Below are positions 1-64,000 of a stretch of DNA of 64,000 nucleotides, piece after piece. Position 1 is the stretch's first letter, and the number at the start of each line of letters is the position of its first letter. Location of the stretch: NCBI RefSeq assembly GCF_030209445.1, contig NZ_JARVSD010000014.1, positions 62,001-126,000 on the forward strand, in the 5' to 3' direction. The notes under the pieces are model-generated. The model made no database searches, was not told the DNA's origin, and worked only from the letters and a program-made list of their open reading frames with translations. The position numbers were made by a program, and so were the translations under genes. Source of the stretch: Promicromonospora sp. MEB111 (GTDB taxonomy: Bacteria > Actinomycetota > Actinomycetes > Actinomycetales > Cellulomonadaceae).

Positions 1-2252
1 GCGAGCGTGTCGCCCGTGCCCACCTTGATCGACAGGTCGCCGGCCTCGAGCGCGCCGAAGGCCTGCTCGTCGGTGGTGTCGTCACCCGCGTACAGGACGC
101 GCACCTTCTCGACGCCCAGCTCGGCCGCCACGGTACCGCGCAGCCGGCGCAGCGCCTCGCCCTTGCTGGTGGTCACCACGGACACCTCGACCACGTCCTT
201 GCCGTGCATCACGGGCAGCCCCAGGTTGGCCGCGACCTCGTCGGCGGCCACGGTGATGGCGGCGGCGTCGTCCACGCTCGCCAGGCGCGTGTGCACGACG
301 GCGGCGGCGGGCTTGACCTGTACCCATGCCCCCTCGCGGCCGGACACCGCGGACTCGAAGCCCGCGACGAGCGCGTCGAGCTGGCCGGACTGGACGGTCG
401 TCAGCTGGAAGGGCACCTGGTCGACGCCGGTGGCGGTGGCCCGCCCGGCCTCAGCGCCGTGGCTGCCCACGAGGAACGTGCCGTCGGGGGCGACGGTGCG
501 CTCGGCGAGGTCGGACAGGTCGCGGCCGGAGACGAACGCGAGGCGCACGGGCGCCTCCTGCGCCAGCGCGTGCAGCTGCTCGACCGCGGTCCGCGCAGCG
601 CGCGTCATGGTCGACGACTTGGGGTCGTCCACGAGCGGCGCCAGCGTCCCGTCGAAGTCGGAGGCGAGCAGCCAGCCCGTCGTCGGCTTCCTGCGCCGTC
701 CGCTCCCGTTGCCCATGCGCGCGAGCCGGCCCTTGGCGGGGATGCCGTCGGGAACAGTGGTGAACGCCGTGAGCGCGTCCCGGAGGTTGTGGTGCCGGGG
801 CTCCGCGGAGCGCGGGTCGACGCTGAGCGGCCGCGGCGGGACTGCCGTGAGCACCCCGAGGAAGGTCTCCGACCACTTGGCCACGTCGTCGGCCAGGACC
901 TTGCGGCGCAGGCGCCGCATGCGGCGGCGCTGCTCCCGGGGGTCCATGGTCGCGGCGGCCACGATGATGTCCTTCATGCCGTCGATGTCGTGCGGGTTGA
1001 CCAGCAGCGGGCCGGGGGAGAGCTCGTCGGCCGCGCCCGTGAACTCGCTCAGCACCAGGGCGCCGCGCTCGTCGGAGCGGGCGGCGATGTACTCCTTGGC
1101 CACGAGGTTCATGCCGTCGCGCAGCGAGGTCACCAGCAGCACGTCGGCCGCGAGGTAGAGCGCCGCCATCTCCTCCGGCGGGTAGGAGTGGTGCAGGTAG
1201 TGGATCGCCGAGTGGCCCAGCTCGCCGTACTCGCCGTTGATCCGGCCCACGAGGATCTCGACGTGCTCGCGGAGATCCTGGTAGGCGCCCACGTTCTCGC
1301 GGCTGGGGCTCGCGACCTGCACGAGCGTGGCGTGCTCGACGTCGAGGCGGCCGTCGTCGAGCAGCTCGCCGTAGGCCTTGATGCGGTGCCGGATGCCCTT
1401 GGTGTAGTCGAGGCGGTCCACGCCCAGCATCAGGGTGTCCGGGTTCCCCAGGTCCGCCTTGATCTCCTTGGCGCGGGCCTGGACCTCGGGGGTGCGCGCG
1501 AGCGTGTCGAACCGGTGGGAGTCGATCGAGATCGGGAACGACGACGCGCGCACGTGCCGGCCGGGCCGCCCGTCGGCGTCCGGGATGGTGATGACGGGGC
1601 CGCGCGTGGTGAACCCGGTCAGCCGCCGTGCCGAGCGCACGAAGTTCGCCGCGTCGCCGTTGCGCTGGAAGCCTACGAGGTCCGCGCCGAGCAGTCCGTC
1701 GATGATCTGCCGTCGCCACGGGAGCTGCGCGAACAGCTCGACCGGCGGGAACGGGATGTGGTCGAAGAACCCGATCCGCAGGTCCGGTCGCAGGTCGCGC
1801 AGCATGCGGGGGACGAGCTGGAGCTGGTAGTCGTGCACCCAGACGACGGCGCCCTCCGCGGCCTGCTCCGCGGCGGCGTCGGCGAAGCGCTGGTTGACCC
1901 GGCGGTAGGCGTCCCACCACTGCCGGTGGTAGTCGGGGCGCTCGATGACGTCGTGGTAGAGCGGCCAGAGGGTCCCGTTGGAGAAGCCCTCGTAGTACCG
2001 CTCGATCTCGACGGCGTTCAGCGTGACCGGGACCAGCAGCATCCCGTCGGCCTCGAAGGGCTCGTGCGCGAGGTCGGGGGCGCCGGACCAGCCGACCCAG
2101 GCGCCGTCGGCGCCCTGCATGACCGGCTCGAGTGCCGTGACCAGGCCGCCTGGTGACCTCTGCCAGGTGAGGTCACCGGTGGTGCCGACCGAGAAGTCGA
2201 CCGGGAGCCGGTTCGCGACGACGACCAGATCGTACCCGTCTTTACCCGGCAA
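1..2252 (-). CDS. otsAB: Bifunctional trehalose-6-phosphate synthase/phosphatase (OtsA-OtsB fusion), 3' end cut by window edge
   Basis: Makes trehalose: the N-terminal GT20 domain joins UDP/GDP-glucose to glucose-6-phosphate, and the C-terminal HAD phosphatase removes the phosphate. The start is TTG at 2252, preceded by AAGGAG with 7 nt spacing, opening with the family motif DLVVVANRLPV. The GT20 signature SLRDGMNLVAKEY lies near residues 371-387. The HAD motifs DFDGTLAPLVDDP (about residue 532), SGRDLSDL and GDDTTDEQAF (about 720-731) show an intact phosphatase half. About 750 codons are visible and the frame is still open at base 1, so the stop lies outside. The promoter region shared with the kinase gene carries a direct repeat (2297-2338). 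Confidence 0.93.
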   Translation of the reverse strand, partial: MPGKDGYDLVVVANRLPVDFSVGTTGDLTWQRSPGGLVTALEPVMQGADGAWVGWSGAPDLAHEPFEADGMLLVPVTLNAVEIERYYEGFSNGTLWPLYHDVIERPDYHRQWWDAYRRVNQRFADAAAEQAAEGAVVWVHDYQLQLVPRMLRDLRPDLRIGFFDHIPFPPVELFAQLPWRRQIIDGLLGADLVGFQRNGDAANFVRSARRLTGFTTRGPVITIPDADGRPGRHVRASSFPISIDSHRFDTLARTPEVQARAKEIKADLGNPDTLMLGVDRLDYTKGIRHRIKAYGELLDDGRLDVEHATLVQVASPSRENVGAYQDLREHVEILVGRINGEYGELGHSAIHYLHHSYPPEEMAALYLAADVLLVTSLRDGMNLVAKEYIAARSDERGALVLSEFTGAADELSPGPLLVNPHDIDGMKDIIVAAATMDPREQRRRMRRLRRKVLADDVAKWSETFLGVLTAVPPRPLSVDPRSAEPRHHNLRDALTAFTTVPDGIPAKGRLARMGNGSGRRRKPTTGWLLASDFDGTLAPLVDDPKSSTMTRAARTAVEQLHALAQEAPVRLAFVSGRDLSDLAERTVAPDGTFLVGSHGAEAGRATATGVDQVPFQLTTVQSGQLDALVAGFESAVSGREGAWVQVKPAAAVVHTRLASVDDAAAITVAADEVAANLGLPVMHGKDVVEVSVVTTSKGEALRRLRGTVAAELGVEKVRVLYAGDDTTDEQAFGALEAGDLSIKVGTGDTL

Positions 2253-2296
2253 TGTACTGCTCCTTATGTGTGGATGATTCTCGCTCTGCTGCGTCA

Positions 2297-2338
2297 AGAG
2301 TAACGAGGTCTCTTCCCTGCTCAGAGTAACGATGTCTC
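2297..2338. repeat. Direct repeat pair in the otsAB / kinase divergent region
   Basis: Two 16-bp copies, AGAGTAACGAGGTCTC at 2297-2312 and AGAGTAACGATGTCTC at 2323-2338, differ at one base and are 26 bp apart start to start. They lie upstream of the TTG start of otsAB and could be binding sites for a regulator. The regulator is unknown. Confidence 0.4.
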
Positions 2339-2414
2339 GCTCCACTCGAACGTCGGCCCGTCGCGGTGCTGGTCAGGGGCTGGATGTTGGCGGGCGTCCG
2401 CTGTCGGTGACGGC

Positions 2415-2420
2415 TACGGT
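2415..2420 (+). promoter_or_regulatory. Candidate leaderless -10 box (TACGGT) for the Ser/Thr kinase gene
   Basis: TACGGT fits TANNNT and ends 7 nt before ATG 2428, so transcription would begin at the start codon. No Shine-Dalgarno sequence precedes this ATG. No good -35 is seen. Confidence 0.4.
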
Positions 2421-2427
2421 GTGCCTC

Positions 2428-4242
2428 ATGGAGGAGGTGGAGGCCTCGATCGCGCCCCCGCACGGCGCCGGCCCCGCTGCCGGTACGAAGCTCGGCGGGT
2501 ACACGGTCGTGCGCGAGATCGGGTCGGGCGCGATGGGCGCCGTCTACCGCGCCCAGGACGACGGCGGGAACGCCGTGGCGCTCAAGATGCTCCACCGCCA
2601 CCTCGACGACCGGGCGGCCCGCGAGCGGCTGCGCCGCGAGGCCACCGCGCTGCAGGGGCTGAGGCACCCCGCGGTGGCCCGGGTGCTGGACGCCGAGCTC
2701 GAAGGACCCGACGCGTTCATCGTCACCGAGCTCGTCGAGGGCCCCACGCTCGAGGAGGAGATCGACGCGCGCGGCCCCCTGGACTCCCGGGACCTCTTCG
2801 AGCTCGCCGACCAGCTCGCCGACGCGCTCGAGGCGGTCCACGGCACCGGCGTGGTGCACCGGGACCTGACCCCGTCGAACGTGCTCATCGCACGGACCGG
2901 ACCGGTCCTGATCGACTTCGGGCTCGCGCAGGGCCCGGGCGACGTGCGGGCGACCCGGACCGGGTTCGTCATGGGCACCCCCGGCTACCTCGCGCCCGAG
3001 CTGCTCGACGGCGCCGAGCCCGGCCCCGACACCGACTGGTGGTCCTGGGCGGCCGTCCTCGCCTTCGCGGGCACCGGCCGCGCGCCCTTCGGCGTGCGGC
3101 CCACCGAGCTCGTGCTGCGCCGCTCGCGGCAGGGCCGGGCCGACCTCGACGGGCTCCAGCCGCGTGCCGGCCGGGCGCTCGCGGCGGCGCTCCGGGCCGT
3201 ACCCGCGGAGCGCTGGGGACCGAACGAGGTCGCGCGGGCGCTCAAGGCCGAGTCGGACGCCTTCGTCGCCACGACGACGGGGGAGGGCGGCCCGGAGACG
3301 ACGGTCCTCGACACCTCCGGTGACGGGACCACCGTGGCCGCGGCCGACGCCGGCTCGACGCGCGTCATGCCGAAGGGCCTGCTGCCCCGCCGGCGACCGG
3401 TCTCCGAGGCGGCCGGCGGTGTCGGCGTCGGTGCGGCGGCAGGAGCCGCCGCTGCCGCGCGCAACCCCAACCCCGTGGGCGGCGTGAGCGACCTGGCGCA
3501 GGGCGCCGGCCAGGCCAAGGGCCGGTCGGTCACGGGCCGGGCGTCCGGCTCGCCGGGTCCGGGCACGCCGTCGGGCGGGACCGCCCTCCTGCCGGAGCCG
3601 GTGAACCCCGCACGGGTCACCGGCTACCGCACGCTGTTCCTGACGCTCACCGTCGCCCTCATGACGCTCGCCGCGACCCGGCCCGGTGCCGCGGTCGCCG
3701 TGCTCGTGGTCCTGCTCGTGGTGACCCGTCTGGCCGGCATCGCCGTCGACGAGTTCCGCAGCCGCCGCGCGCGGCGTGGGCCGAGCCGCAGCGACGCGCT
3801 CGTGGCGACCCTCGTGTCCCCGTGGCACCTCGTTCGCGCCGTGTTCGGCGTGCTGCCCGCCGTGGCCGTCGGGATCTGCGCCGGGGTCATCGTGGTGCTG
3901 CTCGGACTGGTGGTCTTCGCGCCCGGCAACGTGATCATCGCCCCCATCCCGACCGTCGAGGCACGGTCCGTGGGCGGCATGAACGAGCCGATCGTCGACA
4001 GCCTTGTGCTCGCCGTCGCCATGCTGGTCACCGTGGTCGTGACGTGGTGGGGGCCGGCGTCGTACGGGACGCGGGTCGGGGCCGGGCCGCTGCTGCGCCG
4101 GATCGCCCCGACCAAGGGCTCCAAGACGGTCGTCACCCTGGTCGTGCTGGCGCTCGCCGTGCTCGCCGCGCTGCCCCTGTTCGGCGGCTCCGTGGACGTC
4201 GTCTGGTGGCCGCTGGACGACCGGCCCGCCGTGACCTGGTGA
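2428..4242 (+). CDS. Membrane-anchored serine/threonine protein kinase
   Basis: Hanks-type kinase: glycine loop GSGAMGAVY, VAIK-type lysine in ALKML, catalytic loop HRDLTPSN, DFGLA and GTPGYLAPE are all in the first ~200 residues. The usual Lys after HRDL is Thr here. A Pro/Ala/Gly-rich linker follows, then about six hydrophobic segments in the last ~170 residues, with no PASTA or other sensor repeat. ATG 2428 is chosen because the fold starts soon after it and a TANNNT box sits 7 nt upstream. An in-frame GTG or ATG near 2332 would add 32 poorly conserved residues. Target proteins cannot be read from sequence. Confidence 0.85.
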   Translation: MEEVEASIAPPHGAGPAAGTKLGGYTVVREIGSGAMGAVYRAQDDGGNAVALKMLHRHLDDRAARERLRREATALQGLRHPAVARVLDAELEGPDAFIVTELVEGPTLEEEIDARGPLDSRDLFELADQLADALEAVHGTGVVHRDLTPSNVLIARTGPVLIDFGLAQGPGDVRATRTGFVMGTPGYLAPELLDGAEPGPDTDWWSWAAVLAFAGTGRAPFGVRPTELVLRRSRQGRADLDGLQPRAGRALAAALRAVPAERWGPNEVARALKAESDAFVATTTGEGGPETTVLDTSGDGTTVAAADAGSTRVMPKGLLPRRRPVSEAAGGVGVGAAAGAAAAARNPNPVGGVSDLAQGAGQAKGRSVTGRASGSPGPGTPSGGTALLPEPVNPARVTGYRTLFLTLTVALMTLAATRPGAAVAVLVVLLVVTRLAGIAVDEFRSRRARRGPSRSDALVATLVSPWHLVRAVFGVLPAVAVGICAGVIVVLLGLVVFAPGNVIIAPIPTVEARSVGGMNEPIVDSLVLAVAMLVTVVVTWWGPASYGTRVGAGPLLRRIAPTKGSKTVVTLVVLALAVLAALPLFGGSVDVVWWPLDDRPAVTW

Positions 4243-4302
4243 CCCCTGATCCGGGTGTCCGGATCGTACAGAAACGTTCAGCAGTCTCCCAGCGAACGCT
4301 AG

Positions 4303-4308
4303 TAGGCT
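4303..4308 (+). promoter_or_regulatory. Candidate -10 box TAGGCT for the DsbA-like gene
   Basis: TAGGCT lies 55 nt before ATG 4364. The same hexamer precedes the tRNA (5327), the cold-shock gene (10660), the NYN gene (18358) and, on the minus strand, the HD gene (15883). Confidence 0.4.
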
Positions 4309-4363
4309 TGATGGAGGCGCGTGTCGCGCCTCGCCCCATTGGCCCGCATCTCGAAGGACCCCG

Positions 4364-5209
4364 ATGTCGACGAATCAGACCAAGGCACAGCGCCGCGACG
4401 CGGCCCGTGCCGAGGCCCTTGCACTCCAGAAGAAGCAGCAGGCGAGCGAGAAGCGCAACCGCCTGATCGTGCTCGGCGCGCTCGGGCTGGGAGTCATCAT
4501 CCTGGTCGTGGCTGTCGTCATGATCTTCATGGAGTCCCAGAAGACGCCCATGGAGAAGGTCGACAACGTCCCGGCCGGCGTGGTGCAGGAGACCGGCATC
4601 CCGGTCGGCGCCGACGGCGCAGCGGGCACCTCGAACGAGGGCGCCAAGACGCTCGACGTGTACGTCGACTACATGTGCCCCATCTGCGGCCAGTTCGAGC
4701 AGACCAACAGCGCGAGCATCACCGAGATGCGCGAGGCCGGTGACGTCACGTTCGTGGTGCACCCGGTCTCGATCCTGGACCGCACCTCGCAGGGCACCGA
4801 GTACTCGACGCGTGCGGCGTCGGCGGCGGCCTGGGTCGCCGACCGCGCCCCGGAGCAGTTCGCCGCGTTCCACGACGCGATGTTCGCCAGCCAGCCGCAG
4901 GAGAACACCGCGGGTCTGTCCGACGAGCAGATCGCGCAGGTCGCCGAGCAGGCGGGCGTGCCGGCCGACGTCGCCGCGGGCATCACCGACGGCGACGCGA
5001 CGGACACCTACCGGGAGTGGGTCACCGCGTCCACGGAGCTTGCGACCAGTGACGAGGCCTTGTTCAACGCCCAGGGCGGCTTCGGGACGCCGACCGTGGT
5101 GATCGACGGTGAGCGGTTCGAGGACTGGCAGACCCCCGGCGCGCTGACCCAGGCGATCACGGGCGAGGCCGCCAGCTCCGACGAGCCTTCCGCGGAGCCT
5201 TCCGAGTAG
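4364..5209 (+). CDS. Membrane-anchored DsbA-family thioredoxin-like protein
   Basis: Predicted to act outside the membrane in disulfide formation or isomerisation. It has a charged Lys/Arg/Gln-rich N-terminus, one membrane segment (about residues 33-56) and a DsbA-like thioredoxin domain (Thioredoxin_4 type) with the CPIC active site in DYMCPICGQF. The cis-Pro region GGFGTPTVVIDG lies near the C-terminus. The start ATG has GAAGGA 5 nt upstream. A strong hairpin terminator follows at 5225-5260. It stands alone between the kinase gene and a tRNA. Confidence 0.88.
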   Translation: MSTNQTKAQRRDAARAEALALQKKQQASEKRNRLIVLGALGLGVIILVVAVVMIFMESQKTPMEKVDNVPAGVVQETGIPVGADGAAGTSNEGAKTLDVYVDYMCPICGQFEQTNSASITEMREAGDVTFVVHPVSILDRTSQGTEYSTRAASAAAWVADRAPEQFAAFHDAMFASQPQENTAGLSDEQIAQVAEQAGVPADVAAGITDGDATDTYREWVTASTELATSDEALFNAQGGFGTPTVVIDGERFEDWQTPGALTQAITGEAASSDEPSAEPSE

Positions 5210-5224
5210 CAGCGGGCGAGTCGA

Positions 5225-5260
5225 CGGCGGGGTCTCGGACTGCGGTCCGGGGCCCCGCCG
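5225..5260 (+). terminator. Hairpin terminator after the DsbA-like gene
   Basis: Two 16-nt arms (5225-5240 and 5245-5260) pair with only two T-G wobbles around the loop TGCG. A short CT-rich tail follows rather than a long T tract. Confidence 0.7.
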
Positions 5261-5326
5261 CTCTGTCTCCCGCGGCGTCTCGGCGACGCGCGGGGATTCG
5301 ACTCGGACTCGGGCCGGAGGAACCGT

Positions 5327-5332
5327 TAGGCT
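5327..5332 (+). promoter_or_regulatory. Candidate -10 box TAGGCT for tRNA-Thr
   Basis: TAGGCT ends 11 nt before the mature tRNA 5' end at 5344, a plausible distance for a short 5' leader removed by RNase P. Confidence 0.4.
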
Positions 5333-5343
5333 GTTCCCCGCCC

Positions 5344-5419
5344 GCCGCCTTAGCTCAGCTGGTAGAGCTCCCGCCTTGTAAGCGGAAGGTCGTCGGTTCG
5401 AACCCGACAGGCGGCTCCA
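5344..5419 (+). tRNA. tRNA-Thr (anticodon TGT)
   Basis: The acceptor stem GCCGCCT pairs perfectly with AGGCGGC. The D-arm begins GCTC, the anticodon loop is CTTGTAA (anticodon TGT, reads ACA), and the T-loop is GGTTCGAACCC. The discriminator is T5416 and CCA is encoded at 5417-5419. A C-A mismatch at the top of the anticodon stem is the only blemish. Confidence 0.95.
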
Positions 5420-5420
5420 G

Positions 5421-5449
5421 AGGCCCGGAATCCTTGGGATTCCGGGCCT
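5421..5449. terminator. Bidirectional hairpin terminator between tRNA-Thr and tetR
   Basis: Perfect 13-bp arms (5421-5433 and 5437-5449) with a 3-nt TTG loop lie between the plus-strand tRNA and the minus-strand TetR gene that ends at 5484, so it can serve both. Confidence 0.75.
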
Positions 5450-5483
5450 GCTCTGTCCCGCGTCGAGGGCTCCTGAACGGGCG

Positions 5484-6032
5484 TCAGGCCTGGGGAGCTC
5501 CCGCCACGGCGCGCACCAGGTGTTCCGCGACGGCGCGGCGCTGGGTGTCGGGCATCGACCGGTAGGCGAGCGACTCGAACATCCACAGCCCGTCGGCGGC
5601 GAGGCGCGCCACCAGCAGGGACATCGAGGCAGGGTCGGCCTCGGCGTCGTCGGGCACGGGCGCCCACCGGTCCAGCACCATGCTCCACGGGCCCGCCCAC
5701 TCCGGACGGGTCGCGGCCTCCAGCATGAGCTGCAGCTCCGCCCGGGTCGCGGCCTGGGCGCTCACGCGGATGTAGGCGGCCAGCCGCTCGTCGGGGGTGA
5801 GCTGGTCGGCTGGGCGGCCGGCGTCGGCCTCCAGGGTGGCCTCCCACCGGTCGGCCAGGTGCTCGTGGATGGCCACGAGCAGCCCCTCGCGGGAAGGGAA
5901 GTGGTACATGATCCCGCCGCGGGTCAGCTCGGCCTCGGCCGCCACGGAGTCGAACGTCACGGCCCTGACGCCCTCGCGCTGGACCAGGCGCACGGCGGAT
6001 TCGAGGATGCGGTCGCGGTTGCTCGGTCGCAC
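5484..6032 (-). CDS. TetR/AcrR-family transcriptional repressor (exporter operon)
   Basis: 182 residues with the N-terminal HTH typical of TetR proteins (RDRILESAVRLVQREG, then FDSVAAEAELTRGGIMYHFPSREGLL) and a helical ligand-binding C-terminus. Start GTG 6032 has AGGAG 5 nt upstream. It lies 34 bp downstream of the MFS exporter on the same strand, so both are probably one operon, repressed by this protein through the palindrome at 7615-7628. The inducer is unknown. Confidence 0.88.
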   Translation of the reverse strand: MRPSNRDRILESAVRLVQREGVRAVTFDSVAAEAELTRGGIMYHFPSREGLLVAIHEHLADRWEATLEADAGRPADQLTPDERLAAYIRVSAQAATRAELQLMLEAATRPEWAGPWSMVLDRWAPVPDDAEADPASMSLLVARLAADGLWMFESLAYRSMPDTQRRAVAEHLVRAVAGAPQA

Positions 6033-6066
6033 GGGGTCTCCTGCGGGGCGTCGCGGTCGGAGCGGT

Positions 6067-7602
6067 TCAGTGACCCGAACCGTAGGCGGAGGATGCCGAT
6101 CCCGGCCCGTAGGCGTGGAGCAGCACAGTTGTGACGATAGCGCCGACCGCCAGGACCGCGGCGCAGACCACCATGACCACGAAGTAGCTGTTCCCGAAGG
6201 CCTGGCCCGCGGCGGCGAGCACCTCGGGGCCGGTGCCCGGGGCGGTCAGGGCGTCGGACATGGACCGGCTCGCCTCGACGGGGGCGTCGACGGGCAGGCG
6301 GACCGTCGCGGTGTAGATGGTGGTCAGCAGCGAGCCGAGCAGGGCCACGGCGGCCAGACTGCCGAACTCGTAGGAGACCTCCTCCACGGAGGACGCCATG
6401 CCGGCGCGGCGGGCCGGCACGTTCCCGATGATCGCGGTGGAGGCCACCGACATCGCCGCCCCCAGCCCGAGGCCCGTCACGAGCAGGCCGGCGAGCAGCA
6501 GCCACTCGGTCCCGTGCTGCACGCCGTACAGCGTCCCGGCCACACCGGCGGCGCCCACGGCCAGGCCGCCGCCGATCAGCACCCGCAGGCCCACCACGTG
6601 GAGGAACGCCCCGGCCAGGAGCGAGGACGGCAGCGAGCCGAGGGCGATCGCGGCCACCAGGAGCCCGGACTCCAGCGGGGTGAACCCGGCCACGAGCTGG
6701 AAGCGCTGCGTCGTGGCGAGCTGCAGGCCGCCCATGGCGAACATGGCGATCGCCGCCGCCAGCACCCCGGACGAGAACGCGGCGTTGCGGAAGATCGACA
6801 GGTCGAGCAGCGGGAACGGCAGCCGTCGCTGCCGGCGCACGAAGACCCACCAGCCCACGACGGTCACGGCGGCCGCCCCGAGGACGACGGTCCCGGACCG
6901 GTCGGCGCGGGCGACCTCCTTGATCAGGACCACGAGCCCGACCAGCGTGACCAGGGCCTGGACGGACGAGACGAAGTCCCACCGGGTCGCAGGGTGCGGG
7001 TCGTCCTCGGGCGCGACGGCGAGCCCGACGATCACGGCCAGCAGGACCACCGGCACGTTGATCAGGAAGATCGAGCCCCAGGCGAAGTGCTCCAGCAGGA
7101 CGCCGCCGACGATCGGCCCGAGGGCACCGCCGACGACGGACAGGCTGCCCCACACGCTGATGGCGATGTTGCGCTCGCGCTCGTTGACGAAGGCCACCCG
7201 GATCAGGGCCAGCGTGGCCGGCATCATCGCCGCGGCGCCGACGGCCAGCAGCCCCCGCGCGGCGATCAGCACCTCGGGCGTGGGCGCGGTCGCGGCCAGG
7301 AAGGAGGCGAGCCCGAACACCACGAGGCCGGCCACGAACATCCGCCGGTGCCCGAACCGGTCGCCCAGCGTGCCCGAGCCGAGCAGGAGCCCGGTCATCA
7401 CCAGCGGGTAGGCGTTGATGATCCACAGGCTCTCGCTCCAGCTCGCGTCGAGCTCGCGCGTGAGAGTCGGCAGCGCCGTGTAGAGGATCGAGTTGTCCAG
7501 GGTGATCAGAAGCAGGCCGGTGCCCACGGTGACCAGGAGGGTCCAGCGTCGTCCGGTGCTGAGCTGGGACGTGCCCGCACTGCGCGGAGGGCTCATCGTC
7601 AT
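6067..7602 (-). CDS. MFS drug exporter, DHA2 (14-TM) family
   Basis: Proton-coupled efflux pump. At 511 residues it has the length and about 14 membrane segments of QacA/LfrA-type exporters. Motif D1 is visible in the first helix (LITLDNSILYTALP), followed by GTLGDRFGHRRMF (motif A) and, in helix 5, GPIVGGVLLE (motif C). Start ATG 7602 lies exactly 7 nt after a TACATT box, suggesting a leaderless transcript. First gene of an operon with tetR. Confidence 0.9.
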   Translation of the reverse strand: MTMSPPRSAGTSQLSTGRRWTLLVTVGTGLLLITLDNSILYTALPTLTRELDASWSESLWIINAYPLVMTGLLLGSGTLGDRFGHRRMFVAGLVVFGLASFLAATAPTPEVLIAARGLLAVGAAAMMPATLALIRVAFVNERERNIAISVWGSLSVVGGALGPIVGGVLLEHFAWGSIFLINVPVVLLAVIVGLAVAPEDDPHPATRWDFVSSVQALVTLVGLVVLIKEVARADRSGTVVLGAAAVTVVGWWVFVRRQRRLPFPLLDLSIFRNAAFSSGVLAAAIAMFAMGGLQLATTQRFQLVAGFTPLESGLLVAAIALGSLPSSLLAGAFLHVVGLRVLIGGGLAVGAAGVAGTLYGVQHGTEWLLLAGLLVTGLGLGAAMSVASTAIIGNVPARRAGMASSVEEVSYEFGSLAAVALLGSLLTTIYTATVRLPVDAPVEASRSMSDALTAPGTGPEVLAAAGQAFGNSYFVVMVVCAAVLAVGAIVTTVLLHAYGPGSASSAYGSGH

Positions 7603-7609
7603 GGTTGTA

Positions 7610-7628
7610 AATGTACCATCTAGAAGGT
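7610..7628 (-). promoter_or_regulatory. Leaderless promoter and TetR-type operator for the MFS/tetR operon
   Basis: On the minus strand TACATT (7610-7615) ends 7 nt before ATG 7602. Immediately upstream, 7615-7628 reads ACCATCTAGAAGGT, a 14-bp palindrome with one mismatched pair centred on CTAG. Binding there would cover the space between -10 and -35. Confidence 0.6.
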
Positions 7629-7662
7629 TAAGTTACGCGGCCAGGGCAGGGTTGCGGAGACG

Positions 7663-7700
7663 TCAGAGGCTCCCCGGTGCGAGCACCAGGGAGCCTCTGA
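7663..7700 (-). terminator. Long hairpin downstream of the SGNH hydrolase gene
   Basis: The outer arms (7663-7674, 7689-7700) pair over 12 bp. A single C/A mismatch follows, then five more pairs around a GA loop. There is no T tract. It separates the SGNH gene from the exporter promoter. Confidence 0.6.
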
Positions 7701-7736
7701 GATTCACCCTCGAAAGTGTAGGGCCGTGCCGGGGGG

Positions 7737-8582
7737 TTACGCGCGCGGCCAGACCCCCGGCGTCGGCCACTTGGCGGTGCGCCCGTCGCCGCTGGAGGTG
7801 CCCGTCAGGCGCCGCTTGACCCAGGGGCCCACGTGCTGGCGCATCCAGGCGGCGTTGGCGCGCGCCGTCTCGCGGAAGGCCGCGGGCGGGGCGGCGTCGA
7901 GCGGCACGTCGTAGCCGGCGTCGTCCGGTTCGAGGCCGAGCGCGACCAGCGCGGCGTTCGCCACCCGCTGGTGCCCCTCGGGGGTGAGGTGGATGCGGTC
8001 GGAGGACCAGAGGCGCAGGTCGGCCAGGGCGCGCATGCCCCAGAGGTCCACGACGTGCGCGCCGTGGCGCCGGGCGATGGACCAGACGTTCGCGTTGAAG
8101 ATGCCCACGCGGCCGTTGGTCCAGCTCAGGGCGGCCCCCGCCTTGAAGCCGGTGCCCATCAGCACGTCGGCGCCGGTGGCGCGGAGTGTGGCGACGGCGT
8201 CCTCCAGCGCGGCCGAGATCGCGTCGATGTCGGCCGTGGCGCGCAGGATGTCGTTGCCGCCCGCGACCAGCGAGACGAGGTCGGGCTGGGCGTCGAGGGC
8301 GACCCCGAGCTGCTCGGCGACGATCGGGCGCAGCTTGCGGCCCCGGATCGCGAGGTTCGCGTACTCCAGCGGCGCCTCGCCGGCCGAGATGCGGCGGGCG
8401 GAGAGCGCGGCGGCGAGGTTGTCCGCCCAGCCACGCTGCACGTCCGGGGCGTCGGGATAGGGGTCCCACAGGCCCTCCGAGAAGGAGTCGCCCATGGCGA
8501 TGTACCGCGTCCAGCGGACGGGGGCGGTCGCGGAGGGAGTGGTGGAGGGGCCTTCCGGTTCTGGGGTCGTCGTCGCGCTCAC
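7737..8582 (-). CDS. SGNH/GDSL-family hydrolase
   Basis: Likely an esterase or lipase-like hydrolase. Block I is AMGDSFSEG (catalytic Ser), the block III Asn is in GGNDI, and block V is DRIHLTPEGH (catalytic Asp and His). No signal peptide is evident from the chosen start. The frame is open further upstream, but a longer protein would run into the divergent ung gene. GTG 8582 is preferred because GACAAT (8590-8595) sits 7 nt upstream. ATG 8591 is the alternative, three codons longer. The substrate is unknown. Confidence 0.82.
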   Translation of the reverse strand: MSATTTPEPEGPSTTPSATAPVRWTRYIAMGDSFSEGLWDPYPDAPDVQRGWADNLAAALSARRISAGEAPLEYANLAIRGRKLRPIVAEQLGVALDAQPDLVSLVAGGNDILRATADIDAISAALEDAVATLRATGADVLMGTGFKAGAALSWTNGRVGIFNANVWSIARRHGAHVVDLWGMRALADLRLWSSDRIHLTPEGHQRVANAALVALGLEPDDAGYDVPLDAAPPAAFRETARANAAWMRQHVGPWVKRRLTGTSSGDGRTAKWPTPGVWPRA

Positions 8583-8669
8583 GGTGCCCATTGTCGCGCC
8601 AACACCGTGAGGAGTCGTCACAAGTGGGTGTGTCGGGCAGCACAGGGCGTCAGTGTCGGAGGGTGCCGG

Positions 8670-8675
8670 TAACCT
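8670..8675 (+). promoter_or_regulatory. Leaderless -10 box (TAACCT) of ung
   Basis: TAACCT is followed by exactly 7 nt and then GTG 8683. This decides the start: earlier in-frame codons would lie upstream of the promoter. Confidence 0.5.
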
Positions 8676-8682
8676 CCTGAAC

Positions 8683-9408
8683 GTGGAGACCATCGTGAAC
8701 CCGACACCCCCTGCCGACGCCGCCGCTGCCGCTGGCCGGCCCCCGTTGTCGCAGGTCATCGCGCCGGACTGGGCCGAGGCCCTGGCCGACGTCGAGCCCC
8801 GCATCCATGCGATGGGCGACTTCCTGCGCAACGAGGTCGCCGAGGGGCGTACCTACGTCCCGGCGGGGGAGAACGTGCTCGCCGCGTTCAAGCGTCCGCT
8901 CGCGGACGTGCGCGTGCTGATCGTGGGCCAGGACCCGTACCCGACGCCGGGGCACGCGATGGGCCTGTCCTTCTCGGTGCAGCCGGACGTGCGGCCGGTC
9001 CCGCGGTCGCTGGTCAACATCTACAAGGAGCTGCAGGAGGACCTCGGCCTGCCGATCCCGTCGAACGGTGACCTCCGGCCCTGGGCGGACCAGGGCGTCA
9101 TGCTGCTGAACAGGACGCTGACCTGCCGTCCGGGCTCCTCCGACTCGCACGCGGGCAAGGGCTGGGAAGAGGTCACGGAGGCCGCCATCCGCGCGCTGGT
9201 GGCCCGTGGCGGCCCCCTCGTGGCGATCCTGTGGGGCGCGAAGGCGCGCAACCTCAAGCCGTGGCTGGGTGACGTCCCCGTCGTCGAGAGCGCGCACCCG
9301 TCACCCCTGTCGGCACGCAGCGGCTTCTTCGGGTCGCGGCCGTTCTCGCGAGCCAACGCGCTCCTGGAGCAGCAGGGCGCGCAGCCCGTCGACTGGCGCC
9401 TGCCGTAA
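8683..9408 (+). CDS. ung: Uracil-DNA glycosylase, family 1
   Basis: Removes uracil from DNA to begin base-excision repair. The 241-residue protein contains the water-activating loop GQDPYP at residues 82-87 (catalytic Asp84), the MLLNRTLT segment, and the DNA-intercalation loop HPSPLSAR at 205-212. Start GTG 8683 is chosen because a TANNNT box lies 7 nt upstream, so the transcript would be leaderless. It is divergent from the SGNH hydrolase gene. Confidence 0.95.
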
Positions 9409-9472
9409 CGATCGCGGGCCGCCCTTGGCGCCGGCGGACGGCCGGCGTGCAGACAACGTGAAAAGGACTCAG

Positions 9473-9817
9473 GTGAACGACAGGACTGTTCCTCCGACCT
9501 ACGGGGGGACCGGCGAGACGCTGGTCGCCCACGTCGAGGCCCCCGCCGTCGCGGGCGGGGAGAAGGGGCTCTCCGACCGGGACCGCGAGATCCTCGCGTT
9601 CGAGCGCCAGTGGTGGAAGTACGCCGGCGCCAAGGAGGAGGCGGCGCGTGAGCTGTTCGGCCTGACGGCCACGCGGTACTACCAGGTTCTCAGTACGCTC
9701 ATCGACTCCCCGGCCGCCCTGGAGCACGACCCGATGCTGGTCAAGCGCCTGCGCAGGCTCCGGTCGACCCGGCAGAGAGCACGATCTGCACGCCGTCTGG
9801 CGGATGAGAACCACTGA
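9473..9817 (+). CDS. DUF3263 protein, small HTH-like
   Basis: A 114-residue protein. Its centre (LSDRDREILAFERQWWK followed by ARELFGLTATRYYQVL) is the DUF3263 signature and looks like a helix-turn-helix. The C-terminus is very Arg-rich. Start GTG 9473 has AAAGGA upstream at normal spacing; GTG 9458 is possible. It directly precedes the LytR_C gene, the same pairing as Rv0430-Rv0431 (VirR) of Mycobacterium tuberculosis. Function is not established; DNA binding is inference. Confidence 0.8.
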   Translation: MNDRTVPPTYGGTGETLVAHVEAPAVAGGEKGLSDRDREILAFERQWWKYAGAKEEAARELFGLTATRYYQVLSTLIDSPAALEHDPMLVKRLRRLRSTRQRARSARRLADENH

Positions 9818-9846
9818 GAAGGCACCGATCCGTCACAACAACCCGC

Positions 9847-9852
9847 TACTCT
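9847..9852 (+). promoter_or_regulatory. Leaderless -10 box (TACTCT) of the LytR_C gene
   Basis: TACTCT is followed by 7 nt and then GTG 9860. Confidence 0.45.
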
Positions 9853-9859
9853 CTCTGCC

Positions 9860-10516
9860 GTGACGAAGAGTGGCTACCCCTACCCGCCCGACGAGTTCGA
9901 CGTCGCTGTCCCCGGGGGCGCACCGGTGGGTGTCCACCGTGCACCGCGCAGCGGCTGGAGCTCGGCCTGGCCGTTCCTGCTGGTCGCCGTAGTCTGCGCC
10001 GCCGTGGCGTGGGGCGGCATCACACTGCTCTCCGGCGACGGGGAACCGGCGGAGGCGTCGGGCGACCCGTCGAGCTCGGCCTCGGCCCCGGCATCGCCGT
10101 CCGCCTCGGCGTCGGGCGAGGCCTCGGGTGAGCCGTCGGGCGAGCCCAGCGGTGAGCCGTCGGCGGAGACCGGTGGCCCTGCCGACCCGGCGGCGCTGAA
10201 GGCCGGTGCGGACCTGACCGCCCAGGTCGCCGTCTACAACGTCGGGCAGGAGGCAGGTCTCGCCGGCGAGACCGCCGAGTACCTGATGGGGCAGGACGTG
10301 GCCGGCGCGGCGCTGCGCGAGGAGCCGCAGACCCCGGACGGCGCGACCTACACGGAGAACACCATTCTCTACGGTGCCGACCGTGCGGAGACCGCTGCCT
10401 ACACCGCGGCGCTGCTCGGCATCCCGGAGGCGAACATGGTCGAGTCGGCGGCGGTTTCGAGCTCGCCCGAGGCCGTGTGGGTGGTCGTCGTGACCCGGCC
10501 CTCGACGATGGGCTGA
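9860..10516 (+). CDS. LytR_C-domain membrane protein (VirR-like)
   Basis: 218 residues: a short cytoplasmic tail, one membrane helix (about residues 38-58), a Ser/Pro/Gly/Glu low-complexity stalk (SGEPSGEPSGEPS repeats) and an extracytoplasmic LytR_C domain (VAVYNVGQEAGLAGETAEYL to the end). Unlike LytR-CpsA-Psr enzymes it has no catalytic LCP domain. The VirR homologue affects cell-envelope properties and vesicle release in mycobacteria; applying that here is inference. GTG start fixed by the TACTCT box. Confidence 0.85.
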   Translation: MTKSGYPYPPDEFDVAVPGGAPVGVHRAPRSGWSSAWPFLLVAVVCAAVAWGGITLLSGDGEPAEASGDPSSSASAPASPSASASGEASGEPSGEPSGEPSAETGGPADPAALKAGADLTAQVAVYNVGQEAGLAGETAEYLMGQDVAGAALREEPQTPDGATYTENTILYGADRAETAAYTAALLGIPEANMVESAAVSSSPEAVWVVVVTRPSTMG

Positions 10517-10659
10517 CCCTCGGTTGGGTTTACCAGCCTGTACCACCATGTTGATATTCCTTGACAAGCGGCCGTTTGCAGCCCTCTGACCTGGGCGTTC
10601 GCCATGCGCTTAATGCCGCATACCGGGCATAGAGGGTTCCCTGGTGTGAGACGGACCAC

Positions 10660-10665
10660 TAGGCT
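10660..10665 (+). promoter_or_regulatory. Candidate -10 box TAGGCT for the cold-shock gene
   Basis: TAGGCT lies 55 nt before ATG 10721, which would give a 5' leader of roughly 50 nt. The remainder of the 204-bp gap (10517-10659) shows no gene. Confidence 0.35.
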
Positions 10666-10720
10666 CGAACCACCACGGGTCGACCGAGTGGCCCGTGCAG
10701 AGGTACAAGGAGAACTACGC

Positions 10721-10924
10721 ATGGCCCAGGGCACCGTCAAGTGGTTCAACGCCGAGAAGGGGTATGGCTTCATCACCCCGACCGCCGGCGGCCAGGACCT
10801 TTTCGTTCACTACAGTGCGATCCAGAGCGATGGCTACCGGTCCCTCGACGAGGGTCAGGAAGTCGAGTACGAGGTGGGGCAGGGACAGAAGGGTCCGCAG
10901 GCAGAGCAGGTTCGTCCACTCTGA
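10721..10924 (+). CDS. Cold-shock protein, CspA family
   Basis: A 67-residue single-domain nucleic-acid chaperone. RNP1 (KGYGFITP) and RNP2 (DLFVHYSAI) are intact, with the WFNAEKG start of the cold-shock fold. SD AAGGAG lies 8 nt before the ATG. The hairpin at 10935-10961 terminates it. A second, longer cold-shock protein is at 28739. Confidence 0.95.
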
Positions 10925-10934
10925 TTCGATGGGA

Positions 10935-10961
10935 CGACGGGTGGGAAAGGCCCACCCGTCG
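10935..10961 (+). terminator. Hairpin terminator after the cold-shock gene
   Basis: Perfect 11-bp arms (10935-10945, 10951-10961) with loop AAAGG. No T tract. From here to 11214 (about 250 bp) I see no gene; the sequence is GC-rich without a convincing promoter. Confidence 0.7.
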
Positions 10962-11214
10962 CCCGCCGCCCCCCGAGGATGCTGGGACCCAGACCCCGGC
11001 GTCCGCACTGGACGGTCGACGACGACCGGTATCGCACCATGTCGGACGACGATGCCCGACGCCACCGAGCAGCCGCCCCGTACCGCGGCTGCTCGCTCTG
11101 GTTCTCGCCCGGCCCCCCTGCCCCGCGAGAACGGTTGGGACGACGCGCGCCCGACGCGCCCCATGGTCCGGCGCCGCACCGTGATTCGTCGCGCACCCAT
11201 GATTCGATGGGGGC

Positions 11215-12735
11215 GTGACGCTCCTCGACGCGGTGGTGGTCGGCTCCGGGCCGAACGGCCTGGCGGCCGCGGTGACGCTCGCCCGCGCGGGGCTAGGGGT
11301 CCGGGTCCTGGAGGCCCAGCCCACGGTCGGCGGCGGCGCGCGCACGCTCCCCGTCCCGGAGCTCGCCGACGACCTGCTCTTCGACCTCTGCTCCGCCGTG
11401 CACCCCATGGCCTGGGCCTCGCCGTTCTTCCGGGCCTTCGACCTGCCGGCGCACGGCGTCGAGCTCGTCGCGCCCGAGGCCGCCTACGCCCAGCCGCTCG
11501 GCGGCGACCGCGCGGGCATCGCGTGGCGTGACCTGGCCCGCACGGCCGACGGCCTCGGGGCGGACGGCGATGCCTGGCGTGACCTGCTCGGACCGCTCGC
11601 CGAGAGCTGGCGGCAGGTGACCGCGCTCGCGCTGGGGGACAAGAGGACCGTGCGCGGCATGCTGGAGGGCGTGCGCGACCACGGCGCGCACGCGTCGGAG
11701 ACCTGGGGCCTGGCCTCCCTGGTCCGGCCCGGCCTGCGGTTCGGTGCGGCGCTCCTCGAGCAGGGCGGACCGCGCTGGGAGCGACGGTTCCTCACCGAGG
11801 AGGCGAAGGCCCTGCTCACCGGCGTCGCGGCGCACGCCATCACGCCGCAACCGTCGTACGCGGGGGCGGGTACGGCCCTGCTCCTCGCAGCCCTCGCGCA
11901 CGCCGACGGCGGCTGGGCCGTGCCGGTGGGCGGTTCGCAGGCCATCACCGACGCCCTGGTCCGGGACCTCCGGGCGCACGGCGGCACCGTCGAGACCGGC
12001 CGCCGGGTCGACGACTGGCACGACCTCCCGCCGGCGCGCGCCGTCCTCTTCGACACCACGCCGACCACGGTGCTGCAGGTCCTGGCGGACCGGATCCGGG
12101 CGCCGCGCCGTGCCGCCCTGCGCAGGTTCCGGTACGGCAACGCGGCCGCCAAGGTCGACTTCGTCCTGTCGGGCCCGGTCCCCTGGTCGGTGCCCGACGT
12201 CGGGCGCGCGTCGACCGTGCACGTGGGCGGGTCCCGCGCGGAGATGGTGATCGCGGAGGACGCCGTCGCGCACGGGGTGCATCCCGACCACCCGATGGTC
12301 CTGCTCAGCGACCCGGGCGTCGCCGATCCCGGCCGGGTGCGGGGCGCCACGCGGCCGCTGTGGACCTACGCCCACGTGCCCGCCGGCTCGACGCACGACG
12401 TCACCGAGGCGGTCACGCGGCAGATCGAGCGCTTCGCGCCCGGCTTCCGCGACGTCGTCGTCGGCGCGCGGTGCATCCCCGCCGACCAGATGCAGCGCCA
12501 CAACCAGAACTACCCGGGCGGCGACATCTCCGCGGGCGCAGCGAGCATGTGGCAGATGATCGCGCGGCCGACCCTCGCCCCCGACCCGTACCAGGTCGCC
12601 GAGGGGGTGTACCTCTGCTCGGCGTCGACCCCGCCGGGGCCGGGCGTGCACGGCATGGGCGGCTGGCACGCCGCGCGCCGGGCGCTGGTGCGGGAGTTCG
12701 ACGTCCGCCACGTGCCGGGGCTGGCGCCGGGGTAG
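11215..12735 (+). CDS. FAD-dependent oxidoreductase, phytoene-desaturase-like
   Basis: 506 residues with the N-terminal dinucleotide-binding motif [19 protein letters not shown], the FAD/ADP-ribose Glu in VRVLEA, and [11 protein letters not shown]. The C-terminal FAD motif is [20 protein letters not shown]. This is the broad amine-oxidase / carotenoid-desaturase superfamily. No other carotenoid genes are nearby, so the substrate cannot be assigned. It sits between cold-shock and groEL genes with its own short upstream region. Confidence 0.8.
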
Positions 12736-12765
12736 GCGCCCCGCGTTCGCCCGCGGTGTACGCGC

Positions 12766-14568
<1,803 letters not shown>

Positions 14569-14606
14569 GTCCTGCCTGAACCGCTCGGGCCTCGGCCTGC
14601 GCACCC

Positions 14607-14665
14607 GTCCGACGCCGGTCGGTCAACCTCTCACGCGGAGGGTGACCGGCCGGCGTCGGACTTTT
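14607..14665 (+). terminator. Rho-independent terminator of groEL
   Basis: A long GC-rich stem (left arm begins GTCCGACGCCGG, right arm ends CCGGCGTCGGAC) is followed directly by TTTT at 14662-14665. Confidence 0.85.
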
Positions 14666-14679
14666 CCGCCTGCTCCTGG

Positions 14680-14964
14680 TCAGGAGAACATGCGCGTCGC
14701 GGCCGCCTCCGCCTCCGCGTAGGTGCGGGCCGCGGCGGCGAGCGCGGCCTGGATCGCGTCCAGCGCGCCCTCGACCTGCGCCTGGGCGCCTCGCCACTGC
14801 GCGACCGTCCCGCCGAAGGCCGCGGCGGCCGGTCCCTGCCAGCTCGCCTGCAGCGCGTCGAGGTTGCGCATGAGCGCCCCCACCTCGGTGCGCACCGTGG
14901 CCACCGAGCCCGCCACCGCCGCGCTCGCGTGCTCCACCTGGTCGCTGTCGACCTCGAACCGCAT
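14680..14964 (-). CDS. WXG100-family (ESAT-6-like) protein
   Basis: A 94-residue helical hairpin protein with the turn motif WQG (ASWQGPAAAAF) and a C-terminal YAEAEAAA segment resembling the YxxxD/E secretion signal. The start is taken as the ATG of MRFEVDSD because GGGAGG is optimally placed upstream; an ATG two codons earlier is possible. No EccC ATPase, partner WXG100 or toxin gene is nearby, so a type VII secretion apparatus would have to be elsewhere. Confidence 0.85.
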   Translation of the reverse strand: MRFEVDSDQVEHASAAVAGSVATVRTEVGALMRNLDALQASWQGPAAAAFGGTVAQWRGAQAQVEGALDAIQAALAAAARTYAEAEAAATRMFS

Positions 14965-15049
14965 GGTCATCACCTCCCGCACGCCGGTCCGTCCAGCGTC
15001 GTCCACCGACGGTAGGCAGGGGCTGGCCGACGGCGGAGGGCTCCCGGGG

Positions 15050-15103
15050 CCACCTGTGCACGGGGGCGCGAAAGCTCGCGGTGTGGTCGCGCTCGAACCG
15101 CTG
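15050..15103. repeat. Bipartite dispersed element, copy 1
   Basis: CCACCTGTGCAC (15050-15061), a 21-nt spacer, then GTGGTCGCGCTCG (15083-15095). The same two blocks with the same 21-nt spacing recur at 56258-56303. It sits in the gap between the WXG100 and HD genes. Confidence 0.5.
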
Positions 15104-15136
15104 CGCGGCGGTCCGGAGGGTCGGTCGCGGGTGGCG

Positions 15137-15841
15137 TCAGGCCGTTTCGAGCTTCGCCTGCTCCTTGCGCAGCCGGTGCAGCTCCATGTCGAGGTTCTGC
15201 CGCGCGGGCTCCTCCCACGCGGCGCCCATGGGGCTCAGGAAGAGCGACTTGCGGGCGAGCAGCCGCTCGATCACGCGGATCCGGGCCCGGAGGTAGTCCT
15301 CGGCGGGGATGTGCGCGTACTCGGCGCGCACCGCGGACTTGTAGTCCTTGTACCGCTGCGGCTCGGCGGCCAGCATCGCGAGGTCGGCGTCGTTCAGCAC
15401 CGCGGCGTCGAAGTCCGCGGGGTCGGGTGCGTGCCGCACGATGGCGTTGACCAGGGCGGCGACCCGGTCCGCCGCACGGTCGGGAACCCCGAGCTCGGTG
15501 AGCTCCTTGTCCGCGAGGGCCGCGGAGGCCGTGGTCTGCTCGCCGCCCTGTGAGGCGTCCGCCATCTTGCGCTCGGCGTTGAACACCGCGCCGTGGTACC
15601 AGGCGGCGAGGCGCACCAGGTCCGGCTCGTGCGTCTCCTCGGCCAGCTCGTCCACCCGGTGCAGCACGGAGGCCAGGTGGCGCAGGTTGTGGAAGTGCCG
15701 GTTCTCGTCGGCCCACCGGTCGAGCAGCGACTGGCCGACCGCCTCGATCGCCTCGGTGTCCGCCGTGGCCCCCGCGCCCACCGCACTGCGGACGAAGGAC
15801 TTGAGGAACCACTGCGGCGCGTCAGACGTCAGCACGCCCAT
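15137..15841 (-). CDS. HD-superfamily metal-dependent hydrolase-like protein
   Basis: A 234-residue protein of the predicted metal-dependent HD family (COG4339-like). It shows HFHNLRHL and AAWYHGAVF, where the relatives usually have WFHDAVY; here the Asp of the HD pair is replaced by Gly, so catalysis is uncertain. The C-terminal third has ERLLARKSLFLSP and a charged helix. Transcription may start from TAGGCT (15883-15888, minus strand). The function is unproven. Confidence 0.75.
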   Translation of the reverse strand: MGVLTSDAPQWFLKSFVRSAVGAGATADTEAIEAVGQSLLDRWADENRHFHNLRHLASVLHRVDELAEETHEPDLVRLAAWYHGAVFNAERKMADASQGGEQTTASAALADKELTELGVPDRAADRVAALVNAIVRHAPDPADFDAAVLNDADLAMLAAEPQRYKDYKSAVRAEYAHIPAEDYLRARIRVIERLLARKSLFLSPMGAAWEEPARQNLDMELHRLRKEQAKLETA

Positions 15842-15882
15842 GTGAACTCTGCCTTACGGTCGATGTCGGTCACTCCACGACC

Positions 15883-15888
15883 AGCCTA
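15883..15888 (-). promoter_or_regulatory. Candidate -10 box TAGGCT for the HD gene
   Basis: On the minus strand TAGGCT lies about 41 nt before the start codon at 15841. Confidence 0.35.
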
Positions 15889-15946
15889 TTACCGAAACGG
15901 TCAGTGGCGGCTACCACCGTCACGGGATCGTGATCACGGTTCGGGG

Positions 15947-17512
15947 TCAGAGCGGCAGCGTGAGCCGGACCGTGAGGCCGCCGCCGGGGGTCTGGCGTAC
16001 CTCGACGTGCCCGCCGTGCGTGCCCACGATCGCCGCGACGATCGCCATGCCCAGCCCCGAGCCACCGCCCGACTCCCGCGTGCGGGACGAGTCCGCGCGG
16101 TAGAACCGCTCGAAGATCCGCCGGCCCTGCTCCTCCGTGAGACCGGGGCCGTGGTCGCGCACCTCCAGGACGGCGCTGCTGCCCGACGCCGGGGCGCCCG
16201 GGTCCGTGGTCGCCTTCCCGCCGTTCTGCGCGGCTCCGTTCGTTCCCGGCGACGCCGGGAGCACGCCCAGCGCGATCTCGGCGGGTGTGCCCGCCGGCGT
16301 GTGCCGCGCGACGTTACCGATGAGGTTGGTCAGGACCTGCCGCAGGCGGTCGCCGTCGCCCTCCACGACGAGCTTGTCGGGGACCTGCGCCGCCGGGTCC
16401 TCCGGGCCTGCGTCGGGGGCGAGCGGCACGACGGTGACGTCGCGCGTCGGGTCCAGCGCGTGCAGGTCCTGGGCGGAGTCACGCGCGAGGGCGACCAGGT
16501 CGACGTCCTCGCGGGCGACCGGGCGGCCCTCGTCGAGGCGCGCGAGCACCAGCAGGTCGTTGACGAGCGTGCCCATGCGGCGGGCGGCGTCCTCGATGCG
16601 GAACATCGTGTCGTCGACCTTGTCCGAGCTGTCCAGGGCGCCCATCCGGTACAGCTCGCCGTAGCCGCGGATGGTCGCGACGGGCGTGCGCAGCTCGTGC
16701 GAGGCGTCCGAGACGAACTGCCGCATGCGCACCTCGGAGGCCTCCTGGGCGGCGAAGGCGCGCTCGATCTGCGTCAGCATCGCGTTGAGCGACGCCGCCA
16801 GCGAACCCATCTCGGTGCCGGCGGGCGCCTCGGGGACGCGCAGCGTCAGGTCGCCCGCCGCGATCTGCGCGGCCGTGTGCTCCACGGACCGGAGCGAGCG
16901 GAGCGACCGCTCCACGAGCAGCCACGCCGTGAGCCCGCCGAGCAGCACGATGCCCAGGCCCGACATGATCAGGGTGCGGGTCAGGATCGACACGGTCTTG
17001 TCCATGCCCACCAGCGGCAGCGCGACATAGACGACCGCGCGCTCGCCGCTCGGGTAGGTCGCGCCCAGCGTGATGACGCGCCAGCTCTCGGTGCCGGTGT
17101 CCGGGCCGTCGCCGGTCCCGCTCTCGGTGCCGCTGTCGCCGGTGCCGGTCGCCCCGGCGGCGGTGAACGGCTCGCCGCCGCTGGCGACGGCCTGCTCGTA
17201 CGTCACCGTCGGCAGCTCGGGCGTGCCGAAGCGCGTGATCGCGGAGTTCCCGAGCTGGGTCTGCTTGCCGCTCTCGTTCTCGATCAGCACGTAGTAGTCG
17301 CTGGGCAGGGCCTGGCCGGAGGTGGACTGGATGATGCCGATCGGGTCGAGCGCGGCCGTGTGCAGCTCGTCGTCCACCTGCTGGACCAGGAAGCCCGACA
17401 CCACCGTGGTCGTGGCGATGCCGGCGATACCCAGCCCCGCCGCCAGCAGCAGCGAGATGATCGCGACGAGCCTGGCGCGCAGAGGGATTCCGGCGAGGCG
17501 CTCCCTAAGCAC
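15947..17512 (-). CDS. Sensor histidine kinase
   Basis: 521 residues: N-terminal membrane helix, an extracytoplasmic sensor region of about 140 residues with a Gly/Thr/Ser/Asp-rich insert (TGTGDSGTESGTGDG), second helix, HAMP, HisKA with the phospho-acceptor His272 in SDASHELRTP, then HATPase boxes (NLIGNVARHT, DHGPGLT, GGSGLGMAIV). A Gly/Ala-rich insert splits the ATPase domain between the N and G1 boxes. GTG start overlaps the response-regulator stop by 8 bp. The signal is unknown; the architecture resembles mycobacterial TrcS. Confidence 0.93.
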   Translation of the reverse strand: MLRERLAGIPLRARLVAIISLLLAAGLGIAGIATTTVVSGFLVQQVDDELHTAALDPIGIIQSTSGQALPSDYYVLIENESGKQTQLGNSAITRFGTPELPTVTYEQAVASGGEPFTAAGATGTGDSGTESGTGDGPDTGTESWRVITLGATYPSGERAVVYVALPLVGMDKTVSILTRTLIMSGLGIVLLGGLTAWLLVERSLRSLRSVEHTAAQIAAGDLTLRVPEAPAGTEMGSLAASLNAMLTQIERAFAAQEASEVRMRQFVSDASHELRTPVATIRGYGELYRMGALDSSDKVDDTMFRIEDAARRMGTLVNDLLVLARLDEGRPVAREDVDLVALARDSAQDLHALDPTRDVTVVPLAPDAGPEDPAAQVPDKLVVEGDGDRLRQVLTNLIGNVARHTPAGTPAEIALGVLPASPGTNGAAQNGGKATTDPGAPASGSSAVLEVRDHGPGLTEEQGRRIFERFYRADSSRTRESGGGSGLGMAIVAAIVGTHGGHVEVRQTPGGGLTVRLTLPL

Positions 17513-18230
17513 GGACGGGCTGCGGGGCGCGCAGCAGGTAACCGACGCCTCGCTTGGTGTGGATCAGCGGGGGCAGGGTCTCGCCCTCGACCTCGAGCGT
17601 GTCGATCTTGCGCCGCAGGTAGGAGATGTAGGACTCGACGATGTTCGCGTCGCCGCCCCAGTCGTACTGCCAGACGTGGTCCAGGATCTGCGCCTTGGAC
17701 AGGACCCGGCCGGAGTTGAGCATGAGGTAGCGCAGCAGCTTGAACTCCGTGGGCGACAGGTCGACCTCGACGCCGGCCCGGCGCACCTCGTGCGAGTCCT
17801 CGTCCATCTCGAGGTCGCCCACGTGCAGCACGGCCTCCTCCTCGGGGGCGGGGACGCCCGTGCGGCGCAGCACCGCGCGGATCCGGGCCACGACCTCCTC
17901 CAGGCTGAACGGCTTGGTCACGTAGTCGTCGCCGCCCACGGTGAGGCCCTGCACCTTGTCCTGCGTGTCGTCCTTCGCGGTGAGGAAGACGACGGGGGTG
18001 TGCCGGCCGGTCGCCCGCATGCGGCGCGTTACGGTGAAGCCGTCCATGTCGGGGAGCATCACGTCGAGCACCACGAGGTCCGGTTCCACGTCGCGGACGA
18101 GCTGGAGGGCGCCGTTGCCGTCCGCGGCGGCATGGACCTCGAAGCCCGCGAAGCGCAGGGACGTGGACAGGAGCTCGCGGATGTTCGGTTCGTCGTCAAC
18201 GACGACCAGACGCGCCTCAGGAGTAGCCAT
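17505..18230 (-). CDS. OmpR-family response regulator (TrcR-like)
   Basis: 241 residues: receiver domain with acidic pocket VDDE, phospho-acceptor Asp56 in VVLDVMLP and Lys in YVTKPF, then a winged-helix domain (LSPTEFKLLRYLMLN through VESYISYLRRKID to RGVGYLL). Start ATG 18230 opens with MATPEARLVVVDDE; the frame runs further upstream without similarity. CACACT lies 7 nt upstream, so the mRNA may be leaderless. Co-transcribed with the histidine kinase. Confidence 0.93.
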   Translation of the reverse strand: MATPEARLVVVDDEPNIRELLSTSLRFAGFEVHAAADGNGALQLVRDVEPDLVVLDVMLPDMDGFTVTRRMRATGRHTPVVFLTAKDDTQDKVQGLTVGGDDYVTKPFSLEEVVARIRAVLRRTGVPAPEEEAVLHVGDLEMDEDSHEVRRAGVEVDLSPTEFKLLRYLMLNSGRVLSKAQILDHVWQYDWGGDANIVESYISYLRRKIDTLEVEGETLPPLIHTKRGVGYLLRAPQPVRA

Positions 18231-18357
18231 GTTTCCAGTGTGCGGCTGGTTCCTGAACACTGCCTGAGTTTCGCCCGGGAAATCCCCCGGGCTCTCGCCG
18301 CGGGTGGACGTCGCCCCGTCGGACGGCCCTCGGCTCCGCGATTCGGCGCACACGGCC

Positions 18358-18363
18358 TAGGCT
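18358..18363 (+). promoter_or_regulatory. Leaderless -10 box (TAGGCT) of the NYN gene
   Basis: TAGGCT is followed by exactly 7 nt and then ATG 18371. Confidence 0.5.
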
Positions 18364-18370
18364 GTGTCGC

Positions 18371-18964
18371 ATGTCAGCACCGTCCCCGCAGGAGCCCGGG
18401 CAGTTGCCCCGGCGCACGTATCTCATCGTCGACGGTGAGAACATCGACGCCACGCTCGGCATGAACGTGCTGAACCGCCGTCCGGCACCCGAGGAGCGCC
18501 CGCGCTGGGACCGTATCTCCGCGTTCGCGGAGAAGGTCTGGTCGCAGGACGTCGTGCCGCTGTTCTTCCTCAACGCGACGTCCGGCCAGATGCCGATGCC
18601 GTTCGTGCAGGCGCTGCTCGCCATGGGCTACAAGCCCATCCCGCTGGCGGCGCAGGGTTCGGAGAAGGTCGTCGACGTCGGTATCCAGCGCACGCTCGAC
18701 GCGCTCCTGGACCGCCCGGGCGACGTGCTGCTCGCGAGCCACGACGGCGACTTCCTGCCGCAGATCGAGGCGCTGCTGACCGACGACGACCGCCGCGTCG
18801 GCCTGCTGGGCTTCCGCGAGTTCGTCAACGCCCGGTTCACCGACCTGGAGCAGCGCGGCCTGGTCATGTACGACCTCGAGGCCGACGCCGACGCGTTCAC
18901 CACGATGCTGCCGCGCGTCCGCATCATCCCGATCGAGGAGTTCGACCCGCTGCGCTACCTGTAG
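18371..18964 (+). CDS. NYN-domain (PIN-like) putative ribonuclease
   Basis: 197-residue LabA/NYN-type protein. The PIN-like acidic residues are visible: YLIVDGENID near the N-terminus, and SHDGDFLPQIEALL later. Family members are predicted metal-dependent RNases; the target is unknown. Leaderless start from TAGGCT. The symmetric hairpin at 18972-19000 separates it from the convergent carbonic anhydrase gene. Confidence 0.85.
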   Translation: MSAPSPQEPGQLPRRTYLIVDGENIDATLGMNVLNRRPAPEERPRWDRISAFAEKVWSQDVVPLFFLNATSGQMPMPFVQALLAMGYKPIPLAAQGSEKVVDVGIQRTLDALLDRPGDVLLASHDGDFLPQIEALLTDDDRRVGLLGFREFVNARFTDLEQRGLVMYDLEADADAFTTMLPRVRIIPIEEFDPLRYL

Positions 18965-18971
18965 CCGGCGT

Positions 18972-19000
18972 GGCGCCCCGGGCCATCGGCTCGGGGCGCC
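18972..19000. terminator. Bidirectional hairpin between convergent NYN and carbonic anhydrase genes
   Basis: GGCGCCCCG (18972-18980) pairs perfectly with CGGGGCGCC (18992-19000). Confidence 0.65.
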
Positions 19001-19016
19001 GCGCGCAGCCCGCGCG

Positions 19017-19817
19017 CTACCGGCTCAGGGCGAGCGTGCCCTCGTACGGGGTGCGGTCGCCCTGGGGCAGCGTGGGTCGCGCGTTGTGCCCGTGCGACGC
19101 TTCGTCGAGCACCGCGATCTGCTCGGCCGACAGCTCCACCGGCGTCGCGTAGACGACCCACTGGACGCCCTCGGTGCACGGCGGCGTCGTCAGGCTGCCC
19201 TCGTACGCCTCGTAGGTGGGGTCCGTCGGTAGCATCGCCGCGACGTCGAGCGGCAGATCGGAGGTTCCCGGCGACGCCGCGCCCTCGACGAACGGCTGCC
19301 AGGCCGCGTTCTCCGGGCCCTCCTCGGCGAGGACGCCGATGACGAGCGTGCGGCCGTCCTCGGTGGTGTGGACCAGGTGGAACTCCGCGTCCATCGCCTC
19401 GCCCTCGACGGTGTGCTCCGACGGAACGTGGAAGTGCGTCTGGGCCAGGGTGAACTCGGCGCCGTCCCACTCGATCGTCGACGCCCCGCTCTCGGGCACG
19501 AGCTGGACGGTGTGACCCGTGTCGACCGACTCGCCGACCGTGGGGGACGACATGATCGTCGGGTGGTCGGTCGCCTCCTGGTCGGCGTGGGCGGGCAGAT
19601 CGATGGGCGACTGCGCGTCACCGGCCGAGCATGCCTCGAAGTCGGCGGACAGGTGCCCCCATTCCGCGGGCCCCTCTGCGCCCTCGTACGACCAGTGCAC
19701 CTCGCCGCCCACGCCGGGCGGCGGCCCCGCAGAGGCGGCGTCCGCGGCGGTGCCCGTGCCGCAGGACGCGAGCAGCGGGGCGAGGAGCAGTGCTGTGGGC
19801 AGGGCGAGCTTCTTCAA
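19017..19817 (-). CDS. Alpha-class carbonic anhydrase, lipoprotein
   Basis: Interconverts CO2 and bicarbonate outside the membrane. A signal peptide ends in lipobox LLASC (Cys19). Family marks are QSPIDL, zinc ligands His128 and His130 in THFHVPSEH and His147 in EFHLVH, and SLTTPPCTEGVQW. TTG start 19817 has GGAG 6 nt upstream. The 114-bp region upstream is AT-rich with GCCGG-TTTG-CCGGC, which may terminate the TPM gene. Confidence 0.93.
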   Translation of the reverse strand: MKKLALPTALLLAPLLASCGTGTAADAASAGPPPGVGGEVHWSYEGAEGPAEWGHLSADFEACSAGDAQSPIDLPAHADQEATDHPTIMSSPTVGESVDTGHTVQLVPESGASTIEWDGAEFTLAQTHFHVPSEHTVEGEAMDAEFHLVHTTEDGRTLVIGVLAEEGPENAAWQPFVEGAASPGTSDLPLDVAAMLPTDPTYEAYEGSLTTPPCTEGVQWVVYATPVELSAEQIAVLDEASHGHNARPTLPQGDRTPYEGTLALSR

Positions 19818-19931
19818 CGTGTACTCCGGAGGGGTGATCCGTGTGAACGGCGAGAGCCGGTTTGCCGGCAGCCCAAATTACCTTTTTCCCGACCTTTCGC
19901 CCACCCCGTTCGGCGATTTCGTGCGGGAGTG

Positions 19932-22181
19932 CTACCTCGCCGACACCGGCCACCAGGCCCGGACCGTGCCCAGCTTGCGGTGCGCCGCCGGCCGTCCGCC
20001 GCCGAACCCGCCCCCGCCGAACCCGCCGCCGATGCGTGCCGTGCGGGCGCGCTTGCGGGAGCGCACCAGGTGCGGGTCGAGCAGGATGCCGCCGAGCATC
20101 ATGCCGCCGGTGATCGGCCCGTTCGCGTCGTTCCCGCCGGCGTCGGGCTCGGCCTCGGCGGCGGCAGCGGCCGCGACGACGGCGTCCGCGTCCTGGCGGG
20201 CCAGGCGCGTCGCCTCCCGGACCAGCGCGCTCGCCTCCTGGGCCTCGTTCAGGGCCGCGGTGGGGTCGGTCGGGTGGAGCGCGCGGGCGACGTCGGCCAG
20301 CCGGACCGCCTCCGCGAGCCGGGTGCGCGCCGCGGCGCCGACGGCCCCGCGGCGGGTAGCGATGAAGTCGCCGGTCTGGCGCAGCTGCGCGTCGACGCGG
20401 CGGAGCGTGTCGCGCAGCAGCGCGGACGCCCGGGCCTTGACCTCGGTGTTGTCGCGGGTGGACGCCAGGGCGGCGTCGAGCGAAGCCTCCGCCGCGGCGA
20501 TGCGCTGCAGGCCGGCGAGCGGGTCGCCGCCCTCCCGCGTCACCTCGACGTTCTTGAGCGAGGCCTGGGCCGCGGCGCGCGCGAGGGTGACGCGGAGGTC
20601 GCCCTCGATCGCCTTGGCGGAGGCCACGTCCTGGGTGAGCGACGCGATCGACTTGTCGAGCCGGCCGACGGCCTCCCGGAGGTGCAGCGCGGTCGCGTCG
20701 ACGGCGTCGAGCAGCATGACGGCCTGCCCCAGCGCGTTCTGTGCGCCCCGCGCGTGCGCCACGGCGACAACCTTCTGGCCGGCCGCCAGGGCCGAGTTCC
20801 CGGCGGCTACGGCCTCCTTGGCGTTGGCGAGCAACAGCTCCGCCTGCTCCGGGTTGCCCACCACGGTGGCCAGCGGGCCCGTCGGGTACCGCCGGGAGAG
20901 CTGCGTCAGGAGGCCGCGCGCGGTGGCGACCCGCTGGGCGACCTCGACCTCGCGGGCGACGACGTCGGCGAGCAGCTCCGGGGCGCGCTGCTGCAGGCGG
21001 CGCAGGTCGTCGAACGCGCGGGTACGCGCGTCGAGCGTGTCGGCCGCGGCCTCGCAGAGTGCGATGACCCTGGTCAGGCGGGCGCGACGCACCGGGTCCT
21101 CCACGGTCCCGGGCTCGGTGTCGTCGGGCGCCGGGGCCTCGGACGCCGCGGCCCGGGCCTCCGTGTCGAGCGTCTGCCGCACCGCGAACGCCTCGCGGAC
21201 GTCGGCGGCGGCGCCCTCGAGGATCAGCTCGAAGTCCCGCGTCGCGTCGGCGCCCAGCTCGGAGCGGGCGAAGCCGAGCTCCTGCTCGCACGTCTTCAGG
21301 GCGTCGTCGATGCCCACCAGGGCTGCCGCGGCACGTTCGTCGAGCTCGTCGAGCGTGAGGTCCGCGAACGCGTCCGGCGCCGGCCCGCCGGCCACCGGGG
21401 TGCGGTCCCTGAGCTGGGCGAGGAGCGGGCGGAGCCGGGGCACGGCGAACCGCCACAGCACGTAGCCCAGGGCAGCCAGGACGAGGATCGCCGCGACGGC
21501 GATGCCCACCACGACGAGCGGGTTCGTGGTGCCCGCGACCCCCTTGCGGACGGTGTCGGCGGCGTCGGTGGCGGCCGGGGCCCACCGCTCGTCCTCGACG
21601 GCGGACGCCACGGCGTCGTCGATCCGCCCGAGCTGGCCGTCCGTCAGGACGACGTTCGTGTCCGCGGACAGGCCGAACTCGTGGTCGACGGTGGCGATCG
21701 CCAGGAGCAGGTCGTCGGCCCCGAGCCCGGACTGGTTCGCGCTCGCGTTGGCCCAGTCCACGGGGTCGGTGCCGTCGAAGCTCTCGATGTAGACGACGAA
21801 CATGCGCAGGTCGGACTCCGCGGCGAGCCGCTCGACGGCGGCCAGGACGTCCTGGCGCTCGGCGTCGGTGAGCGCGCCCGCGCCGTCGGTCACGGGGTCC
21901 GTGAGGGTGATCGGCGGCGACGCGGGCAGGATGTCCGACATGAGCTCGGCCTGCGTGGCGGCCGACAGTCGCGGCGACACGGACGGCCGCGGCTCGGCCG
22001 GCCCGACGACCGTCGCGTTGGCGGCCTGTGACGTGGCCGCCAGGACGACGCCGACGAGACCTGCGAAGGCCACGATGACCCAGCCCCCGGAAGCACGGGT
22101 GCCGGGATCGTGCGGACGCTCGGCTCTTGCTCGGGACTCGATCACGTCCCTGATCGTCACCCCGGGTTCAAGACAGCGCAA
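19932..22181 (-). CDS. TPM-domain membrane protein
   Basis: 749 residues: N-terminal membrane anchor, extracytoplasmic TPM domain (ITLTDPVTDGAGALT at about 91-105, through VVYIESFDGTDP and GLGADDLLLAIA), a second membrane helix near 220-245, then a long Ala/Leu/Arg-rich helical region probably forming coiled coils. It ends in a Gly-rich tail (IGGGFGGGGFGGGRP). TPM proteins in actinobacteria are commonly envelope-associated; no PspA gene is adjacent here. TTG 22181 lies 6 nt after TACGGT; GTG 22160 is the alternative start. Confidence 0.82.
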   Translation of the reverse strand: MRCLEPGVTIRDVIESRARAERPHDPGTRASGGWVIVAFAGLVGVVLAATSQAANATVVGPAEPRPSVSPRLSAATQAELMSDILPASPPITLTDPVTDGAGALTDAERQDVLAAVERLAAESDLRMFVVYIESFDGTDPVDWANASANQSGLGADDLLLAIATVDHEFGLSADTNVVLTDGQLGRIDDAVASAVEDERWAPAATDAADTVRKGVAGTTNPLVVVGIAVAAILVLAALGYVLWRFAVPRLRPLLAQLRDRTPVAGGPAPDAFADLTLDELDERAAAALVGIDDALKTCEQELGFARSELGADATRDFELILEGAAADVREAFAVRQTLDTEARAAASEAPAPDDTEPGTVEDPVRRARLTRVIALCEAAADTLDARTRAFDDLRRLQQRAPELLADVVAREVEVAQRVATARGLLTQLSRRYPTGPLATVVGNPEQAELLLANAKEAVAAGNSALAAGQKVVAVAHARGAQNALGQAVMLLDAVDATALHLREAVGRLDKSIASLTQDVASAKAIEGDLRVTLARAAAQASLKNVEVTREGGDPLAGLQRIAAAEASLDAALASTRDNTEVKARASALLRDTLRRVDAQLRQTGDFIATRRGAVGAAARTRLAEAVRLADVARALHPTDPTAALNEAQEASALVREATRLARQDADAVVAAAAAAEAEPDAGGNDANGPITGGMMLGGILLDPHLVRSRKRARTARIGGGFGGGGFGGGRPAAHRKLGTVRAWWPVSAR

Positions 22182-22194
22182 TCGGAGACCGTAA

Positions 22195-22212
22195 CGTTGC
22201 GTACGTGCAACG
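22195..22212. promoter_or_regulatory. Inverted repeat upstream of the TPM gene
   Basis: CGTTGC - GTACGT - GCAACG: 6-bp arms around a 6-bp centre, about 14 bp upstream of the TPM start. Possible operator; nothing else supports it. Confidence 0.3.
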
Positions 22213-22224
22213 AATCCTCAGGTG

Positions 22225-22246
22225 AATGCCCAGCGTGAAGGGCATT
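22225..22246 (-). terminator. Hairpin after the XPB helicase/TPM boundary
   Basis: AATGCCC (22225-22231) and GGGCATT (22240-22246) form a 7-bp stem just past the XPB stop at 22271. Confidence 0.45.
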
Positions 22247-22270
22247 TTCACGCGCTGAGCAGGCCCGACG

Positions 22271-23968
22271 TCAGGGTGCCGTCGAACCGGCCGGCGAACC
22301 GTCCAGGTCCTCGGCGTCCACGATGCGGTACGCGTACCCCTGCTCGGCCAGGAACCGCTGCCGGTGGGCCGCGAAGTCCTGGTCCACGGTGTCCCGCGCG
22401 ACCACCGCGTAGAAGTGCGCGGTGCGGCCGTCGGCCTTGGGCCGCATGATGCGCCCGAGGCGCTGCGCCTCCTCCTGCCGGGACCCGAACGAGCCCGACA
22501 CCTGGATCGCGACCGACGCCTCCGGGAGGTCCACCGAGTAGTTGGCGACCTTGCTCACCACGAGGCGCGAGATCTCGCCCTCGCGGAACGCGCCGAACAG
22601 CCGCTGCCGCTCCTTGTTGGTGGTCGCCCCGGTGATGATCGGCGCGCCCAGGTGCTCGGCCAGCTCCTCGAGCTGGTCGATGTACTGGCCGATGACCAGC
22701 ACCTGGTCGTCGGGGTGGCGCGCCACGATCTGCTCCACCACCTTCTTCTTGCCCGACGCCGACGCGGCCAGCCGGTACTTGTCCTCCGTCTCGGCCGTCG
22801 CGTAGGTCATCCGCTCGCTCTCCGGGAGCGTGAGGCGCACCTCCACGCAGTCGGCGGGGGCGATGTAGCCCTGGGACTCGATGTCCTTCCACGGCGCGTC
22901 GAACCGCTTGGGCCCGATGAGGCTGAACACCTCGTCCTCGCGGCCGTCCTCGCGCACCAGCGTCGCGGTCAGGCCGAGCCGCCGCCGCGCCTGCAGGTCC
23001 GCCGTCATTCGGAAGACGGGCGCGGGCAGCAGGTGCACCTCGTCGTACAGGACGAGGCCCCAGTCGCGGGCGTCGAGCAGCTCGAGGTGCGTGTAGACGC
23101 CCTTCCGCTTGGTGGTGAGCACCTGGTAGGTCGCGATGGTGACGGGCTTGATCTCCTTCTTGGTGCCGGAGTACTCGCCGATCTCGTCCTCGGTCAGCGT
23201 GGTGCGCCGCACCAGCTCGTCGCGCCACTGGCGCGCGCTGACGGTGTTCGTCACCAGGATCAGCGTCGTCGTGCCGGACCTGGCCATCGCGCCCGCGCCA
23301 ACGATCGTCTTGCCCGCGCCGCAGGGCAGCACCACGACGCCGGACCCGCCGTGCCAGAACCCGTCCACGGCCTGCGCCTGGTAGGGGCGCATCTCCCAGG
23401 GGGCCGCCTTCTCGTGCGGCGTGCGCGGGTGCGTGGTGGGGCTCAGCTCGATCGGGTGCTTCTCGCCGTCCACGTAGCCCGCGAGGTCCTCGGCCGGCCA
23501 GCCCAGCTTGACCAGGACCTGCTTGAGGTGTCCACGCTCGGAGGGGTGCACCGTCACCGTGGACTCGTCGATCCGCGCGCCGACCAGGCCGGCGGTGCGC
23601 CTCGACTTCAGCACCTCCGCGAGCACCGCCCGGTCCGTGGTGCGCAGCACGAGGCCGTGCGCCGGGTCCTGCGCGAGCTGGAGCCGCCCGTAGCGGGACA
23701 TCGTCTCGGCCACGTCGACCAGCAGCGCGTGCGGCACCGGGTACCGGCTGAACTCGATGAGCGTGTTCACGACCTGCTCCGCGTCGTGGCCGGCCGCGCG
23801 CGCGTTCCACAGGCCCAGCGCCGTCAGGCGGTAGGTGTGGACGTGCTCGGGTGCGCGCTCGAGCTCGGCGAACGGCGCGATGGAGCGGCGCGCCTGCTCG
23901 GCGCTGGGGTGGTCGACCTCCAGCAGGAGCGTCTTGTCACTCTGCACGATCAAGGGGCCGTCGGGCAT
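22271..23968 (-). CDS. DNA repair helicase, XPB family
   Basis: Superfamily-2 3'-5' helicase of the bacterial XPB group, 565 residues. An N-terminal XPB-specific domain precedes Walker A PCGAGKT (215-221), DEVH box (309-312), the XPB hallmark RED (339-341), and motif VI QRLGRIMRPK. SD GGGAG precedes the ATG. It lies 31 bp downstream of the Helicase_C_3 protein on the same strand. The two are neighbours in many actinobacteria and probably act together. Confidence 0.93.
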   Translation of the reverse strand: MPDGPLIVQSDKTLLLEVDHPSAEQARRSIAPFAELERAPEHVHTYRLTALGLWNARAAGHDAEQVVNTLIEFSRYPVPHALLVDVAETMSRYGRLQLAQDPAHGLVLRTTDRAVLAEVLKSRRTAGLVGARIDESTVTVHPSERGHLKQVLVKLGWPAEDLAGYVDGEKHPIELSPTTHPRTPHEKAAPWEMRPYQAQAVDGFWHGGSGVVVLPCGAGKTIVGAGAMARSGTTTLILVTNTVSARQWRDELVRRTTLTEDEIGEYSGTKKEIKPVTIATYQVLTTKRKGVYTHLELLDARDWGLVLYDEVHLLPAPVFRMTADLQARRRLGLTATLVREDGREDEVFSLIGPKRFDAPWKDIESQGYIAPADCVEVRLTLPESERMTYATAETEDKYRLAASASGKKKVVEQIVARHPDDQVLVIGQYIDQLEELAEHLGAPIITGATTNKERQRLFGAFREGEISRLVVSKVANYSVDLPEASVAIQVSGSFGSRQEEAQRLGRIMRPKADGRTAHFYAVVARDTVDQDFAAHRQRFLAEQGYAYRIVDAEDLDGSPAGSTAP

Positions 23969-23999
23969 GGGGTCTCCCTCAGTGTTGGTCTGGTGCGCC

Positions 24000-26693
24000 T
24001 CAGGGCGTGGACGACGTCGGCAGGACCGACGCGATGCGGTGGACGGCGATCGTCAGCTCGGCCTCTCGGTCCGGGTCGAGCGCGCGCAGCCTGCCGCCGT
24101 CGAGGTTCAGGGGTTTGAGCTCGCGGCGCTCCAGCCGGCCGGTGTGCCCGGCCACCTCGACGATCACGGTGGAGCCGTCGCGGAGCGCGTCGCGCAGCAG
24201 TGCCAACCCGTCAGCGGGGTGCTGTGTTCCCGGGTCGTCCTCTGCGGGCCCGGGTTCGTGGTCTGCGGCCGGCGCACCGGAACCCGGGGCGGCCGTGCGC
24301 GACCCGTTCGTCGAGGCAGGCGACGCCGGCGGCGCCTGCCCGGCCGCGCCGGACGTCACCTCCTGGGCCGTGCCCGTGCCGGCGGGCATGCTGGGGACCA
24401 CCCGGTAGCCGCGCAGCGGCACGCCGCCGCCGGGAACGGCCACGGAGTGCGCCACGTCGGCGGCCTCCGCCCGCGCCCGCGCACCGGCCCGTGCCGCCGC
24501 CTCGACGGCGCGCAGCTCGGCGACCAGCGACTCGGGGTCGGGCGTGCGGGTGGCGACGTCGGACCCGGAACCCATCCGGATCGCGGCCGCCGAGCGCGGG
24601 GCGGGCATCGCCCGGCCCGTGACGCCGCGGCGCGCGACGAGCACCCGGCCGTCCGGGCCCTCCAGGGCCGAGACCAGCCCGCGGCTGCGGAGCGCCTCGT
24701 GCAGTGCGGCCGCCGGGACCGACGCCGCGAGGACCGTCGGCGCGAGCCGCACCAGGCCGAGGCCGGCGAGCGACGGGTCGTGCTCCAGCCCGGCGAGCAC
24801 GGTCGGGTCGGCGGCCCGCAGGTATGCCGACGCCGAGCCCACGCGCACCGCGCCGTGCCGCCGGGCGGTGTCCCGGACCAGGTACTCCAGCGGCTGGGGG
24901 ACGGGCACGGGGGACCGGTGCGCCAGCTCGTCGAGCAGGCCGTCCGCCGTCTCGCCCTGGTCGAGCGCCCGCGTGACCGACGCCGGGCTGAACCGCACCG
25001 TCGTCGCCGCGCCGCGCGACTCGACGTCCGCCGCCCGCTCCAGGAGCCGCGCGAGCTGCCGCGACGGCCGCCCGGGCACGATCCCCGTGAGGTCGCCCTG
25101 CAGCAGGATCTCGTCCACCTCGTGCGGGAGCACCGCGCGCAGCGCCCCGGCGACGTCGGCCGGGTGGGAAGCGGCCGCCGGGAGGAGCTCCCGGCCCGGC
25201 GCCGAGAGCGCGCCGGCGCCCGTCACGCCCAGCCACTCCATCTCGGCCAGCAGACCCTCGACCGCGCTCGCGGGCGGCACGGAGCGGGGCGTGTGCCAGG
25301 TCAGCACCTCGACGACGGCGCCCGCCGTGGGCGCCAGCACGGTCTCGCCGTCCAGGCCCTCCGCGAGCACCCCGAGCACGCTGTCCCGCAGCCGCGGCAC
25401 CCACGGCCGCTGCAGGTCCGGCGACAGGGGCGCGCGCAGCGCCCCCTTGTCGTCGCGCGAGCCCACCAGCCACGGCGCGCGCCGGGAGGTCAGCCAGGCC
25501 TCGACCAGGCGGGCCCAGCGGACGGCGTCGTCCAGGTCGTCCCAGTCCGTCACGGTGGGTACGTACGACGGCGGCGCCTCGCCGTCGTCCCGGACCAGGC
25601 CGGCCAGCGCGGCGACCTCCACCACGAACGCCGCGGTGGGCTCGTCCGTCTCGAGCTGGGCGGCGAGCCGGCGCAGGTCGCGCACGCCCAGCCCGCCGGC
25701 GCGCAGGACCGACGGGGGGTTCTCGTCCCAGGACCTGCGCAGCACGCGCACGCGCCGGACCAGCTCGAGCGCGGCGCTCGCGGCCTCGGCGTCGGCGGTG
25801 GCCGCCGGCAGGGAGCGCCCCTGCGGCTCGGGCGCCCGGGTGTGCGGTGCGCGGTGGGTGTGCCCGTCGCGCAGGGCCAGTCCGACCAGCCGCGGCAGGA
25901 CCACGTGCCGGGCGTCGGAGCGGACCAGGAGGTGCGCGGTGACCAGCCAGTTCACCGCGTCCCGGGGGCGGGTCCCCGCGGCCGGCACGACGCCGACCGG
26001 CGGCCCCCAGGCGAGGGCGTCCAGGATCGCCCGCGCCCCGCCCGGCGCCTCGGCGAGGAGGGCGTCGAGCGCGGCGCCCGTTCCGGGCGGGCCGGGCGTG
26101 GGACCGAGCGCCCGGGCGACCGCCTCGGCCAGCCCGTCCGGGACCGGGTCGATGTGCGGGCCCAGGCCCGCGGGGTTGGGCCCCAGCAGCTCGTCGAGCC
26201 CTGGCGAGGTGCGCAGGTCGGGGGACGACGCCGGTCCGGTGCCCTGGCCGGCGTCCCAGAGGAGGGCGTGCTCGACGGCCAGGTGGACGGCCGCCTCCAC
26301 CGCCTCCCGGTCGTCCGCCGCGCCACCGAGCGCCCGGGTCACCACTTCGGTGCCGAGGGCGCTGGGGCCGAGGGTGCTGAGACCGGGCGTGCCGGGACCG
26401 GGCGTGCTGAGACCGGGTGTGTCGGGACCGGGCGGGGCGCGGAAGACCGGTTCCAGGGCGAGCACCGCCTCCAGGACCTGCAGGGTCAGGGCGTCCGCGC
26501 GGGCGAGCGCGCGTTCGAGCGAGGTGCGGCTCGACGCGCGGGCGGCGAGCGACCGGAGCGTCGAGGGGGAGGGGGCGGCGAGGTCAGGACGGGCGCGCAG
26601 GAGCGCGGCGAGCGCGGTGTCCGAGCGCTGCCGGAGGTCGTCGGCGAAGTGCCGCGTGGCCGAGGCCGGCGCTGCGGGGAGCGATGAGGCCAT
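24000..26693 (-). CDS. Helicase-associated protein with Helicase_C_3-type (XPB/Ssl2-like) C-terminal domain
   Basis: An 897-residue Ala/Leu/Arg-rich protein made of winged-helix-like modules (LLAEMEWLGVTGAGALSAPGR and similar). A C-terminal Helicase_C_3 region follows, with ILLQGDLTGIVPGRPS, ATTVRFSPASVTRALDQG and AVRVGSASAYLRAADP. A PGTPG/GTPGLST repeat lies near residues 95-120. No ATPase motifs are present, so it is probably a partner of the adjoining XPB helicase. TAGCAT is 7 nt before ATG 26693, so it is likely leaderless. Confidence 0.82.
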   Translation of the reverse strand: MASSLPAAPASATRHFADDLRQRSDTALAALLRARPDLAAPSPSTLRSLAARASSRTSLERALARADALTLQVLEAVLALEPVFRAPPGPDTPGLSTPGPGTPGLSTLGPSALGTEVVTRALGGAADDREAVEAAVHLAVEHALLWDAGQGTGPASSPDLRTSPGLDELLGPNPAGLGPHIDPVPDGLAEAVARALGPTPGPPGTGAALDALLAEAPGGARAILDALAWGPPVGVVPAAGTRPRDAVNWLVTAHLLVRSDARHVVLPRLVGLALRDGHTHRAPHTRAPEPQGRSLPAATADAEAASAALELVRRVRVLRRSWDENPPSVLRAGGLGVRDLRRLAAQLETDEPTAAFVVEVAALAGLVRDDGEAPPSYVPTVTDWDDLDDAVRWARLVEAWLTSRRAPWLVGSRDDKGALRAPLSPDLQRPWVPRLRDSVLGVLAEGLDGETVLAPTAGAVVEVLTWHTPRSVPPASAVEGLLAEMEWLGVTGAGALSAPGRELLPAAASHPADVAGALRAVLPHEVDEILLQGDLTGIVPGRPSRQLARLLERAADVESRGAATTVRFSPASVTRALDQGETADGLLDELAHRSPVPVPQPLEYLVRDTARRHGAVRVGSASAYLRAADPTVLAGLEHDPSLAGLGLVRLAPTVLAASVPAAALHEALRSRGLVSALEGPDGRVLVARRGVTGRAMPAPRSAAAIRMGSGSDVATRTPDPESLVAELRAVEAAARAGARARAEAADVAHSVAVPGGGVPLRGYRVVPSMPAGTGTAQEVTSGAAGQAPPASPASTNGSRTAAPGSGAPAADHEPGPAEDDPGTQHPADGLALLRDALRDGSTVIVEVAGHTGRLERRELKPLNLDGGRLRALDPDREAELTIAVHRIASVLPTSSTP

Positions 26694-26700
26694 CCTGACG

Positions 26701-26706
26701 ATGCTA
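26701..26706 (-). promoter_or_regulatory. Leaderless -10 box (TAGCAT) of the Helicase_C_3/XPB operon
   Basis: On the minus strand TAGCAT is followed by exactly 7 nt and the ATG at 26693. Confidence 0.45.
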
Positions 26707-26753
26707 CGCGGGTTTCCTGGGCCGGAGTCCGACCGGTCCGCGCCCGGCCGCCG

Positions 26754-27674
26754 TCAGACCTCCGCGGTGCGGCGGCAGACCTCCTCCCACGGCGTCGGGG
26801 TGATGCCGAAGCGGTCGCGGGCCGCGGCGTCGTCCAGCACGTACGGCCGTTCCCACTGGTAGATGATCTCCCGCATCTCGCGCATGAAGGGGACGGCGAG
26901 GGCGGCGGCGGCGAGGCCGGCGCCCCGCAGCGCGGAGATCTTCACCGGTGGCCTGCCCACGCTCGCGAGCACGTCGGTCAGGGCCTGCGCCTGCGTCACC
27001 GGGGCGTTGCTCGGCACGTGCCAGACGCGCCCGTGGGCGCCCGGGTCCTCCGCGGCGGCCACCAGGGTGCGGGCGGCGTCCGCGACGTCGGTGAAGGTGT
27101 GCGGCTGGTCGGTGCGGCCCATCATCAGCGCACGCTTGCCCCGCAACGCGCTCGGCACCAGGCGGGAGATGTGCCCGTTGCCGCCCACGCCGCGGCCCAT
27201 GTAGTCGGAGCCGCGGATCTCGACGGCCCGGATGCGCCCGGCCTCGTGCGCCGCCTTCGCGTCCGCCCACATCCGGGCGCGGAGCAGGCCCTTGTGGTCG
27301 GTCGCGGCCTCGGGCAGGTCCTCGGAGATCGGCACGTCGACGGGTCCGTAGGGGTACAGGGTGCCGGTGATGCCGTAGACGGCGCCGGAGCGCTCCGCGG
27401 CGGCCAGCAGGGACGAGGCGAGCGGGGGCCAGACCTGCTCCCACTGCGTGTAGTCGGCCGGGTTGGCGCAGTTGTAGAGGTAGTCGGCCCCCTCGGCGGC
27501 ACGGGACAGGGCGTCGGCGTCGGAGGCGTCGAGCGCGAGGTGCTCCACGCCGTCGATCCCGGTGGTGCGGCCCGAGCGGCTCACGACCGTCACGCGGGAC
27601 CCGCGCTCGGCGAGCAGGGCGGCGACGTGGCGGCCGATCGGACCGGCGCCGATGATGAGGTGGGTATCAGACAT
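26754..27674 (-). CDS. NAD-dependent epimerase/dehydratase-family protein
   Basis: 306 residues, extended/atypical SDR. Rossmann motif GAGPIGRHVAALLAERG follows MSDTHLI. The YxxxK catalytic pair is not clear: the region around GITGTLYPYGP and ARMWADAKAAHEAG is diverged, as in NmrA-like SDRs. Start ATG 27674 has GGAG upstream; the frame extends further without similarity. Divergent from a TetR gene and probably controlled by it via the operators at 27692-27769. The substrate is unknown. Confidence 0.82.
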   Translation of the reverse strand: MSDTHLIIGAGPIGRHVAALLAERGSRVTVVSRSGRTTGIDGVEHLALDASDADALSRAAEGADYLYNCANPADYTQWEQVWPPLASSLLAAAERSGAVYGITGTLYPYGPVDVPISEDLPEAATDHKGLLRARMWADAKAAHEAGRIRAVEIRGSDYMGRGVGGNGHISRLVPSALRGKRALMMGRTDQPHTFTDVADAARTLVAAAEDPGAHGRVWHVPSNAPVTQAQALTDVLASVGRPPVKISALRGAGLAAAALAVPFMREMREIIYQWERPYVLDDAAARDRFGITPTPWEEVCRRTAEV

Positions 27675-27691
27675 GACCAGTGCTCCATTCC

Positions 27692-27769
27692 GAGAGCGGC
27701 GCTCTCTGTTGTGTCGCAAGCGTGGCACGCGCAGGTGCGCTTTGGCAAGAGCGGTGCTCTCGGTTGTGT
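27692..27769. promoter_or_regulatory. Two near-identical palindromic operators between epimerase and tetR genes
   Basis: AGAGCGGCGCTCTC followed by TGTTGTGT (27693-27714) and AGAGCGGTGCTCTC followed by GGTTGTGT (27748-27769) differ at two of 22 positions and are 55 bp apart. Each contains the palindrome AGAGC-N3-GCTCT; the first extends to GAGAGC-GGC-GCTCTC. Confidence 0.65.
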
Positions 27770-27799
27770 GCAGTGATCTGTCGTGCGAACCTGAACGGC

Positions 27800-28543
27800 A
27801 TGAGTCCGGCCCGCACCGCCCGCGCCCTTGCCCGCGAGACGATCACCCGCGAGATCCTCGACTCCGCCCGCGCGCGGCTGTCCACCGACGGTGCGGCGGC
27901 GCTCTCGCTGCGCGCCGTCGCGCGGGACGTCGAGATGGTGTCCTCGGCCGTGTACCGCTACTTCCCGAGCCGGGACGCCCTGCTCACGGCGCTTCTCGTC
28001 GAGTCCTACGACGAGCTCGGCGAGGCCGCGGAGGCCGCCGACGCCGCCGTCGCCGACCGTGCGGACACCGCCGCCCGCTGGCTCGCCACCTTCCGCGCCG
28101 TGCGGGCCTGGTGCGTGGCGCACCCCGGGGAGTTCGGCCTGCTGTACGGCACCCCCGTACCCGGCTACGCCGCGCCGCGGGACACCGTCGTGCCCGCCGT
28201 CCGCGTGGTCCGCGTGCTCGCCCGGATCGTCGGGGACGCCTACGCGGCGGGCGCCCGCCCCACGGCGGTGCCGGCCCCCGTGGCCGCCGCCACGGCGGAC
28301 GCGCCGGTGACCGTCGCGCCCGGCCTGGCGTTCATCGCGGACCAGGGCCTCTGGACGGGCACCGACCTGGCGGACGACGACGTGGCGGAGGCCGTCCGCC
28401 GCACGATCATCGCCTGGACCACGCTGTTCGGCCTGATCTCGTTCGAGCTGTTCGGGCACCAGGTCGGCTCGGTCGCGGACCCGGTGACATGGCTCGACGA
28501 GGTGGCGCTCCGGCTCGGCGCCGACCTGGGCATCGGCGTCTGA
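27800..28543 (+). CDS. TetR/AcrR-family regulator with WHG domain
   Basis: 247 residues. The HTH is TITREILDSARARLSTDG to SLRAVARDVEMVSSAVYRYFPSRDAL. The C-terminal part has the WHG-type segment AWCVAHPGEFGLLYGTPVPGY and ends FGLISFELFGH. ATG 27800 is chosen over upstream in-frame codons that lie in the operator region; GAACCT 7 nt upstream allows a leaderless mRNA. Divergent from the epimerase gene, which it probably represses together with itself. Confidence 0.88.
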   Translation: MSPARTARALARETITREILDSARARLSTDGAAALSLRAVARDVEMVSSAVYRYFPSRDALLTALLVESYDELGEAAEAADAAVADRADTAARWLATFRAVRAWCVAHPGEFGLLYGTPVPGYAAPRDTVVPAVRVVRVLARIVGDAYAAGARPTAVPAPVAAATADAPVTVAPGLAFIADQGLWTGTDLADDDVAEAVRRTIIAWTTLFGLISFELFGHQVGSVADPVTWLDEVALRLGADLGIGV

Positions 28544-28553
28544 AACCCAGCGT

Positions 28554-28572
28554 CCGGGCGGCCCGCGCCCGG
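28554..28572 (+). terminator. Short hairpin after tetR
   Basis: CCGGGCG (28554-28560) pairs with CGCCCGG (28566-28572). Confidence 0.4.
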
Positions 28573-28738
28573 CACCCGGCACACCGCGTGGGCGAAGAGT
28601 GGTCAATGCATGCGACGCGGTAGGCATCCGCCCGGTAACCTTGTGCAACGGGTCCGGAGAGAGCGCGTCAGTCGCAGCACCCCGGGCCGTCATGAGCAGT
28701 TTCGCGAGCAGTACCGACAAGCACAGAAGAAGGTCGCA

Positions 28739-29113
28739 GTGCCCACCGGCAAGGTCAAGTGGTTCGACACCGACAAAGGCTTCGGTTTCATCGCCAACGA
28801 GGACGGCGGCGAGGTGTTCCTGCACGCCTCCGCCCTCCCCGAGGGCGTCGTGCCCAAGCCCGGCGCGCGCGTGGACTTCGGGGTGGCCGACGGCCGCCGC
28901 GGTCCCCAGGCGCTCGCGGTCAAGGTGCTCGACGCCGCGCCGTCGGTCGCCAAGGCGAAGCGGAAGCCCGCCGACGACATGGCTGTCATCGTCGGCGACC
29001 TGACGCAGATGCTCGACCGGGTGGCAAATGACCTGCGCAAGGGGCGTTATCCGAAGAACCCGGAGACGCTAGCCAAGATGCTGCGCAAGGTCGCAGACGA
29101 CTTCGACGCCTGA
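28739..29113 (+). CDS. Cold-shock-domain protein with C-terminal extension
   Basis: 124 residues. The cold-shock domain (KVKWFDTDKGFGFIANEDG, VFLHASALP) occupies about 1-65. A ~55-residue extension (PADDMAVIVGDLTQMLDRV, KNPETLAKMLRKVADDF) is absent from the CspA type at 10721. GTG 28739 has AAGG at normal spacing. It heads a co-directional set with DUF3027 and the sacsin-like gene. The long form resembles mycobacterial CspB; its special role is unknown. Confidence 0.9.
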   Translation: MPTGKVKWFDTDKGFGFIANEDGGEVFLHASALPEGVVPKPGARVDFGVADGRRGPQALAVKVLDAAPSVAKAKRKPADDMAVIVGDLTQMLDRVANDLRKGRYPKNPETLAKMLRKVADDFDA

Positions 29114-29136
29114 AACCCCACGAGGTCCCGAGGAAC

Positions 29137-29976
29137 ATGGTGACGATCACCGCGCCCGCTACCCGAACGCCTACCCGGCGGGTCGCCGCACGCTCCAGCC
29201 GTGACGCCGTGCTGAACGGTGCCGCGGATCTCGCGCGCGCCGCCGCGCAGGAGGTCGCCGAGCGGCCCGAGGACGTCGGGGAGCACCTCGGCACCCTCTT
29301 CGAGGACGAGCGGGTGGTCTCGCACCGCTTCGCGGCGACCATGCGCGGGTACCGCGGCTGGCACTGGACGGTCACCGTGACGCGCGTGCCGCGCGGCCGG
29401 ACCGCCACGATCAGCGAGGTCGAGCTGCTGCCCGGCGACGAGGCGATCCTCGCCCCGGCCTGGCTCCCGTGGTCCGAGCGGCTGCGCCCGGGCGACGTCG
29501 GCCCGGGCGACGTGCTGCCGTTCCGCGCCGACGACCCGCGGCTCGAGCCCGGGTACACCGCCACCGGCGACCCCGAGGTCGACGAGGTGGCGATCGACGA
29601 GCTCGCGCTCGCCCGCGCCCGCGTGCTGTCCCCGCAGGGTCGGGACGAGGCGGCGGAGCGCTGGTACCGCGGCTCGCGCGGGCCGACGTCCGCCGGGGCC
29701 GTCGCGGCGGCCGCCGAGTGCATGGCCTGCGCGTTCCTCATCCCGCTCTCCGGTCCGATGGGCCAGCTCTTCGGGGTGTGCGCCAACGAGTGGTCGCCCG
29801 ACGACGGCAAGGTGGTCTCCCTCGACCACGGGTGCGGTGCCCACTCGGAGACCGACGTCGAGGCGCACCCGACCGACTGGCCGGCGCCCGCCCCGCTGAT
29901 CGACGAGAACGAGATCGAGCCGGTGGCGGCGTCCGGCGACCAGCCGGCGGGCGACGGGGGCGAACCCTCCGCGTGA
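29137..29976 (+). CDS. DUF3027 protein
   Basis: 279 residues matching the DUF3027 family in order: AVLNGAADLARAAAQEVA, MRGYRGWHWTVTVTRVPR, AWLPWSERLRPGDVGPGDVLP, then a Cys-containing stretch (ECMACAF, GVCANEWSPDDG, DHGCGAH) that could bind zinc. Start ATG 29137, with GTG 29140 also possible behind GAGG. The stop overlaps the next start as GTGA. No biochemical function is known to me. Confidence 0.85.
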   Translation: MVTITAPATRTPTRRVAARSSRDAVLNGAADLARAAAQEVAERPEDVGEHLGTLFEDERVVSHRFAATMRGYRGWHWTVTVTRVPRGRTATISEVELLPGDEAILAPAWLPWSERLRPGDVGPGDVLPFRADDPRLEPGYTATGDPEVDEVAIDELALARARVLSPQGRDEAAERWYRGSRGPTSAGAVAAAAECMACAFLIPLSGPMGQLFGVCANEWSPDDGKVVSLDHGCGAHSETDVEAHPTDWPAPAPLIDENEIEPVAASGDQPAGDGGEPSA

Positions 29977-32900
29977 CCCACGACCCCTTCGGCACCGGAG
30001 CGCTGCGGCGCGTGGTGACCGAGGCGTGGCTGGCCTCCCCGACGCGCTTTCGCGAGGACGCGAACACCGAGGAGGACCACGCACGCGGGTACTACCGTGA
30101 CCGCGTGGTGGTGGAGCTCGCCCAGAACGCGGCCGACGCCGCCGCCCGGGCCGGAGTTCCCGGCCGGCTGATGCTGACCCTGGAGCCGCGCGGCTACGCG
30201 GGCGACGACGCGGAGGGCAGCGCGGCGGGCTGGTGGCTCGTCGCCGCCAACACGGGCGCGGCGCTCGACGCCGACGGCGTGGCCTCGCTGGCCTCCCTCC
30301 GGGCCTCCGCCAAGTCGGGCGGCCCGGGCCGGCCCGACGGCGTCGTGGGGCGGTTCGGGGTCGGGTTCGCCGCGGTCCGGTCGGTGTCGGACGAGATCCT
30401 GGTGCGCTCGCGCGGGGGTGGCGTGCGCTTCTCGCTCGCGGCCACGCGCGCGGAGCTGGGGCTGGGACCCGACGCGCTGGGCGCCGGGCCGGCGCCCGGC
30501 CTCGCGGACGAGGCGCGGCGGCGCGGTAGCGCCCTGCCCGTGCTGCGGCTGCCGTTCCCGGCCCCCGGGACCACGGCGGAGGAGCCCGACACCGTGGTCG
30601 AGGTGCGGCTGCGGGACGACGCGGCGGTGGCCGCCGTCCGCGCCCAGCTCGCCGCCGTCGACGACGGTCTGCTGCTCGCGCTGCCCGCCCTCGACGAGCT
30701 GGTGATCGAGGACGACTACGCAGGTCAGCCGGGTTCTGACCCCGGTGTCGCGGTGCCCCGCGCGACACAGCGTGTGCTGCGCGACGTCGGGACGCGCTGG
30801 CGCGTGCACCGGGCGTCCGGGGTGCTGGAGCCGGACGACTCGCTGCCGTCCGAGGCGCGCCGCGCGGACTGGTCGGTGCTCTGGGCGGTGCCCGCGCCAG
30901 GGAGCCGGGCGGCGGCCGGGCCGACGCTGCACGCCCCGACCCCCACCGACGTCCGGCTCACGTTCCCCGCGCTCCTGATCGCCTCGTTCCCGGTCGACCC
31001 GGGACGGCGGGGTGTGCTCCCCGGGCCGACGTCGGACCAGGTCGCCGCCGAGGCGGGCCGCGCCTACGCCGCGTTCCTGGGCGAGCTCGCCGCACGGCCC
31101 GAGGGCGGCGGGCCGCAGGCCGCGCGACCCGCGGTGCACGACGTGCTCGGCCTGGTGCCGACCGGGCTCCCCGCGGGCGACGTCGACGCCGCGATCCGGG
31201 CGGCCGCCGGCGACGCCCTGGGCGCCACCCCGCTGCTGCGGCCGAGCTCGCCCGCGCCGCTGGTCGCGCCGCGGGACGCCGTGTTCGTCGCGGGGCCGCT
31301 CGGCGAGGACCCGGCGCTCGCCCGCGCGCTCGCTCCGGGAGCCGTCAGGGCCCTGGTCACGATCCCCGTGCGTCACCAGGCCCTCGTCCGCTCCCTCGGG
31401 GCGGACCCCACCGACCTCGTCGACCTGGTCGAGGCCCTGCCGCCGGATCCCGGCGTCGTGCACGCGGCCCTCGACGCCCTCGCGCCGCACGTCGGCGAGC
31501 CCGCCGTCCTGGAGGCCGTGGCGGGAGCCCCGCTGCCGCTCGCGGACGGCCGCGTGACCCGCGGTGCGCGGGGGACCGTGCTGCTCGACACCCCGCGGCT
31601 TGCCGGGATCGCCCGCGCGCTGGGCGTCCGGGTGGTCCACCCGGACGCCGCGCACCCGGTGCTGGAGCGGGCCGGCGCGGCCCCCACCGCGCCGCGCGGG
31701 CTGCTCGCGGACGCCGGGGTCCGGTCGGCGGCGCTGGCCGCCGCGGAGGACGTGCTGGACGACGGCGACGCCGAGCGCCTCGGCGGCGTCCTGTCGGCCG
31801 GGCCCCCGGCCGAGCCCGCTTCTCCGGCCACGGCCGCCGGCGCGCCCCAGGAGCCGTGGGCACCTGAGGACCCGACACCCGCCGAGACCGTGTGCGCGGT
31901 GCTCGAGCTGGTACGCCTCGCCGTCGCCGAGTCGGCGGAAGACCTGCCGTTCTGGCTGGGCGAGCTGCCCGTGGTGGCGGACGGCGCCGTCGTCCCGTTG
32001 CGCGAGGCGGTGCTGCCGGGCACCTGGGCGGCGCGGAACCTGGACCTCGCGCCGGTGCGGGCCGACGTCGTCGAGCGCTGGGGCGAGGCCGCCCTCGAGG
32101 CTGCCGGGGCCCACGCCGACCTGGGCGTCTACCGCGTGGCCGACGTCGTGACGCCCGACGGGGACGACGACGGCGACTACGGTCCCGACGACCCGGCCGG
32201 CTGGCTCGCCGACTGGGACGAGTACCTCGACCTGCTCGCCGAGGAGCTCGGTGCGGGCGCGTGGGTCGGCGACGTCGCGGCCGTCCCGGACCTGGACGCG
32301 CTGGGCGACGTCGCGGGCACCGAGCCCGAGCCCGAGCATGGGCCCGGGCACGGCTCGCTCGCGGCGGGGCTCGCCCGGATCGCCGCCGACCCGGAGCTGC
32401 GCCGTGCGCTGCTGACGCCCGTGCGCTCGCCCGACGCCCCGGACCGCGAGGCCCCGTCGTACACGGCGTGGTTCCTGCGTCGTCGGCTCGGAGCGCCCTT
32501 CGCGCTGGGGGACACCCCGCTCCTGCCGCCCGCACCACCGGAGACCGCCGGTCTGGACGCGGACCTCCTGACCGCGCTCGGCGGCCTGCACAACCTGGCT
32601 GACCTGCCCGGACGCGACTGGCCGACGGTCCTGGAGGGCCTGCCGGACGCGTCGGCCGAGTCGTCCGGGCGGCTGTCCGCCGACGTCGCGCGCGCCGTCT
32701 GGACGGGTCTGGCCACGGTCGCCCGGGCCGACGGGCCGGCCATTGCGCCGCTCCGGCTGCCCGCGATCGGCCCGGCCGGGATCACGGTGGAGAGCACGGA
32801 CGACCTCGCCGTCGCCGCCTCGCCCCGCTGGGCCCAGCTCGGCCCGGTGGTCCCCGCGCCCGCCGACGTCGCCGAGGCCCTCGCCGACCTGCTCGATCTC

Positions 32901-33224
32901 CCGCTGGAGGCCGGTGCCGACGTGGCCCCCGACGGATCCGGGGAGCCGGTCGAGCTCGACCCGCGGGTCCGGGCGGTCGTGCCGGCCGCGCCGGAGACCT
33001 GGCGCCGCCACACGACACTGACGGTGGAGGGCAGGCCCGTCGCCTGGTGGGTGTCCGCCGGCGCGCCGGGCGAGGGGCCCGGCGTCGTCGCGCACGCCGT
33101 CGCGGTCGAGGGCCTCGCGCGGGCGCTGGCCGAGCTCACCGGGGCGGATCCGCTGCTGCTGGAGGCGGTGCTGCGGGACCCGGGCCGTGCGGAGGCGTTG
33201 AGCGCGGAGCGGGCCTGGGGCTGA
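29973..33224 (+). CDS. Sacsin N-terminal ATPase-like (GHKL) large protein
   Basis: 1083 residues. The N-terminal GHKL ATPase domain shows the N box VVELAQNAADAAARAG and glycine box VGRFGVGFAAVRSVSDEILV, as in sacsin and Hsp90-like proteins. The rest is a long Ala/Leu/Asp-rich region without recognised domains. GTG start overlaps the DUF3027 stop by 4 bp (GTGA), so the two are translationally coupled. A chaperone or DNA-processing ATPase role is inference only. Confidence 0.85.
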   Translation: MTHDPFGTGALRRVVTEAWLASPTRFREDANTEEDHARGYYRDRVVVELAQNAADAAARAGVPGRLMLTLEPRGYAGDDAEGSAAGWWLVAANTGAALDADGVASLASLRASAKSGGPGRPDGVVGRFGVGFAAVRSVSDEILVRSRGGGVRFSLAATRAELGLGPDALGAGPAPGLADEARRRGSALPVLRLPFPAPGTTAEEPDTVVEVRLRDDAAVAAVRAQLAAVDDGLLLALPALDELVIEDDYAGQPGSDPGVAVPRATQRVLRDVGTRWRVHRASGVLEPDDSLPSEARRADWSVLWAVPAPGSRAAAGPTLHAPTPTDVRLTFPALLIASFPVDPGRRGVLPGPTSDQVAAEAGRAYAAFLGELAARPEGGGPQAARPAVHDVLGLVPTGLPAGDVDAAIRAAAGDALGATPLLRPSSPAPLVAPRDAVFVAGPLGEDPALARALAPGAVRALVTIPVRHQALVRSLGADPTDLVDLVEALPPDPGVVHAALDALAPHVGEPAVLEAVAGAPLPLADGRVTRGARGTVLLDTPRLAGIARALGVRVVHPDAAHPVLERAGAAPTAPRGLLADAGVRSAALAAAEDVLDDGDAERLGGVLSAGPPAEPASPATAAGAPQEPWAPEDPTPAETVCAVLELVRLAVAESAEDLPFWLGELPVVADGAVVPLREAVLPGTWAARNLDLAPVRADVVERWGEAALEAAGAHADLGVYRVADVVTPDGDDDGDYGPDDPAGWLADWDEYLDLLAEELGAGAWVGDVAAVPDLDALGDVAGTEPEPEHGPGHGSLAAGLARIAADPELRRALLTPVRSPDAPDREAPSYTAWFLRRRLGAPFALGDTPLLPPAPPETAGLDADLLTALGGLHNLADLPGRDWPTVLEGLPDASAESSGRLSADVARAVWTGLATVARADGPAIAPLRLPAIGPAGITVESTDDLAVAASPRWAQLGPVVPAPADVAEALADLLDLPLEAGADVAPDGSGEPVELDPRVRAVVPAAPETWRRHTTLTVEGRPVAWWVSAGAPGEGPGVVAHAVAVEGLARALAELTGADPLLLEAVLRDPGRAEALSAERAWG

Positions 33225-33241
33225 GGGCCAGCGCGACGTCG

Positions 33242-33478
33242 TCAGCGGTGGCGGCGCGCCCAGAGCAGGCCGAGCCCGCCGAGCACCACGCCCGTGCCGC
33301 AGATCGCGACGTTCTCGACACCGCCGCGACCGGTCAGGAGCAGGATCAGCGCGACGATCAGCCCGATCACGAACAGCCCGATGCCCGCGCCGAGGACTCG
33401 GTAGAGATCGGCGTGCGGGGCCGGCGGGCTGGGCCGACGCTCCTCGGGATGGGCCAGCAGGGAGCGGATCGTTGGCAC
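33242..33478 (-). CDS. DUF2530 small membrane protein
   Basis: 78 residues: a cytoplasmic N-terminus with PEERRPSPPAP, then two hydrophobic helices (GAGIGLFVIGLIVALILLL and NVAICGTGVVLGGLGLLW) ending ARRHR. It matches the DUF2530 pattern. GTG 33478 lies 6 nt after TACACT (33485-33490, minus strand), supporting a leaderless start. The function is unknown. Confidence 0.8.
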   Translation of the reverse strand: MPTIRSLLAHPEERRPSPPAPHADLYRVLGAGIGLFVIGLIVALILLLTGRGGVENVAICGTGVVLGGLGLLWARRHR

Positions 33479-33484
33479 CTTGCC

Positions 33485-33490
33485 AGTGTA
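33485..33490 (-). promoter_or_regulatory. Leaderless -10 box (TACACT) of the DUF2530 gene
   Basis: Minus-strand TACACT, 6 nt before GTG 33478. Confidence 0.4.
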
Positions 33491-33555
33491 CGGACGCCCG
33501 CCCGCCCGGCCCGCTGAGGGCGGTCGTGCCCGGGGTGAATTCCGTCGCACCCGGA

Positions 33556-34107
33556 TCACCCCCGCAGTGCGGCCAGCACCGGTGTGAGCGCGTCGACGAT
33601 CTGCTCGTAGGCGCGCCGGTAGGTGGCGGCGCCGCGCCCGTACGGGTCGACCACGCCGTCGTCGTGCTGCTGCCCGGCGTGCCGGGGGCGCTCCTGGAGG
33701 GCGGCGGGAACGAGAGCGGCGAGCCGCGCGGCGTCGTCCCGCCCTGTGACGGTGCCCGGCCGCAGGGTGCTCGACAGCCGGCCCAGCTCCCGGACGGTGA
33801 GGGTGCGGCGGACGGCGGCCGGTACCTGCTCGACCACGAGGGCACGATGCTCGGAGGTCAGAGGCAGGACCAGGTCGGCCTGCTCCACGAGGGCGGGGAC
33901 GAGCTGCCGGGCGGCGAAGCCGGCGGGCGGGAAGCCGTCGGCGGTCAGCAGGTCCGCCATGGGTTCCGGCACGGGTCGGCCCACCAGGGCGTGCGTCCCG
34001 GCACTGCCGACGACGACGGATCCGTCGAGGACGCCCCGCAGGAGCAGCTCCACGGCCGGAGAGCGGCAGATGTTGCCCGTGCAGACGGCGAGCACGGTGA
34101 ACGGCAT
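33556..34107 (-). CDS. Low-molecular-weight protein-tyrosine phosphatase (Wzb-like)
   Basis: 183 residues. Active-site P-loop CTGNICRS (Cys9, Arg15) and the general-acid loop DPYGRG near residue 154 are intact. It probably dephosphorylates the BY-kinase at 42743 and so tunes polysaccharide chain length. SD AAGG precedes ATG 34107. It faces away from the DUF4012 gene across an AT-rich divergent region at the left border of the exopolysaccharide locus. Confidence 0.92.
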   Translation of the reverse strand: MPFTVLAVCTGNICRSPAVELLLRGVLDGSVVVGSAGTHALVGRPVPEPMADLLTADGFPPAGFAARQLVPALVEQADLVLPLTSEHRALVVEQVPAAVRRTLTVRELGRLSSTLRPGTVTGRDDAARLAALVPAALQERPRHAGQQHDDGVVDPYGRGAATYRRAYEQIVDALTPVLAALRG

Positions 34108-34331
34108 GGCGGATACCTTCCTGCCGGCGTTTCCGGGGAGTAACGGGAAATGAACACGGTATTACTGTGTGAGTATGCACGGACTTTCTATTCGGAATCA
34201 TTTAATGATTGTGCAAGAAGCCCGGAGCGGCAAACTCGGTGAATATGCACGGATGCCAATTCGCCGCGCTTGTTTCCCGGGTCATGGGTAATCTAACGCG
34301 CACTGCACCGGAGAAGCCATCAGGAGGCTTG
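34108..34331. promoter_or_regulatory. AT-rich divergent promoter region at the EPS locus border, with repeats
   Basis: Noticeably AT-richer than the coding DNA around it. It holds a direct repeat GTGARTATGCACGGA at 34169-34183 and 34239-34253 (one mismatch, 70 bp apart). Between the copies is the palindrome AATCATT-T-AATGATT (34196-34210). These are candidate regulator sites for the phosphatase and DUF4012 operons. Confidence 0.5.
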
Positions 34332-36206
34332 GTGACACATCCAGGTTGGGGCGAGAAATGGGCGAGCCCGGGGGATACCACGGTGCTGTCGGTCGCGAGG
34401 CCCGGTCCGGCTCCCGCGCCTCGGCCGCGGCGCGGGCCCCCGCGGTCCAGGCCGGTGTTCTGGACGCGCGGCCGCCGCCGCAACCTGAGGATCGTCCTGC
34501 TGGGTGTCGCGGCCCTCGTCGCCGCCCTCGTGCTCCTGCTCGGCTGGGTCGCCCTCGACGCCGTGCGGGCGCGGGGAGCGCTGGACCAGGCGGCGCAGGA
34601 CGTCACGGCCCTCCAGGCCGACGCCGTCGCCGGCCGGACCGACGGAATCGGTGCGAGGGTGTCCGACCTGCAGGAACATGCCGCGGAGGCGCGGGAGGCG
34701 ACCGACGGCGCCCACTGGTCGCTCGCGGGCCGGCTCCCCGGCGTCGGGCCGACGGTGCGCGCGGTCTCGACGATGGCGGCCGTGGTCGACCGGCTGGCGC
34801 AGGGGCCGCTGCCGCGGCTCGCCCAGGTGGTCGAGGTGGTCGACCCGGGGGCGCTCGCGCCGCGGGACGGGCAGGTCGATCTCGGGCCGCTGCAGGACGC
34901 GGCGCCGGACGTCCGGCGTGCCGACGAGGCGGTCGGTGACGCGCTGTGGAGCGTCGAGGCCATCGGCGGTGCGCCGATGCTGCCGCAGGTCGCGGCCGCG
35001 GCGGAGGAGCTGGGGCGGCAGCTCTCCGACCTGCGCATGTCCACCGCCACGGCGTCGCGGGCGGCGCAGCTCCTGCCGCCCATGCTGGGCGCGGACGGCC
35101 CGCGCGACTACCTGGTGCTGGTGCAGAACAACGCGGAGCCCCGGGCACTGGGCGGGATCGTCGGGACCGTCCTGGTGCTGCGCGCCGACGAGGGCCAGGT
35201 CGAGCTCGTCGACCAGCGGCCCGGCGCGCAGGTGGGCTCGTTCGACGAGCCGGTGGTCGAGCTGACCCGGGACGAGCGGAGCGTCCTGGGCGGCGACGAC
35301 CTGGGCCGGTGGATGCAGAACGTCACCGCGACCCCGGACTTCCCGCGGTCGGCCGAGATCGCGCGCGAGATGTGGCGGCGCGAGACCGGGCGGACCGTGG
35401 ACGGCGTGCTCGCCACGGACCCGGTGGCGCTGGCCGCGCTGCTGGACGACGTCGATACCGGCCCGGGCGGCGTGCTGCGCGGTGAGGAGCTCGTGTCGTA
35501 CCTGCTCAACGGGGTGTACCGGACCCAGGCGCCTCGCGAGCAGGACGAGATCTTCGCCGACGTCGCGGAGCGGGCGTTCACCGCTCTGTCCGGGGGCGAC
35601 GCCGACCCCGCGAGGATTGTCGACGCCCTTGCCGTCGCCGCTCGCGAGGGGCGGCTGTCGGTGTGGTCGAGCGAGCCCGCCGAGGCGGAGCTGCTGGAGG
35701 GCACGGTGCTCGACGGCGCCCTGCGCGGGGTCAGCGGCGACCGCCCGGTGATCGGCGTGTTCACGCAGGGAATTCAGATGGCGAAGATCGCGTACTACGT
35801 CGACACCGCGGTGGACGTCACGGAGCGCGAGGAACGCCCGGACGGGTCGCGGGAGCTGGCCGTCACCGTGACGTACACCTCGCGCGTCGACGCAGGTGAG
35901 GTGGCGGATCTGCCCGAGTACGTCACCGGCGTCGGAGAGTCACGGCCAGGGGAGGTCCGGCTGCGCGCCCTCGTCTACGCGCCGGCGGGGGGCTGGATCG
36001 TCGCGGCGTCTGACAAGTCCGGAGATGTCGGCCTATCACCCCAAAAACATGATCAGCTCTGGCTGTCATTCCGGGATTTCTCCCTGAGTGCGGGAGAGAC
36101 ATCTTCTATCACCTATGTAATCATCACCGGGAAGCAGCAGGACGGGGGTGTCATTCTGCGAACAACTCCGGGTCCGAGACTCGTGAGAACACCCGCCGAT
36201 AAATGA
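34332..36206 (+). CDS. DUF4012 membrane protein
   Basis: 624 residues: a Pro/Arg-rich cytoplasmic start, one membrane helix near 55-80, and a large external part with the DUF4012 features LVQNNAEPRALGGIVGT, VTATPDFPRSAEIAREMW and DGVLATDPVALAALL. The family is typical of exopolysaccharide loci and is perhaps related to LCP-type attachment proteins; its activity is unproven. GTG 34332 is preferred because AGGAGG lies 4 nt upstream; in-frame ATGs upstream have no SD and lie in the AT-rich regulatory region. Confidence 0.85.
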   Translation: MTHPGWGEKWASPGDTTVLSVARPGPAPAPRPRRGPPRSRPVFWTRGRRRNLRIVLLGVAALVAALVLLLGWVALDAVRARGALDQAAQDVTALQADAVAGRTDGIGARVSDLQEHAAEAREATDGAHWSLAGRLPGVGPTVRAVSTMAAVVDRLAQGPLPRLAQVVEVVDPGALAPRDGQVDLGPLQDAAPDVRRADEAVGDALWSVEAIGGAPMLPQVAAAAEELGRQLSDLRMSTATASRAAQLLPPMLGADGPRDYLVLVQNNAEPRALGGIVGTVLVLRADEGQVELVDQRPGAQVGSFDEPVVELTRDERSVLGGDDLGRWMQNVTATPDFPRSAEIAREMWRRETGRTVDGVLATDPVALAALLDDVDTGPGGVLRGEELVSYLLNGVYRTQAPREQDEIFADVAERAFTALSGGDADPARIVDALAVAAREGRLSVWSSEPAEAELLEGTVLDGALRGVSGDRPVIGVFTQGIQMAKIAYYVDTAVDVTEREERPDGSRELAVTVTYTSRVDAGEVADLPEYVTGVGESRPGEVRLRALVYAPAGGWIVAASDKSGDVGLSPQKHDQLWLSFRDFSLSAGETSSITYVIITGKQQDGGVILRTTPGPRLVRTPADK

Positions 36207-36333
36207 CGCTCCCGACGAGAGAACGACGGATTTGCCACATGTCCCGCGCCATATGCGGTGGGCCGTGGATCCCGGTGCACGGACACCGATCTCACACCTT
36301 CAGCAAGAACGTCACGACATCAAGGACTGAGCA

Positions 36334-36894
36334 ATGCTTCGACGCCTCTTCAGCGCTCTGACCGTCACGGCAGCCGCCGTGCTGGCCCCGGCGGCGGCCA
36401 CCGCCACCTCGGCGGCCGCGGACGAGTACGGCCCCAGCGAGTTTCCCTGCGTCATCACCTTCGAGAGCCTGTCGGTGACGGTGGGCGAGCCCTTCGGGTT
36501 CACCGTCTCGTGCCCGGACCTCGCCGGCGTGACCATCACCGTCCAGATCGCCTTCGCCGGTGATGCCGACGCGGCCGGGGAGCCCGCCTCGGCCGTCGAG
36601 GTGGCCGGCGCCGACGCGGAGGAGCTCACCCTCGACGACGACGGCGAGGTGTCCGACACCGCCACCGTCTCCGCCGCGGGCGACTACACCGTCCAGGTCC
36701 TCGACGCGGACGGCGAGCCGTTGTCCGAGGTGTACACGATCACCGCAACCGCCGGTGCCGACGGCGCAGGGGGCGGGGGCGGTCTGGCCGCGACCGGGTC
36801 CACGAGCCTCCCGTACCTCGCCGCGGCCGGCGCACTGCTGCTCCTCGGCGTGGGGACGCTCGTGACCATCCGCGTCCGGTCCCGGCGCGGCTGA
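36334..36894 (+). CDS. Small surface protein with LAxTG sorting signal
   Basis: 186 residues: signal peptide (to about residue 29), an Ig-like/beta-rich acidic region (about 35-140), a Gly linker, then LAATG (151-155), a hydrophobic helix and RSRRG. That is a complete sortase sorting signal; LAxTG is typical of class E sortases of high-GC Gram-positives. SD AAGGA precedes the ATG. It lies inside the polysaccharide locus and may be a wall-anchored partner of the polymer (inference). No sortase gene is in the window. Confidence 0.8.
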   Translation: MLRRLFSALTVTAAAVLAPAAATATSAAADEYGPSEFPCVITFESLSVTVGEPFGFTVSCPDLAGVTITVQIAFAGDADAAGEPASAVEVAGADAEELTLDDDGEVSDTATVSAAGDYTVQVLDADGEPLSEVYTITATAGADGAGGGGGLAATGSTSLPYLAAAGALLLLGVGTLVTIRVRSRRG

Positions 36895-36926
36895 TCGACC
36901 CGGGCCGTCCACCGACGGCCCGCCAC

Positions 36927-36973
36927 GGCCCGCGCGCCGCGTCCCGCCGTCGAGGCGGGCGCGGCGCGCGGCC
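36927..36973 (+). terminator. GC-rich hairpin after the LAxTG gene
   Basis: A long interrupted stem pairs GGCC...GCGCGCCGCG on the left with CGCGGCGCGCGGCC on the right, with CCCGCC/GGCGGG inside and a GTCGA loop. No T tract. Confidence 0.6.
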
Positions 36974-37021
36974 CGAGAGCACGGACTCCAACATCTCGGA
37001 CCCCCAGTCCAGGAGTGTGCC

Positions 37022-38491
37022 TTGATCCTCGACAACCGTTCTCCCGTCCCGATGACGGCACCGGCGCAGCGCCGGGGACCCGCAGCACCGTGGCAGGGCG
37101 TGATCGTCCGGCGCGCGCTCCTCGTCGACGTCGCCGCCGCCACGACCGCGGTCGGCCTCGGGTACGTGCTCCGGTTCGACCGGAGCATCGAGGTGGACCT
37201 CTTCGAGCCGCGCGGGGGCCAGTACGTCCTCATCTCGGTGGTGCTCGCCGAGGCCTGGGTGCTCGCGCTCGGCCTCGCCGGCTCCCGCAGCCCCCGCGTG
37301 CTCGGCTCGGGGTCCGAGGAGTACCTGAGGGTGGCCCGCGCGACCGTCGGGCTCTTCGGGCTGACCGCGATCGTCTGCTACCTCGTCAAGTTCGACCTGG
37401 CGCGGTCGTACGTCGCCGTCGCGCTCCCGATCGGGATCGTGCTGGTCGCGACCGGCCGCCGGATTCTCGCGAACCGGCTCCACCGGGAGCGGGCCCGGGG
37501 CGAGTTCCAGCGGCGCACCCTCGTGGTCGGTGCACGAGACGCCGTCGTCGACCTGTGCCGGCGCGTGGCGCGCGCCCACGAGGCCGGGTTCCGGGTGGTC
37601 GGCGTGTGCCTGCCGGGCGGTCCGGGGATGCCCTCGCCGGTCGACGGCGTCCCGGTGCTCGGCCGCATCGAGGACGCCGCGGACGTCGCGCACGCCCACG
37701 ACGTCGACGTCGTCGCCGTCACCGCGTCCGACGGCGCCACGCCCCACGCGCTCAAGCGACTGGCCTGGGACCTGGAGCCCACGGGCGCCGAGCTCGTGGT
37801 GGTGCCGGCGCTCGCCGACGTCGCGAGCCCGCGCCTGGTGATCACGCCGGTGGACGGCGTGCCGGTCGTCCAGGTCTCCCCGCCCGGCTACACCGGCCTG
37901 CAGCACGCGCTCAAGCGGGTCTTCGACGTGGTGGTCGCCACGCTGATCCTGCTGGTGGTCACCGCGCCGCTGGCCGTCCTGGCCGCGCTGGTGCGGCTGA
38001 CCAGCCCGGGCCCCGCGATGTTCACGCAGCAGCGGATCGGCCGGCACGGCAGGCCGTTCACCCTGCTCAAGCTCCGGTCGATGCGACAGGGCGCGGAGGC
38101 GGAGCTCGCCGAGGTGCTCGACGGCGACGTCGGCGTCTTCTACAAGCCGAAGGCCGACCCGCGGGTCACGGCGCTCGGCCGTTTCCTGCGCAAGTACTCG
38201 CTCGACGAGTTCCCCCAGCTGCTCAACGTGATCAAGGGCGACATGAGCCTGGTCGGGCCGCGGCCGCAGGTGGCGCTCGAGGTGGCGCAGTACGACGACG
38301 TCCTGCGGCGCCGGCTGTACGTGAAACCGGGACTGACGGGGCTCTGGCAGGTGAGCGGCCGCAACGACCTGTCGCTCGACCAGGGCACGCGGCTCGACCT
38401 CTACTACGTGGAGAACTGGAGCCTGCTGGGCGACATCGGGATCATCCTCCGGACGGCACGCGAGGTGATCTCTCCCAGCGGGTCCTCCTGA
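37022..38491 (+). CDS. Polyprenyl-phosphate sugar-1-phosphate transferase (initiating enzyme)
   Basis: 489 residues, WcaJ/CpsE type, starting repeat-unit synthesis on undecaprenyl phosphate. Four N-terminal helices, a CoA-binding-like domain (RTLVVGARDAVVDL), a further helix, then the catalytic domain: KRVFDVVVATLILLV, GRHGRPFTLLKLRSM, LRKYSLDEFPQLLNVIKGDMSLVGPRP and KPGLTGLWQVSGR. TTG start has AGGAG 7 nt upstream. The sugar cannot be read from sequence. Confidence 0.93.
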   Translation: MILDNRSPVPMTAPAQRRGPAAPWQGVIVRRALLVDVAAATTAVGLGYVLRFDRSIEVDLFEPRGGQYVLISVVLAEAWVLALGLAGSRSPRVLGSGSEEYLRVARATVGLFGLTAIVCYLVKFDLARSYVAVALPIGIVLVATGRRILANRLHRERARGEFQRRTLVVGARDAVVDLCRRVARAHEAGFRVVGVCLPGGPGMPSPVDGVPVLGRIEDAADVAHAHDVDVVAVTASDGATPHALKRLAWDLEPTGAELVVVPALADVASPRLVITPVDGVPVVQVSPPGYTGLQHALKRVFDVVVATLILLVVTAPLAVLAALVRLTSPGPAMFTQQRIGRHGRPFTLLKLRSMRQGAEAELAEVLDGDVGVFYKPKADPRVTALGRFLRKYSLDEFPQLLNVIKGDMSLVGPRPQVALEVAQYDDVLRRRLYVKPGLTGLWQVSGRNDLSLDQGTRLDLYYVENWSLLGDIGIILRTAREVISPSGSS

Positions 38492-38554
38492 CACGGCCGG
38501 TACCAACGGGCAGTGGCGAGATCGGCCTGGCCCATCGACAAGGAGAGAGAGTTC

Positions 38555-39343
38555 GTGACATCACCTGACGCGATCAGCCTGATCACCGTCTCGTACAACA
38601 GCGCCCGCGTCCTGGAGCGGTTCTGGGCCGGCCACCGGTTCGTGCCCTACCAGTGGACGGTCGTCGACAACAACTCGTCGGACGACTCTCGAGAGGTCGC
38701 CCGGCGGCTCGGGGCGCGGGTCGTCGCGCTGGACTCCAACCAGGGCTTCTCCGCGGCCAACAACGTGGGCGCGTCGGTGACCGACGCGGAGGTGCTGATC
38801 TTCTGCAACCCCGACGTCACCGTCACCCCCGACGGCATCGCGACGCTCGCCGACCAGGTGCGGCGGACGGGTGGGATCGTGGCACCCCAGCTCGTCAACG
38901 CCGACGGCTCGCTCCAGGAGAACGGCCGAGGCATCCCGTACCTGCACCGGAAGGTGCGGCACCTGCTCGGCTGGGACGATCCCGGCTACGTGCGGCTCGC
39001 GAAGGCGGCAGAGGTCATCGACGTCGCCTGGGTCATGGGCGCGGCCCTCGCGGTGACGCGAGAGGACTTCCTGCGGGTCGGCAGGTGGGACCCCGGGTAC
39101 TTCCTGTACTACGAGGACCACGACCTGGGGCTCAGGATGCGCTCGGCCGGCCTGCCGGTGCGGATCAACGGTGACGTCCGGTGGACCCACGGGTGGCGAC
39201 GCGAGACGCGGCGGAACCTCACCGTCGCCGCATGGCGCAACGAGTTCCGTTCCGCGGCCCGGTTCTACCGGCAGCACCCGTACTGCCTGGTGCCGCTGCC
39301 CGGCCGAGCCGCTGATCAGGTCCGGCGGCTGGGTGTTGTGTAG
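38555..39343 (+). CDS. Glycosyltransferase family 2
   Basis: 262 residues, GT-A fold, rhamnosyltransferase-like: SLITVSYNSARVL, VVDNNSSDDS, NQGFSAANNVG, FCNPDVTVTP and FLYYEDHDLGLRMRSAG. GTG 38555 is placed 9 nt after AAGGAG. It follows the initiating transferase by 63 bp. Its last 28 bp overlap tail-to-tail with the convergent pyruvyl-transferase gene. Confidence 0.9.
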   Translation: MTSPDAISLITVSYNSARVLERFWAGHRFVPYQWTVVDNNSSDDSREVARRLGARVVALDSNQGFSAANNVGASVTDAEVLIFCNPDVTVTPDGIATLADQVRRTGGIVAPQLVNADGSLQENGRGIPYLHRKVRHLLGWDDPGYVRLAKAAEVIDVAWVMGAALAVTREDFLRVGRWDPGYFLYYEDHDLGLRMRSAGLPVRINGDVRWTHGWRRETRRNLTVAAWRNEFRSAARFYRQHPYCLVPLPGRAADQVRRLGVV

Positions 39344-40431
39344 CGCCTCCGTGCGGCACGAGACGTCACGACGGAACTGATGCGGTGCGCGACCTCGTGG
39401 ACCCGGGCGGCCGCTGCGCGGACGACGGAGGCAGTCCGGCGGGTCAGGTCCGCGAGCTCGGCCCTGTCCAGGGCGTCGAGCTCGGTCGTCGGGTCGCGGC
39501 GGCCCGCGCCGACCCACTCGGCCCCCACGACGTCGAAGTGGCGATCGATCTTGGCGGTGGCCTGCTCGCACCAGCCGAGCGGCACGGCTCCCTCGGTCGC
39601 GGCCAGGATCAGGACGTGCAGGCGGTCGGAGACGACGGCGTGCGCCCGCCGGTAGACCTGGCGGAGCTGCAGCTCCTGCTCGCCGTGGTCGTCCGAGCAC
39701 CAGCCGACACAGGTCGCACCCAGGAGCCCCGCCACGTGCCGGGCCCGGTCGTCGTCGCGCTGCACCTGTGCCACGACGACGACGGAGGCGTCCACGCGCC
39801 GGGCGAAGCCGGACACCGCGCGGATCCAGTCCCGGGTCGGCATCGGCCGGTCCGACCGGAGTGACACGACCACGCAGTCTCGCGCCGGCTGAGGAGGGTT
39901 CTCCTCCAGGAGGCCGCCGCGGGGCAGCCCGAACGCCCAGTCGGGCACGATCGGGGCCGGGGCCAGGAGCTCGGCCGAGCCCCGGTCGCGCCAGGTCAGC
40001 AGGTCCGCCAGGCGGGCGAGGGCCCGGAACGGCCACATGAGGCCGGTCCGGCGGCGTCGGATCCCCGCGCCGACCCAGACGATGCCTCCACCCCGTGACC
40101 GGATCAGGGGCAGCCAGGGGAGGAGCGCGACGACGCCGACCAGGTACGCCTTCGTGACGTCGAACTCGCCGGCGTTGAACGCCAGCACCGTCGGCCTCCT
40201 GACGGCCGAGGACACGAACGCGGCCCACCAGCGCAGATAGCTGGTCGCTACCCGGACGTCCAGCGGCAGGGCCAGTCCCCTGGAGTAACCGGAGCCCGGG
40301 TCGCCGCACCAGACCGTCACGTCGCCGGCGTCGGCCAGGGCGTGGAGGTACGGACGCCGGAGCGCCGAGTCTCCGACGTTGTCCTCCTGTCCCGTGAGCC
40401 AGGCGAAGATGTGGGGCGGTTCGCTGGTCAT
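39316..40431 (-). CDS. Polysaccharide pyruvyl transferase family protein (1)
   Basis: 371 residues. The N-terminal family motif TGQEDNVGDSALRRPYL, a Gly-rich segment RSRGGGIVWVGAGI, and the C-terminal RAHAVVSDRLHVLILAATEG (PS_pyruv_trans) are present. It is predicted to add ketal-linked pyruvate, or act on a related acceptor, making the polymer acidic. ATG 40431 overlaps the polymerase stop by 4 bp (ATGA). Three-gene minus operon: GT2, polymerase, this. Confidence 0.85.
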   Translation of the reverse strand: MTSEPPHIFAWLTGQEDNVGDSALRRPYLHALADAGDVTVWCGDPGSGYSRGLALPLDVRVATSYLRWWAAFVSSAVRRPTVLAFNAGEFDVTKAYLVGVVALLPWLPLIRSRGGGIVWVGAGIRRRRTGLMWPFRALARLADLLTWRDRGSAELLAPAPIVPDWAFGLPRGGLLEENPPQPARDCVVVSLRSDRPMPTRDWIRAVSGFARRVDASVVVVAQVQRDDDRARHVAGLLGATCVGWCSDDHGEQELQLRQVYRRAHAVVSDRLHVLILAATEGAVPLGWCEQATAKIDRHFDVVGAEWVGAGRRDPTTELDALDRAELADLTRRTASVVRAAAARVHEVAHRISSVVTSRAARRRYTTPSRRT

Positions 40432-41720
40432 GCGGCTCCCGTGCGGATCGGCCGGTCCTGGTCGGAGAACGGCGGGCGGCTGAACGCGACCGCGATCAGT
40501 GCGGTCCACGAGGCGATGTAGTGCACCTCGTTGTGGCTGGAGTAGAAGACGGAAGCACCGAGCAGCGAGGCGGCATAGAGCCACATCGCGGTCTCGCGCC
40601 GTCGTGCCAGCCGAACGAAGGTCACGACGACGAGCGCGAGGAACACCAGCGCGATCCACAGGGGGAACTCGAGGATCACCGACCCGACCGTCGAGTGCAT
40701 GGGTGCCTCACCCGTGACGAACTTCCGGAAGCCGGCGGGATCAGCGGCGGCGAACTCTCCGACGTCGACGTCGCTGCGGTACGTGACACCGGAGAACCCG
40801 CCCGGGGTGACGCCGAGCAGGAAGTTCCAGACGTTCTCGACCTTGACCTGCCCGGCGTACCCGAGGAGCAGCAGGTGGGCGTCGTTGGACCTGTTCGTGA
40901 CGTCGTTCTGCTCGAACACCCGGCGGAAGGAGTCGAAATAGTGTCCGGCCCGCACAGCGACGACGACGGGGGCGCAGACGGCCGTCAGGAGCACGAGATG
41001 CACCCCGTAGACCTGCCAGGCCTGAACGGCGTACGAACGGATCCGTCGGTATTCGAGGACGAAGGCGATGAGATATGCCGGTGTGAAAAGGTAGGGCAGG
41101 CGTGAGATCGTCAGCAGACTGATGACGAAGAACGCCAGGGAAATGATGATTCGTAATGGTGTTCTGAGGAACCGGAGAGAGGCGAAGGAAAGAAAGCACA
41201 GCGCGACCGCGGCGTGCGACTTGTCATCGAATCCGAGACGTCGCCGGGCGTCGCCGGAAGCCAGGTCGACGGCCAGCAGCAGGACGACCAGGACCAACGC
41301 GACCGGGATGGCCCGGCGCAGTCCTTCCGCGAAGGCCGCGCCCTGCCCGTGGTCGTGGCACAGCCGGTACACCGCGACGAGATGCAGCCCGAAGAGGGCG
41401 AAGAACAGCGTGTGCTCGACCTGGATGACGTAGCCGTACAAGGCCGACACCGAGTACGCGGCGGCGGCCACGGACCCGAGAGCCAGGAGGAAGAGGCCGA
41501 CGTCCCGGGGGCGCAGGAGGCGCGGGTGCGCGGAGAGGAGCAGGCCGAGAGCCACGGCCTGGGCCACGTTCGAGACGGCGAAGCGTCCCGTCAGCTTGAA
41601 GCTGATCATCATCCCGACGACGAGCACGACGGTCGCCGCGGTGATCAGGCGCTTCTCCCGCGCGGACCCCGTGGTGCGGAGGTCCGGCCCGGTCGTGCCC
41701 GTCCGCTCGAGGACCGTCAT
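40428..41720 (-). CDS. O-antigen ligase/polymerase-like membrane protein (Wzy candidate)
   Basis: 430 residues with about 11-12 membrane segments and a large external loop near residues 270-350 (VFEQNDVTNRSNDAHLLLLG, VENVWNFLLGVTPGGFSGVTY). This is the layout of Wzy polymerases, which share little sequence. ATG 41720 overlaps the upstream GT2 stop (ATGA). It is the only polymerase candidate in the locus, which supports the call. Confidence 0.78.
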   Translation of the reverse strand: MTVLERTGTTGPDLRTTGSAREKRLITAATVVLVVGMMISFKLTGRFAVSNVAQAVALGLLLSAHPRLLRPRDVGLFLLALGSVAAAAYSVSALYGYVIQVEHTLFFALFGLHLVAVYRLCHDHGQGAAFAEGLRRAIPVALVLVVLLLAVDLASGDARRRLGFDDKSHAAVALCFLSFASLRFLRTPLRIIISLAFFVISLLTISRLPYLFTPAYLIAFVLEYRRIRSYAVQAWQVYGVHLVLLTAVCAPVVVAVRAGHYFDSFRRVFEQNDVTNRSNDAHLLLLGYAGQVKVENVWNFLLGVTPGGFSGVTYRSDVDVGEFAAADPAGFRKFVTGEAPMHSTVGSVILEFPLWIALVFLALVVVTFVRLARRRETAMWLYAASLLGASVFYSSHNEVHYIASWTALIAVAFSRPPFSDQDRPIRTGAA

Positions 41721-42505
41721 GGTGCGTCCCGCACGGCGGGCCGGATCGTGGGGCGCACCCAGCCCCGGAGCAGCACGCGGGCCAGCGCCGTGGGGTCGCC
41801 GAGGAACTGCCGGCGGTGCTTGCGGAAGACGGCGCGAACCGCCTGGTCGCGTACCGCGGCCGAACCCGCCGAGATGCTGTCGGCGCGGCGGCGCACGTCC
41901 GCGACCACGTCGGGCACGTGGACGATCCTCGCCCCGGCGGTCTCCAGGACCGTGAGGCACAGGTCCCAGTCCTGGAACCGGCGCAGCCCGGGATCGAACC
42001 GGACCCGGGCCAGCAGCGCGGCGTCCGCGACCATCGTCTGGGTGGAGGCCACGTTGCCCCGCCGCAGCACCGTGCCGGGTGCGACGACGTGCCGCGGGGG
42101 GACGGTCCGGCGGCTGCCGTCCAGGTCGTGGAGCACGTGCGACCCGAAGACGAGAGTGTCGGGTCCCACATGGGGGAGGAGCTTCTCGACGAAGGTCGGG
42201 CGCCAGAGGTCGTCGCTGTCCTGGAACGCGATCACGTCACCGGTCGCCTCGAGGATGCCCCGGTTGCGAGCGGCCGTCGCGCCCGAGTTCGCCTGGGAGA
42301 CGTAGCGGACCCGGGGATCGTGTGCGGCGAACGCTTCGACCAGGGGCGCGGTGCCGTCGGTCGACCCGTCGTCGACGACCAGCAGCTCGTGCACCGGGAC
42401 CGTCTGGTCCAGGACCGTGGCGATCGCCGCGCCCAGCGTCGCCTCCCGGTTGTAGGTCGGCAGGACGACGGACACGCGGGGGGTGTCGCCCGGAGCGGGA
42501 CCCAT
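41717..42505 (-). CDS. Glycosyltransferase family 2
   Basis: 262 residues, GT-A fold: VSVVLPTYNREATLGAAI, VVDDGSTDGT, NSGATAARNRGI and FQDSDDLW (metal-binding DxD). GGAGG lies 6 nt before ATG 42505. First gene of the minus operon; its promoter lies in the AT-rich gap 42506-42742 shared with the BY-kinase gene. Confidence 0.9.
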   Translation of the reverse strand: MGPAPGDTPRVSVVLPTYNREATLGAAIATVLDQTVPVHELLVVDDGSTDGTAPLVEAFAAHDPRVRYVSQANSGATAARNRGILEATGDVIAFQDSDDLWRPTFVEKLLPHVGPDTLVFGSHVLHDLDGSRRTVPPRHVVAPGTVLRRGNVASTQTMVADAALLARVRFDPGLRRFQDWDLCLTVLETAGARIVHVPDVVADVRRRADSISAGSAAVRDQAVRAVFRKHRRQFLGDPTALARVLLRGWVRPTIRPAVRDAP

Positions 42506-42742
42506 TCGGTGCCTCCGTTTTCTCGGCCTGCGGAACCTGCGGGAAATGCATCGTTAATCATGGGGTGCGGCGGTTCGAAAATATCCCTCCGCAACCATAT
42601 GGACGCCACCCTAATAAGCGTCGCGTCTTGATGCTCGCTCAGGGCGCGCGGCCGAGATCAGCGGGTTACTCTCCATATGCTCGCTGCGCATTCATTCTTT
42701 TTCACCTGTTCATCTCTCGACCCGATTACCAGGGGGCTGCCC
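42506..42742. promoter_or_regulatory. AT-rich divergent promoter region inside the EPS locus
   Basis: 237 bp between the minus GT2 operon and the plus BY-kinase operon, clearly AT-richer than the flanks (AAAATATCC, CCATATGG, CCTAATAAG, CATTCATTCTTTTTC). I see no gene in it and no unambiguous operator. Confidence 0.4.
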
Positions 42743-44302
42743 ATGGGACTGACGGAGTACATCGCGATCCTGCGGAAGCGGTGGCTCTCGATCGCCGCGG
42801 CGGTGGTGGTGGGCCTGTGCGTCGCCGCGCTGGCCTCCGTGCTGGCTACGCCGACCTACCAGGCGGTGGCGCAGGTGTACGTCTCCGTGCGTGGCGGAGC
42901 GTCGGTGGACGACCTGGTGCAGGGCAGCGCCTACACCGGTCGGCAGGTGCAGTCCTACGCGGCGCTCGCGACCAGTCCGCGTGTGCTGTCGCCGGTCATC
43001 GAGGAACTCGGGCTCGGGGTGACGCCGCAGGAGCTCGCGAGCGGCGTCGCCGTCGAGCAGCCGCCGGACACCGTGCTCATCACGCTCACCGTCACGGACG
43101 AGTCACCCGATCGCGCCGCCCGGATCGCCGACGCCGTCGCCGAGAGTCTGGCCACGGTCGTGCAGGAGCTGGAGCAGACGGGCGAGGCACAGGAGTCCCC
43201 CGTCCAGATCAGCACCGTCCGGGAAGCCGTCGTACCGACACATCCCGTCTCGCCCCGCGTGGCGCTCAACCTGGCGCTGGGGCTGGCACTCGGCCTGCTG
43301 GTCGGCGTCGGGGCTGCGGTGCTGCGTGACCTGCTGGACACCCGCATCCGGTCCGTGGCACAGGTGGAGGCGATCACCGACGCGTCGGTCATCGGGGCGA
43401 TCGCCTTCGAGGAGGACGCCGTCGAGCACCCGCTGATCATCCAGGGCAGCCCGCAGGGCCCCCGTGCCGAGGCGTTCCGCAGGCTGCGGACGAACCTGCA
43501 GTTCCTGGAGGCCGGTGGTAGCTCCCCGACCTTCGTCGTCTCGTCGGCACTGCCGGGTGAGGGCAAGTCGACCACCAGCATCAACCTGGCGATCACGCTG
43601 GCGGACATGGGGTCCCGGGTCGTCGTCGTCGATGCTGACCTGCGTCGCCCGTCGGTCTCGAGGTACATGGGTCTCGAGGGCGCCGTGGGCCTGACGACGG
43701 TTCTCATCGGTCGCGCGACGATCGACGACGCCGTCCAGACCTGGGGCAACCGCAACCTGAGCGTCCTGGCCTCGGGGCAGGTCCCGCCGAACCCGAGCGA
43801 GCTGCTCGGGTCCCCGGCGATGGCGGAGGTGTTGCGCGAGCTCGAGCGGCGCTACGACGCCGTCATCATCGACACCGCGCCGTTGCTGCCGGTCACGGAC
43901 GGGGCCGTGCTCGCGAAGCTGGCCGGTGGGGCGGTGATCGTGGTCGGTGCGGGCCTGACCCACCGGCACCAGCTCGCAGAGGCGCTCGACGCTCTCGCCA
44001 AGGCCGGCACCGGTGCGCACGGCGTCATCGTCAACCGGCTGCCCCTCGAGGAACAGGGGGACTACCGCTACTACGGCTACGGCTCGGAACCGAGCGCGCG
44101 GCCTGTCGACGAGGTCGACGGCGCGCATCCGCGGCACGTCCGGTCCCGCCTGTGGCCCGGTCCGGGGCGGGCCGCGAGCGCGACGCCGCCCACCGGGGGG
44201 ACAGCAGCGAGCCCGATGCGCCCGTTCCGGCCGGTCGAGCGAGAGACGTCGGTGACCGTGGGCGCCCCGGCTACCAGGAGCGGCTCGAAGGACGACGGAT
44301 GA
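42743..44302 (+). CDS. Polysaccharide co-polymerase / BY-kinase (Wzc-like)
   Basis: 519 residues: Wzz domain with two membrane helices (about 14-35 and 174-196), then the tyrosine-kinase domain with Walker A LPGEGKST (270-277), Walker A' VVVVDADLRRP, and Walker B AVIIDTAP. A short Tyr cluster GDYRYYGYG near residue 440 is the likely autophosphorylation site. A further ~70-residue Pro/Arg-rich tail is unusual. ATG 42743 follows AGGGGG. Controls chain length together with the phosphatase at 33556. Confidence 0.93.
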   Translation: MGLTEYIAILRKRWLSIAAAVVVGLCVAALASVLATPTYQAVAQVYVSVRGGASVDDLVQGSAYTGRQVQSYAALATSPRVLSPVIEELGLGVTPQELASGVAVEQPPDTVLITLTVTDESPDRAARIADAVAESLATVVQELEQTGEAQESPVQISTVREAVVPTHPVSPRVALNLALGLALGLLVGVGAAVLRDLLDTRIRSVAQVEAITDASVIGAIAFEEDAVEHPLIIQGSPQGPRAEAFRRLRTNLQFLEAGGSSPTFVVSSALPGEGKSTTSINLAITLADMGSRVVVVDADLRRPSVSRYMGLEGAVGLTTVLIGRATIDDAVQTWGNRNLSVLASGQVPPNPSELLGSPAMAEVLRELERRYDAVIIDTAPLLPVTDGAVLAKLAGGAVIVVGAGLTHRHQLAEALDALAKAGTGAHGVIVNRLPLEEQGDYRYYGYGSEPSARPVDEVDGAHPRHVRSRLWPGPGRAASATPPTGGTAASPMRPFRPVERETSVTVGAPATRSGSKDDG

Positions 44303-45330
44303 GCTCGTCCGCCCGCGCGGTGCCGCGCACGGCCATCAGGGTGCTGCACACCCTCCGTCCGCCGGACGGGAGGACCAGGTACGTCGACCAGATGATCGCC
44401 GGGGCACCCCCGCAGGTGTCGGTCCGGACCTTCTCGTGGCCGCGCGCGCTCCTCGGCGCGTACGACGTGTTCCAGATCCACTGGCCGGAGTTCCTCGTCC
44501 GTCATCGGACCTGGCTCGGCTCGCTGGTGAAGCGCGGTCTGACGAGGCTGCTGCTGCTCCGCCTCAGCGTCACCGGCACACCGGTGGTGCGCACTGCCCA
44601 CAACCTCGCACCGCACGAGCCGGGTGAGCCGGCGGAGCGCCGGCTGCTCGACTCGGTCGACCGGCGCAGCGCGTACTGGATAGCGCTCAACCCGACGACG
44701 GTCCTGCCACCCGGGGCCGAGGGGTCGGTGATCCTGCACGGCCACTACCGTGGCAGGTTCGCGGCGAGCGAGGGGCCGCCGACGGCGGGACGCGTCCTGC
44801 AGTTCGGGCTGATCCGGCCGTACAAGGGTGTCGAGGGGCTGATCGAGGCGGTCCGGGCGTCGTCGCGTCAAGACCTGTCGTTGCGCGTCGTGGGCAGGCC
44901 GGTCGACGACACGATGCGCCGTGCGGTGGAGGACCGCGCCACGGGAGACCCTCGCGTGAGCCTGTCGCTCGCGTTCGTGCCCGACGACGAGCTCGCCCGC
45001 GAGGTCGCCGCGGCGCAGCTCGTGGTCCTGCCCTACCGCGAGCTGCACAACTCGGGGGTCGCGCTGGTGGCGCTGTCGCTCGACCGTCCGATCCTGGTGC
45101 CGCGCACCCCGGCCTCGGAGGCGCTCCGGGAGGAGGTCGGCCCGGGCTGGGTGCTGCTGTTCGACGGCGAGCTCACGCCGCAGGTGCTGGAGTCCGCGGT
45201 CGACCGGGCCGCCCAGGTCGTCGGCGCGGGCGGCGCACCGGACCTCCGGGACCGGGACTGGGCCACGGTGGGGGAGCGTCACGCGGAGGTCTACCGCCAC
45301 GTCCTGGGACGGAGCGGGGGGTCTCGGTGA
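44299..45330 (+). CDS. Glycosyltransferase (GT-B fold)
   Basis: 343 residues. N-terminal acceptor half with YDVFQIHWPEFLVR and VRTAHNLAPHEPGE; donor half with VLQFGLIRPYKGVEGLIEA, SLRVVGRP and VVLPYRELHNSGVALVALS. This pattern resembles mannosyltransferases of acidic polysaccharide clusters, but the sugar is not certain. ATG 44299 overlaps the BY-kinase stop (ATGA), so the two are translationally coupled. Confidence 0.83.
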   Translation: MSSSARAVPRTAIRVLHTLRPPDGRTRYVDQMIAGAPPQVSVRTFSWPRALLGAYDVFQIHWPEFLVRHRTWLGSLVKRGLTRLLLLRLSVTGTPVVRTAHNLAPHEPGEPAERRLLDSVDRRSAYWIALNPTTVLPPGAEGSVILHGHYRGRFAASEGPPTAGRVLQFGLIRPYKGVEGLIEAVRASSRQDLSLRVVGRPVDDTMRRAVEDRATGDPRVSLSLAFVPDDELAREVAAAQLVVLPYRELHNSGVALVALSLDRPILVPRTPASEALREEVGPGWVLLFDGELTPQVLESAVDRAAQVVGAGGAPDLRDRDWATVGERHAEVYRHVLGRSGGSR

Positions 45331-46802
45331 GCGAGGCACCTGTGCGGACAGGCGTCGAGGCGCTTGGGCGCAGTGCCGCTCGGGGCGGTCTGGTGACCCT
45401 GGTCGGCCAGGGGATTCGAGCTCTTGTCCAGGTCGCGTCGATCCTTGTCCTGGCGCGTTTGCTCAGCCCGGATGACTACGGCTACGTGGCGATGGTCGGC
45501 GCGATCGTCGGTGCTGCGACCATTCTTCAGGATTTTGGGTTGGCGCGGGCCGCCGTGCAGGCCCCGATCATCACCCGAGGACAGCGTGACAACCTGTTCT
45601 GGCTCAACGTCGGGTGCGGCGTGGTTGCTTCCGCTCTCGTCGCCGTCGGAGCCCCCATGGTGGCAGGGTTCTACGGCGAGCCGCTCCTTGTGGACCTCAC
45701 TCGCTGGTTGGCGATTCCGTTCTTGCTGGGTGGGATCTCGGCGCAGTTCAGGGCGTCGCTGACGAGAGACCTGCGGTTCGCGGCGTTGGTGACGATCGAC
45801 GTCCTCGCTTCGATGCTGGGATTGTTGGTCGCGATCGGTGTCGCCGTCTTCGACGGTTCGTACTGGGCACTCGTGACCCAGCAGATCGTCGCGGCCGTGA
45901 TCGTCTGTGCCGGATCCGCGATCGTCGCCGGTTGGCTACCGGGTCTTCCTCGGAGACGTGAGTCGGTGCGGTCGTTCGTCTCCTACGGGTTGAACCAGCT
46001 CGGTGCTCAACTGCTCACCTATGCGAGCCTGAACGCTGACGCCGTCGTGGTAGGTGCCCGGTTCGGAACAACCGCGGCAGGCATCTACGACCGTGCCTTC
46101 CGGATGATGATGCTGCCGATACGCCAGCTGCAGTTCCCGGTCACGCGGGTCGCGATGCCCGTGCTGTCGCGACTGCAGGACGATGCCGAGGCATTCAGCG
46201 GGTTCGTGGTACGGGGGCAGGTCATACTTCTCAACCTGCTTGCACCGGCGATGATGTTGTCAGCGGTCGTGGCCGGACCTTTGGTCGAGATCGCACTCGG
46301 CCCCCGCTGGGCAGAAGTCGCGCCGTTGTACGCCGTGCTGGCCATGGGGGGCGTGTTCCAGGCGGCTGGGTTCACCTCCGGCTGGGTCTTCATGGCGACC
46401 GGTGAGATGCGCTCCCAGTTCCGGTTTGCGCTCTGGTCGCGCCCGCTGATGGTTGTCGCGGTCATCGTCGGGAGCATCTGGGGAGTCATGGGAGTCGCAG
46501 TTGCCTATGGTGTCGGCTCAGCCCTGCTGTGGCCGATCTCGCTGCTGTGGGCCGGACGCGCGGCGGGCTTGCCCGCTCGCCCGTGGCTGACGAGCAGCTG
46601 CCGCACGGTCGCGGTGCATGGAATCGCCGCTCTGGGCGCAGCCGGCGTCGTGCATCTTGTTGACCCGGGAGCTCCGTGGATTGCGATCGGTACAGCCTTC
46701 GTCAGCGCGGCGGCGACTTTCGCACTGGAGGCGCTGGTCTGGCCGGCGCTTCGAGGTGATCTGCGCGATGTCATGCGGACGCGTGCGCTCCTGCGAAGGT
46801 AG
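45327..46802 (+). CDS. Lipid-linked oligosaccharide flippase (Wzx, MOP superfamily)
   Basis: 491 residues with about 12-14 membrane helices: GLVTLVGQGIRALVQVASILVLARLLSPDDYG at the start is the typical PST/Wzx entry, with FVSYGLNQLGAQLLTYAS in the middle. Moves the lipid-linked repeat unit across the membrane. GTG start overlaps the upstream stop (GTGA). Codon third positions carry visibly more A/T than neighbours from about 45.4 kb on, suggesting separate origin. Confidence 0.9.
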   Translation: MSEAPVRTGVEALGRSAARGGLVTLVGQGIRALVQVASILVLARLLSPDDYGYVAMVGAIVGAATILQDFGLARAAVQAPIITRGQRDNLFWLNVGCGVVASALVAVGAPMVAGFYGEPLLVDLTRWLAIPFLLGGISAQFRASLTRDLRFAALVTIDVLASMLGLLVAIGVAVFDGSYWALVTQQIVAAVIVCAGSAIVAGWLPGLPRRRESVRSFVSYGLNQLGAQLLTYASLNADAVVVGARFGTTAAGIYDRAFRMMMLPIRQLQFPVTRVAMPVLSRLQDDAEAFSGFVVRGQVILLNLLAPAMMLSAVVAGPLVEIALGPRWAEVAPLYAVLAMGGVFQAAGFTSGWVFMATGEMRSQFRFALWSRPLMVVAVIVGSIWGVMGVAVAYGVGSALLWPISLLWAGRAAGLPARPWLTSSCRTVAVHGIAALGAAGVVHLVDPGAPWIAIGTAFVSAAATFALEALVWPALRGDLRDVMRTRALLRR

Positions 46803-46846
46803 TTGTCTGCGGCGACAGCGGCCCGCCGGGGCTTCTCTCCGCCGAT

Positions 46847-47701
46847 TCACGGTCGTTCGTGCTCGTCGGACGCCGGAATGATCTGAAGCGGCCTGCATTC
46901 GGCACGCTCGCCTCGTGCGTTCAACCACAGATCGCTGGGGAACGCGTCGAGGAGCGGCTGCACTTCCCGCGAGGGAGGCTGTTCACCTCCCCAGGTGATC
47001 GCGGTCTCGACGTCGGGTGCGGGACGGAAGTCGGCACGTCCTGTGCCACGATAGTAGTCCTCGTACTTGAATCGTGGCTCTGTCGTCGAAGTGACGAGCC
47101 GTGCGGGTATTCCGAAGCTCTCGGCGGCGACTATCGCATGGAGCGAGCTGCCGACGACCAGCTCGCTCGCCGCGATGGTGCCGAGGACCGTCCAGACGTT
47201 GTCGGTCGGATCCGTCACGTCAGAGCGGCCTGCTGCGTGCTCCCTGTCGTGAAGATTGGGGACGACCGAGACGGCGCGACGTTCGAAACGGCGGGCACAG
47301 TGCTCGCGGGGCCAGAGCTTGCCCACCAGCAATCCTGGGTCTCCGTAGACCTCGGGAACGTCGTACCCCTGCGCCAGCAGGAACTGCCGTGTCAATGGTC
47401 CTCGGACAGCCCGGATGTCCAGTTCCCGATATCTGGCTGGATGATCGAGCGTCTTGCCGTTCGCGCCGATCCCCCAGATCACGTCGCCCGTTCGGGCCAG
47501 GTTCAGGATCGACCCGACGGCCAGAAGCCGGTGGGAGATGACAGGTTCGACCAACTTGTTGTCCGCCACGATCTTCGCGACAACCATCGGTCCGAGGAGG
47601 TCGCCGAAGTTGTTGACCGGACGCCTCCACGGTACGAGTCGACCCAACCTGCTGCGTAGAACCGGACGGCGCGGGTTCCAGTTGACCACTGTGACTGGCA
47701 A
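46847..47701 (-). CDS. Polysaccharide pyruvyl transferase family protein (2)
   Basis: 284 residues: N-terminal VNNFGDLLGPMVVAKIV (the NxGD motif), VIWGIGANGKTLD, VYGDPGLLVGKLWP and ELVVGSSLHAIVAAESFGIPARLV (SxxH motif). TTG 47701 has GGAGGAG upstream. Like the flippase it is less GC-biased than the surrounding genes. Only distantly similar in sequence to the family member at 39316, so probably a different acceptor. Confidence 0.85.
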   Translation of the reverse strand: MPVTVVNWNPRRPVLRSRLGRLVPWRRPVNNFGDLLGPMVVAKIVADNKLVEPVISHRLLAVGSILNLARTGDVIWGIGANGKTLDHPARYRELDIRAVRGPLTRQFLLAQGYDVPEVYGDPGLLVGKLWPREHCARRFERRAVSVVPNLHDREHAAGRSDVTDPTDNVWTVLGTIAASELVVGSSLHAIVAAESFGIPARLVTSTTEPRFKYEDYYRGTGRADFRPAPDVETAITWGGEQPPSREVQPLLDAFPSDLWLNARGERAECRPLQIIPASDEHERP

Positions 47702-47737
47702 GGTGACTCCTCCTCTCGAGCCGGCGACAGTTTCGCT

Positions 47738-48709
47738 CTAGCGCCGCGCCGGCCAGCGCGCCGCGGGGGAGGAGCGCCAGAGCATGCCCGTGACGCCCTG
47801 CGGGACGGCGGGTGGCACCACCCGTGCCGGAACCATCCGTGCGATCCGCCGCGCAGGAGACGCCGTCACCTTCCGGTGCACGTAGGGGTACTGCGCGCGG
47901 AGCCGGTCGAACTCCGCCCGGGTCACGGCGTCGTCATGATGGGGAAGGGCATCGAGGGCGGCCCAGGTGTCGTCCGCCAGGGCGCGCAGCGGGGCGGGGA
48001 CCGGCATGTCGTCCCACCGCACCTCGACCCGGTGCAGCGTGTGGTCGACGAAGGCGTCCACCCGCTCGACGGCGCTCGTGTCGTGCGGGTCGATCATCGG
48101 CAGGTCGAGCGCGGTGGCGGCGTCGAACACCGGGCCGTCCCAGTCGTGGATCAGGTCCCAGTAGCGCACGAAGGCCCGCGGGGTCGCCCGGGTCGCGAGC
48201 TCGGTGCCGAGCATCACGTTGACCCACCCGGCCAGCCGGTCCACCAGCCAGTCGCGGTGGTCGGTGACCATGCTGCCCACCATCTCCCCGGGTGGGCGCA
48301 GCACGGTGAGGCACGACGCCGTGGCGCTCGCGGCGGCCGCCGCCCTCTGCCAGTGCTCGAGGAACCACAGCAGCCGCGGGTCCTTGATCACGAGGTCGCC
48401 GTGCTCCGCGGTCCGGGCGGCGAGCCAGGCCCTGATCTCGCCGGACGCGTTCGCCTCGGCGCCCGCCCGGTCGACCAGGTGCCAGGCGAGGGGGCGCGGG
48501 TCCGCGGCCTCCACGTCGGCCGACCGCAGCACGGCCTCGTGGAGGTCCACCACCCACCGCGACTCCGACGGACGCCGGGGGTTGGCGGCGTCCGGCTCGA
48601 CCTCCGGGCGCGGCACGGTGAGCCCGAACTGGCGCAGCACCCCGGCGAGCGTGCTCGTGCCGCTGCGCTCGGGGCCGGTGACGAGGACGACGCGGGGGCC
48701 GCCGGTCAT
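47738..48709 (-). CDS. Sulfotransferase-family protein (1)
   Basis: 323 residues. N-terminal P-loop-like PAPS site VTGPERSGTSTLAGVL, then LVIKDPRLLWFLEHW and a core consistent with Sulfotransfer families; the C-terminal basic tail is RRIARMVPARVVPP. ATG overlaps the stop of the upstream sulfotransferase (ATGA). Predicted to sulfate a sugar of the polymer or another glycan; without PAPS-synthesis genes in the window this is inference. Confidence 0.75.
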   Translation of the reverse strand: MTGGPRVVLVTGPERSGTSTLAGVLRQFGLTVPRPEVEPDAANPRRPSESRWVVDLHEAVLRSADVEAADPRPLAWHLVDRAGAEANASGEIRAWLAARTAEHGDLVIKDPRLLWFLEHWQRAAAAASATASCLTVLRPPGEMVGSMVTDHRDWLVDRLAGWVNVMLGTELATRATPRAFVRYWDLIHDWDGPVFDAATALDLPMIDPHDTSAVERVDAFVDHTLHRVEVRWDDMPVPAPLRALADDTWAALDALPHHDDAVTRAEFDRLRAQYPYVHRKVTASPARRIARMVPARVVPPAVPQGVTGMLWRSSPAARWPARR

Positions 48710-49650
48710 CGGGCGTCCGCCGTCGGGCCCACCTGCACCGGAGCCCACGGGGCCGCCCGGTCCAGCACGTCCAGGTCGTAGCCGTGCGCGCGGATCCGCT
48801 CGCCGAGGTGCTCGCTGACGACGCTGCGGTAGCGGGGGAGCAGCGCGACGTCGGTGACGTCGCGCACCAGGTCGCCCCGGGGTGTGCCGCGCCGCGACCC
48901 GATGTGCGCGAGGTGGTTGCGGACCCGGCCCGCGAGGTGGCCGCGGCCGCCGGTCTCCCACAGCTCGGCGTAGCGGTTGCCGCGGTCCGCGTCGACCGGG
49001 CGGAGGCCGCCGCCCGGGAGCTCCAGGTCCAGGAACCGCGCGACCCGGTCGAGCTCCCGCGCGGGCTCGCGCATCAGGTGCTCGTACCGCAGCACCAGCA
49101 GGTTCTCGATGTGCAGCGCGTCCTGCGCGAGGACGTCGTGCGCGTGCACCCAGTGCTCGACGAGCCGGGGGAACCCGTAGGTGAACCGGCCGCGGGTCCG
49201 GGTGGCCCACTTGCGCACCGCCAGGGCCTGCACCACGGGATGCCGGGTGACGACCACGAAGCGCGCCCGCGGGAAGACCTCCTGGAGGTAGCGCATCTTC
49301 GTGAGGTTGGGCGTGGACTTCTCGACGAGCACCGTGCGGTCCAGGTCCCAGTAGGGCGACCAGCTCTGCCACAGGCGGGCCGCGGCGTCCGGTGCGCGCT
49401 GCGCGTCCTCTTCGGTGAGGTGTGCCTGCGGATGAAAGGACCATTGGGACGTATTACCCAGCGCGCCGGCATAGGTGTCCTGAATGTGTTGTCCCTCGTC
49501 CATGGCGGCACCCGTTCCGGTGAGTCCGGAAGCGTCGTGGCTGGAACCGATGATGCGGGCGACAAGGGCGGTCCCGCTGCGGTGGAGCCCGCCCACGAAG
49601 GCGAGGCGATGGTCGTTCCAGGGCGCGCCACTCGTACTTGTTCCGGACAT
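48706..49650 (-). CDS. Sulfotransferase-family protein (2)
   Basis: 314 residues: PAPS 5'-phosphosulfate site FVGGLHRSGTALVARIIG, VLVEKSTPNLTKMRYL, the 3'-phosphate site RARFVVVTRHPVVQALAVRKW and VLRYEHLMREPARELDRVARFL. This is a well-preserved Sulfotransfer_3-type pattern. ATG 49650 is chosen by the family start; no strong SD is present. First gene of a two-gene sulfotransferase operon. Confidence 0.85.
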   Translation of the reverse strand: MSGTSTSGAPWNDHRLAFVGGLHRSGTALVARIIGSSHDASGLTGTGAAMDEGQHIQDTYAGALGNTSQWSFHPQAHLTEEDAQRAPDAAARLWQSWSPYWDLDRTVLVEKSTPNLTKMRYLQEVFPRARFVVVTRHPVVQALAVRKWATRTRGRFTYGFPRLVEHWVHAHDVLAQDALHIENLLVLRYEHLMREPARELDRVARFLDLELPGGGLRPVDADRGNRYAELWETGGRGHLAGRVRNHLAHIGSRRGTPRGDLVRDVTDVALLPRYRSVVSEHLGERIRAHGYDLDVLDRAAPWAPVQVGPTADAR

Positions 49651-49887
49651 GTGGGGAAAACCTCGGCTGCTCGACGAAGAGTGGTCGCTGTGCCCCGCAA
49701 AAATATGCGATGAATGTACCGCGTGCGACCCGAATCGGCCGTTAGCCAGGATATGCGGCAGTGAATTCATCCGGGGTGGGTTTGGCGCATTGTGCCGGTG
49801 CTGGCATCCGGTGCCCCGGCTTTGTCTGTGTCGATAAGACTTTTCAGGCATTCCGTACGATCGTGATTGCCGGTATTGTCCCGGCTT
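49651..49887. promoter_or_regulatory. AT-rich divergent promoter region, sulfotransferase operon / CAP lipoprotein
   Basis: 237 bp of lower GC. On the plus strand TATTGT (49874-49879) lies 8 nt before GTG 49888, with TTCCGT 17 nt further upstream as a weak -35. No gene seen. Confidence 0.45.
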
Positions 49888-50730
49888 GTGTCCCCAGCAC
49901 CCCGTCCGACGTCGTCCGCGGCTCCGCCCGGGCGCGCCCCGCGCAGGGCCGTGCCGCCCCGGTTCCTGGCGCCCCGGTCGCTGGCGGGCGGCATGCTCGC
50001 CGTCGCGGTGGGCGTCTGCCTGACGGCGTGCGCCGGCCTGCTCGACCCGAGCGCCGAGCCGATGCCCGCGCCGGGGATCGCGCCCGGTGTGGTCGGCGTG
50101 GCGGCGCCGGTCGAACGGGCGCCGTCCCCCCACCCGACCTCGGTGGGGGCCATCTACGGCGAGCACGCCCAGGAGTCCGCGGCGGTGGACGTGCAGCCGG
50201 CTCCCAGCGACTCGGCGTCGCGCGGCGAGGACCGCGAGCCGCTCCCGGGAGCGGGCGACGGGACCGGCACCGGATCCGGGGACGGCACAGGCTCCGGCGG
50301 GGCGGGCGACGGCGGCGGAACGGGTGGCGCCGGCGGCGCGACACCCGACCTGACCGACTCGGTGCAGTACGCCGCCGCGTTGGAGGACGCGGTCAACGGC
50401 CACCGGACGGCGAACGGACTGGCGGCCCTGGTCCACGACGACTGTGCGTACGACGTCGCGCTGGAGCGGGCCCAGGCGCTGGTCGGCCAGGAGCTGGCGC
50501 ACGCGCCGCTCGGCCCGATCTTCGACCGCTGCCCGACCACCGCCGTCGCGGAGAACCTGGCCAAGGGCGGGTGGACGCCGGCGGAGGCGGCGCAGGGCTG
50601 GATGGACTCGGAGGGCCACCGCGCCAACATCCTGAACGGCGACCTGACCCGCGGCGCCATCGCCTGCGTGCCCGACGGCGGCGACCCCGCCGCACCCGTC
50701 ATGATCTGCGCGCACGTCTTCCTGGCCTGA
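49888..50730 (+). CDS. CAP/SCP-domain lipoprotein (1)
   Basis: 280 residues: N-terminal membrane segment with lipobox LTAC (Cys48), a long Gly/Ser/Asp linker (GTGTGSGDGTGSGG), and a CAP domain (YAAALEDAVNGHRTANGL, LVHDDCAYDVALERA, HAPLG, AENLAKG, GWMDSEGHRANILN, RGAIACV, ICAHVFL). The His/Glu cavity residues of CAP proteins appear present. GTG 49888 is supported by TATTGT. Secreted; function unknown. Confidence 0.83.
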   Translation: MSPAPRPTSSAAPPGRAPRRAVPPRFLAPRSLAGGMLAVAVGVCLTACAGLLDPSAEPMPAPGIAPGVVGVAAPVERAPSPHPTSVGAIYGEHAQESAAVDVQPAPSDSASRGEDREPLPGAGDGTGTGSGDGTGSGGAGDGGGTGGAGGATPDLTDSVQYAAALEDAVNGHRTANGLAALVHDDCAYDVALERAQALVGQELAHAPLGPIFDRCPTTAVAENLAKGGWTPAEAAQGWMDSEGHRANILNGDLTRGAIACVPDGGDPAAPVMICAHVFLA

Positions 50731-50767
50731 CGCCGCGGACCGCCGGGCCCCGGGAAACGGGCCGCGG

Positions 50768-50796
50768 TTGTGGTCGGCCCGCGCGTCGTGTCGAAT
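50768..50796 (+). promoter_or_regulatory. Leaderless promoter of the second CAP lipoprotein
   Basis: TTGTGG (50768-50773), 17-bp spacer, TCGAAT (50791-50796), then 7 nt to GTG 50804. Confidence 0.4.
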
Positions 50797-50803
50797 CGAC
50801 GTC

Positions 50804-51334
50804 GTGCTCCGCAACCCGATCCGCCTCGCCGTCACGCTCGTGACCGCCACGGCGCTGCTCACGGCCTGCTCGGACCTGCCCGGACGGGACGCCACCCCGG
50901 AGCTGACGGCGACGCCCCAGGCGACCTGGACCGCGCCCGGCGACGTGGACCTCACCGACCCGGGGCAGTACGCCGCCGCCCTGGAGGACGGCGTGAACGC
51001 GGCCCGTGCGCAGGTGGGCGTGGCCGAGCTGGAGCACGACGACTGCCTGCAGCCGGTGGCGGTGGAGCGGGCCGCGGCGCTGATCGGCGCGCCGGAGCTC
51101 ACCCACGCCCCACTGCCGCCGGTGCGGCAGAGCTGCCCCGGCGGGCTCGTGGCCGAGAACCTCAGCCGTACCGCCAACCCGCCGCAGGTCGTGGTGCAGG
51201 CGTGGCTGGACTCGCCGTCGCACCAGGAGAACCTCGTCAACGCGGAGCTGCGGCGCGGCGCGATCGGGTGCGTGGTCGACGGCGGCACCGCCACGGCACC
51301 GGTGCTGGTCTGCTCCCACGTGTTCCTCGATTGA
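50804..51334 (+). CDS. CAP/SCP-domain lipoprotein (2), tandem paralogue
   Basis: 176 residues. Signal peptide with lipobox LLTAC (Cys22) and almost no linker before the CAP domain (YAAALEDGVNAARAQVG, LEHDDCLQPVAVERA, THAPLPP, AENLSR, AWLDSPSHQENLVN, RGAIGCV, VCSHVFL). It shares the DDC, AENL, RGAI and C-HVFL blocks with the gene just upstream, so it arose by local duplication. It appears to have its own promoter. Confidence 0.83.
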   Translation: MLRNPIRLAVTLVTATALLTACSDLPGRDATPELTATPQATWTAPGDVDLTDPGQYAAALEDGVNAARAQVGVAELEHDDCLQPVAVERAAALIGAPELTHAPLPPVRQSCPGGLVAENLSRTANPPQVVVQAWLDSPSHQENLVNAELRRGAIGCVVDGGTATAPVLVCSHVFLD

Positions 51335-51394
51335 CTCTCCCCAGACCCTCCCCGATACCGGGGCAACCTGGCCTGTTGCGCCCGTTATGGTGTG

Positions 51395-51414
51395 ACGCGC
51401 GCATGAGCGCGCGT
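51395..51414. repeat. Small hairpin abutting palindrome A1
   Basis: ACGCGCGC - ATGA - GCGCGCGT: perfect 8-bp stem overlapping the first 3 nt of the 46-bp palindrome. Confidence 0.6.
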
Positions 51415-51457
51415 GTCAGACGTACAGGTCACCCGGGTGACCTGTACGTCTGACACG
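51412..51457. repeat. Family A palindrome, copy 1 (46 bp, perfect, no loop)
   Basis: All 23 pairs match around the centre 51434/51435 (CCC|GGG). Outer arm CGTGTCAGAC, then a 4-nt variable block GTAC, then half-core AGGTCACCC. Same arms and core as 63725-63772; the 4-nt block differs there. Located between the CAP lipoprotein and acyltransferase genes, both on the plus strand. Confidence 0.9.
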
Positions 51458-51494
51458 TGACGGAGCACCCGCCCGGAACGACAGCAGGAGAAAA

Positions 51495-53579
51495 ATGGCC
51501 CAGGCGACGACCGCCGTCGACCGACCTTCCGGACCACCCTCCGAGCCGCGCGGAGGGGCGGGCCGGGCCCCCGCCGCCCCGGGCACGGGGCACGCGTTCC
51601 GTACCGACATCAACGGGCTGCGCGCGGTCGCGGTGCTCGCCGTCGTCGTCTACCACGCGGGGATCGCGATCCCCGGCGGGTTCACCGGCGTCGACGTCTT
51701 CTACGTGATCTCCGGCTACCTGATCAGCTCGCTGCTGCTGCGCGAGGTGGACCGCAGCGGGTCGGTCGACCTCGTCGAGTTCTGGACGCGCCGCATGCGC
51801 CGCCTCGTGCCGGCCCTCGCGCTGGTCGTCACGGTCACGCTGCTCGCGTGCCTCCTGATCCTGTCGCCCCTGGTCTGGGGGCGTCTCGCGTGGCACGGCG
51901 CGTCGGCCATGCTGTTCGTCTCCAACCTGCTCTTCCCGTACCAGGGGCAGGACTACTTCTCCGACTCCGTCACGCCGAGCCCGTACCTGCACACCTGGTC
52001 GCTCGGCATCGAGGAGCAGTTCTACATCTTCTGGCCGCTGCTGATCCTGCTGGCCGTCGCCGTGGCCCGGCGTACCCGCGTCCCGGCCCGCCGCATGCTG
52101 CAGCTCCTGTTCGCGGGGACGTTCGTGGTCTCGCTGGCCACCTCTGTGTGGCTGACGGCGGCCGTCCCCGAGTGGGCCTTCTACGTGCTGCCCACCCGTG
52201 CCTGGGAGTTCGCGGGCGCCGCCCTCGTCGCGACCGTGCCGTGGGGCCGGCTCGCCGAGCTCTCCCGCCTGCGTCCGGCCCTGCTGCGGGCGCTGCTCGG
52301 CACCGCCGGGTTCGCGCTGCTCGCGCTCTCGTTCGCGGTGGTGCGCGAGACCGACCCGTTCCCCGGCACGGTCGCCCTGCTGCCCGTCGGCGGCGCGCTG
52401 CTCGTGCTCGCGGCGGGCAGCATCTCCGCGTCCGGCACGTGGGTGGACCGCGTGCTCGACCTGCCGGTGCTGCAGCGGCTCGGCGACGTCTCGTACTCCT
52501 GGTACCTCTGGCACTGGCCGTTCGTCGTGCTCACCACGGCGGCGGTGCAGGACGACGCGGTCTGGATCAAGGTGCTCGCCTCGGTCGCCGCCCTCGGCGC
52601 GGCGTTCGCGACCTACCGCTGGGTCGAGAACCCGATCCGGTTCAGCAGCGCGATGCGGTCCTGGCGCCGTACCGCCGCGGTGACCCTGGTGATCGGGCTC
52701 GCGGTGGGCGGCATCACGGTCGGCACGCGGGTGGCGACCAGCGCCGTGCTGGAGCGCGAGCCGTACGCCACCGCCGTCGCGGCCCGCGCCGAACCTGCGC
52801 CGTACGGGTGCACCGACACCACCGAGACGACGTCGGGCACCGACGTCTGCCTGCTGGGCGACGTCGACGCCACCACCACCGTGCTGCTGCTCGGCGACTC
52901 CCACACGATGCACTGGATCCCCGCCTTCGACGCTGCCGCGGCGGACGCGGGCCTGCGGCTCGCCGTCCGCTGGCGGCATGGTTGCCCCGCCGCCGAGGTC
53001 AAGGTCGAGCAGCCCGCCGACCGCGGCCCGTGCGGCGACTTCCAGGCCGAGTCGGTGCGCGTCGTCGACGACCTGCGGCCCGACGCCGTCGTCGTCAGCC
53101 AGGCGCAGATCTACGGCGACCGCATGCAGCACGAGGACGGCAGCCTGATGACCGAGGACGAGGTGCGCAGCGCCTGGGCCCGGGCGAACGACGAGCTCTT
53201 CGCGCACCTCACCGCGGTGTCCCCGTCCGTGGTCGCGGTCAAGGACAACCCGCAGCTCGACGTCGACCCGCTCGAGTGCCTCACCCGGCCCTGGTCTGCG
53301 GTGGGCGACTGCGGCATGCCGCTCGCTGACGCCGAACGCTCCAACGGCGACCTGCCCGGCATCAGCGCCGAGATCTGGGACAGGTACGACGTCGAGGTGT
53401 GGGACGGCGTCTGGTCGGAGACCTGTGACACACAGACCTGTGGCGTCGGTGATGTCAGTCACCCCGTCTACCGTGACTTCCACCACCTCAGCGCCGAATA
53501 CGTGCTGACCAAGGTGCGCTCCGTGGAAGAGATGCTCCAGACTGCGGTGCGCGGCAGCTCGCCGGGCAACAACAGGTAA
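51495..53579 (+). CDS. OafA/YrhL-type acyltransferase with C-terminal SGNH domain
   Basis: 694 residues. Acyltransferase-3 membrane domain with INGLRAVAVLAVVVYHAG (catalytic His), GGFTGVDVFYVISGYLIS, FWTRRMRRLVPA and HTWSLGIEEQFY. The external SGNH domain has VLLLGDSHTMHWIPAF (Ser) and DFHHLSAEY (C-terminal His). Such proteins O-acetylate cell-wall or exported polysaccharides. AGGAG lies 4 nt before the ATG. It probably decorates the polymer made by the neighbouring locus, but is not part of it by operon structure. Confidence 0.93.
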   Translation: MAQATTAVDRPSGPPSEPRGGAGRAPAAPGTGHAFRTDINGLRAVAVLAVVVYHAGIAIPGGFTGVDVFYVISGYLISSLLLREVDRSGSVDLVEFWTRRMRRLVPALALVVTVTLLACLLILSPLVWGRLAWHGASAMLFVSNLLFPYQGQDYFSDSVTPSPYLHTWSLGIEEQFYIFWPLLILLAVAVARRTRVPARRMLQLLFAGTFVVSLATSVWLTAAVPEWAFYVLPTRAWEFAGAALVATVPWGRLAELSRLRPALLRALLGTAGFALLALSFAVVRETDPFPGTVALLPVGGALLVLAAGSISASGTWVDRVLDLPVLQRLGDVSYSWYLWHWPFVVLTTAAVQDDAVWIKVLASVAALGAAFATYRWVENPIRFSSAMRSWRRTAAVTLVIGLAVGGITVGTRVATSAVLEREPYATAVAARAEPAPYGCTDTTETTSGTDVCLLGDVDATTTVLLLGDSHTMHWIPAFDAAAADAGLRLAVRWRHGCPAAEVKVEQPADRGPCGDFQAESVRVVDDLRPDAVVVSQAQIYGDRMQHEDGSLMTEDEVRSAWARANDELFAHLTAVSPSVVAVKDNPQLDVDPLECLTRPWSAVGDCGMPLADAERSNGDLPGISAEIWDRYDVEVWDGVWSETCDTQTCGVGDVSHPVYRDFHHLSAEYVLTKVRSVEEMLQTAVRGSSPGNNR

Positions 53580-53599
53580 CGAAGGGGAACATCGGACCC

Positions 53600-55063
53600 A
53601 TGGCTCACGACCAGGCCCAGGCGCGGGGCGCCGTCGACCGGTTCTTCAAGATCAGCGAACGCGGGTCGACGGTGTGGACGGAGGTGCGCGGCGGCCTCGT
53701 CACCTTCTTCACGATGAGCTACATCGTGGTGCTGAACCCCCTGATCCTGGGCAGCGTGCCTGACGGCACCGGGCAGTACCTCGGTGGCGGCACCACGGTG
53801 GGCGACCTCCCGGCGATCGCTGCGGCGACCGCCCTGGTGGCCGGCATCATGTCGATCCTCATGGGCGTGGTCGCGAACTTCCCCCTGGCGCTCGCGGCGG
53901 GGCTCGGGCTCAACGCCGTCGTCGCCTTCTCCGTGGCGGCGCTGCCCGGCATGACCTGGGCCGACGCCATGGGCATCGTGGTGCTGGAGGGCCTGGTCAT
54001 CCTGATCCTGGTGGTCACCGGCTTCCGGGAGGCCGTGTTCAAGGCCGTGCCCCGCGTGCTCAAGATCGCGATCAGCGTGGGCATCGGCCTGTTCATCACG
54101 TTCATCGGCGTGTACGACGCCGGCTTCGTGCGCATCCCGGCCTCCCTGTCGACGCCCACGGAGCTCGGCATGAGCGGCTCGCTCGGTGCCTGGCCGCTGT
54201 TCGTGTTCGCGTTCGGCGTGCTGCTGGCCGCCGTCCTGATGGTGCGCAAGGTGCGCGGCGGCATCCTCATCGCGATCGTCGCGTCGACGGTGCTCGCGGT
54301 GGTCATCGAGGCCGTCGGGCAGATCGGCAAGCGCACCGACGACAACCCGGGCGGCTGGTCGCTCAACGTGCCCGCGCTGCCCGACTCCGTGGTGGCGCTG
54401 CCGGACTTCTCGCTGATCGGCCAGTTCTCGCTCTTCGGCTCGTTCGAGAAGATCGGCGCGATCGCGGTCATCCTGCTGGTGTTCACGCTCCTCATCGCGG
54501 ACTTCTTCGACACGATGGGCACCATGGTCGCCATCGGCGGCGAGGCCGGGCTGCTCGACGAGAAGGGCAACCCGCCGCGGACCACCCAGATCCTGATCGT
54601 CGACTCGATCGCCGCGTCGGCGGGCGGCATGGGCTCGGTGTCGTCCAACACGGCGTACGTCGAGTCGGCGTCCGGCGTGGGCGACGGCGCCCGGACCGGC
54701 CTCGCCGCGATCACGACCGGCGTGGCCTTCCTGCTGACCACGTTCCTGTCGCCTCTCGTCAAGGTGGTGCCGCACGAGGCCGCCACCCCCGCGCTCGTGA
54801 TCGTCGGCTTCCTCATGGTGGTCCAGGTGACCGGCATCGACTGGAAGAACCTCGAGGTCGCCATCCCCGCGTTCCTCACCATGGTGCTGATGCCGTTCGC
54901 CTACTCGATCACGGTGGGCATCGGGGCGGGCGTGATCTCATTCGTGCTGCTCAAGATCGCCGTCGGCAAGGCGCGCAAGGTCCACCCACTGCTGTGGGTC
55001 GCGGCCGCGCTGTTCCTCGTCTACTTCTTGATGGGCCCGATCCGCACGGCGGTAGGTATCTGA
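53600..55063 (+). CDS. NCS2-family purine permease (AzgA/PbuG-like)
   Basis: 487 residues, about 13-14 membrane segments. Family marks: EVRGGLVTFFTMSYIVVLNP, FPLALAAGLGLNAVVAF, DFFDTMGTMVAIGGEAGLL and SSNTAYVESASGVGDGARTGL, which match the hypoxanthine/guanine/adenine group rather than uracil/xanthine permeases. SD is weak and distant. It follows the acyltransferase by 20 bp; co-transcription is possible but functionally unrelated. Confidence 0.9.
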   Translation: MAHDQAQARGAVDRFFKISERGSTVWTEVRGGLVTFFTMSYIVVLNPLILGSVPDGTGQYLGGGTTVGDLPAIAAATALVAGIMSILMGVVANFPLALAAGLGLNAVVAFSVAALPGMTWADAMGIVVLEGLVILILVVTGFREAVFKAVPRVLKIAISVGIGLFITFIGVYDAGFVRIPASLSTPTELGMSGSLGAWPLFVFAFGVLLAAVLMVRKVRGGILIAIVASTVLAVVIEAVGQIGKRTDDNPGGWSLNVPALPDSVVALPDFSLIGQFSLFGSFEKIGAIAVILLVFTLLIADFFDTMGTMVAIGGEAGLLDEKGNPPRTTQILIVDSIAASAGGMGSVSSNTAYVESASGVGDGARTGLAAITTGVAFLLTTFLSPLVKVVPHEAATPALVIVGFLMVVQVTGIDWKNLEVAIPAFLTMVLMPFAYSITVGIGAGVISFVLLKIAVGKARKVHPLLWVAAALFLVYFLMGPIRTAVGI

Positions 55064-55105
55064 CGCTGGTCGCCTGGCCGGCGCGCGGGGCCCACCCCAA
55101 ACACG

Positions 55106-55182
55106 AAGGTGCGCTTCTACCCAGTCATTGGGCCCGGAAACGGGCTGTTTCCGGGCCCAATGACTGGGTAGAAGCGCACCTT
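55106..55182. repeat. Family B palindrome, copy 1 (36-bp perfect arms, 5-nt loop)
   Basis: Left arm 55106-55141, loop GGGCT, right arm 55147-55182, every position paired. Core block CTTCTACCCAGTCAT then TGGGCCCGG. It begins 42 nt after the permease stop and ends exactly at the stop codon of the DUF559 gene (55183), so it lies between convergent genes. Confidence 0.92.
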
Positions 55183-56211
55183 TCAGCTTGGCGCCGGGAT
55201 CGGGGCTGGGGTTGGCAGATTCACCGGGGTGCCCGCGGCTGCGTACCGGCCCGGTTGCCAGCGGTGTCGGGCGAGTACCTTCGCGACCTGCGCGCCGATA
55301 CCACCCGGTCGATCGTTCTCAACGGGCCGGAAGCGCAGCATGATCATCTGTCCGGCGGCCAGGAGCTGGTTCTGGCGCGGGGCGTCCCGGACCAGGGCCT
55401 GCTCGGTGCTGTGCGGCCCGACGCCGTCGATCTCGACGACCAGCCAGCGCCCGTCGGGGAGCCGCCAGACGAAGTCGACGCGCGCGACGACCTTGCCGCC
55501 CGTCATGATGCGCACCTGGAGGTCGTCCGGGGGCACCCCGTTGTCGTGGAACGACAGTCGCGCCGCCGATTCGGCAACGGACTCCGAGCGTGGGTCGACC
55601 AGCCCGAAGAGCTCGTGGAGCTGGGCACTCCCGTGCCGGCGTCGGACCAGGTCATGCAGCTCAGCGAGACGGGTCGGGGTGAACCCGTGCCGGCGAGCGA
55701 GGTCGTCGAGCACGGCAAGGGCATTCTGGCGGGGGAGTCTCCGGAGCGCCTGCGCCGCGGCATGGTCGATCCGGGCGACCGACCGGTCGCCGATCCGCAC
55801 AGTCGGGAACGTCGCGTAGTCCACGACGGCGACGCCGTGCCGCGTGCGCCGGGGCGACCGGTCCTCGCGCGCGACCTCCAGCGGAGAGTCGCGCGGCAGC
55901 CCGGAGACGCCGTGCAGCACGAGCGCGCAGCAGCCGGTGGCGACGGCGTCCGGCCCGTGCACGAGCAGCGCGAACCAGGTCCGCCATCGTGCGGAGTGGT
56001 CGAACCAGTCGTTCCTGACCCTGCTGCCGAGCGGCACCGGATCGCTGTCGTACACACCGCGCGCGGGGCTGGTCCAGCGGACCTGCCCGACCAGACGGCG
56101 CCGGACCTCTCGGCTGATGCCGAGTTCCTCGCACTGGACCGTGGACAGGAGGCCGGCCTGCCGGCGCAGGAGCGTCTCGGCGGCTCGCGGGATCACGAAG
56201 GTCTTCGGCAT
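55183..56211 (-). CDS. AbiEi-like HTH + DUF559 (PD-(D/E)XK-like) protein
   Basis: 342 residues. The N-terminal ~60 residues resemble the AbiEi antitoxin winged helix (LLRRQAGLLSTVQCEELGIS, GVYDSDP). The C-terminal DUF559 domain keeps a nuclease-like pattern: Glu214 in SVAESAARLSF, Asp246 in ARVDFVW, Glu260/Asp262 in LVVEIDG, and QMIMLRFRP. No toxin partner is adjacent. ATG 56211 has no clear SD. Family B palindromes lie on both sides: one touching its stop codon, the other about 260 bp upstream of its start. The role is unknown. Confidence 0.82.
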   Translation of the reverse strand: MPKTFVIPRAAETLLRRQAGLLSTVQCEELGISREVRRRLVGQVRWTSPARGVYDSDPVPLGSRVRNDWFDHSARWRTWFALLVHGPDAVATGCCALVLHGVSGLPRDSPLEVAREDRSPRRTRHGVAVVDYATFPTVRIGDRSVARIDHAAAQALRRLPRQNALAVLDDLARRHGFTPTRLAELHDLVRRRHGSAQLHELFGLVDPRSESVAESAARLSFHDNGVPPDDLQVRIMTGGKVVARVDFVWRLPDGRWLVVEIDGVGPHSTEQALVRDAPRQNQLLAAGQMIMLRFRPVENDRPGGIGAQVAKVLARHRWQPGRYAAAGTPVNLPTPAPIPAPS

Positions 56212-56257
56212 GGACCCACTTCACCAGCGCGGGCCCCTGCGGCCGGGGTCACCCGGC

Positions 56258-56310
56258 CCACCTGTGCACAACTGCTGAAAAGAGCCCCCTGTGGTCGCGC
56301 TCGGCCGCTG
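56258..56310. repeat. Bipartite dispersed element, copy 2
   Basis: CCACCTGTGCAC (56258-56269), 21-nt spacer, GTGGTCGCGCTCG (56291-56303), followed by CCGCTG as in the copy at 15050. Lies just upstream of the DUF559 gene. Confidence 0.5.
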
Positions 56311-56332
56311 TGACCCCCGTCCCCCAGGTCCC

Positions 56333-56403
56333 CGCCGACCCGCCGATGTCTCCGCCGACTCGCCGACGCGGTCCGCGGTCTCGCCCCCCGCCGACCCGCC
56401 GAG
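56333..56403. repeat. Imperfect CCGCCGACYCGCCGA tandem/dispersed repeat
   Basis: Three copies of about 15 nt in a C-rich, non-coding stretch upstream of the DUF559 gene. The rest of 56212-56467 shows no gene apart from the bipartite element. Confidence 0.4.
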
Positions 56404-56467
56404 CCAGCGGTCCCGCTGAGCCCGCCAACCCCGCCGCTGTCCCGATCGTCGCCGGCCCCGCCCAATG

Positions 56468-56544
56468 AAAATGCGCTTCTACCCAGTCATTGGGCCCGGA
56501 ATCAGCGTGATTACGGGCCCGATGACTGGGTAGAAGCGCACTTT
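56468..56544. repeat. Family B palindrome, copy 2 (37-nt arms, 3-nt loop)
   Basis: Left arm 56468-56504, loop GCG, right arm 56508-56544, with three unpaired or wobble positions. It shares the CTTCTACCCAGTCAT block and GGGCCCG with copy 1; the inner ends and loop differ. It lies just past the end of the MFS gene (56586, minus strand) and upstream of DUF559. Confidence 0.9.
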
Positions 56545-56585
56545 GTCGCGCCGCATCCGCAGAGTGGCGGCGGCGCCGGGGAGAG

Positions 56586-57893
56586 CTAGGCCGCCAGGGC
56601 CTGCCGCTCCGGGGCCGGGTCCGCCAGGGGCGGGTAGTCCACCTGGAGGTACGGGCGCGGGATGCGGTGCTCGCGGGAGAGCCGCGCGCGGACGCGCACG
56701 TGCCACGTCCGGTACGCCCAGACGGTCGCGACCGCCGCGACCAGCAGGGTCGCCACGGCCCCGATGAGCACCGCGTACCGCGGGCCGAACGTCTCGCCGA
56801 TCCAGCCGACGACGGGCGAGCCCAGCGGCGTGGTGCCGAGCAGCACCATCATGTAGATCGACATGACGCGACCCCGCATCTCGGGTGCCACCGAGAGCTG
56901 GATCGCCGCGTTGGCCGACGTCAGCATGGTGAGTGACGCGAAGCCGACGGGGATGCACATGATCAGGTAACCGAGGTAGGTCGGCATGACGGCCTGGATC
57001 CCCATGGCGATCGCGAAGGCGAACGCCGCGCCGAGCACGAGCCGCACGCGCGGCCGCTCCCGCCGGGCCGCCAGGAGCGCGCCCGCGAGCGAGCCGATGG
57101 CCAGCACGGACCCGAGGATCCCGTACTCGCCGGCGCCCCGCCCGAACTCGACGCGCGCCATCATGGCCGACGTGAGCTGGAAGTTCAGTCCGAACGTGGA
57201 GACCACGCCCATCACGACCATGATCACCACGATGTCGCTGCGCCCGCGGATGTAGGCGAGCCCTTCGCGGATCTGCCCCTTGGCGCGCGAGGCGGTGGGC
57301 TGGACCCGCAGGTCACGCATCCGGGTCAGGGCCAGGATCACGGCACCGAACGCGATGCCGTTGATGACGAACACCCATCCCGTGCCGACGGCGGCGATGA
57401 GCAGGCCCGCCACACCGGGACCGATGAGGCGCGCGGCGTTGAAGTTCGTCGAGTTGAGCCCGACGGCGTTCGCGAGCCGCTTGGTCGGCACGAGCTCGGC
57501 GACGAAGGTCTGCCGCACGGGTCCGTCGATGGCGCTCACCACACCCAGCAGGGCGGCGAACACGTACACGTGCCACAGCTCGGCCGCGCCGGACAGCACC
57601 AGCGCACCGAGCCCGAGGCCCAGTACGCCCATGCCGCCCTGCGTGAGCATCAGGAGCTTGCGGCGGTCGACGCGGTCGGCCAGCAGGCCGGCCCACGCGG
57701 ACAGGAAGATGTGCGGGATGAACTGCAGCGCGGTGACGATGCCCACGGCGACGCCGGAGTTGTTGGTCAGGACGGTCAGGACGACCCAGTCCTGCGCCAC
57801 GCGCTGCATCCAGGTGCCGATGTTGGCGACGAGAGCGCTGGCGAACCAGAGACGATAGTTACGGTATTTAAGGCTGGCGAAGGTTGCGCTCAT
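56586..57893 (-). CDS. MFS transporter (EntS-like group)
   Basis: 435 residues, 12 membrane segments. Motifs: YRLWFASALVANIGTWMQRVAQDWVVL, GLLADRVDRRKLLM (motif A), DGPVRQTFVAELVP and GRVMSIYMMVLLGTTPLG. The group includes siderophore and drug exporters; the substrate is not set. The ATG overlaps the MarR stop by 4 bp, so the MarR regulator and transporter form one operon controlled by the operator at 58355. Confidence 0.88.
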   Translation of the reverse strand: MSATFASLKYRNYRLWFASALVANIGTWMQRVAQDWVVLTVLTNNSGVAVGIVTALQFIPHIFLSAWAGLLADRVDRRKLLMLTQGGMGVLGLGLGALVLSGAAELWHVYVFAALLGVVSAIDGPVRQTFVAELVPTKRLANAVGLNSTNFNAARLIGPGVAGLLIAAVGTGWVFVINGIAFGAVILALTRMRDLRVQPTASRAKGQIREGLAYIRGRSDIVVIMVVMGVVSTFGLNFQLTSAMMARVEFGRGAGEYGILGSVLAIGSLAGALLAARRERPRVRLVLGAAFAFAIAMGIQAVMPTYLGYLIMCIPVGFASLTMLTSANAAIQLSVAPEMRGRVMSIYMMVLLGTTPLGSPVVGWIGETFGPRYAVLIGAVATLLVAAVATVWAYRTWHVRVRARLSREHRIPRPYLQVDYPPLADPAPERQALAA

Positions 57894-58345
57894 CGAGCGG
57901 CGATCCGGATCAGGAGCTCGCTGGCTCCTGCAAGGATCTCTCTCTCCTCTACGGTCAGTGTGGACAGCTGTTTGGTGAGCCAGGCGTCACGACGACGCCG
58001 GGTCTCGGCGACCTCACGTTCGCCCGCCGCGGTGAGGCGGACGACGACCTGTCGCTTGTCGGTCGCGTGCTCCACCTTCTCGACGAGGCCGAGCTCAGCC
58101 AGGGTGTTCACTGCTCGGGTCATCGACGGCGGCCGGACGCGCTCGTGCTCGGCGAGGGAGCCGGGAGACATCTCGCCGTGCTTGTGCAGCACGGTCAGGA
58201 TCCCGAACTGCCCCTCGGGAAGGTCGGCCTCGCCGCGCTCGGCGCGCAGGCGACGGGACACTCGGGTGAGGGCGACGCGGAGGTCGCCCCCGACGGTCGC
58301 CGGGCTTCGGCTGGACCTGCGGGAGCTCGACGGCACCCACGTCAT
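57890..58345 (-). CDS. MarR-family transcriptional regulator
   Basis: 151 residues. Winged helix: PEGQFGILTVLHKHGEMSPGSLAEHERVRPPSMTRAVNTLAELGLVEK, then the wing DKRQVVVRLTAAGEREV. First gene of the operon with the MFS transporter. ATG 58345 sits 8 nt after GCTAAT, which is part of the palindrome 58355-58367, so autorepression is expected. Confidence 0.9.
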   Translation of the reverse strand: MTWVPSSSRRSSRSPATVGGDLRVALTRVSRRLRAERGEADLPEGQFGILTVLHKHGEMSPGSLAEHERVRPPSMTRAVNTLAELGLVEKVEHATDKRQVVVRLTAAGEREVAETRRRRDAWLTKQLSTLTVEEREILAGASELLIRIAAR

Positions 58346-58354
58346 TCTAGATCA

Positions 58355-58367
58355 TTAGCCTTGCTAA
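58355..58367 (-). promoter_or_regulatory. MarR-type operator overlapping the -10 region
   Basis: TTAGC-CTT-GCTAA, perfect 5-bp arms. On the minus strand GCTAAT overlaps it as the likely -10, 8 nt from the ATG. Confidence 0.55.
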
Positions 58368-58413
58368 CGGTACGTGGGTGCGGTCACATCACCGGCGTCC
58401 GACGGCGCCGCCT

Positions 58414-58481
58414 GGCGGCGGAAGAGCGCGCCCCCCCGGCGGCGGAAAGACGCGCCGCCCGGCGCCGGAGCGGCACGCCGC
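58414..58481. repeat. Three imperfect ~23-bp tandem units
   Basis: Units beginning GGCGGCGGAA, GGCGGCGGAA and GGCGCCGGA at 58414, 58438 and 58461, within the non-coding gap between marR and the MHYT gene. Confidence 0.4.
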
Positions 58482-58500
58482 ACACAGCCGGGAACGACGA

Positions 58501-58530
58501 AGCGCCCGACCCCGTGCGGGGGCGGGCGCT
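58501..58530 (-). terminator. Hairpin terminator after the MHYT gene
   Basis: 13-nt arms (58501-58513, 58518-58530) with one mismatch and loop GTGC; minus-strand flank TTCGTCGTT. Confidence 0.65.
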
Positions 58531-58552
58531 CCGAGGCCGGAACGGCCGAGGG

Positions 58553-59404
58553 TCAGCGCGCGCGGTTGGACTGCGCGAACTGTGCGACGCTCGGCTGGAG
58601 CTCCTGCTGCACGCTCTCGAACCGCTGCCCCTGCTCGCTGTGCACCTTGAGCCGGTTCTCGAACTCGGCCTGCGTGCGCAGCTCGTCCTCGGTGGGCCAC
58701 AGGCCGATCCCGAGGATGAGGAGGAACGTCACGACGCTGACCGCCATCACGAGCGGCACGAGCAGCTGCATCGTGGACGCGCCCGCGGGGACGGTGCTGA
58801 CGGGGTTGACCACGGAGACGCCGGCCATGCCCGTGTAGTGCATGCCGGTCACCGCGATCCCCATCACCAGGGTGGCCACGATGGTCGCGAGCGTGCCGCG
58901 GATGTGGACCGTGCACCACAGCGCGGCGGTCGCCGCGACGATCGCGATGGCGACCGACGCGATGACGTAGACCGGGTTGTAGACGACCTGGGCGGACATC
59001 TCCATCGCTTCCATGCCCATGTAGTGCATGGCGGCGACGCCGGAACCGGCGAGCGCGCCGCCGACGAGCATCGCCGGCAGCTTTCGCTTGCCCAGCTCGG
59101 TGATGAACAGGCCGGCGCCGACCACGATGATCGCGATCGCCGCGCTGAGGAGGGTCTCAGGGATGTTGTACCGGATGGTCACGCCGGAGGCGGAGAAACC
59201 GAGCATGGCGACGAAATGCATCACCCAGATCCCGGTACCGCCCAGGGCGATGGCGCCGAAGACGAGCCACGCCGCACGCGCGCCGCCCGAAGCCGCTCGG
59301 GCTCGGGACGTGCACGCAAGGCCCGTCGCTGCGCCGGTGCACGAGATCGCGAACGCCAGGATGGGCGTCACGATCCCGAAGGTGAAGTGGTCGATCACTG
59401 GCAT
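58553..59404 (-). CDS. MHYT-domain membrane sensor, standalone
   Basis: 283 residues, seven membrane helices. Three MHYT-type motifs: WVMHFVAM, AAMHYMGM and TGMHYTGM, which in this family are proposed to bind copper and sense O2, CO or NO. Instead of a GGDEF, EAL or kinase output domain there is only a ~50-residue cytoplasmic tail rich in Glu and Gln (PTEDELRTQAEFENRLKVHS). Start ATG 59404; SD weak. How it signals is unclear. Confidence 0.9.
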   Translation of the reverse strand: MPVIDHFTFGIVTPILAFAISCTGAATGLACTSRARAASGGARAAWLVFGAIALGGTGIWVMHFVAMLGFSASGVTIRYNIPETLLSAAIAIIVVGAGLFITELGKRKLPAMLVGGALAGSGVAAMHYMGMEAMEMSAQVVYNPVYVIASVAIAIVAATAALWCTVHIRGTLATIVATLVMGIAVTGMHYTGMAGVSVVNPVSTVPAGASTMQLLVPLVMAVSVVTFLLILGIGLWPTEDELRTQAEFENRLKVHSEQGQRFESVQQELQPSVAQFAQSNRAR

Positions 59405-59523
59405 CTTGTTGAACAGCCCCTCAGAATGGTTCCCTCTGTTGCGGAAACGTTACAGAGTCCCCGTGTACCGGACAATAGGCAGAACTCCCCGTCGAAGGGG
59501 TATTGCGGACGTGATCGGGCTGG

Positions 59524-60645
<1,122 letters not shown>

Positions 60646-60715
60646 GAACCTGGGCCGACGCCCGGGGCGCCGAGCCCAGGGCGACTGGACGGCTGCGCGC
60701 ATGACGGGAGCTGAC

Positions 60716-61432
60716 GTGACGGATCTGATCGACACCACCGAGATGTACCTCAAGACGATCTACGAGCTCGACGAGGAGGGCATCACCCCCCTGCGCGCGC
60801 GCATCGCGGAGCGCCTGGGGCACTCCGGTCCGACGGTGTCGCAGACGGTCGCGCGCATGGAGCGCGACGGGCTCGTGATCGTGACCGGCGACCGCCACCT
60901 GGAGCTCACCGAGCTCGGGCACGACAAGGCGATGCGCGTGATGCGCAAGCACCGCCTCGCGGAGCGCCTGCTGACCGACGTGATCAAGCTCGACTGGGAG
61001 CACGTGCACGTCGAGGCCTGCCGCTGGGAGCACGTGATGAGCGACCTCGTGGAGAAGCGGCTCGTGGGCCTGCTGGACCACCCGCACCACGACCCCTACG
61101 GCAACCCGATCCCCGGCCTGTCCGAGCTGGGCGAGGCCTACACGGACGTGCCGTTCCTGGCCGGCGTGATCTCGCTGCCGTCCGCCTTCGAGGCCGCGGC
61201 CAAGAAGGGCGTGAAGGGTGAGCCGCTCGCGGCGTCCCTGACCCGCATCGCGGAGCCCCTGCAGACGGACGTCGAGCTGCTGGCCCGGCTGTCCGACGCC
61301 GGTCTCGTGCCCGGCTCGCGGATCACGGCGGAGCTCACCGACGGTACGTACACCGTGACGGTCGACGGCGCCGGGACGGCGCTCGAGCTGGGCGAGGACC
61401 TGGCGCGACACCTCTTCGTCGCGACCTCCTGA
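60716..61432 (+). CDS. ideR: Iron-dependent repressor, DtxR/IdeR family
   Basis: 238 residues. From GTG 60716 the metal ligands fall on the canonical DtxR/IdeR numbers: Met10, His79, Glu83, His98, Cys102, Glu105, His106. The HTH is GHSGPTVSQTVARMERDGL, and ACRWEHVMSD and GNPIPGL are diagnostic. A C-terminal FeoA/SH3-like domain (AGLVPGSRITAELTDG) is present. SD GGGAG lies 6 nt before the GTG; an ATG five codons upstream is less likely. Fe(II)-dependent repressor of iron uptake genes. Confidence 0.95.
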   Translation: MTDLIDTTEMYLKTIYELDEEGITPLRARIAERLGHSGPTVSQTVARMERDGLVIVTGDRHLELTELGHDKAMRVMRKHRLAERLLTDVIKLDWEHVHVEACRWEHVMSDLVEKRLVGLLDHPHHDPYGNPIPGLSELGEAYTDVPFLAGVISLPSAFEAAAKKGVKGEPLAASLTRIAEPLQTDVELLARLSDAGLVPGSRITAELTDGTYTVTVDGAGTALELGEDLARHLFVATS

Positions 61433-61579
61433 GGGTGTCCCGAACCACCCGCTTTGTCGGAAAGGTGAGGCCACGTTCCCGACACGCCATGACATTCGTT
61501 GCCGGAACGTGACATCGGGGGTGACGTCGGGTACGTTCGGATCGCTCCCGCGGAGTTTATTCCGAGGGAGTCTCCGGAC

Positions 61580-61752
61580 GGACGCCGAACTCTGTCACCG
61601 GCCGGGGCCCCAAGACGACCGCATGACAGAGGCGGGGGACCCACCATCGGGCGCCAGGGTGCGTCCTCGGGGTGAAGCCGGGTAATCCTTCGGGAGTGCA
61701 CGGCCGGGTGATTTCTCCCACCCGAACCCGACAGCTGACCTCGAAGGCGTAC
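61580..61752 (+). ncRNA. ydaO/yuaA-type c-di-AMP riboswitch
   Basis: Conserved blocks in family order: CGCCGAACTCTGTC (61583 on), GACAGAGGCGGGGGACCCA, GGGGTGAAGCCGGGTAATCC, GGCCGGGTGA, then CCCGAACCCGACAGCTGACC. P1 closes by ACGCC (61582-61586) pairing with GGCGT (61746-61750), ending 2 nt before the AAGGAG of the NlpC/P60 gene. Actinobacterial members control cell-wall hydrolase genes and switch expression off when c-di-AMP binds. The rest of the 335-bp gap (61433-61579) shows no gene. Confidence 0.88.
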
Positions 61753-61767
61753 AAGGAGAGGTACTAC

Positions 61768-62562
61768 GTGACCGCACGTACCACCCGCGCACGCCATCGT
61801 GCTGCGCGGCGCCCCGTGACTCCGCTCACCGAGCTTGCTCAGAACGCCGCCGTCGGTCGTCGTACCGCCGTCGTCGCAGCAGCCGGTGGGCTTCTTGTTT
61901 CCACCTTTGGTGGCGCGATGGCAGCGCAGGCCGCTCCGATGGAGACCGGCCACGCCAAGATGAACTCGGTGGACCTCAACGCGCTGACGTCCCAGGCTCG
62001 CGAGTCCCTGTCGAACGCCCCTGTCGTGACCGTCGCGCCCGACGCCGAGCTGAGCGTCGAGAAGTCCGCCGTCTCGGTGGTCTCCGCCGCCGACAACAAG
62101 GACTACCAGGCCGAGCTCGCCGCCCAGGAAGCCGAGGAGGCCGCTGAGGCGGCCGCCGCCGAGGCAGCAGAGGCCGCGGCCACCGCGGTGTCGACCGCCT
62201 CCTCGTCCGTCGACGTCCCGGCGTCGGCGATCGGCAACTCCGTGATCTCCATCGCCAGCCGCTACATCGGCGTCCCGTACGTCTCCGGCGGCTCCAGCCC
62301 GAGTGGTTTCGACTGCTCGGGCTTTACCTCGTACGTCTTCGCGCAGCTCGGCATCTCGCTGCCGCACTCGTCGTCGGCGCAGGCCGGCTACGGCACCCAG
62401 GTGCCGGCGTCGCAGGCCCAGCCGGGCGACCTGATGTGGACCCCCGGTCACGTCTCGATCTACGCCGGTGGCAACACCATGATCGACGCGTCCAAGCCGG
62501 GCACCGTGGTCGACTTCCGCACCATCTGGCAGTCGAACCCCACGTTCATCCGCCTGGGCTGA
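61768..62562 (+). CDS. Secreted NlpC/P60 peptidoglycan endopeptidase
   Basis: 264 residues: basic N-terminus and signal peptide (VVAAAGGLLVSTFGGAMAAQA), an Ala/Glu-rich coiled-coil-like linker (LAAQEAEEAAEAAAAEAAEAA), then NlpC/P60 with catalytic Cys in GFDCSGFTSYVF and His in PGHVSIYAGGN. Cuts stem peptides in the wall. GTG 61768 lies 9 nt after AAGGAG, which adjoins riboswitch helix P1. Regulated by c-di-AMP. A hairpin terminator follows. Confidence 0.93.
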   Translation: MTARTTRARHRAARRPVTPLTELAQNAAVGRRTAVVAAAGGLLVSTFGGAMAAQAAPMETGHAKMNSVDLNALTSQARESLSNAPVVTVAPDAELSVEKSAVSVVSAADNKDYQAELAAQEAEEAAEAAAAEAAEAAATAVSTASSSVDVPASAIGNSVISIASRYIGVPYVSGGSSPSGFDCSGFTSYVFAQLGISLPHSSSAQAGYGTQVPASQAQPGDLMWTPGHVSIYAGGNTMIDASKPGTVVDFRTIWQSNPTFIRLG

Positions 62563-62583
62563 TCGCAGCCACGCAGTACCGCA

Positions 62584-62626
62584 GCAGAGCGCCTGTCCGG
62601 GGAGATCCGGGCGGGCGCTCTGCTTT
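62584..62626 (+). terminator. Terminator of the NlpC/P60 gene
   Basis: GCAGAGCGCC (62584-62593) pairs with GGCGCTCTGC (62614-62623), followed by TTT and a T-rich stretch. Confidence 0.8.
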
Positions 62627-62725
62627 GCCATCTTTCTGCCGTCTTTTTGCCTCCGGATACCCGTGGACCGCGCCCCGCCGGTAGCGTTGGAGGGCAAAGA
62701 TGCACTGCTGAGGAAAGGACTGGCG

Positions 62726-63706
62726 ATGACACGATCCGAGGTCGTACTGGTCGGGGTGGACGGATCGGCCGCGAGTCTGCACGCGCTGGACTGGGCTACC
62801 GCCTACGCGCACCGCGTGGGCTGGGCGCTGCACATCGTGTGCAGCTACTCACTGCCGTCGTTCACCGCCGCGTCGCTCGACGGCGGATACGCCGCCCTGG
62901 ACGACACCACGATCCAGGAGGGCGCGAAGGCGGTCCTGGTCGAGGCGGAGAACCGCGTGGCCGACGCGGGGGTCCGCGCCACCACGGAGGTCGCGACCGG
63001 TGACGCCGCGGGCGTGCTCGTGGAGCTGTCCGCCGACTACGGGCTCGCCGTGGTCGGGACCCGGGGCCGGGGCGGGTTCACGGAGCGGCTGCTGGGCACG
63101 GTGTCGTCCGCGCTCCCCGCGCACGCGAAGTGCCCGGTGGTGGTGGTGCCGCTGCGCGCCGAGACCAACCGCGGCGTCTCCTGGACGCCGCCGGACCTCG
63201 CGGCGGACGAGCCGGCCGGTGCGCCGGCCGCCCTGGACGCCGAGGCGGGCGGGGTCGCCGAGATCCGGGAGGTGCGCCGCATCGTCGTCGGCGTGGACGG
63301 GTCGCCGCAGGCCGAGCGGGCGCTGCAGCACGCGATCGTGCAGGCCAACGCGTGGGGTGCGGAGCTGACCGCCGTCACGGGCGTGCCCGTGGGCAACGCC
63401 GGGATGCTGGCGTGGCTGCCGTCCTCGATCGACCGGGAGCAGGTGCTGGCCGACATCGGGGCCGGCATGGACGTGCTGATCGACCGGTACGAGGCGCAGA
63501 ACCCCGGGCTGCGGATCCGGCGGATCGTGCTCGACGGCACGGGCGCCGAGCTGCTGACGGAGTTCTCGACGGCGTCGGACCTCGTGGTCGTCGGCTCGCG
63601 CGGTCGCGGCGGCTTCCGCGGGCTGCTGCTGGGCTCGACGAGCCAGGCCGTGCTGCACCACGCGGCGTGCCCGGTGCTCGTGGTGAACAAGCACTGCCCG
63701 GACTGA
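62726..63706 (+). CDS. Universal stress protein, tandem USP domains
   Basis: 326 residues with two UspA domains: domain 1 begins VVLVGVDGSAASLHALDWA and ends with the ATP-binding pattern GTRGRGGFTERLLGTVSSAL; domain 2 begins RIVVGVDGSPQAERALQHA and ends GSRGRGGFRGLLLGSTSQAVL. Both keep the G2xG9xG(S/T) nucleotide site. AAAGGA lies 6 nt before the ATG. A stress or dormancy role is usual for the family; partners are unknown. Confidence 0.93.
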   Translation: MTRSEVVLVGVDGSAASLHALDWATAYAHRVGWALHIVCSYSLPSFTAASLDGGYAALDDTTIQEGAKAVLVEAENRVADAGVRATTEVATGDAAGVLVELSADYGLAVVGTRGRGGFTERLLGTVSSALPAHAKCPVVVVPLRAETNRGVSWTPPDLAADEPAGAPAALDAEAGGVAEIREVRRIVVGVDGSPQAERALQHAIVQANAWGAELTAVTGVPVGNAGMLAWLPSSIDREQVLADIGAGMDVLIDRYEAQNPGLRIRRIVLDGTGAELLTEFSTASDLVVVGSRGRGGFRGLLLGSTSQAVLHHAACPVLVVNKHCPD

Positions 63707-63724
63707 CCCGCGCGGTGTCCCGGA

Positions 63725-63772
63725 ACGTGTCAGACCCTCAGGTCACCCGGGTGACCTGAGGGTCTGACACGT
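63725..63772. repeat. Family A palindrome, copy 2 (48 bp, perfect, no loop)
   Basis: Perfect around 63748/63749 (CCC|GGG). Outer arm CGTGTCAGAC and half-core AGGTCACCC are identical to copy 1. The intervening 4-nt block is CCTC on one side and GAGG on the other, where copy 1 has GTAC on both. It lies between the plus USP gene and the minus aminotransferase gene, which converge. Confidence 0.92.
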
Positions 63773-63787
63773 CGGCGGGCCGGTGGG

Positions 63788-64000
<213 letters not shown>

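Follow-up and report, generated by a model that had tools for sequence, protein, structure and literature searches.

The locus raises the question why a nuclease-like gene is framed by two copies of a long palindrome. The first-pass annotation had offered two answers: a palindrome-processing or palindrome-mobilised cassette by analogy with REP elements and RAYT proteins, or a gene that happens to lie between two bidirectional terminators. The stretch of DNA analysed (the window; 64,000 nt, G000:C29:62001-126000) is part of a 6.23-Mb Promicromonospora genome (G000) and was compared with 12 other genomes of the genus (G001-G012). An inverted-repeat scan confirmed the framing of the gene by two real long palindromes (see Table 1). 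The arm length of 36-37 nt given in the annotation applies to the upstream copy (arms 56468-56504/56508-56544, 37 nt, 92% complementary, loop of 3 nt); the downstream copy is longer than stated (arms 55097-55141/55147-55191, 45 nt, 91% complementary, loop of 5 nt). The two 77-nt units are identical at 67 of 77 positions. As annotated, one palindrome stands directly against the stop codon (TGA on the minus strand, 55183-55185), and the other, placed about 260 bp upstream of the start codon, ends 256 nt ahead of it; the latter begins 41 nt beyond the end of the MFS gene, and the downstream copy is located between two convergent genes. The 15-mer CTTCTACCCAGTCAT has four matches in the window at up to 3 mismatches, all four of them exact, with 0.34 expected from shuffled sequences.

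Table 1. Features of the palindrome-framed gene and its surroundings (positions in the window).
Feature	Position	Strand	Basis
Xan_ur_permease gene, convergent neighbour, conserved flank of the site	53600..55063	+	profile, orthologous loci
3' palindrome, family B unit, 77 nt	55106..55182		inverted-repeat scan; abuts stop codon; full hairpin 55097-55191
AbiEi-like + MTES_1575/DUF559-type nuclease gene	55183..56211	-	ORF, 342 aa; profiles, invariant residues, purifying selection
Nuclease region, about residues 205-300 (Glu214, Asp246, Glu260-x-Asp262, His267)	55312..55599	-	invariant residues and MTES_1575
AbiEi-like region, about residues 14-193	55633..56172	-	PADLOC AbiEi models and Pfam AbiEi_4
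Leader, 5' palindrome to start codon	56212..56467		sequence
5' palindrome, family B unit, 77 nt	56468..56544		inverted-repeat scan
MFS transporter gene, conserved flank of the site	56586..57893	-	profile, orthologous loci

Genes of the AbiEi+DUF559 group are usually annotated as AbiEi-like antitoxins or DUF559 proteins. The corresponding domain calls are clear across the family and weak by profile for the window member itself, which scored 16.6 bits against AbiEi_4 (cut-off 25) and 16 bits against MTES_1575 (cut-off 38.2). At E<=0.1, the AbiEi models of the PADLOC defence library matched 31/31 genus members, Pfam AbiEi_4 27/31, MTES_1575 21/31 (best 2.1e-6) and DUF559 1/31. The PD-(D/E)XK-like residues that had been pointed out (Glu214, Asp246, Glu260 and Asp262) are present and, together with His267, Asp276, Arg279, Gln280 and Asn281, invariant in all 31 aligned genus members; judged from the family, the conserved E...D...ExD acidic residues would be catalytic. 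In the orthologue comparison, the nuclease gene is under purifying selection (dN/dS 0.20-0.34) and changes faster than its neighbours (MFS gene 0.06-0.15, permease gene 0.17-0.21). The invariant acidic residues and these dN/dS values suggest that the nuclease has been kept active. The synonymous distance to the orthologues is raised as well, by up to about fourfold (0.28-0.96 for the nuclease gene, 55186-56211, versus 0.19-0.40 for the neighbours); transfer between lineages or a weaker codon bias would fit this value, which is possibly a sign of between-species exchange at the same site. A search of solved structures with the protein sequence yielded weak matches to acetyltransferases alone and no convincing relative, and the NCBIfam search gave nothing relevant. 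Neither phage nor plasmid records contained a match to the protein, and viral contigs contained no relative, results of little weight either way; a DNA search of phages was without a match as well. With these searches empty, carriage by a phage, plasmid or virus was rejected.

Nine further genomes of the genus have an orthologue of the window gene (66-87% identical to the window protein in the alignment), flanked in every case by the same MFS and permease genes. The lack of a toxin partner noted for the window is a general feature of the site, as no AbiEii partner adjoins the gene at any of the ten orthologous loci. Not one of these loci lacks palindromes: they are found on both sides of the gene in nine loci (the upstream palindrome of G009 being imperfect and detected in one scan only); in G006, a single side has both. 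The palindrome pair changes together with the protein between species; the G003 orthologue carries a palindrome of different sequence that is the same on both sides (36/37 and 33/37 positions paired). The family-B gene of G006 is inverted in place, and 36-38 codons that match the C-terminus of a second, lost copy remain between the upstream palindrome and the permease gene, ending at another palindrome. The comparison of strains for an empty site, proposed in the first-pass annotation, did reveal such sites: G004 and G005 lack the gene and both palindromes, the last sense codons of the neighbouring genes ending 3 (G004) and 48 (G005) positions apart, and sites with a lone palindrome occur elsewhere. 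In the gene-less G001, the neighbouring genes end 131 positions apart and enclose one degenerate palindrome that resembles those of G003.

The paralogues in the genus, which are 37-46% identical to the window protein, are mostly framed by different palindromes of their own: GAGGYCTAAGTTTCT... in clade C, TTCAGCAGGC...GCCTGCTGAA in another clade, GAACGTAGG... in a further one, and more. The association was examined by a flank test, in which 400 nt upstream of a gene were compared in both orientations with the region from -20 to +200 downstream of it. The 31 genus genes tested were those with fetched loci among the 48 matches that 13 genomes gave at E<=1e-40, with the broken or overlong loci L070, L072 and L093 left out. 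A match was detected in both orientations for 21/31 genes, in one for 5/31 and in none for 5/31 (any match, 26/31); for control genes taken from these genus loci, the respective numbers were 0/279 for both and 11/279 for one orientation. Of the five failures, L071 and L091 are weak, L069 has a called frame running through the 3' palindrome, and in L084 and L085 a clear palindrome exists on the 5' side alone. Early scans for core motifs and hairpins had left many paralogues seemingly without palindrome; the flank-versus-flank comparison found longer imperfect ones in most of them.

The match is specific to the individual gene. The mean score between a gene's own 5' and 3' flanks was 41.3, compared with 14.9 for mismatched genes, a value not reached in any of 10,000 permutations, and flank similarity followed protein similarity (Mantel r 0.68; 0/5,000 permutations as high). 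Shared flanks of syntenic orthologues raise the Mantel value, but they cannot explain the matching of the 5' and 3' copies. In the matrix behind these figures, made up of 30 genus genes (the rearranged L074 left out) and 12 loci preselected for a flank match, the own partner scored highest among the 42 in 22 rows and in 24 columns and was mostly beaten by a close relative in the rest; cross-scores rose clearly over background only from a protein similarity of about 0.65. Gene-specific, matching palindrome pairs are present at the orthologues and at most of the paralogues. The first-pass annotation had held that palindromes at many convergent gene ends, with no enrichment near DUF559 genes, would speak against a link between the two. 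The copies are indeed mostly situated at gene 3' ends (see below); the enrichment part does not apply as worded, because the paralogues own separate palindrome families and family B is to be expected beside the family-B gene only.

Outside Promicromonospora, 23 of 24 loci were testable; nine matched in both orientations (from Antribacter, Cellulomonas, Isoptericola, Xylanimicrobium and Propionicimonas), one in a single orientation and 13 in none, the latter including many of the most distant loci, among them those of Nocardiopsis, Occultella, Gulosibacter and three proteobacterial loci. An order-wide search at E<=1e-30 with five candidates scored per genome retrieved relatives in at least 53 of 396 genomes and at least 21 of 110 genera. 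For 29 loci from other genera of the order, the flank test was positive in both orientations in 15 cases, in one orientation in seven and negative in seven (any match, 22/29), the control genes being those of the genus loci only; some of the flank matches in this set are long and G+C-rich.

The family B palindromes are dispersed over the genome. A scan with the family B arm at up to 2 mismatches gave 51 matches versus 2 for the reversed-pattern control; 24 complete elements, including the two of the window, were assembled from the fetched regions, so that the family comprises at least 24 copies, and a covariance model recorded at least 56 hits over both strands (about 28 places) among the 150 candidates scored per genome. 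The distance between the outer edges of the 15-mers is 61-62 nt in 23 of the 24 elements and 51 nt in one (L047), and the motif ACCCAG...CTGGGT is nearly invariant. At 14 of 25 stem pairs, both sides were changed in some sequence (30 sequences compared). According to a codon-usage gene caller, 22 of the 24 copies, the window's two included, fall in gaps between called genes (13 tandem, nine convergent, none divergent) and two inside a called gene; with other settings, one copy (L035) was divergent and one inside a gene. For comparison, the gaps of the window itself are tandem in 27, divergent in seven and convergent in six cases. With the latter settings, a stop codon is found within about 130 nt of 19 of the 24 copies. 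The conservation of lone copies was followed in the relatives G010 and G006 with 15 of 20 prepared probes, one of which lacked an orthologous place: at 12 of the 14 sites found, at least one relative shares the palindrome. Movement is thus slow, and the lone family B copies appear to be mostly old. The search against known RNA families gave sub-threshold matches throughout, 10 of 11 to microRNA models.

Five sites with a single copy in G000 have extra local copies in G006 (L185, L187, L196, L203, L205), about 150-290 bp apart and similar to REP clusters, and G000 contains two family B doublets (L031, L049). A derivation of the lone doublets from cassettes by internal deletion was rejected, as those spacers that were inspected by eye contained no gene remnant except at the family-B locus of G006. 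The window also harbours a second palindrome family (CGTGTCAGAC...GGTCACCC / GGGTGACC...GTCTGACACG; positions 51412-51457 and 63725-63772; further copies L071:3367-3412 and L098:3407-3456), which within the window occupies gaps behind genes; no member was seen framing a DUF559-type gene.

Dispersed copies were counted for two families, B and C, in this one genus. The clade C palindrome (GAGGYCTAAGTTTCT arm) is present on both sides of the gene in six of eight loci and, in drifted form, on the 5' side only in two. Family C attains up to about 75 copies per genome (reversed pattern, 0) and was found in six of the eight gene-bearing genomes, the other two having drifted versions beside the gene, and in two of the five gene-less ones (G006 and G001); G006 contains 69 forward and 69 reverse matches to the family C arm and no clade-C gene at E<=1e-60. 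Family B model hits on both strands ranged from 15 to 106 in the ten gene-bearing and from 2 to 22 in the three gene-less genomes (150 candidates scored per genome), copies persisting without the gene in G004, G001 and G005. In consequence, palindrome abundance would not strictly need the enzyme.

The paralogous sites revealed further states of the cassette. The clade C gene resides at site C1 in G000, G007, G009, G010 and G011, and at site C2, 2-12 kb from C1 on the same contig, in G002, G004 and G012. Relative to the conserved outer flanks, the C1 cassette is inverted in G009 and G010; in G009 and G007, one flank only was matched. Among the ten genomes without a gene at C2, three have a lone clade-C palindrome (G006, G009 and G011, the last in G011's own drifted version), four a different long palindrome and three no long one. 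The different palindrome (GGGTGGGTAACGGAGAGG...) was seen in four species (L213:578-640 after reversal, G000:C30:414200-415300; L214; L218; L219, drifted). In the eight genomes lacking a gene at C1, no clade-C palindrome was detected in the fetched stretch (2.6 kb in G002, G004 and G012); the C1 flank probes are about 2.3 kb apart in L249 (G003:C2:341320-344060) and L250 (G005:C3:266820-269610) and about 0.4 kb apart in G001, G006 and G008.

Site E1 contains the gene in G002, G003, G005, G006 and G010 and, in pieces, in G000; of the seven gene-less genomes, G008 retains a lone E palindrome and six have none. The clade-E gene of the window's genome is read in two frames (G000:C31:336597-337524; L070, L072) and is probably the broken copy at E1. 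Among the genomes resolved at site E2, G008 has the gene, G005 and G003 have a lone E palindrome (in G003 with the far flank about 8 kb off), and G000 and G010 are without a palindrome. The lone E2 palindrome of G005 and the palindrome pair of G008 align in their outer flanks. According to the states at E1, E2 and C2, a single site can be empty, hold one palindrome, or hold palindrome, gene and palindrome. Read from these alignments, cassette and lone palindrome appear to trade places between E1 and E2. Alternatively, E1/E2 and C1/C2 could represent two ancestral cassettes each, with differential loss, since some nodes are weak in the species tree, which was built from four genes neighbouring the window site. 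No clear target-site duplication emerged.

On balance, we consider it likely that the window contains a member of a family of palindrome-gene-palindrome cassettes whose nuclease recognises and nicks or cuts the palindrome of its own lineage, with recombination moving the gene. The dispersal of the palindromes, their matching pairs, their association with the gene and the presence or absence of the cassette at given sites are observed, and from them we infer recognition and cutting. In the proposed course of events, the AbiEi-type part, joined to a PD-(D/E)XK-type (MTES_1575/DUF559) nuclease, would be expected to bind DNA, and the imperfect palindrome of about 60-80 nt at both ends would be the recognition element that differs per protein lineage. 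The protein would recognise this palindrome, probably extruded as hairpin or cruciform, and nick or cut it; repair between palindromes could then copy the gene into sites already holding a palindrome, and might as well flip the gene or delete it to leave a lone palindrome. Lone palindromes would persist by gene 3' ends, serving as terminators or mRNA hairpins. Cutting of the palindrome and recombination between palindromes would account for inversion, for deletion to a lone palindrome and for gain at a lone palindrome alike. Of the REP/RAYT-like reading in the first-pass annotation, the mobilised cassette has gained support from the site comparison, the gene-specific pairs and the dispersal; "palindrome-processing" is the conjectural part of it.

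The simpler reading, which takes the palindromes for ordinary bidirectional terminators that lie at the ends of genes and flank this one by chance, agrees well with the location of the copies: tandem and convergent gaps prevail and at most one of the 24 copies is divergent, most lie close to a stop codon, the window copies are situated past the end of the MFS gene and between convergent genes, and 12 of the 14 lone copies checked are conserved in a relative, at the corresponding gene end. The lone palindromes, mostly at gene 3' ends and mostly shared with relatives, may indeed double as terminators. However, terminators need no shared sequence, and a lineage-specific match across the gene, present in 21/31 genes versus 0/279 controls, is not expected of them; the gene-less G004 and G005 lack both palindromes, their neighbouring genes ending within a few dozen positions of each other, and no T-run terminator was predicted over 54900-56800. 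Plain terminators explain the positions of the lone copies and leave the gene-specific pairs unexplained; as a full explanation they are rejected by the flank, control and matrix tests, and we regard it as very improbable that chance flanking is the whole story.

A passive role of the protein deserves somewhat more credit and is still unlikely: the palindromes would recombine by homologous recombination or hairpin-induced breakage, and the protein would act elsewhere, for example in defence or regulation. Inversion and the alternation of lone palindrome and complete cassette are the expected products of repeat recombination, and the palindromes outlive the gene in several genomes; yet a separate palindrome family per protein lineage, the genome-wide dispersal of these families and the absence of such framing at control genes would all remain unexplained. 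The agreement of all 31 members with the PADLOC AbiEi models, as well as the position of the 5' palindrome upstream of the start codon, where an operator could lie, would be compatible with a defence or toxin-antitoxin-like locus, i.e. an AbiEi-type repressor-nuclease fusion with the palindromes as operators, decoys or self-markers. We attach little probability to this proposal, against which stand the transporter genes that adjoin the locus in place of an AbiEii partner, and the occurrence of the palindrome also behind the stop codon and at the ends of unrelated genes. Under the preferred explanation of a nuclease acting on its own palindromes, the cassettes of these soil actinobacteria look like genetic elements that move slowly and centre on an enzyme without a known role of this kind.

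Several known systems share part of this anatomy. Free-standing homing endonuclease genes (PD-(D/E)XK, Vsr-like) are small nuclease genes present or absent at an intergenic site, and the lone palindromes and complete cassettes at E1, E2 and C2 resemble their empty and filled target sites; here, however, the presumed recognition element exists in many copies and is kept at both gene ends. Integron gene cassettes are likewise units bounded by folded palindromic sites, the attC hairpins of varying sequence, but the present cassette carries its own nuclease. With the AbiE toxin-antitoxin system, the protein shares the resemblance of much of its N-terminal part to the AbiEi antitoxin; it differs in the fused nuclease domain, the transporter neighbours and the palindromes at both ends, and the adjacency of AbiEi and AbiEii is not encountered. 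In the open-access literature of PubMed Central (subscription journals and preprints lying mostly outside it), no report was found that ties DUF559/AbiEi-type genes to palindromes.

The closest likeness is to REP elements and RAYT genes (REPtrons). As far as the consulted parts of PMC2817692 go, RAYT genes lie between two inverted REPs, occur together with REPs and evolve fast, and according to the consulted parts of PMC3733652, REPs sit mostly past gene ends. Correspondingly, the gene studied here has a copy of its own palindrome at either end, and lone copies are dispersed outside coding regions, mostly past gene ends; paired stem changes, doublets and local clusters, and a gene evolving faster than its neighbours are further traits in common with the systems as portrayed in these sources. 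The enzyme, in contrast, joins an AbiEi-like part to a PD-(D/E)XK-type nuclease and is not a Y1/HUH transposase, and the palindromes measure about 60-80 nt versus the 20-40 nt given for REPs in the parts consulted, with tens of copies per genome. By inspection, families B, C and E have no GTAG/CGTC end tag (GTAG occurs in family B inside the arm only). The identification of the gene as a RAYT was rejected: the Y1 (HUH) transposase domain PF01797 is lacking from the window's genome (present in 5/14 control genomes), and the protein matches AbiEi and MTES_1575. With a different enzyme, a missing tag and longer palindromes, membership in the REP/RAYT system fails and the working analogy holds. 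In the parts of PMC3733652 consulted, TIRtrons are described as RAYT-like genes in which different genes are framed by different long terminal inverted repeats, some of them repeated families. They resemble the present cassettes in having distinct genes with distinct long flanking repeats and differ, on the same description, in their HUH transposases; here the repeats are themselves palindromic and the enzyme is unrelated.

Bacterial genomes commonly contain dispersed palindromes. The HUH-type RAYT is the only dedicated enzyme for them found described in the open-access literature consulted, and for the CGTC REPs, a large repeat group, a dedicated transposase is apparently lacking according to the authors (PMC3733652, parts consulted). 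If the explanation favoured here is true, genomes without RAYTs would possess a dedicated enzyme for dispersed palindromes, a possible role would emerge for genes annotated as AbiEi-like antitoxin or DUF559, and the many protein-palindrome pairs would provide a natural set for reading a code of folded-DNA recognition. An unrelated nuclease fold with REP/RAYT anatomy would, moreover, show that this life style arose twice. We lean slightly towards the view that the cassettes are such an independently evolved counterpart of REP/RAYT, in which an AbiEi-steered PD-(D/E)XK-type nuclease would recognise its own dispersed palindrome by a lineage-specific "code" and spread into such palindromes.
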